From IMG/VR virus record IMGVR_UViG_3300035698_015472, positions 1 to 22,445 of that record: DNA of 22,445 nucleotides; one strand, written 5' to 3'. Positions within the stretch are counted from its first letter, which is position 1. Every line of letters begins with the position of its first letter. The translations under genes were made by a program, and so were the position numbers. Under the pieces are notes generated by a model. The model had not been told where the DNA came from. It saw only the letters and a list, made by a program, of their open reading frames with translations, and did no database searches. Below are positions 1 through 22,445 of this stretch, piece by piece. The DNA comes from a virus.

Positions 1-60
1 GTGTACGATATAGAAAAGTAGGTGGCGAATATTATAGTTGGGGTTTTGCGCTAACTATAG

Positions 61-68
61 TATAAATA
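61..68 (+). promoter_or_regulatory. T4-type late promoter for gene 32
   Basis: The octamer TATAAATA exactly matches the T4 late promoter consensus, which is read by the phage sigma factor gp55. It ends 84 bases before the gp32 start. A TTGGGG at 38-43, 17 bases upstream, could also let host sigma70 use the same -10 element (TATAAA), so the gene may be transcribed both early and late. The match is seen directly; its use is inferred. Confidence 0.7.
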
Positions 69-70
69 GA

Positions 71-147
71 CTTGTGGTTATGAGTTACAATGATTAACAA
101 GTTATATTAAACATATTAAACATATTAGAAATATAGAAAATAGGAGA
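71..147 (+). promoter_or_regulatory. gp32 mRNA leader, possible autoregulatory operator
   Basis: The leader is very A/T-rich and carries repeats of the type ATTAAACAT (about 105-131) just before an AGGAGA ribosome-binding site (142-147). CTTGT (71-75) and ACAAG (97-101) could pair and form a structured element upstream. In T4, gp32 represses its own translation by binding a pseudoknot and then an unstructured leader with UUAAA repeats. The layout here is similar, but no pseudoknot could be established by eye. Confidence 0.4.
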
Positions 148-152
148 GCTAC

Positions 153-1073
153 ATGTCGAATTCATTCGCACAGTTAAAAAAGATGTCCAAAAAATCCCTC
201 AACACATTAGTAGAACAATCTGAAAAGATGAAGTCAGGCCCTCGAGGCGATGACGGCACTGAATGGTATCCCAAGGTTGACAAGAGTGGCAACGGCACGG
301 CCGTTATTCGTTTCTTGCCTGCTGCGCCCGGTGACGAGATTCCTTGGGTACGCATGTTCTCGCATGCATTCAAAGGCAAGGGTGGTTGGTATATCGACCT
401 TTGTGCTACAACGATCGAAGCCGATTGTCCTGTGTGCACACGCAACACAGAGCTTTGGGGAACGGGTAAGCCGGAAGACAAGGCTGTTGTGCAGGGAACG
501 GGTAAGGATAATCCTGGTGCTAAACGTCAGCTGAAATATGTTGCCAATGTGCTAATCATTTCCGATCCTTCTGATAAGTCAAACGAAGGCCGAGTGTTCA
601 AATACAAGTTCGGTCAGAAAATCTTTGACAAGGTTCAAGATGCGATGGCGCCTGAGTTTGAGGGTGATGAGCCAATCAACCCATTCGACTTTTGGGCTGG
701 TGCAAACCTTCGCTTGAAGATTCGTAACTTGGATGGCTATCGCAACTACAATAGTTCCGTGTTCGAAGCACCTTCTGCAGTGTCGGAAGACGACGAGGAG
801 TTGAAGAAGATTTGGGAAAGCCAGTACTCGCTTAGCGAGCTGATCGCACCTGACAAGTTCAAGACATTCGCCGAAGCCAAAGCTCGTTTGAATCGGATCA
901 CTGGAGCAGCCGCTCCTGCAACGACTGTTGAAGATCAGATGCAGGCGCCTGAGAGTTCACCGATGGCAGACGAAACTGCTACCGGAACAGCGGTCGAAGA
1001 AACACCGCCTTGGTCTGACGACGATGACGATGGAATGAAAGCGTTCCAGGAACTAGCAGACCAGGCTGGCTAA
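153..1073 (+). CDS. 32: Single-stranded DNA-binding protein gp32
   Basis: This is the phage ssDNA-binding protein, which coats single-stranded DNA during replication, recombination and repair and recruits partner proteins. The 306 residues have the three parts of T4 gp32 (301 aa). There is a basic N-terminus (KK near 9-15) for cooperative self-binding. The OB-fold core carries a zinc site with His71, Cys84, Cys92 and Cys95; the spacing H-x12-C-x7-C-x2-C is close to T4's H-x12-C-x9-C-x2-C. A very acidic tail (WSDDDDD near 287-293) is used in T4 to contact partners. The start is supported by AGGAGA 5 bases upstream. It is convergent with the gp29-like gene and separated from it by a hairpin. 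It is probably autoregulated through its leader. Confidence 0.95.
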   Translation: MSNSFAQLKKMSKKSLNTLVEQSEKMKSGPRGDDGTEWYPKVDKSGNGTAVIRFLPAAPGDEIPWVRMFSHAFKGKGGWYIDLCATTIEADCPVCTRNTELWGTGKPEDKAVVQGTGKDNPGAKRQLKYVANVLIISDPSDKSNEGRVFKYKFGQKIFDKVQDAMAPEFEGDEPINPFDFWAGANLRLKIRNLDGYRNYNSSVFEAPSAVSEDDEELKKIWESQYSLSELIAPDKFKTFAEAKARLNRITGAAAPATTVEDQMQAPESSPMADETATGTAVEETPPWSDDDDDGMKAFQELADQAG

Positions 1074-1092
1074 ACCAGTCGAACCTATTGTG

Positions 1093-1116
1093 TAAGGCCC
1101 CTTAATTGGGGCTTTA
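1093..1116. terminator. Hairpin between convergent gp32 and gp29 genes
   Basis: A 9-bp stem (TAAGGCCCC with GGGGCTTTA, one G-T pair) encloses the loop TTAATT. It lies 20 bases after the gp32 stop and 4 bases after the end of the minus-strand gene. The position suggests a shared, bidirectional terminator. Neither strand has a long uridine run, so efficiency is uncertain. Confidence 0.6.
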
Positions 1117-1119
1117 CCT

Positions 1120-2826
1120 TTATCTGTATAATAGGGCGTTGACTGAGTTGAACGATTGCTCTGCAGGTCGGGGCGAAGGTGGCATGATAACCTGGCTTCG
1201 GTTTGCAATAGTCGTCGTACTGATCACCGGTGCAACGGTAGGCGCTGACACGATCACGTTGTTGTTGCGCTGAAGTGCATTGACTTCAGAACTACCACGA
1301 TCGACCATTATGCCACGAGCAGTTAGCCCAGTAGGAACTATACGATCAGCGCCACTGCCGCCAACGAGTGTATCGGACCCAGCTCCACCAATGATGTTGC
1401 CTTGGGCGTCTTCGACCACTGGTTCTGGTTTGGTGATGTTACCCGTAGTTGGGTTACCAATTCCTCCAGATGGTGGAAATATTTCAGACAGTATGTCTTT
1501 GATCCAGCCAGCACCAAATCCTGGTTGCCATTGCTGAACTCTCTCTGATATGGCATCGAACGGATTCTCGAACGACGGCAGCTCCATGCTAGTAACCTTG
1601 TCCATCCATTTACCGAATGAAGCACCGATGCTACCAGCCCATGAGTTGACACTGTCCAGCCAGCCGGCAAATGTATCAATGCTGCTTAACACATCACGCT
1701 CAATACTCTGTATACCAAGCTGGATAAGATCATATCGCTGCTTGAGCCGATCGACGAGATCGCTATTGCTGTAGCTGTCGACAGCCCAATCCCACACATT
1801 AGCAAAGTCATCGGCGAATGACTTTAGCAGAATACCGGCTCGGTCGACTATCTTAGCTCGCATGTCAGCAAACGTTTCTTCGAATGAAAAGCTACGCATC
1901 CACCCAGCCATCTTGTCGGCACCGAACTCATCCAATGTCCAGGCTAACGCACCCCGCAACCAATCAAGAGGAGCTGTAATAAAGCCATGGAAGATTTGTC
2001 GAACACCCATTTCAAGTGCTTTAGATATGCTGCCGCTGTCTGCAAATTCCTTGACGAATCCGACAAAGAAATCGATCACACCAAATACCAGGTTCAGGCC
2101 AGGTATCGTTCGGCCGACCAATGGAATTGCTTTGACTAGGTTAGCTAGTGGTTGGAATATACTTGATAGAGCAGGCAGCACCTTAGTGATCAGAGGAACG
2201 ACCATGTTCTTGATGCCACGGACAACATCATCCAGACCGTACAGCATAGCAACGATAGGAACAATCAGGCCGGCAAAACTGACCTCAGGCATCTTGCCCA
2301 TAATACCACCGATGTCCAGCTTCTTGCCTTTGATGTCTTTGCTGGGGTCTTTGAGTGTAGGTTTCTCTGCTAATCCGTCGGCTGCGAACGCCTCTTTATT
2401 GACAACGGCGGCCAGGAACTCTCTCGTGTCTCTCGTTTCTTTAATGATTGCCTTCAGTAGGCTTTCGATATCATCAGCGTCCTGGCCAGCATTTTGATCT
2501 CTGTCCAATAGAGCAGCATTCATCTTACGCTGCTCATGGTACTGCGGCACCATGAAGCGCATCTGGATTAGATTGCTTTCAGAGATCTGCAATAGCTGCT
2601 CTTCAAGTACCAGTTTGACATCCTCAAGGATGCTAGCCATGTAGTTGAATCCAGCCTTATTCTCGACTATGCTCTGGCGTAAGTGGGTGTCCTGCTTCGC
2701 TAGAAAATCAGAGTGCGACTCTAGTATGCCAATGATCTGATCATTGCCATTGTTGAGATCGGGCAGCTTCTTCTGATCATCATTGTAGCTAGCATATCTG
2801 CCGAATTCGTCGCGTGGCTGCGCCAT
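1120..2826 (-). CDS. 29: Tail tape measure / baseplate hub protein gp29-like
   Basis: This is likely the T4 gp29 equivalent, the protein that fills the tail tube and sets its length. At 568 aa it matches T4 gp29 (590 aa). It has a helical N-terminal half (to about residue 150) and a hydrophobic middle (about 175-255) as in tape measures. The low-complexity tail contains an asparagine-rich stretch and a PPSPRP motif, which I recall from T4-like gp29 proteins. Residues 480-496 (GGAGSDTLVGGSGADRI) fit the RTX calcium-binding nonapeptide pattern, which is unusual here. Its ATG overlaps the stop of the gp51 frame (TAATG), so translation is coupled to gp26/gp51. That order (chaperone, frameshift, tape measure) supports the call. 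Confidence 0.75.
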   Translation of the reverse strand: MAQPRDEFGRYASYNDDQKKLPDLNNGNDQIIGILESHSDFLAKQDTHLRQSIVENKAGFNYMASILEDVKLVLEEQLLQISESNLIQMRFMVPQYHEQRKMNAALLDRDQNAGQDADDIESLLKAIIKETRDTREFLAAVVNKEAFAADGLAEKPTLKDPSKDIKGKKLDIGGIMGKMPEVSFAGLIVPIVAMLYGLDDVVRGIKNMVVPLITKVLPALSSIFQPLANLVKAIPLVGRTIPGLNLVFGVIDFFVGFVKEFADSGSISKALEMGVRQIFHGFITAPLDWLRGALAWTLDEFGADKMAGWMRSFSFEETFADMRAKIVDRAGILLKSFADDFANVWDWAVDSYSNSDLVDRLKQRYDLIQLGIQSIERDVLSSIDTFAGWLDSVNSWAGSIGASFGKWMDKVTSMELPSFENPFDAISERVQQWQPGFGAGWIKDILSEIFPPSGGIGNPTTGNITKPEPVVEDAQGNIIGGAGSDTLVGGSGADRIVPTGLTARGIMVDRGSSEVNALQRNNNVIVSAPTVAPVISTTTIANRSQVIMPPSPRPAEQSFNSVNALLYR

Positions 2827-3059
2827 TATTGTTCACCCTCTTGATTGCGGTCAAACTCACGTTCCAAATGATCCGTAAGTAGAGTCAAGTATATCTCTAG
2901 TTCGAATGGAATTAAGTTTTCTATCTCAGTCAAAGAGTATTTATGGTGTTGCACTAGAGCAAAATTGACCTGATATATGTTGGCCAATGAGTTATGACTG
3001 AGGGCTACTGAAAAAAACTTTGCAGACCCTCCAACACGATCTGCTCTTCTTTGCCGCAT
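2826..3059 (-). CDS. 51: Baseplate hub assembly catalyst gp51, probably made as a gp26-gp51 frameshift fusion
   Basis: The segment after the slippery site encodes 61 residues beginning SVALSHNSLANIYQ and including EIENLIPFE. This resembles the short gp51 of cyanophage-like T4 relatives, a factor needed to assemble the baseplate hub around gp29. The open frame reaches back to an ATG at 3059, but that start lies inside gp26, has no visible Shine-Dalgarno, and would add 16 residues that look like out-of-frame gp26. A -1 shift on T TTT TTT at 3017-3011 instead joins gp26 residue 232 to the SVAL segment, giving a fusion of about 293 aa. The stop overlaps the gp29 start. Free gp51 by reinitiation cannot be excluded. 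Confidence 0.75.
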   Translation of the reverse strand: MRQRRADRVGGSAKFFSVALSHNSLANIYQVNFALVQHHKYSLTEIENLIPFELEIYLTLLTDHLEREFDRNQEGEQ

Positions 3060-3706
3060 GTTTTACACGTATAATCGATTGTGTGGGATAGGCGTGGCAT
3101 CGTCTTGAAGAAGTCGATCACCTTAGCGAATTGATCCTTGTTGAAGCTCTCAACAAACCGGCGCAGATCTTCTTTCTCGAACAGATCAATCACCTCGTCC
3201 CCATTCCATACAGTTTCAATGCAGCTAGTAACCAACTGCATCACATTCTCAATGTTATCCGACAGCACCAACTCAGTGTCCATGCTCAGCGATGGATACT
3301 TCATCACTAGGCCAATATCATCCGTGATTTGGATCTTCTTAGTGTGGCCTTCATCTGTCCGCATCTTAACGTCATCCACATTGATTTCGACTTCATTGAT
3401 CTCAGGGCAGGCCTCAGTGTCTTTGTGATGCACTTTGATCTTGATTACCTCGCCGACTGATTTGGCGCGCAACATCAGGAACATGTACTCAATATCGAAC
3501 GAAGACAGACGATTGACGTCAATATCGTCGATGATACAAGCTCTTAGAATATTGGATACCGCCTTCTGCATATCCTTTGGATCATCGCTTTCCATGGCCA
3601 TATACAGGATCTTCTCCTCTTTGACGAGGAATGGTCGAAACTTGATTTGCTGTGAGGTAGAAGGAATTGTCGCTTCAAATTCAGGGGCGGTTAATACGGG
3701 TAACAT
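3005..3706 (-). CDS. 26: Baseplate hub assembly protein gp26 (T4 baseplate chaperone family)
   Basis: This 233-aa protein fits the T4 gp26 family (about 208-235 aa), which acts as a chaperone in building the central baseplate hub. Diagnostic features are the N-terminal FRPFLVKEEKILYMA segment (about residues 24-38), the SSFDIEYMFLMLRAKSVGE segment in the first half, and a C-terminal YTCKTCG Cys pair followed by the LEGLQSFF ending. The last residues lie on the slippery heptamer, so a fraction of ribosomes should continue into gp51. The start ATG at 3706 lies 10 bases after the end of gp54, with AAGGAT just upstream, consistent with an operon. Residues 1-232 are shared between the short and the fused product. 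Confidence 0.85.
   Translation of the reverse strand: MLPVLTAPEFEATIPSTSQQIKFRPFLVKEEKILYMAMESDDPKDMQKAVSNILRACIIDDIDVNRLSSFDIEYMFLMLRAKSVGEVIKIKVHHKDTEACPEINEVEINVDDVKMRTDEGHTKKIQITDDIGLVMKYPSLSMDTELVLSDNIENVMQLVTSCIETVWNGDEVIDLFEKEDLRRFVESFNKDQFAKVIDFFKTMPRLSHTIDYTCKTCGKEEQIVLEGLQSFFQ
3011..3017 (-). other. Slippery heptamer for -1 ribosomal frameshift (gp26 to gp51)
   Basis: In the gp26 frame the minus strand reads AGT TTT TTT CAG TAG. This gives a perfect X XXY YYZ heptamer, T TTT TTT, one codon before the gp26 stop. Slipping back one base continues into the gp51 frame. I saw no strong downstream stem-loop; a TTGGCCAA palindrome lies about 25 bases downstream. The arrangement parallels the G-GT frameshift before the lambda tape measure gene. 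Confidence 0.7.
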
Positions 3707-3715
3707 AAAGAATCC

Positions 3716-4471
3716 TTATCTTATATTGAATATACTCGAGGCTCTGGATGCTGCAGTTACTGCACCACCAATTAGAGTTGCTTGACGTAGGTTGTTGCCG
3801 GTTAGAACACCACCGAGCGTGCTAACGACACCACCAGCACCTGATGTGCGGAACCAGCTACCTGTTCGTAGCTTAGTGTCGATTGTCTTACCAGGCTCGA
3901 TAACACGATCCTTCCATCGGTGGAAGGCGACAGTGATATTAGCTTTCTGGAAATCTGTGTCTGACCATGATGCTGCTACTGGCGATACCAGCTGTGGGTA
4001 TGCTTCTAGCAGATCGGTTGTGTATGTTATTTCACCAGCCTCGTCGTACTGGTATAAAGTAATTGTGCCGATGTAGTCGGAGTAGTAGCCAGTAGCATAT
4101 GCGACAGATGATGGGTTGTTTGGACCAACATCTTTAGTACGACTATTGCCGATTGCTAGATCCTGCCACCGCTCAAAGAATACCTTTTCTCTGAAATCAG
4201 ATGACAACAACACACTCATCGTCATCTCTACATAGTTGGAGTCAAACGCAATACGACGTACAGGGCCGATATCTCTATATGTGACGTTGTTGACTGCTCG
4301 CCCAGGCCACTCAACGCTCTCGACCCTGAATGCAAGATCTTCTGCGCCCACGGCTAAATCAACAGCATCTACCTTTGAGGGAGGCGTGATGACAGCCATA
4401 TAATGACTGCTCTTAGCCATGCCATTAGTTTTGCTGACTTGATTTATGAATTTATGGACGTCGAATGTCAT
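3716..4471 (-). CDS. 54: Baseplate-tail tube initiator gp54-like
   Basis: The protein belongs to the T4 gp19/gp54 tube family. It has a mobile N-terminus, the SVEWPGRAVNN segment, then YVEMTMSVLLSSDFREKVFFERW, which is typical of tube proteins, and a C-terminal strand region (ITVAFHRWKDRV). In T4, gp54 sits on gp48 and starts tube polymerisation. Its length (251 aa) lies between gp19 (163) and gp54 (320). Because it neighbours hub genes and not the sheath gene, gp54 is the better call, but a tube paralog is possible. The frame is open to a TTG at 4501. I place the start at ATG 4471, which overlaps the previous stop as ATGA. Confidence 0.7.
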   Translation of the reverse strand: MTFDVHKFINQVSKTNGMAKSSHYMAVITPPSKVDAVDLAVGAEDLAFRVESVEWPGRAVNNVTYRDIGPVRRIAFDSNYVEMTMSVLLSSDFREKVFFERWQDLAIGNSRTKDVGPNNPSSVAYATGYYSDYIGTITLYQYDEAGEITYTTDLLEAYPQLVSPVAASWSDTDFQKANITVAFHRWKDRVIEPGKTIDTKLRTGSWFRTSGAGGVVSTLGGVLTGNNLRQATLIGGAVTAASRASSIFNIR

Positions 4472-5061
4472 TTCTTCATTTGCTTTCTGCTGTCTGCCCA
4501 AACTGTGCCTGTACCAGCCTTCTGGAACTGCTCAGTCTTCAGGAACAATGCCACATCCCACTCAGATGGATTAACCTTCAAGAACCTTGATTTAACATGA
4601 TTCTTCAAGTACTGTTTGATGCATGGTCGAAAGTATTTATAACGTGCGGCCTTATTCAGCACATTGTAGCTAATGTTTAATCGCGTGTTGGAATCAAATC
4701 TACGATCAGAGGCCAGTGTATACAACGAGTCCATCAGTTTGGCTCTTAGCTGAGGAGGTAGGTAATGCATGTTGATGCCAGTGAATCCCTTTGATGTCTC
4801 ATCGATAGGGAAGATCAGTGGGAATGTATCATAATACGGCAATGACTCTTTAGTCTTTGGGTCGTAGTAGAACATGTACATATTGCCAACTTCGAGGTTG
4901 TTGGTCAACATCTCCTTATTCTCTTCGTTCCGCAACGGCGATCCATTCATCTGCAGTCGCCGCGCGCGGCCGCGGAACCAATCCCTAGAACCCTTATTCT
5001 TAGCAGGTAGATGCCCTTTGCGAGCACCCTTCTGTAGCAAATCTGAAAACAGCATAGCCAT
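4468..5061 (-). CDS. Conserved T4-superfamily protein of unknown function next to gp4
   Basis: This 197-aa basic protein is of a type I recall from T4-like phages, but I cannot assign it a T4 gene name with confidence. Notable segments are MLFSDLLQKGARKGHLPAKN near the start, YYDPKTKESLPYYDTFPLIFP (about 64-84), GINMHYLPPQLRAKLMDSLY and NPSEWDVALFL near the end. No membrane segment or nuclease motif is visible. The ATG overlaps the gp4 stop (TAATG) and its own stop overlaps the gp54 start (ATGA), so it is tightly co-translated with structural genes. A role as a virion component or in head/tail completion is likely from context only. Confidence 0.6.
   Translation of the reverse strand: MAMLFSDLLQKGARKGHLPAKNKGSRDWFRGRARRLQMNGSPLRNEENKEMLTNNLEVGNMYMFYYDPKTKESLPYYDTFPLIFPIDETSKGFTGINMHYLPPQLRAKLMDSLYTLASDRRFDSNTRLNISYNVLNKAARYKYFRPCIKQYLKNHVKSRFLKVNPSEWDVALFLKTEQFQKAGTGTVWADSRKQMKK
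4634..4641 (-). promoter_or_regulatory. Possible internal late promoter before gp54
   Basis: The minus strand reads TATAAATA, an exact T4 late promoter consensus, inside the upstream gene and about 160 bases before the gp54 start. It could give extra transcripts of gp54, gp26-gp51 and gp29. A chance match in coding sequence is possible. Confidence 0.45.
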
Positions 5062-5498
5062 TAGAGATTCAGTTCCTTTTCAGTGATGATTGCAAATGTC
5101 CAACCGCGGCCTTTGCAATACTTACGGGCAGCTTTCCACTTGGCCTCGTTGATGCCATACGTGACTACTTCATTGATGTATCGCTTTGTTTTTCGCTTCT
5201 GAACGGTGGGCGCCTTAGTTTGTTTTAATGGCTTGACTTCTATCAGAATAGTATCAAGCTCCCCCTGTTTATTTATCGCTTTGATCTTAAAGTCGGGATA
5301 GTACTTATGCACTCTGCCATCGATAGGTGATACGTATTGAACAATGATTTCTTCGCTCGACCACACCTTGATGTTGGGGTTCTTGTCAAAATAATTCATA
5401 CACATCAATTCCCACGAACTCCTGTAGGTAATTTTGGATGTATCCCCAGCATATTTGCCAGGATTCTTTGGGGCATATCGCCCTTTGTATGGAGGCAT
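5061..5498 (-). CDS. 4: Head completion protein gp4 (nuclease-like fold)
   Basis: T4 gp4 (also called gp50/4) is needed to finish DNA-filled heads before tails attach. This 145-aa protein has its features: a basic N-terminus (KGRYAPKNPGKYAGD), TYRSSWELMCMNYFD, VQYVSPIDGRVHKYYPDFKI and the LIEVKPLKQTK segment. The D in YPDF and the E-x-K in IEVK fit the PD-(D/E)xK core of TnsA-like nucleases, so a DNA-trimming role is plausible but inferred. It is the first gene of the minus-strand operon. The leader from the promoter at 5536-5529 is only about 25 bases and shows no clear Shine-Dalgarno before the ATG. Confidence 0.85.
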   Translation of the reverse strand: MPPYKGRYAPKNPGKYAGDTSKITYRSSWELMCMNYFDKNPNIKVWSSEEIIVQYVSPIDGRVHKYYPDFKIKAINKQGELDTILIEVKPLKQTKAPTVQKRKTKRYINEVVTYGINEAKWKAARKYCKGRGWTFAIITEKELNL

Positions 5499-5528
5499 TT
5501 TATCATATATTGTTATAGACTATGAAAG

Positions 5529-5540
5529 TATTTATAAATA
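5529..5540. promoter_or_regulatory. Palindromic bidirectional late promoter
   Basis: TATTTATAAATA is a perfect 12-base palindrome. It contains the T4 late consensus TATAAATA on the plus strand (5533-5540) and on the minus strand (5536-5529). It lies in the 68-base gap between divergent gp4 and gp48 and is the only candidate promoter for both operons. Two polymerases cannot bind both sites at once, so the two operons would compete. Confidence 0.75.
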
Positions 5541-5566
5541 TATCATCAAACCAAGAGAAGACAACA

Positions 5567-6508
5567 ATGGCCAGTGGAAAAGAATTAGATCGCATCCTGG
5601 GTGAGCGATTAGCTGAAGGTGAGTTGAGTGCTCTCGAGGAGGATCTGCCAACGACCGCTTATGCATTCCCAGGTGATTTAGAGACGCTCGACCATTGGGT
5701 AGCATTCAGTGTTGCAAATTACAAGTATGGTCGCAAAGAAGATTTCTCCAGAAAAGAGATCCTAGAAACAGTATTCCTGCCTGTACCTATGAACTTAGGC
5801 ACATCTTATAGTGCCGGATATAGTTCTGAGGCTATTGGAGTGTTCGGCGTGGCCGGTGCTGGCATTGGGCAAGATCTGGGTATAGGTGACATGCAACAAG
5901 CAGGCCACCGAATCGTTGATCGAGTTAAGATGCTCACCGGAGATAAGAATAGTACGGAGCTGACTGGCGGATTGATGAACTTGATAGCACAAGGAGCTGA
6001 GGCTCATGTTGGCGCTATCCTAGCAACATCAATAGGCGGTCCTGCTGGCGGTATCGCTGCACTGGCTGCAGAACAGGGGTTGAAGGGTGCATTGTATGGC
6101 GCCGGTATCGCTCGTAATCCACACATGGCAGTGCTGTTCTCTGGGGTCGACTTCCGCTCACACACATTCGAATACAAGTTTATGCCAAAGACAGAGGCTG
6201 AGTCGTATATGCTGACGCAGATCATTCGTCTATTCAAATATAGAATGCTGCCAGGATACGCTGGTGGAACCAATCACTTCTTCGATTACCCGCAACAATT
6301 CGACATCGATTTCCATTATCCCAAGCACTTGTTCAACATCGCTCCGTCTGTGTTGACGGGGTTTGAAGTCAACTACCATGGTGAGGGCCAGCCAGCATAC
6401 TTCGACAATGGTGATGATGAGAAGGCCCCAGTTAGCATAACTCTTTCGATGACGTTCCAAGAAGTAACGATCACGACGAAAGAAGAAATCGAGAAGCAGA
6501 ACAGATAA
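5567..6508 (+). CDS. 48: Baseplate tail tube cap gp48
   Basis: T4 gp48 caps the hub and forms the platform on which gp54 and the tail tube assemble. The 313-aa product (T4: 364 aa) shows the family pattern: an alanine/glycine-rich hydrophobic middle, ARNPHMAVLFSGVDFRSHTFEYKFMP, the AESYMLTQIIRLFKY helix and HFFDYPQQFDIDFHY, ending in beta strands with VSITLSMTFQEV. An ATG at 5522 is in frame, but it lies upstream of the late promoter, so the start is placed at 5567 (MASGKEL), with AGAGAAG ahead. Its stop overlaps the gp53 start (TAATG). Confidence 0.85.
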   Translation: MASGKELDRILGERLAEGELSALEEDLPTTAYAFPGDLETLDHWVAFSVANYKYGRKEDFSRKEILETVFLPVPMNLGTSYSAGYSSEAIGVFGVAGAGIGQDLGIGDMQQAGHRIVDRVKMLTGDKNSTELTGGLMNLIAQGAEAHVGAILATSIGGPAGGIAALAAEQGLKGALYGAGIARNPHMAVLFSGVDFRSHTFEYKFMPKTEAESYMLTQIIRLFKYRMLPGYAGGTNHFFDYPQQFDIDFHYPKHLFNIAPSVLTGFEVNYHGEGQPAYFDNGDDEKAPVSITLSMTFQEVTITTKEEIEKQNR

Positions 6509-7077
6509 TGCCACATTTCTTTGCACCATTTCCGAAGATCCAATACGACATCGACAAGTCTGGCAACTCGGCCACGATTACCAACATCATGCTGCGATTC
6601 AAAATATCTGAGATCATCAAGTCTAAGGCAGCTGTGTATTACAACTATCAGATCAAAGACGGCGAATATCCGGACGTGATCGCTTCCAAGTATTACGATG
6701 ACCCGACACTTGACTGGGTCATACTGGTGACTAATAATGTGATGAATCCTCTATTTGATTGGCCAATGTCGTACAATGGGTTGATCCAATTCATCAGAGA
6801 GAAGTACGGTAGCGTAGCAACAGCTAATCAAACTGTCCACCACTATGAGAAGGTGATACGTGACCACTCAGTGCTATCGGATGGCACTATACTATCAGAA
6901 CAAATAGTGATCATAGACGAGACAACATACAACACCACATCAGCATTGATCCGACGATCTATATCGGCATATGACTACGAAACAACGCTGAACGACGCTA
7001 AGCGAGACATACGTATCCTGGACAAGAAGCACTTGAGATTCATTCTCGGCCAGGTTGAAGGAATATTTAATGCCTAA
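6508..7077 (+). CDS. 53: Baseplate wedge subunit gp53
   Basis: In T4, gp53 joins neighbouring wedges into the baseplate ring. This 189-aa protein (T4: 196 aa) has the expected N-terminal FFAPFPKIQYD segment. It also has the LysM-like DGEYPDVIASKYYDDPTLDWVILVTNN segment (about 49-75) followed by NPLFDWPMSY, matching T4's yyY...G..rPe.lA...YgnpqLyWvLl...n pattern. It is flanked by gp48 and gp27 with overlapping stops and starts, which indicates coupled translation. Confidence 0.9.
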   Translation: MPHFFAPFPKIQYDIDKSGNSATITNIMLRFKISEIIKSKAAVYYNYQIKDGEYPDVIASKYYDDPTLDWVILVTNNVMNPLFDWPMSYNGLIQFIREKYGSVATANQTVHHYEKVIRDHSVLSDGTILSEQIVIIDETTYNTTSALIRRSISAYDYETTLNDAKRDIRILDKKHLRFILGQVEGIFNA

Positions 7078-8488
7078 CAACGGTTATACCCCAACCGATA
7101 TCGACCTCGATACCGTGTTGATGTTTGACCATCAGGGCAAGAGTTTTGTAGACATCCGCCGCCTGATGGTTGAATTTAATATATATGAAGATTTGTATAC
7201 TCCCACAATCAAAGCCGACATAACGTTACTCGATGCTATCGGGCTGATAGAGCGATTCCCTATAACTGGGGATGAGACAGTCCACATCAAGTTCAAGACT
7301 CCTGCTGACCCTAACGCTTACAAGAAGCTAATATTCAGCATCTACAAGCTAGACAGTAGAGGCAAGTACGAAACTCGATCTGATACATATGTGTTGCATT
7401 TGGTGTCCAGTGAAATGATTACTGCATCTAGTGCTTCGTTGGATACTGCATATAATGCTCAACCGATATCGGACATGGTTGCCGGTATATACGAGACTGT
7501 GTTGAAGCCATCTCTGGATAGATTCAAAATAGTTAAGACTGATAAGACGATGACGATAGAGCCAACACAGGGATCGCACAGCATTATCGCTCCAATGTGC
7601 AATCCATTCAAGTTTATTAGATATTTGGCTTCTCGAGCTAAGTCATCATCCCACCCAGCTTCTAACTTTGTATTCTTTGAGAATATAAAGGGGTTCAGCT
7701 TCGTGACGATCGATTCGTTGATGTCCGCTGATACAGTTGGCCAATACTACTACGGTGAGTTCAACCTACCAGAGTATGACAAGCACGGCGACAACCCTGT
7801 CCGCGAATACCAGAAGATTATGGGGTTGGACTACATCAACCAATTTGATGTGCTGAAGAACTATTATAATGGTCTATACAACAATGAAGTGGCTGTGCTA
7901 GACCCTATTCGGAAGAAATTTGTCACCAATTCATTCAGGTATGAGACAGACTTTGACCAAATAGATCATATTGGGACAAAAAAGATCACGCCGCCAGGAT
8001 CAACACACGATGGCGGTAGCAGATCTCACCAGCGAATGATCATCGAGCCCATATCGGACAGCAATTTCCACCGCCTACCTTACTTTGCTGACAAAGTAAT
8101 CAACGGGGCCACAATCGCTGACCAACAGTTGGCCTACCCTAGTCGCCGCCAGACATTCCTACCACAGCAAACAGCAGCAGCTGCCCAGTTAAATAATATT
8201 GTGATCAACATTACTATTCCAGGGGATGCCAATCTTATGGTTGGCCAGACAGTTGATGTGCTGATACCTCAAACTAGTAGTGATGATGAGCTGAAGAACC
8301 GCAACAACATACTATTTGGTAAAGACAATGACTCGGCCAAGTTCCTAGTTACTGCAGTTAACCACAACTACAAGCTGTCGGACGACGACTTCGTTACTCA
8401 CCTGCAGTGTGTTAAGGATTCATACGAGCGAGATTTGGTGCGTGAGGCTACCCTAATTGATGTAAATGACCCAGGTGATGACTTCTAA
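7070..8488 (+). CDS. 27: Baseplate central hub protein gp27
   Basis: T4 gp27 is a trimeric hub protein that forms the cylinder between the gp5 spike and the tube. This product is 472 aa (T4: 391 aa). It has tube-like beta domains (NIYEDLYTPTIKADITLLDAIGLIERFPI; later VNHNYKLSDDDFVTHLQCVKDSYERD near the end), a layout shared with other gp27/gpD/VgrG hubs. An in-frame TTG at 7055 exists, but ATG 7070 has GAAGGA 7 bases upstream and overlaps the gp53 stop, so it is preferred. The gene lies directly before gp5, its binding partner. Confidence 0.85.
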   Translation: MPNNGYTPTDIDLDTVLMFDHQGKSFVDIRRLMVEFNIYEDLYTPTIKADITLLDAIGLIERFPITGDETVHIKFKTPADPNAYKKLIFSIYKLDSRGKYETRSDTYVLHLVSSEMITASSASLDTAYNAQPISDMVAGIYETVLKPSLDRFKIVKTDKTMTIEPTQGSHSIIAPMCNPFKFIRYLASRAKSSSHPASNFVFFENIKGFSFVTIDSLMSADTVGQYYYGEFNLPEYDKHGDNPVREYQKIMGLDYINQFDVLKNYYNGLYNNEVAVLDPIRKKFVTNSFRYETDFDQIDHIGTKKITPPGSTHDGGSRSHQRMIIEPISDSNFHRLPYFADKVINGATIADQQLAYPSRRQTFLPQQTAAAAQLNNIVINITIPGDANLMVGQTVDVLIPQTSSDDELKNRNNILFGKDNDSAKFLVTAVNHNYKLSDDDFVTHLQCVKDSYERDLVREATLIDVNDPGDDF

Positions 8489-9417
8489 TGCGCAAACAAG
8501 AACAACATTTCGGCTACGACACTGTAGTATTCTTTGGAACAGTGGAGGATATTAATGACCCTCTGCAAATAGGCAGAGCTCGTGTTAGATGCTATGGTTG
8601 GCACACTCAGGATACCAAACGTCTACCGACCAGTAGCTTGCCGTGGGCCCAACCTATTCAATCACTTGATAGTGCCGCAGTAGGTGATGTTGGTGTGTCA
8701 CCCACTAACTATGTTATCGGTCAGTGGGTTGTTGGTCTGTTTCTAGATGGCGAAGACGCGCAGCAGCCTATGATCTTAGGATCAGTTGCCGGCGTGCCTG
8801 AAGGGACGACTACCCCAGACGTCAATAGATTAGCACGTAACGGAAGTGACCAACATCCAGTGTTAGCTGCTAGAGATGCCGGCCGCAAAACCAGCATTGA
8901 GAAGGCTTTTTCTGGGTCGTGGGACCAGCCAGCTTCAACATATGCAGCGACATACCCAAGCAATCATGTAACAGAGACGGCCGGCGGCCATATCGTAGAG
9001 CTCGACGACACATCTGGTGCTAAGCGATCCGTGTATTACCACCCTTCTGGGTCATTTGAAGAGACGGATAATGCTGGTAATCGAGTGCAGCAAATAGCGG
9101 GCGATGGGTACAGGGTAGTCGCCGGATCAGACCACATATACGTGGAAGGATCGGTTAATATCACGGTTGGAGGTAGTGCTAATATCAAGGGAGATATTGT
9201 TAATATAGAGAGTAACACCTTGAATATAAAGACAAATCAATACAAGTTACAGGTCGAAGGCCGCAGCGATATTCGCTATGAAGGAGATAAATACGAGTAC
9301 ATAGGAGCAGACACCTATAGTCGACATGACAGTGGCACAGGACATAGCTGCCCAACCGATCCAGTACGACTAGGTGACATATCTTGTGATGAAGTTGAAT
9401 CACCAACGGGAGACTAA
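8488..9417 (+). CDS. 5: Baseplate spike protein gp5, without lysozyme domain
   Basis: This is the membrane-piercing spike on the hub. Residues about 10-110 form the OB-fold domain (VEDINDPLQIGRARVRCYG, GQWVVGLFLDGEDAQQPMILGSV), as in T4 gp5 and VgrG-type spikes. Residues about 165-275 form the C-terminal beta-helix, including GGHIVELDD and short V/I-x-G repeats such as GSVNITVGGSANIKGDIVNI. T4 gp5 (575 aa) has a lysozyme domain between these parts. Here, at 309 aa, it is absent and no catalytic motif is seen, as in marine T4 relatives. The start overlaps the gp27 stop (TAATG). Peptidoglycan cutting must come from another protein, or is not needed. Confidence 0.85.
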   Translation: MRKQEQHFGYDTVVFFGTVEDINDPLQIGRARVRCYGWHTQDTKRLPTSSLPWAQPIQSLDSAAVGDVGVSPTNYVIGQWVVGLFLDGEDAQQPMILGSVAGVPEGTTTPDVNRLARNGSDQHPVLAARDAGRKTSIEKAFSGSWDQPASTYAATYPSNHVTETAGGHIVELDDTSGAKRSVYYHPSGSFEETDNAGNRVQQIAGDGYRVVAGSDHIYVEGSVNITVGGSANIKGDIVNIESNTLNIKTNQYKLQVEGRSDIRYEGDKYEYIGADTYSRHDSGTGHSCPTDPVRLGDISCDEVESPTGD

Positions 9418-9418
9418 T

Positions 9419-9598
9419 ATGTCAGAAATTGATCAGCAGTTAAAAGACCTCTTCGAAACTTACGCCGCAGAAAGCGACAAGTTCGGCACCGGGAACAAGG
9501 CTGCCGGCACCCGTGCTAGAAAGGCTCTCAGCGAGATTGGCAAGCTTTGTAAGGCTCGACGATCTGAGATACAAAATATCAAAACCACTGGCACTTAA
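9419..9598 (+). CDS. Histone H1-like (Hc1 family) DNA-binding protein
   Basis: The 59-aa product matches the Hc1 histone-like family pattern: FETYAAESDKFGTGNKAAGTRARKAL followed by LCKARRSEIQNIK. Chlamydial Hc1 compacts the chromosome, and similar short proteins occur in bacteria and in some marine T4-like phages. It is lysine/arginine-rich and predicted to be a helical hairpin. GGAG at 9409-9412, 6 bases before ATG 9419, fixes the start; an upstream in-frame ATG within gp5 lacks such support. It stands in the middle of the baseplate operon, between gp5 and gp25, so it is probably made late. It may bind phage or host DNA; this is inference. Confidence 0.75.
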   Translation: MSEIDQQLKDLFETYAAESDKFGTGNKAAGTRARKALSEIGKLCKARRSEIQNIKTTGT

Positions 9599-9599
9599 C

Positions 9600-9607
9600 T
9601 ATAAATA
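9600..9607 (+). promoter_or_regulatory. T4-type late promoter before gp25
   Basis: An exact TATAAATA begins 2 bases after the end of the Hc1-like gene and lies 29 bases before the gp25 ATG. It would drive gp25, two small genes, gp6 and the gp7-like gene. Confidence 0.75.
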
Positions 9608-9636
9608 TACATAATGCACGTCGTTAGGGAAGTAAC

Positions 9637-10035
9637 ATGCCAGCTAATTCATCAGAAGTCGTTTTTAAAGACTTCAACATAACCTTTGCTGGTCATCCAG
9701 TTACTGGCGCCCTAGCGACATTGAAGAACAACGAAGCAGTAACAAGAGCTGTGCGCAGCCTGATACTGACCAACAGATACGAACGACGTTACCAGCCAAA
9801 TGTGGGGGGTAACGTCGTTCGCCATTTGTTCGAAAACTTTTCACCATTTACCATCCACAGTTTGAAGAAGAGCATCGAAACAACGCTAAGCAACTACGAG
9901 CCTCGCGTCAGTCTCATCGATATCAGAACGAATGTTGTTGAAGACAATAACAGATTGGATATAACAATCATTTATCGAATAGTCAATCAAGCTCAGCCAG
10001 TAGAAAGCACAATCATAATCGAGAGGGTACGGTAA
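9637..10035 (+). CDS. 25: Baseplate wedge subunit gp25
   Basis: gp25 is a small conserved wedge protein that touches the sheath and helps start contraction; TssE of type VI secretion is its homolog. The 132-aa protein (T4: 132 aa) carries the family hallmarks: NNEAVTRAVRSLILTNRYERRYQP, an FENF segment, and the EPR motif in SNYEPRVSLIDI (about residues 87-98). An AGGGAAG ribosome-binding site precedes the ATG. It has its own late promoter at 9600. Confidence 0.92.
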   Translation: MPANSSEVVFKDFNITFAGHPVTGALATLKNNEAVTRAVRSLILTNRYERRYQPNVGGNVVRHLFENFSPFTIHSLKKSIETTLSNYEPRVSLIDIRTNVVEDNNRLDITIIYRIVNQAQPVESTIIIERVR

Positions 10036-10208
10036 TGAAGACATTCTTCGCAGTATTGGGATCCATAGTTGTTATACCACTCACAATATTGTTGTGGGCT
10101 ATCAACGATTATATTATTCAGCCAGTATATAATTTCATCAAATCAACAACGAAGGGACTAATCAATGGCATTCAAAGCTCAAAGATTTTCACGAAAAAAG
10201 AAGACTGA
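10035..10208 (+). CDS. Small single-pass membrane protein (57 aa)
   Basis: The reading frame begins with an ATG overlapping the gp25 stop (TAATG) and ends in TGA at 10206. The product starts MKTFFAVLGSIVVIPLTILL, giving one membrane segment (about 4-24), followed by a basic, polar tail. It overlaps the next gene by 44 bases. The function is unknown; I do not recognise a T4 counterpart. Tight coupling to gp25 supports that it is translated. Confidence 0.55.
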   Translation: MKTFFAVLGSIVVIPLTILLWAINDYIIQPVYNFIKSTTKGLINGIQSSKIFTKKED

Positions 10209-10362
10209 AGACTGCGATTTCAAGAAATATACGAGCGACGGCAACGGCTGGAGCTATCGTTGCAAAACATGTAACGCGCATTTCCTCGTTCAGGAAGATG
10301 TCCCTACCAATTGCCGTAAGGATGACTTGAAAGACTGGGAAGCTGCCGGAGAGAAGGTCTAA
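10165..10362 (+). CDS. Small Cys-containing basic protein (65 aa)
   Basis: A short protein with a basic N-terminus (FSRKKK) and four cysteines at 17, 33, 36 and 50 (YRCKTC pair), possibly a small zinc-binding ribbon. It has GAAGGG about 9 bases before the ATG. It lies between gp25 and gp6 in the late operon. No specific family is recognised; a role in assembly or regulation would be a guess. Confidence 0.6.
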   Translation: MAFKAQRFSRKKKTEDCDFKKYTSDGNGWSYRCKTCNAHFLVQEDVPTNCRKDDLKDWEAAGEKV

Positions 10363-10367
10363 AATAG

Positions 10368-12224
10368 ATGCCCGCCAATAACGTTGTTAATGTATCGGAG
10401 ATTGATTTCGATACGCTAAAAGATAGTCTCAAAGCCTTCCTGAGCAATCAGGACGACTTCACTGACTATGACTTTGAGGGTAGCGCAATGGCTACTCTCA
10501 TTGATGTATTAGCTTATAACACTCACATGATCAGCTACTACACCAACGTTGTTGGCAACGAGATGTTCCTAGATAGTGCTCAACTTCGCAACAGCGTAGT
10601 TAGTCGAGCAAAGTCGCTAGGATATACTCCTGTTAGCTCTAGAGGTGCTTCGGCCAACATCAACGTGACGATCGTTCCGTCAGATAGTCCCGCTAGCATC
10701 ACAATTCCTAGAGCAACAACATGGACATCTACTATCGACAGCTCTACATACAACTTCATCACACCACAAGAGTATGTGATAACACCAGACGCTGACGGCG
10801 TGTATCAGGATGTGATTACGATCAAGCAGGGATTGGCGATGAATCATCGTTGGACTGTGTCCGCTGTAACCAATCAAAGATATGTTATTCCTAACCCAAG
10901 TATCGACACAACATCGTTTATCGTTAATGTCCAAGCAGGTGCATCTAACTCGTCAGTGACTTCGTTCAAATTAGCTGATGATATAAACGACGTGATGGGT
11001 AACACAGCGTCATACTTCCTGTTCGAAAACGAGGATGGCAAATATGAGCTGCAGTTCGGTGATGGCAATATAGGTAAGGCGCTTACACCAGGTAACATTG
11101 TCGTGCTTGATTACTGCATCGTAGCAGGGACAGACACAAATGGCGCCAACAACTTTATAGACCCATCAGACTTGGGCGGGTATTCCAACTTCTCAACTTC
11201 AGTAGTCGTGGCTGCTACGCGTGGATCCAATGCAGAGACAATCGACTCGATCAAATTCAATGCACCCAAGCACTATGCTGCTCAGAACAGAGCAGTGGTT
11301 GCTGATGATTACAAGCGTATCATTCTAAGAGACAACCCAGACATCCAGTCATTGAACATATGGGGTGGTCAGGACAACGTGCCACCACAGTATGGTAAGG
11401 TGTTCATCAGCGCAAAGCCGGCATCGAGTTCAGTTCTATCGCCGGACCGCAAGGCCGACATCCTCAATCAGCTGGTAAAGTACAACACAATGGCAGTCAC
11501 GCCGGAGTTTGTCGACGCAACTTACCTGTATGTCGTTCCAACTATCACCACTAGATACGACAAAATAGCCACATCTCTCTCAGCAACAGCCATCGCCGAC
11601 AAAGTATCCGCGGCCGTGATCAACTATGAGACGACGAAGTTGGGTGTATTTGGTACTAAGTTCCGCTATAGCCAGTTTCTTCGCGCGATTGATGACACAG
11701 ACAATAGCGTAGTAGGTAGCTTAGTATCAATTAAAATGCAAAAGCGATTCGTACCAAACACAGCTACTGCTACAACATACACATTGGTATACAACAACTC
11801 GTTCGACCATCCACATGCAGGCCATGCTGATGTTCTATCGAGCTCGTCGTTTACGTATGCAGGCCGCACCGGTTGCTTCCTAGATGACAATGGATACGGC
11901 ATTGTTAGCATATATTACATCGATACCAACCTGAATCGATCATACGTCAATACTGATGTTGGCACTATCAACTACGCTACAGGCACGATTGTACTAAATT
12001 CGCTGTTAATCACAGCATATGCCGGAAACGAGCTCGCGGTAAATGGAGCGCCTGAAAAAAACGACGTTTTTTCCACTACTAACCAAGTGGTGTTGATTGC
12101 CGATGCATCGATCAAAATAGTCGATGATGCATCAGATGTGCTAGAAACGCAGGTTAACACAGTAACGACATCCGGTGAGACGACGACAACCCTATCAACT
12201 GGCGTTACGAGTGTAATCTATTAA
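10368..12224 (+). CDS. 6: Baseplate wedge subunit gp6
   Basis: gp6 forms the continuous inner ring of the T4 baseplate and belongs to the baseplate J-like family. This 618-aa protein (T4: 660 aa) begins with the family signature. It contains FDTLKDSLKAFLSNQ, then the YDFEGSAMATLIDVLAYNTH segment and SVVSRAKSLGYTPVSSRGA (about 70-90). The middle contains the J-domain segment RAVVADDYKRIIL (about 310-322) with a following NIWGGQD. The C-terminus is beta-rich. The start lies 5 bases after the preceding gene; AGAAGG upstream is the likely ribosome-binding site. Its stop overlaps the next start (TAATG). Confidence 0.9.
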   Translation: MPANNVVNVSEIDFDTLKDSLKAFLSNQDDFTDYDFEGSAMATLIDVLAYNTHMISYYTNVVGNEMFLDSAQLRNSVVSRAKSLGYTPVSSRGASANINVTIVPSDSPASITIPRATTWTSTIDSSTYNFITPQEYVITPDADGVYQDVITIKQGLAMNHRWTVSAVTNQRYVIPNPSIDTTSFIVNVQAGASNSSVTSFKLADDINDVMGNTASYFLFENEDGKYELQFGDGNIGKALTPGNIVVLDYCIVAGTDTNGANNFIDPSDLGGYSNFSTSVVVAATRGSNAETIDSIKFNAPKHYAAQNRAVVADDYKRIILRDNPDIQSLNIWGGQDNVPPQYGKVFISAKPASSSVLSPDRKADILNQLVKYNTMAVTPEFVDATYLYVVPTITTRYDKIATSLSATAIADKVSAAVINYETTKLGVFGTKFRYSQFLRAIDDTDNSVVGSLVSIKMQKRFVPNTATATTYTLVYNNSFDHPHAGHADVLSSSSFTYAGRTGCFLDDNGYGIVSIYYIDTNLNRSYVNTDVGTINYATGTIVLNSLLITAYAGNELAVNGAPEKNDVFSTTNQVVLIADASIKIVDDASDVLETQVNTVTTSGETTTTLSTGVTSVIY

Positions 12225-15200
12225 TGTCTACAAACAACAAAATATCAGCATTAATCAATGATCAGCTGCCTGATTTCATTGCCAGTGAGGCTCCTCAGTT
12301 TGCGAGCTTCATTAAAGGCTATTATCAGTGGATGGAAGAGAGCGGCAACGTACTCGACCAAAACAATCAGCTGTTATCGTACAAAGACATTGATGACACG
12401 ATCGATGAATATGTTGATTGGATCCTTAACGAAATAGCTCCATCGATGGCCATTGATACAATGGCTGACCGACGTTTGATTGCCAAGCACGTAATTGATC
12501 TATGGCAGTCAAGAGGGTCAGAGACTAGCTACCGTATGCTGTTCAGAATGTTGTTCGGCGAAGAGGTTGAGTTCTATTACCCTCGTGAAGACATGTTGCG
12601 TGTATCTGATGGGCGATGGTTGGTTGAAAACAGTCTTCGTATCACTAAAGGGTTGGGCGATCTGACTGGTTTAGGTGGATTGCTTATTACTGGAGCAGAC
12701 AGTGGTGCAACAGCTAGAGTTGTTAAGATTCAGGCGACCAATGAACAGGGTATTGATAGTACTGAGCTGTTTATATCTAATATTGCAGGCACGTTCGCTG
12801 ATGGTGAACTGATATCTAATGATGATGGAGACATCAATGGCCGGATCATCAATACGATCGGGCCATTGTCTGGTGGCACTGCTGTTGATGGGGGTGCAGG
12901 CTATAATACTGGAGATATAGTCAATGTGGTGTCTGCCGGCGGCCAGCTGGGTCAACTAACAGTTGCTGCTACAACTGACTCGAGTGCACTTACATTTGCT
13001 ATTGCCAATGGTGGATCTGGGTATGTGGTTGGGTCGACTGTTGATATTGGTGGTGTGGGTACTGGAGCAAGCTTCGCTGTAGATTCAATTTCCAGCATAG
13101 AGACGCTGCAGATCAGCACTGAGAAGATCGCTCCTATGCTGAATGTTGCTCTAAACGCTGGTATTACGTTTGTGTCTACGGGAGCTAATACTGCAGATGT
13201 GTCGGCTAATATGGCTGCAGCTAATATCTCTAGCACAATCGCTACATCTCTATCAACGACAGATATTACTGCAGGTGAAATAGCTACAATAAGTATCTCC
13301 AGCCATGGGTATGGGTATGACGCACTGCCACCCGTAACTGTGATCAATGCAAATGTTGCTGGCCAGCTATTTGCTGATGGATCGGGTGGCATCAAAGGCC
13401 GCAACGCCACCATCACACCATCACATCTATCTGGATCAGTTACCTCATTCAATGCCATATTCGATGCGCGCGGCTCAGCATATAATAAGCTAAATCCTGC
13501 ATCGTTCATCAACACAACTAGAGTCGTTACTGCCAATGCTAGCGGCTTTCCTCTAGTCACTGGTATTGTTGAGTATCCAGGCAAGTATACTGACACAAAG
13601 GGCTGGATTAGTTGGAACAATCGTCTGCAGGATAACGACTACTACCAGGTATTCAGCTATGCCATCCGTAGTGATGTTGCAGTTAATGCTTATAGAGACC
13701 TGGTTACACGTCTATTGCATCCTGCTGGCACTAAGATGTTCGGCCACTATATCGTTAAGAGCAATGCTGATGTCGAGCCATCGATTGTTAGCACAGGAGG
13801 TGGCAACGAATATCAGGTGCAGATGCATTTAACTGTCGCTCCTACAGCAGCATCAGCCGATTCTCTTATCAATGAGTATGTGCTGGCCGCTGGTACTATC
13901 AGCATCAGCAATAGCGAGATCATGGGGCAATACCAGTGGCCACGTGAGAATCTGATTAGATACAGCGAACGATTTGATGTAACGGGTGCAAATAATCAGT
14001 GGAGCATGTCGGGTGGCACAGTGTCGTCCAACACATCAATAGCACCAGATGGCACATTGACGGCCGATACATATACTCACACAGATGCGGCGCCCGCTTT
14101 CATGTTTCAATATGAAATTGCAGCCAAAGCTAACACAGATTATATATTGACCTTTAACGCCAAGTATACTGCTAATGGATCAGCTAACGTCACTGTGCTG
14201 CCAGAGTTTAGAGATGATGCCGGGGCGTATTTCTACAGTGGTGCTACCCATACAACACTGACATCTGGCTGGCAGAAGATCACCCGCACGGTCCGCACTG
14301 GCGCTGCATCGAAGGATCTTCGGGTGTATTTAACGAGAGGTAGTACTATAGCAAATGGGGATGTTGTTGCTTTCTGGGGTGCACAGCTACGAGCCGCTAA
14401 CACATCTGATTACTACGTTGCCACAACAGCAGAGCCAGTTAGAAGCTATCTTAGTTGGCCACTAGAGAATTGGCACAGCCACTCTGCGGCCAACACATCA
14501 ACGTGGTCCAGCACCAATCTAACGCTGGTTGCAAACAACGTAGCCGCACCTAGTGGTACGCTGACAGGAACAAAATACACATCCACTGGATCCACCGGTG
14601 CACGTACCGGCCCGTTGAGCGCAACACTACCTGTCATCGGACAGTATTTGATAACTGGCTGGTTCCAGCCAAATACTGCGCCCGTCGGTGTGTCAAGTGT
14701 TACGTTTGCTACAGATATGGTAACGACTGCTGGCACACCATATCTGGAAGATACAGCTGACGGCGGATGGTTTAAATATACATTGCCAGTGGAAGTTACA
14801 GCTAATACAGGTACATTCTTCGTACCTCTATACTACCCTGTGTCCAATGGGTTCACAAGTCAAACTGTTGGTCATACTGGCGTCATCGCTGACTTACAGA
14901 TGCGTAGAGCCAACACGTCTGTTGAATTCATCGCGACGACTGGATCTATTATAACAAATGGACCCAACACAGGTGACTTCTTCCCGCTGACGCTCAATCA
15001 ACTAGAGATCGCCACTGCTGATGACTTTGCAGCGCGCAAGTTCGTTCGTGGTGAAGGTACGACATTTGATTCAATTGCTAATGGCACATTGATGCTAGTA
15101 ATAGACAACTGGGGTAATGCTGCAAACAGCTGGCATTATGCAAATCAGGTCAGCAGCAACACGACTCTGACTCTGTCTACGGGATATGGAAGCAACACGC

Positions 15201-15241
15201 TCGCAAACGGTTCATTCTATTATCTCGCAAACTCCTCATAA
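12224..15241 (+). CDS. 7: gp7-like baseplate wedge protein with two carbohydrate-binding-like modules
   Basis: The N-terminus (about 1-135: QLPDFIASEAPQFASFIKGYYQW, FRMLFGEEVEFYYPREDMLR) is of a type I recall in marine T4-like phages at the gp7 position. Position after gp6 and length (1005 aa; T4 gp7 1032) support gp7. Residues about 140-470 are glycine-rich beta repeats with GGSGY/GGAGY turns. Residues about 568-735 and 738-907 are two jelly-roll-like modules, each with an aromatic start, a sandwich and an ending of the type LR-ANTS-x4-ATT. Such modules in tail proteins usually bind glycans, so it may combine wedge and host-contact roles. T4 gp7 lacks obvious copies of these modules. A fibre-type protein is the alternative. 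Confidence 0.6.
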   Translation: MSTNNKISALINDQLPDFIASEAPQFASFIKGYYQWMEESGNVLDQNNQLLSYKDIDDTIDEYVDWILNEIAPSMAIDTMADRRLIAKHVIDLWQSRGSETSYRMLFRMLFGEEVEFYYPREDMLRVSDGRWLVENSLRITKGLGDLTGLGGLLITGADSGATARVVKIQATNEQGIDSTELFISNIAGTFADGELISNDDGDINGRIINTIGPLSGGTAVDGGAGYNTGDIVNVVSAGGQLGQLTVAATTDSSALTFAIANGGSGYVVGSTVDIGGVGTGASFAVDSISSIETLQISTEKIAPMLNVALNAGITFVSTGANTADVSANMAAANISSTIATSLSTTDITAGEIATISISSHGYGYDALPPVTVINANVAGQLFADGSGGIKGRNATITPSHLSGSVTSFNAIFDARGSAYNKLNPASFINTTRVVTANASGFPLVTGIVEYPGKYTDTKGWISWNNRLQDNDYYQVFSYAIRSDVAVNAYRDLVTRLLHPAGTKMFGHYIVKSNADVEPSIVSTGGGNEYQVQMHLTVAPTAASADSLINEYVLAAGTISISNSEIMGQYQWPRENLIRYSERFDVTGANNQWSMSGGTVSSNTSIAPDGTLTADTYTHTDAAPAFMFQYEIAAKANTDYILTFNAKYTANGSANVTVLPEFRDDAGAYFYSGATHTTLTSGWQKITRTVRTGAASKDLRVYLTRGSTIANGDVVAFWGAQLRAANTSDYYVATTAEPVRSYLSWPLENWHSHSAANTSTWSSTNLTLVANNVAAPSGTLTGTKYTSTGSTGARTGPLSATLPVIGQYLITGWFQPNTAPVGVSSVTFATDMVTTAGTPYLEDTADGGWFKYTLPVEVTANTGTFFVPLYYPVSNGFTSQTVGHTGVIADLQMRRANTSVEFIATTGSIITNGPNTGDFFPLTLNQLEIATADDFAARKFVRGEGTTFDSIANGTLMLVIDNWGNAANSWHYANQVSSNTTLTLSTGYGSNTLANGSFYYLANSS

Positions 15242-15247
15242 AAACTG

Positions 15248-15276
15248 TTGACTTCGTAAATTAAATCAGGTAATCT
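15248..15276 (+). promoter_or_regulatory. Possible sigma70-type promoter opening the accessory island
   Basis: TTGACT (15248-15253) is followed after 17 bases by TAATCT (15271-15276). The -35 matches 5 of 6 consensus bases. The -10 matches only 3, but these are the most conserved ones (first, second and last). It lies between the gp7-like stop and the first accessory gene. Confidence 0.45.
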
Positions 15277-15303
15277 CTGTCTAACAGATAAGGATTACCT
15301 GAT
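15265..15303 (+). promoter_or_regulatory. Hairpin covering the ribosome-binding site of the first accessory gene
   Basis: ATCAGGTAATC (15265-15275) and GATTACCTGAT (15293-15303) are perfect 11-bp arms. Inside them TCTGT and ACAGA (15276-15280 / 15284-15288) extend the stem, leaving a TAAG bulge. The Shine-Dalgarno AAGGA (15290-15294) and the first two bases of ATG 15302 lie in or next to the stem, so the RNA could switch translation on and off. At DNA level the dyad also overlaps the putative -10 and could be a repressor operator. There is no uridine tail, so it is a poor terminator. Confidence 0.6.
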
Positions 15304-15412
15304 GTTGTATGAGTTAATTGAAAATATATGGATGGCCGCCGCAGTCATATTATTTGCTGCATTCTGCATCTGGGCCCTCACTTGGAAAGAAAAGGAGATC
15401 AGACGTGATTAG
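15302..15412 (+). CDS. Membrane microprotein (36 aa)
   Basis: The product begins MLYELIENIW, then has one hydrophobic segment (about 11-27) and a charged tail (KEKEIRRD). Its Shine-Dalgarno AAGGA lies in the hairpin described separately. It overlaps the next gene. It opens the accessory operon; function unknown. Confidence 0.55.
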   Translation: MLYELIENIWMAAAVILFAAFCIWALTWKEKEIRRD

Positions 15413-15509
15413 TCTTGAATCAATTGCAGACGTCGCCATGATTTATGCTGCTGGAGCAGTCGTTGGTATCGTCATATATCTGGTGTTCGAGTGGGCCAAC
15501 AAGCAATGA
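15405..15509 (+). CDS. Membrane microprotein (34 aa), GTG start
   Basis: GTG at 15405 has GGAG (15394-15397) 7 bases upstream, a better start than the in-frame TTG at 15318. The product has a short polar N-terminus and one membrane segment (about 12-29, AAGAVVGIVIYLVF), then WANKQ. It overlaps both neighbours. Function unknown. Confidence 0.5.
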   Translation: MISLESIADVAMIYAAGAVVGIVIYLVFEWANKQ

Positions 15510-15640
15510 TAGGCTTTGGAATGATCAGCGCCTCAATCGGATTAGCACTATTCGTCGGGGGCTGCTATTTGTATTCGCAATATAAGAAGCGGATTAAGCC
15601 CTACCTCGGTGAAGACATTGATGACAGGGACAACTTGTGA
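15506..15640 (+). CDS. Membrane microprotein (44 aa)
   Basis: The ATG overlaps the previous stop (ATGA). A membrane segment (about 5-23, with SASIGLALFVGGC) is followed by a basic patch (YKKRIK) and an acidic tail (EDIDDRD). The stop overlaps the next start. Function unknown; coupling suggests it is expressed with its neighbours. Confidence 0.5.
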   Translation: MIGFGMISASIGLALFVGGCYLYSQYKKRIKPYLGEDIDDRDNL

Positions 15641-15795
15641 TGGACGATGAGTTGAAAGCTCTGATAGCATTGGGCGTCGCCGCGAGTTGTTTGATCGACG
15701 ATATCAAACAACGCCATCCCAATGAGGAACTACGCTGCCCTCACATGATTAGGTTGGAACAACGGATCAAGGACTGGAATAAAATATATGAGTAG
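15640..15795 (+). CDS. Small soluble protein (51 aa)
   Basis: A probably helical protein beginning MDDELKALIALGVAAS, with two cysteines (19 and 33) and a charged C-terminus. It starts on the previous stop (TGATG) and overlaps the next gene by 8 bases. It is not recognised. Confidence 0.5.
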   Translation: MDDELKALIALGVAASCLIDDIKQRHPNEELRCPHMIRLEQRIKDWNKIYE

Positions 15796-15913
15796 CCAGC
15801 ACAGACGTGATATGGCGCGTCGCCGAAAGATTCAGGTGCGAGTTCAGTTTGTCGTAATCGGCATCATCCTGTTCGTCGCCGTCGTATCATTCATAGAAAC
15901 GGTCAACAACTGA
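15788..15913 (+). CDS. Membrane microprotein with basic N-terminus (41 aa)
   Basis: A strongly basic N-terminus (HRRDMARRRK, residues 5-14) is followed by one membrane segment (about 20-36, FVVIGIILFVAVV). The positive-inside rule predicts the N-terminus in the cytoplasm. The stop overlaps the start of the next gene (ATGA). Function unknown. Confidence 0.5.
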   Translation: MSSQHRRDMARRRKIQVRVQFVVIGIILFVAVVSFIETVNN

Positions 15914-16395
15914 TGAAGGTGATCAAACCACCCAACATCCTACTGCCAGATAGCACACATAAACTGTTTCTTGCCGGAAGCATTGAAATGGGGGCAGCAG
16001 AGGATTGGCAGGCTCGGGTAGAAGCAATACTGAGCGAGACATCGGTGACCATATACAACCCCCGCAGAGACGATTGGGACCCCAGCTGGAGCCAAGACCC
16101 AGACAATAAGAACCTCCGCGACCAGATCCTATGGGAGCTACAGGCCCTAGAGGAGGCTGATACAATTGCTATATATATTGATCCGGAAACGAAAAGCCCT
16201 ATCACTCTGTTGGAGCTTGGCCTCCACGCTCATACTGGTAAATTGATTGTGTTCTGTCCTCCTGGCTTTTACAGATATGCGAACATATACTGGACATGCG
16301 TTCATCACAATATATCGTTGACATGTGATTTCGATCACTGGATGATGCAGATAGTTGAGAGTATTCACAGCAAGCCGGCCTTCGATGACTTTTAA
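15913..16395 (+). CDS. Nucleoside 2-deoxyribosyltransferase-like protein
   Basis: The 160-aa protein matches the small deoxyribosyltransferase-like family common in phages. It has LFLAGSIEMGAAEDWQ (18-33) as the N-terminal loop. YNPRRDDWDPSW (48-59) follows, then WELQALEEADTIAIYID (74-90) and SPITLLELGLHA (95-106). Glu101 sits where the catalytic glutamate of the family lies. Characterised relatives move deoxyribose between bases, so a role in nucleotide salvage or base modification is plausible. Some members of the wider fold cut nucleotides for signalling, so the exact reaction is open. It is the first larger gene after the microprotein run and overlaps it. Confidence 0.8.
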   Translation: MKVIKPPNILLPDSTHKLFLAGSIEMGAAEDWQARVEAILSETSVTIYNPRRDDWDPSWSQDPDNKNLRDQILWELQALEEADTIAIYIDPETKSPITLLELGLHAHTGKLIVFCPPGFYRYANIYWTCVHHNISLTCDFDHWMMQIVESIHSKPAFDDF

Positions 16396-16442
16396 GAAGG
16401 CCTATCGCCTCACCGTTAAGGAATAAAGGAAAGAACTATATT

Positions 16443-17057
16443 ATGAGTAAAGATGCAGTCGCCACAATGGGTGACATTCTTCCCGATGATGCTCGAGGCC
16501 GCGATGCAGTGCACGTTGCTGTAGTCAGCGCATGTAGTGATGCAGATATGCATCCGGGCCAAATTGTCGAGCTTGACACATTTCTGGTTGATACCGGCGA
16601 TTACAAAGTGACCCCATCAGCTACACAAAATGGTGTTGGAATCGTTGATCCGTTCATTAAATCCAATCGCATTAAAATCGGCGACAGGTTCTGGCTGTAC
16701 CTAATGCCCCGGTCGATCACTGCATTATCCCATAAATGGTCACATCCAGAGTTCGATGATGTGGTCGAAGGGCAGGCGTACACCACGCCATCAGATGAAC
16801 TGAAGCTAAAGGACGCGGCCGAAAAATGGATTCGTGACTGGCTGGATAGTGATGCCGACACAAGCGCGTCGTATGAAACGGTCATATCGATCGCGGCATC
16901 CATGCTGCGGGAGGGTAACACTGATTATCTGCACATAAGCAATCATGATGCCAGCGGCAGTATTCCTGCGCAGTTTTGGTTTCATGCAGCAATTGTTACA
17001 GGCGAAGAACTTCCTGACAATATGTCAGGCGACAGCTACTTCAGTTGCTCGTGCTGA
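16443..17057 (+). CDS. Conserved phage protein of unknown function (204 aa)
   Basis: A soluble protein of a type I recall in many unrelated phages. Recognisable segments are DAVHVAVVSACSDADMHPGQ (21-40), NGVGIVDPFI (62-71), GDRFWLYLMPRSITALSHKWSHP (79-101) and a helical C-terminal half ending in SYFSCSC. The FWLxLxPRxIT-x6-W-x-HP segment is the most characteristic part. The function is not known to me. It starts 47 bases after the previous gene, behind AAAGGAAAG, so it may begin a separately initiated unit. Confidence 0.75.
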   Translation: MSKDAVATMGDILPDDARGRDAVHVAVVSACSDADMHPGQIVELDTFLVDTGDYKVTPSATQNGVGIVDPFIKSNRIKIGDRFWLYLMPRSITALSHKWSHPEFDDVVEGQAYTTPSDELKLKDAAEKWIRDWLDSDADTSASYETVISIAASMLREGNTDYLHISNHDASGSIPAQFWFHAAIVTGEELPDNMSGDSYFSCSC

Positions 17058-17081
17058 TTTAAACAAACCATAAGAGATATT

Positions 17082-17282
17082 ATGAAAGACCTAATTAAAG
17101 CGTTGCAAATCTTCGTGAAATACGGGGAACATGAAACACATTGCGAGCATGACATACTATTGGTCTGCGGCAGCAGTCGCGAAGACGTCGGCTTGATCGA
17201 TATGGCGCTGTTGGAGGAACTAGGGTTCTCCTGGAGTGATGAATATGACAGCTGGGGATCATACAAATATGGGAGTTGCTAA
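17082..17282 (+). CDS. Small conserved phage protein (66 aa)
   Basis: The pattern MKDLIKALQIFVKYG, THCEHDILLVC, LEELGFSWSDEYDSWGSYKYGSC is shared, as I recall it, by a family of short phage and plasmid proteins without a known role. The THCEHD segment could bind a metal. Its TAA overlaps the ATG of the first YCCLGVL paralog, so the two are coupled. Confidence 0.7.
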   Translation: MKDLIKALQIFVKYGEHETHCEHDILLVCGSSREDVGLIDMALLEELGFSWSDEYDSWGSYKYGSC

Positions 17283-17644
17283 TGATTAAATTTACACAGC
17301 AGGTTAAAGATGACTGGGTCGCGGCACTTCGCTCCGGTCAGTACCAGCAGGCACATCACTGGATGCGTAAGGGCGACAGATATTGTTGTCTCGGTGTGCT
17401 GAAAGATATGCACCCAGCCATGGGGGTCAACTCGTCTGCAAAGTATTGCACTTATATGTCCAACGAAGGTGAAGCAACACTTGTTGAAGGGCTGCCGGTC
17501 AGTGTTCAGCATGATTTGGCTTTGATGAACGACTACAGCATCGAAACCACAGACCCTCAAACAGGCCGGACGACGTCCGATTACCAAAACAGCTTCGAGG
17601 ACATTGCATTGTTCATTGAAGCAACCATTCCAGCAGGAGAGTAA
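17282..17644 (+). CDS. YCCLGVL-family phage protein, paralog 1 (120 aa)
   Basis: The family pattern is an N-terminal VKDDWVAALRSGQYQQ helix, then YCCLGVL (34-40), a variable middle, VEGLP-x3-Q, and LMNDY with a closing FEDIALFIEATI helix. The function is unknown; the pair of cysteines in YCCLG is invariant in all four copies here. ATG 17282 overlaps the previous stop. This copy has the longest middle section. It is the first of four paralogs in about 1.7 kb. Confidence 0.75.
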   Translation: MIKFTQQVKDDWVAALRSGQYQQAHHWMRKGDRYCCLGVLKDMHPAMGVNSSAKYCTYMSNEGEATLVEGLPVSVQHDLALMNDYSIETTDPQTGRTTSDYQNSFEDIALFIEATIPAGE

Positions 17645-17645
17645 T

Positions 17646-17999
17646 ATGCTAAGATTTACACAAGAAGTTAAAGACAACTGGCTGAAAGCACTACGCGGCC
17701 GGCGGTTCAAGAAGGCAATGGGCACTCTACATACCTCCGAGGACAAGCCTCGCTACTGCTGCCTCGGTGTGCTGCAGGCGTTGTACCCTGAAGACCTGCC
17801 GGAATCAGACAATGGAGAGATGCTGCTCTCATCGAGCAGCATCGGCAACAAAGAACGCTCACGTGTATCGGGTTTAGGCCCGGTGGTTCAGGCAGCGCTC
17901 GCAGCTCGCAACGACGGGGATGGTGACCACAAGATTCACTCGTTCGGAGCGATTGCAAAGTACATTGAAAACAATGTGCCAGTAATGCCTGACAAATGA
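17646..17999 (+). CDS. YCCLGVL-family phage protein, paralog 2 (117 aa)
   Basis: It begins MLRFTQEVKDNWLKALRG and carries YCCLGVLQALYP (37-48). The C-terminal part is the most divergent of the four: VEGL is replaced by VSGLG, and MND by RND. ATG 17646 lies 2 bases after the stop of paralog 1, with CAGGAG just upstream. This divergence points to an older duplication. Confidence 0.75.
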   Translation: MLRFTQEVKDNWLKALRGRRFKKAMGTLHTSEDKPRYCCLGVLQALYPEDLPESDNGEMLLSSSSIGNKERSRVSGLGPVVQAALAARNDGDGDHKIHSFGAIAKYIENNVPVMPDK

Positions 18000-18262
18000 G
18001 CCCGCAAGCTTACAATCTGGGCCAGAAGTGGTTTTGGCCCAGATTTATATCAATGTTGCTGTACATTGCTATACTGATCAACAGCGGGTCGCTGGTTAAG
18101 TCATTCGAAGGGTCATATGGAAGCTTGATTGCATTTGTTGTTTCCAGTATATTGATCATAGGATTCATAGCAGCATTGTGGTCAACAGCATTCGGTTTCT
18201 GGATAGTACTGGACGTGGTTGTTGCCCGCACAAGGAGATATATCAAAGATGGCGAATGCTAG
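17996..18262 (+). CDS. Membrane protein (88 aa)
   Basis: The ATG overlaps the stop of paralog 2 (ATGA). Two clear hydrophobic segments are visible, about 16-31 (FISMLLYIAILINSG) and 43-76 (a long hydrophobic stretch that may cross the membrane once or twice), followed by a basic end (RTRRYIKDGEC). It overlaps the start of paralog 3. No family is recognised. Confidence 0.6.
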   Translation: MSPQAYNLGQKWFWPRFISMLLYIAILINSGSLVKSFEGSYGSLIAFVVSSILIIGFIAALWSTAFGFWIVLDVVVARTRRYIKDGEC

Positions 18263-18605
18263 TTTGAAATTCACCCAAGAAGTCAAGGATAGATGGACTG
18301 CAGCCCTCCGTAGTGGTAACTATGAACAATGTGCAAGAACGTTGAAACGCAACGCCGGCCACGATCATGTCGAGCCGGCATATTGCTGCCTGGGCGTGCT
18401 TGCTGAAATCAATAATCTGGAAGTCCAGTCATGGGCTGGGCTATTGGTCGTCGAGCCCATCGCGGCCGTCGGCGTCCGTCGGACATTAGTTGAAGGGCTG
18501 TCAATGGAAACCCAATCAATTCTCAGCGTGATGAACGATAGTAATGACCAAGATTTCAACCAGATCGCTGATTGGATCGAAAGAAGTGTAATGGTGGGAA
18601 CATGA
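18249..18605 (+). CDS. YCCLGVL-family phage protein, paralog 3 (118 aa)
   Basis: It begins MANASLKFTQEVKDRWTAAL and has YCCLGVLAEINN (about 43-54), VEGLSMETQ and a DFNQIADWIERS helix at the end. AGGAGAT lies ahead of ATG 18249. A 48-bp stretch of its N-terminal coding sequence is identical to paralog 4, while the rest has diverged. Its stop overlaps the paralog 4 start. Confidence 0.75.
   Translation: MANASLKFTQEVKDRWTAALRSGNYEQCARTLKRNAGHDHVEPAYCCLGVLAEINNLEVQSWAGLLVVEPIAAVGVRRTLVEGLSMETQSILSVMNDSNDQDFNQIADWIERSVMVGT
18269..18316 (+). repeat. 48-bp exact direct repeat, copy A (paralog 3)
   Basis: Begins ATTCACCCAAGAAGTC and ends CCGTAGTGG. It is identical to 18619-18666, exactly 350 bases downstream. 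Confidence 0.95.
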
Positions 18606-18940
18606 GCATTCAACTAACATTCACCCAAGAAGTCAAGGATAGATGGACTGCAGCCCTCCGTAGTGGGGAATACAAGCAATGCCATCAAATGCTGTCCGAC
18701 AAGACAAATGCTGGGCTGCCGAGGTATTGTTGCCTCGGTGTGCTACAGGCGCTGAACGACCTAACAGTAATTGGGTTTGGCACGCTGGCCGCAAAGGAAC
18801 CTGACGACTACGCTCGAACCACAATCGTCGAAGGTTTGTCGTTGGAAGATCAGAGTCTCCTGGCCATGATGAATGACGACGAGCACAAATCGTTCACACA
18901 GATATCCGACCACATTGATGGCAACATAAGTGCAGTATGA
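18602..18940 (+). CDS. YCCLGVL-family phage protein, paralog 4 (112 aa)
   Basis: The N-terminal TFTQEVKDRWTAALRSGEY is nearly the same as paralog 3. YCCLGVLQALND (41-52), VEGLSLEDQSLLAMMND and FTQISDHIDG follow. This is the most typical copy. ATG 18602 overlaps the stop of paralog 3 (ATGA), and its own stop overlaps the next microprotein. Confidence 0.75.
   Translation: MSIQLTFTQEVKDRWTAALRSGEYKQCHQMLSDKTNAGLPRYCCLGVLQALNDLTVIGFGTLAAKEPDDYARTTIVEGLSLEDQSLLAMMNDDEHKSFTQISDHIDGNISAV
18619..18666 (+). repeat. 48-bp exact direct repeat, copy B (paralog 4)
   Basis: Identical to 18269-18316. It encodes the same helix segment (FTQEVKDRWTAALRSG) in both genes, in the same frame. Confidence 0.95.
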
Positions 18941-19026
18941 TGGAAGTGCATGCAGGAGACTTAATCATTATAGTTTGCTGTGTATATCTGATAGCATATG
19001 GGTGGGCAGGTCGTAATGGAAGTTGA
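18937..19026 (+). CDS. Membrane microprotein (29 aa)
   Basis: ATG ATG at 18937 overlaps the stop of paralog 4. The product is mostly one hydrophobic segment (about 9-22, with IIIVCCVYLIA). Either ATG could be used. Too short for certainty. Confidence 0.35.
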   Translation: MMEVHAGDLIIIVCCVYLIAYGWAGRNGS

Positions 19027-19053
19027 TATAGTTCACATATACAGGAATTGATT

Positions 19054-19170
19054 ATGGATATACTTAACGGAGTAATGTACAGCATACTGGGCGACCTAGT
19101 GATAGTGTTCGCGGTCCTAGCTGCAATTGCGGTGTCTGTGCTGTATGCCGCCCGTCGTATCAAATGGTAG
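19054..19170 (+). CDS. Membrane microprotein (38 aa)
   Basis: ACAGGA lies about 8 bases ahead of the ATG. One membrane segment (about 11-31) is followed by YAARRIKW, a basic end. The stop overlaps the start of the next gene by 7 bases. Function unknown. Confidence 0.45.
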   Translation: MDILNGVMYSILGDLVIVFAVLAAIAVSVLYAARRIKW

Positions 19171-19589
19171 ACCTTCATAGAGTTCAATGCAAGGGATGTA
19201 ATGTAGATGTCGTAGTTCCATTCGGAACATGGCATCCATGTGGCAACGCAGCAACAAACCCACCCCACCCAAACCTGCCGCAAATCCCAGGAGGATACTG
19301 CAACCAGAAGTCGCGCGGCGAGATCACTCACGAGCAGTGGGGTGAACTTCAAATGCAGGCCGCACAGATTCTAATACAGCAGGATACGTGGAAGCCGATA
19401 GCAGATGCTCCACGAGATGGGCAGGACTTGCTGTTTCGGCATAAACCGCCATACTCTGCTACAGGCATGCATGTGATTGCTAGTTGGTCGGATACGACTG
19501 ATAGATGGGTAGCCCAATCCACCCGCTTCACAGTAGATGAGCACAACTACGTGGAATACAAGCAACTGATAGCAGGTGACTATGATTGA
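19164..19589 (+). CDS. Cys-ribbon family protein, copy 1, with WxPIxxAPRDG domain (141 aa)
   Basis: Residues 1-50 have VQCKGC (two cysteines), VPFGTWHPC, then PQIPGGYC; this module recurs in the next two genes and looks like a small zinc ribbon. Residues about 76-125 carry WKPIADAPRDGQDLLF with IASWSDTTDRWV, a domain like DUF551 and related short phage proteins. The combination looks like a fusion of two modules. The role is unknown. Its stop overlaps copy 2. Confidence 0.65.
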   Translation: MVDLHRVQCKGCNVDVVVPFGTWHPCGNAATNPPHPNLPQIPGGYCNQKSRGEITHEQWGELQMQAAQILIQQDTWKPIADAPRDGQDLLFRHKPPYSATGMHVIASWSDTTDRWVAQSTRFTVDEHNYVEYKQLIAGDYD

Positions 19590-19809
19590 TCTGCATAGAG
19601 TTCAATGCCGCGAATGTCGTGTTGATCGAGCGATACCAGCAGGAACGTGGGTCACGTGTACCAGCCCGGCCGCCACACATCCACAACTCCCAGAAATACC
19701 AGGTGGTTACTGCTTGCAGAGAAGCATCGGCCCAATAACCATACAAAAGTGGGAGCAACTCCAGGCAGACGAAGCACAAGCATTACTGAGGATTGGCCGA
19801 GATGACTAG
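19582..19809 (+). CDS. Cys-ribbon family protein, copy 2 (75 aa)
   Basis: It begins MIDLHRVQCREC and keeps IPAGTWVTC and PEIPGGYC, with spacing like copy 1, but lacks the second domain. A GTG at 19576 is also in frame; ATG 19582 is preferred. CATAGAGTTCAATGC is shared base for base with copy 1. It overlaps both neighbours. Confidence 0.65.
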   Translation: MIDLHRVQCRECRVDRAIPAGTWVTCTSPAATHPQLPEIPGGYCLQRSIGPITIQKWEQLQADEAQALLRIGRDD

Positions 19810-20413
19810 TGACATACAGTTCGAGCGAGTAGTATGCATCGACTGTGTGCTCGATCAGGTCGTACCAGCAGGAACCGGATACCCGTGCGGTAAACCCAAC
19901 ATGCTATCAATACGTACATGCAGACAGGAGAACCTAGGACCAGTATCATGTGGGTCTTATGAGAGCAATAGACTAGCAGAACAGCATAGAGAACAGGTAC
20001 AGCTTAGCACAACTATCCAGCGACTTATGACAGGTATTAGTCAATGCAGTAGTTGCGTAGGCAATCAATGGGTACACAATCCAGACCAGTGGAAGTGGTA
20101 TGCAGCAGATGCAGGGATATGCTTCGAATGCTATACAACGCTGACAGCATCCCGCAAGCTATTGAATATCATGGCACACCCGCCGCGATGGTATATTGAT
20201 AAGATGGAACACGATGTACGACGGATGCGTATCGACCCATGGCCACCAGTAGATCCAGGTGATACGTTCCCTATATGCTACTATCATTCGCCAGTAGGTC
20301 GTTCAGCAGCCGCAGTAGGTCGTTCAGCAGCCGCAGTTGATGCGGGCGAGGCTAGAGGTCTGCCTCGGCGACCAGCAAAAAATTGGCTGAAACACCCGCC
20401 ACATCAGAAATAG
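19802..20413 (+). CDS. Cys-ribbon family protein, copy 3, extended (203 aa)
   Basis: The N-terminal module (VVCIDC, VPAGTGYPC) matches copies 1 and 2 but lacks the PGGYC end. It is followed by a longer part with a second possible ribbon: CSSC (about 77-80) and CFEC (about 101-104). A proline-rich, basic tail ends it, with a GRSAAAV repeat encoded by a 21-bp tandem repeat. The start is ATG 19802, overlapping the stop of copy 2; an in-frame TTG at 19793 is less likely, with GAGG nearby. Nucleic acid or protein binding through zinc is possible. Confidence 0.6.
   Translation: MTSDIQFERVVCIDCVLDQVVPAGTGYPCGKPNMLSIRTCRQENLGPVSCGSYESNRLAEQHREQVQLSTTIQRLMTGISQCSSCVGNQWVHNPDQWKWYAADAGICFECYTTLTASRKLLNIMAHPPRWYIDKMEHDVRRMRIDPWPPVDPGDTFPICYYHSPVGRSAAAVGRSAAAVDAGEARGLPRRPAKNWLKHPPHQK
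20292..20336 (+). repeat. 21-bp tandem repeat in the third Cys-ribbon gene
   Basis: Two exact 21-bp copies (starting CAGTAGGTCGTTCAGCAG) and a final CAG. It keeps the reading frame and adds seven residues, so it is a length-variable site. Confidence 0.9.
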
Positions 20414-20431
20414 CCAAGGATATCTGGAAAT

Positions 20432-20653
20432 ATGACAACAACAAATGAGCTGCTGCGGTTTGCTATCGTCGGCGGCCTGGTCAATGCCATGTGGATGCCT
20501 GCTGCGTTTGATTTCAGCAGAGGCGCATTGGATGAATCGGATGGCCATTGGCTAGTGTGGGCTGGTTTGGCTGGAGTCTGGCTAGCTAGCCTCGCTTTGA
20601 CATATATCGCAGCATCCTGGCTGTCTGACACCCCGAAACCGACGACTTCGTAA
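20432..20653 (+). CDS. Membrane protein with two predicted segments (73 aa)
   Basis: Hydrophobic stretches at about 9-26 (FAIVGGLVNAMWMPAA) and 41-64 (VWAGLAGVWLASLALTYIAA) are separated by an acidic loop. The C-terminus is short and polar. A weak AGGATAT ribosome-binding site precedes the ATG. No family is recognised; two-segment phage proteins include holins, but nothing here proves that. Confidence 0.55.
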   Translation: MTTTNELLRFAIVGGLVNAMWMPAAFDFSRGALDESDGHWLVWAGLAGVWLASLALTYIAASWLSDTPKPTTS

Positions 20654-20674
20654 AAGTCCTGCAGGAGTAAGCTA

Positions 20675-20890
20675 ATGCTACACGTAACCGTTACGAACAC
20701 GAATTCTAACCTATTGAGATCGTTGACTTTAAATAGGCGAAAACCGACGAATGTTACCGAGGTAGATGCGGTACGATACATCATAGGGAAGCTGCTGAAT
20801 GCTGACTTCCATGACGTACACCTGCTGTACATACTCGAACTGACGGACGAACTGCCCCCGGACTTGGAACCAGACGACTACCCAGGCTAG
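20675..20890 (+). CDS. Small acidic-tailed protein (71 aa)
   Basis: GCAGGAG lies upstream of the ATG. The N-terminus is polar with a basic patch (LNRRK), a helix AVRYIIGKLLNAD follows, and the end (ELPPDLEPDDYPG) is proline- and acid-rich. Directly after its TAG the same frame continues for 28 more codons as LPEV/PPKP units, to a TAG at 20975. The gene may have lost a repetitive tail, or the repeats may have grown beside it. Not recognised. Confidence 0.55.
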   Translation: MLHVTVTNTNSNLLRSLTLNRRKPTNVTEVDAVRYIIGKLLNADFHDVHLLYILELTDELPPDLEPDDYPG

Positions 20891-21046
20891 CTGCCAGAAG
20901 TGCCGCCAAAACCCTTGCCAGAAGTGTTGCCAGAAGTGCCGCCAAAACCCTTGCCAGAAGTCTTGCCACAACTGTAGCCAAAACCCAAGTCAAAAGTTGG
21001 CTGAGAAGTTGGGTCAAAAGTAGGGTCAAAAGTTCAGTGAGAAGTT
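20891..21046 (+). repeat. Array of thirteen 12-bp repeats
   Basis: Units read TTGCCAGAAGTG or CCGCCAAAACCC in the first half and GGGTCAAAAGTT-like in the second. Units 2 and 5 are identical, as are 3 and 4, so expansion was recent. The first seven units read in the frame of the preceding gene as LPEV and PPKP. The array ends one base before the -35 of a strong promoter. Confidence 0.85.
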
Positions 21047-21047
21047 G

Positions 21048-21076
21048 TTGACTTCTGAACACATATCATGTATATT
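21048..21076 (+). promoter_or_regulatory. Strong sigma70-type promoter
   Basis: TTGACT (21048-21053), a 17-base spacer, and TATATT (21071-21076) each match 5 of 6 consensus bases. Transcription should start near 21083. AGAAGT and ACTTCT (21041-21046 / 21052-21057) form a dyad over the -35, a possible operator. Confidence 0.7.
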
Positions 21077-21111
21077 AAGGGAGTCGAAAGGATCTAGCCG
21101 AGGAGAACGTC

Positions 21112-21123
21112 ATGATGCTCTAA
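21112..21123 (+). CDS. Three-codon minigene (M-M-L-stop) with strong Shine-Dalgarno
   Basis: GAGGAG (21100-21105) lies 6 bases ahead of ATG ATG CTC TAA. Spacing and strength are ideal, but the frame stops after three codons. It may be a true minigene (such as lambda bar minigenes, which trap peptidyl-tRNA), a leader peptide, or the remnant of a gene start. Confidence 0.3.
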   Translation: MML

Positions 21124-21272
21124 TCTAGCTGCCAATTCAGGTATATAGGAAGAGAATGATAGTGAGACCAAGCTGACACTTTCGACAGGTCAGTGAGTTA
21201 TTGGCGCCCTTCATGGGAGGCCAAGCGGCCCCGGGTAGCCGATTCGTCGGAGCTCGGCCGAATGTCGCCAGG

Positions 21273-21302
21273 AACCGCCAGAAGTGAGATTCTGGCGGTT
21301 TT
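21273..21302 (+). terminator. Intrinsic terminator
   Basis: AACCGCCAGAA and TTCTGGCGGTT form a perfect 11-bp stem around the loop GTGAGA, and the 3' arm runs directly into TTTT. It is strong and of standard form. Confidence 0.85.
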
Positions 21303-21328
21303 CTGCCGTGTGCTGCTATACTGCTGAG

Positions 21329-21457
21329 CAGCATGGCTGCGTGCCGTATCATGGCAGGCAGGCCGCCTAGGCGGACCCCATCATGGCAGGCAGGATGGCT
21401 GGGCTGTTGGTCATATCATGGCAGACAGCATGGCTGCGTGCCGTATCATGGCAAACA
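21329..21457 (+). repeat. Four spaced copies of an ATCATGGCA repeat
   Basis: ATCATGGCA occurs at 21348, 21380, 21415 and 21445, spaced 32, 35 and 30 bases, each followed by a CAGGCAGG-like tail. A 28-bp block starting CAGCATGGCTGCGTGCC is exact at 21329-21356 and 21426-21453. CCGCCTAGGCGG (21363-21374) is a perfect palindrome between the first two copies. It is not a CRISPR: repeats are too short and spacers partly conserved. Confidence 0.8.
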
Positions 21458-21464
21458 GGATGGT

Positions 21465-21481
21465 AAAACCCGCAATCGGGT
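21465..21481 (-). terminator. Possible minus-strand terminator
   Basis: On the minus strand ACCCG-ATTG-CGGGT forms a short stem and is followed by TTTT. No gene is evident upstream on that strand, so its role is uncertain. The stem is only 5 bp. Confidence 0.35.
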
Positions 21482-21699
21482 GCTTTGGCGAAACCCCATA
21501 GCTCGCCGCCGTGTCCCGTTTGCATCTTGGCTGCGCAGGAGATTGTCAGATCGGGATGGTCTCGCTTCGTCCGTGCCTTCCGACTCACCCAATATCACAC
21601 ATTGCACATTCCGAGACAACAGCAAATTAAATTAAATATACCGTTGCCCCTCTATACGAATTATGATACATTGCGGGGGTCAACAAACGGAGAAATCAA

Positions 21700-21828
21700 A
21701 TGCGCGTTACCGAAGAAATCAAGCAGCAGATCAATGAGAAGCTGCAGCAGTCGATCGACCTCCGCGCCCGCGGCCTGCCGCCCATCTTCTCGACCGTGCC
21801 TCCGCGCGCCTCTAAAATCCTCATCTGA
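21700..21828 (+). CDS. Small GC-rich gene, unknown (42 aa)
   Basis: CGGAG lies 7-8 bases before the ATG. The product begins MRVTEEIKQQINEKLQQS, a likely helix, and ends in a proline-rich segment (PPIFSTVPPRASKILI). A TATGAT hexamer (21662-21667) may be its -10 element, without a clear -35. It has higher GC than the island upstream. Not recognised. Confidence 0.5.
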   Translation: MRVTEEIKQQINEKLQQSIDLRARGLPPIFSTVPPRASKILI

Positions 21829-21843
21829 AAAAGGAAACATACC

Positions 21844-22215
21844 ATGACTGCAACACCCGCAAAATTCTGGGCCGCAAAACACAACGACGCCGTGACCAAG
21901 CTCTGGGAGCACGTCCCGCTCGAGGGCCCCGTGCTCGACCCCGCCCGGCCCGCGCTTGAAGCTTGGCGCAATCTGAACTGCGCGTACTACGACGTGTACA
22001 ATAATGGCGCCTGCAACTGGGGCCACCGCCGCGCTAATATGGTCGCGGCCTGCAAATTTGTCAGCATGCCCGTCCCCAGCAAGAAGGCGCTTCTCGACGG
22101 CGCGTGGCAAGACAAAAGCGGCGCCTCCCCCGACGTTCTCGAAACCATCGCGGACGCCGTGTTTGTCCGCGCGCTGGCTGAAGCGTACCTGCTGGAAAAT
22201 GGAGCTGCCAAATGA
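21844..22215 (+). CDS. Unknown protein with YYDVYNNG motif (123 aa)
   Basis: AAAAAGGAAA precedes the ATG. The protein is soluble and helical, with NCAYYDVYNNGACN (about 45-58) and a C-terminal helix VFVRALAEAYLLENG. Short phage and plasmid proteins with a DVYNNG-type segment exist to my memory, but I know no function. Codons ending in C or G dominate (for example 46 of the 60 bases at 21901-21960 are G or C), unlike the structural genes. Its stop overlaps the next start (ATGA). Confidence 0.65.
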   Translation: MTATPAKFWAAKHNDAVTKLWEHVPLEGPVLDPARPALEAWRNLNCAYYDVYNNGACNWGHRRANMVAACKFVSMPVPSKKALLDGAWQDKSGASPDVLETIADAVFVRALAEAYLLENGAAK

Positions 22216-22319
22216 CCATCACACCCAACCGCGAAAAACTCTACCCGTCGCTCAACGGCATGGCGCAACTCGCCGTTGACGGCGTCGCCTCAAACCCGTG
22301 GCTGAAAGAGGGCGCCTAA
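22212..22319 (+). CDS. Small protein (35 aa)
   Basis: The start overlaps the previous stop (ATGA), and the TAA overlaps another ATG at 22319, whose frame closes after 12 codons. The product begins MTITPNREKLYPSL and ends NPWLKEGA. Unknown; supported mainly by coupling. Confidence 0.4.
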   Translation: MTITPNREKLYPSLNGMAQLAVDGVASNPWLKEGA

Positions 22320-22344
22320 TGGAATACGAACAGTTCCACATGAA

Positions 22345-22445
22345 ATGGCCCACCTGATTGATGGTAAAGTCAACCCGGCAGGACATGAAGGCGGCGCCAC
22401 AGCCGATCGGCACGGTCGGTTCCGGCGCATCAAACGCGACATACA
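22345..22445 (+). CDS. Possible partial gene at the window edge
   Basis: From ATG 22345 the frame is open to the end (33 codons), starting MAHLIDGKVNPAGHEGG. A second open frame starts at 22361. There is no clear ribosome-binding site for either. Which frame is coding needs the following sequence. Confidence 0.3.
   Translation, partial: MAHLIDGKVNPAGHEGGATADRHGRFRRIKRDI

Follow-up and report, generated by a model that had tools for sequence, protein, structure and literature searches.

The RNAs of bands C and D are located in the tRNA cluster of bacteriophage T4, and cyanophage S-PM2 is also a T4-like phage. Few small RNAs (sRNAs) of virulent T4-like phages have been described. The band C and D RNAs are small RNAs whose function had yet to be found as of 2016, and in the virulent Pseudomonas phage PAK_P3 sRNA1 and sRNA2, to which no proven function has been assigned, arise from gene-free gaps (PMC4933390). 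The CfrI RNA of S-PM2, with a length of ~225 nt, has been tabulated together with other phage sRNAs (PMC12197685). A further group, the RNA anti-CRISPRs (Racrs), consists of small non-coding RNAs of phages (PMC10651486).

The DNA analysed here, referred to as the window, is the whole of the 22,445-base IMG/VR virus record IMGVR_UViG_3300035698_015472 and is a 22.4-kb piece of a T4-like myovirus. It encodes a T4-type single-strand DNA-binding protein (Table 1) and T4-like baseplate genes, and T4-type late promoter motifs TATAAATA were found upstream of several structural genes. The product of the gene at 12224-15241 showed ~30% identity to baseplate wedge proteins of Stenotrophomonas phage DLP_6 and Caulobacter phage Cr30, and its homologue in Ochrobactrum phage OC is annotated as gp7-like; a gp6-like gene starts at 10373. 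Between 5522 and 20890 the main genes are directed rightward, those at 15.9-20.9 kb being small accessory genes. From 20,890 to ~21,700 the window is without genes, which is the largest gene-free gap noticed, and the candidate unit is situated in this gap. Four paralogous small proteins with the motif FTQEVKD.W...YCCLGVL are encoded in a row at 17276-18940, with one other small ORF interspersed; the one paralogue tested matched phrog_18067, a family of unknown function. The right end of the window (21480-22445) is GC-richer (~55% in 21-22 kb vs 47.5% overall), its small ORFs match no known family, and it is possibly a recent acquisition.

Table 1. Positions of the features in and around the candidate sRNA unit
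Feature	Position	Strand	Details
T4-type single-strand DNA-binding protein	153-1073		phrog_224
Nucleoside 2-deoxyribosyltransferase-like gene	15913-16395		Pfam PF15891, E 1e-35
Degenerate 12-nt tandem repeat array	20892-21047	+	units e.g. TGCCAGAAGTGC, CGCCAAAACCCT, GGTCAAAAGTTG; repeat search and TRF
Predicted sigma70-type promoter	21048-21076	+	TTGACT - 17 nt - TATATT; 10/12 consensus match
5' domain, bulged rod	21083-21186	+	104 nt; MFE -30.7 kcal/mol; MFE = centroid; z -2.62
Mini-ORF MML	21112-21123	+	ATG ATG CTC TAA, preceded by GAGGAG; in 5' domain
Mini-ORF MIVRPS	21156-21176	+	ATG ATA GTG AGA CCA AGC TGA, preceded by AGGAAG; in 5' domain
Middle segment, small hairpins	21188-21272	+	z -0.26
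TTCG hairpin	21239-21250	+	CCGA-TTCG-TCGG; pair probability 0.7-0.9
Predicted intrinsic terminator	21273-21303	+	AACCGCCAGAA-GTGAGA-TTCTGGCGGTT then TTC; perfect 11-bp stem
Four direct repeats of ~34 nt	21329-21459	+	non-coding, 3' of terminator; repeat search and TRF

A preliminary description of this DNA had proposed a self-contained sRNA with its own promoter and terminator. The promoter sequence claimed upstream of the unit is present, and transcription is predicted to start at 21083, 7 nt past the -10 box. Promoter matches of this quality are common (~2.8 expected per strand in the shuffled window), and taken alone the match at 21048-21076 is weak evidence for an active promoter. The claimed terminator was confirmed as a perfect stem; ~0.03 stems of this length are expected per strand. 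Its pair probability was 0.94-1.0 and the hairpin, at 21273-21300, stands in a TTTTC context. The consensus scan did not pick up this terminator, apparently because it needs 5 T within 8 bases past the maximally extended stem. A promoter matching at no fewer than 10/12 positions followed by a strong terminator at most 400 nt away was seen in only ~0.8% of shuffled strand-windows (a rough figure, one of 120 shuffles), so the pair is probably not due to chance; the shuffle controls were picked after the region had been seen, and significance is therefore overstated. At the level of sequence, a predicted promoter and an intrinsic terminator of its own enclose a non-coding stretch, the arrangement by which an intergenic (trans-acting) phage sRNA is recognised.

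The absence of a plausible gene was borne out, since all six frames were either interrupted or negative for phage codon usage. An antisense ORF of 71 aa (21137-21352) was rejected as a gene because it lacked a ribosome site and its codon score was negative. If TGA is read as Trp, a frame at 21156-21635 is open, as judged by eye; this was also rejected, as TGA ends other genes here and the frame is broken by the downstream repeats.

When the whole 224-nt stretch was folded, it gave -84.6 kcal/mol with z = -2.74, a z-score similar to those reached by fixed-grid windows within genes. The signal comes from the terminator together with the 5' domain, and the stability of the latter was equalled in 3 of 200 shuffles. 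This domain is closed by the long-range 8-bp pairing of the preliminary description, an exact helix of GTCGAAAG (21083-21090) with CTTTCGAC (21179-21186), whose first base coincides with the predicted transcription start. Some long-range pairing of 8 bp occurred in 14% of shuffles, but only 0.7% had one whose start was no more than 3 nt from the 5' end. The claim of three local hairpins adds little: the TTCG hairpin exists, but shuffled sequence folds as well as the middle segment does. The extra-stable cUUCGg tetraloop is closed by a C-G pair, whereas the TTCG loop found here is closed by a weak A-U pair.

On the basis of this anatomy, we regard the unit as an orphan intergenic sRNA of ~220 nt of a T4-like phage, with its own sigma70-type promoter and intrinsic terminator, a reading to which we give about an even chance. 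Virulent phages are known to make intergenic sRNAs (PAK_P3 sRNA1/2 and T4 band C/D; PMC4933390), which supports this reading, as do the lack of a coding frame and the absence of any tRNA or known RNA family. The sequence features are in place, a gene is missing and structure rises above the shuffled controls; transcription, timing, stability and function of the unit we infer from these. Host RNA polymerase would initiate at ~21083 from the sigma70-type (early-type) promoter and would halt at the intrinsic terminator at 21300-21303, and the first 104 nt of the transcript would form a rod concealing the 5' end. By analogy with other phage sRNAs, the RNA would most likely pair with mRNAs of the phage or of the host. 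When gene starts in the window were searched for antisense targets, none was significant (best z -1.4), which weighs against the sRNA reading; two matches were discarded as being at chance level by estimate, one of 10 nt where the gp6-like gene starts and one of 11 nt at 16215.

The main rival holds that only the terminator is real and ends the accessory operon at 15.9-20.9 kb, the promoter-like site and the 5' fold being chance or decayed intergenic sequence. The rightward genes up to 20890 run towards this terminator, no other strong terminator was found between 20890 and 21273, and the terminator probably does also end the operon and stop its read-through, as the sRNA reading likewise assumes. 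Besides the frequency of such promoter matches, the ordinary folding of the body once the terminator is removed (z = -1.07) is consistent with this rival. It is opposed by the rarity of the promoter-terminator tandem among shuffles and by a 5' domain of unusual stability whose first base is the predicted start site, and we consider it a real possibility though a rather doubtful one. The claim of a self-contained sRNA is partly supported: the anatomy fits, with the promoter-terminator pair and the 5' domain exceeding shuffles, but the terminator is also the expected 3' end of the upstream operon.

Two mini-ORFs in the 5' domain bear on a second rival, in which the unit is a 5' leader with conditional termination (an attenuator), perhaps sensed via MML and MIVRPS and controlling the genes from 21700 on. 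The order of promoter, Shine-Dalgarno (SD)-preceded mini-ORFs and terminator would suit such a leader, and the 4 SD-ATG matches (overlapping ones counted) were reached in 0.9% of shuffles. MML is possibly a leader minigene and may be due to chance, and MIVRPS may likewise be chance or a leader device. An attenuating terminator is expected just upstream of the gene it controls, but here the next gene lies 400 nt past the terminator with a repeat block between them; that gene also has promoter-like sequence of its own upstream, recognised by eye and absent from the scan list, and the MFE and centroid folds displayed no antiterminator alternative. We regard an attenuator as improbable.

The unit is flanked by two repeat arrays. 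The 12-nt array adjoins the -35 box, with a small gene on its other side, and is possibly a control region. On the minus strand over this array one frame is open (20781-21062) and would encode a leucine-rich LLxx repeat, and the plus frame contains stops. Three of the 5 copies of the array unit GCCAGAAGTG (0.08 expected) belong to the array; the terminator has one in its 5' arm and an 11-bp hairpin at 18014-18045 has the other. That perfect hairpin, AATCTGGGCCA-GAAGTGGTTT-TGGCCCAGATT, is just within the small ORF 17996-18262 and has GCCAGAAGTG and (reversed) GCCAAAACC in common with the 12-nt repeats. The four repeats beyond the terminator share ATCATGGCA at a spacing of 32, 35 and 30 nt. A role at the DNA level, as a replication origin or another control region whose transcript would serve as primer or R-loop RNA and whose flanking repeats would bind proteins, would fit two arrays in the largest gene-free gap, but it is very unlikely, as no AT-rich unwinding element directly adjoins the RNA, there is no relative whose origin has been mapped and no replication gene was identified beside the unit. 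Still more conjectural, and highly improbable, is an undescribed class of phage sRNA with a 104-nt rod, in which the adjoining 12-nt array would control the promoter and the terminator arm (TTCTGGC), complementary to GCCAGAA units in the 3' end of the upstream operon, would let operon read-through and sRNA regulate each other.

In agreement with the preliminary description, an Rfam search of the window gave no family at the gathering cut-off and no riboswitch; relaxed limits added a single chance match (E 9.3). No similar DNA was detected by blastn among 50,697 phage records, and nothing past chance among 72,556 plasmids. Exact and structural pattern searches of IMG/VR yielded no homologue of the unit, the matches L020-L030 being rejected since they had only the searched motif in common, and nhmmer together with a genome-contig scan gave no match in relatives. 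The proposed covariance model search in related phages did not reach beyond the unit, for the single-sequence model matched only itself (21 sources; 11 records including the window's own). Neighbour-protein scans found no close relative of the phage (best ~42% along the gp6-like gene), and the absence of the RNA elsewhere, though it weighs against the sRNA reading, therefore says little. As a single sequence without relatives, the unit resolves no open question yet.

Compared with the described systems, the orphan sRNA proposed here differs from Racrs, which have a CRISPR-repeat mimic, whereas no CRISPR-DR family of Rfam (Rfam repeat types only) matched at E <= 10. CfrI of S-PM2 is similar in size, but it is cis-encoded at psbA and the candidate has no evident overlap with a gene on the opposite strand. 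PAK_P3 sRNA1 and sRNA2, likened here by description, are also small RNAs from gene-free gaps with no proven function; they are ~100 nt long and shown by RNA-seq, whereas the candidate is ~220 nt and predicted. The band C and D RNAs were detected experimentally, whereas the candidate is predicted and a tRNA/tmRNA scan of its window found none; like the candidate, they are small, belong to a T4-like phage and have no assigned function. If transcribed, the unit would add one more sRNA of T4-like phages to these, one whose promoter has an unusual repeat array next to it.
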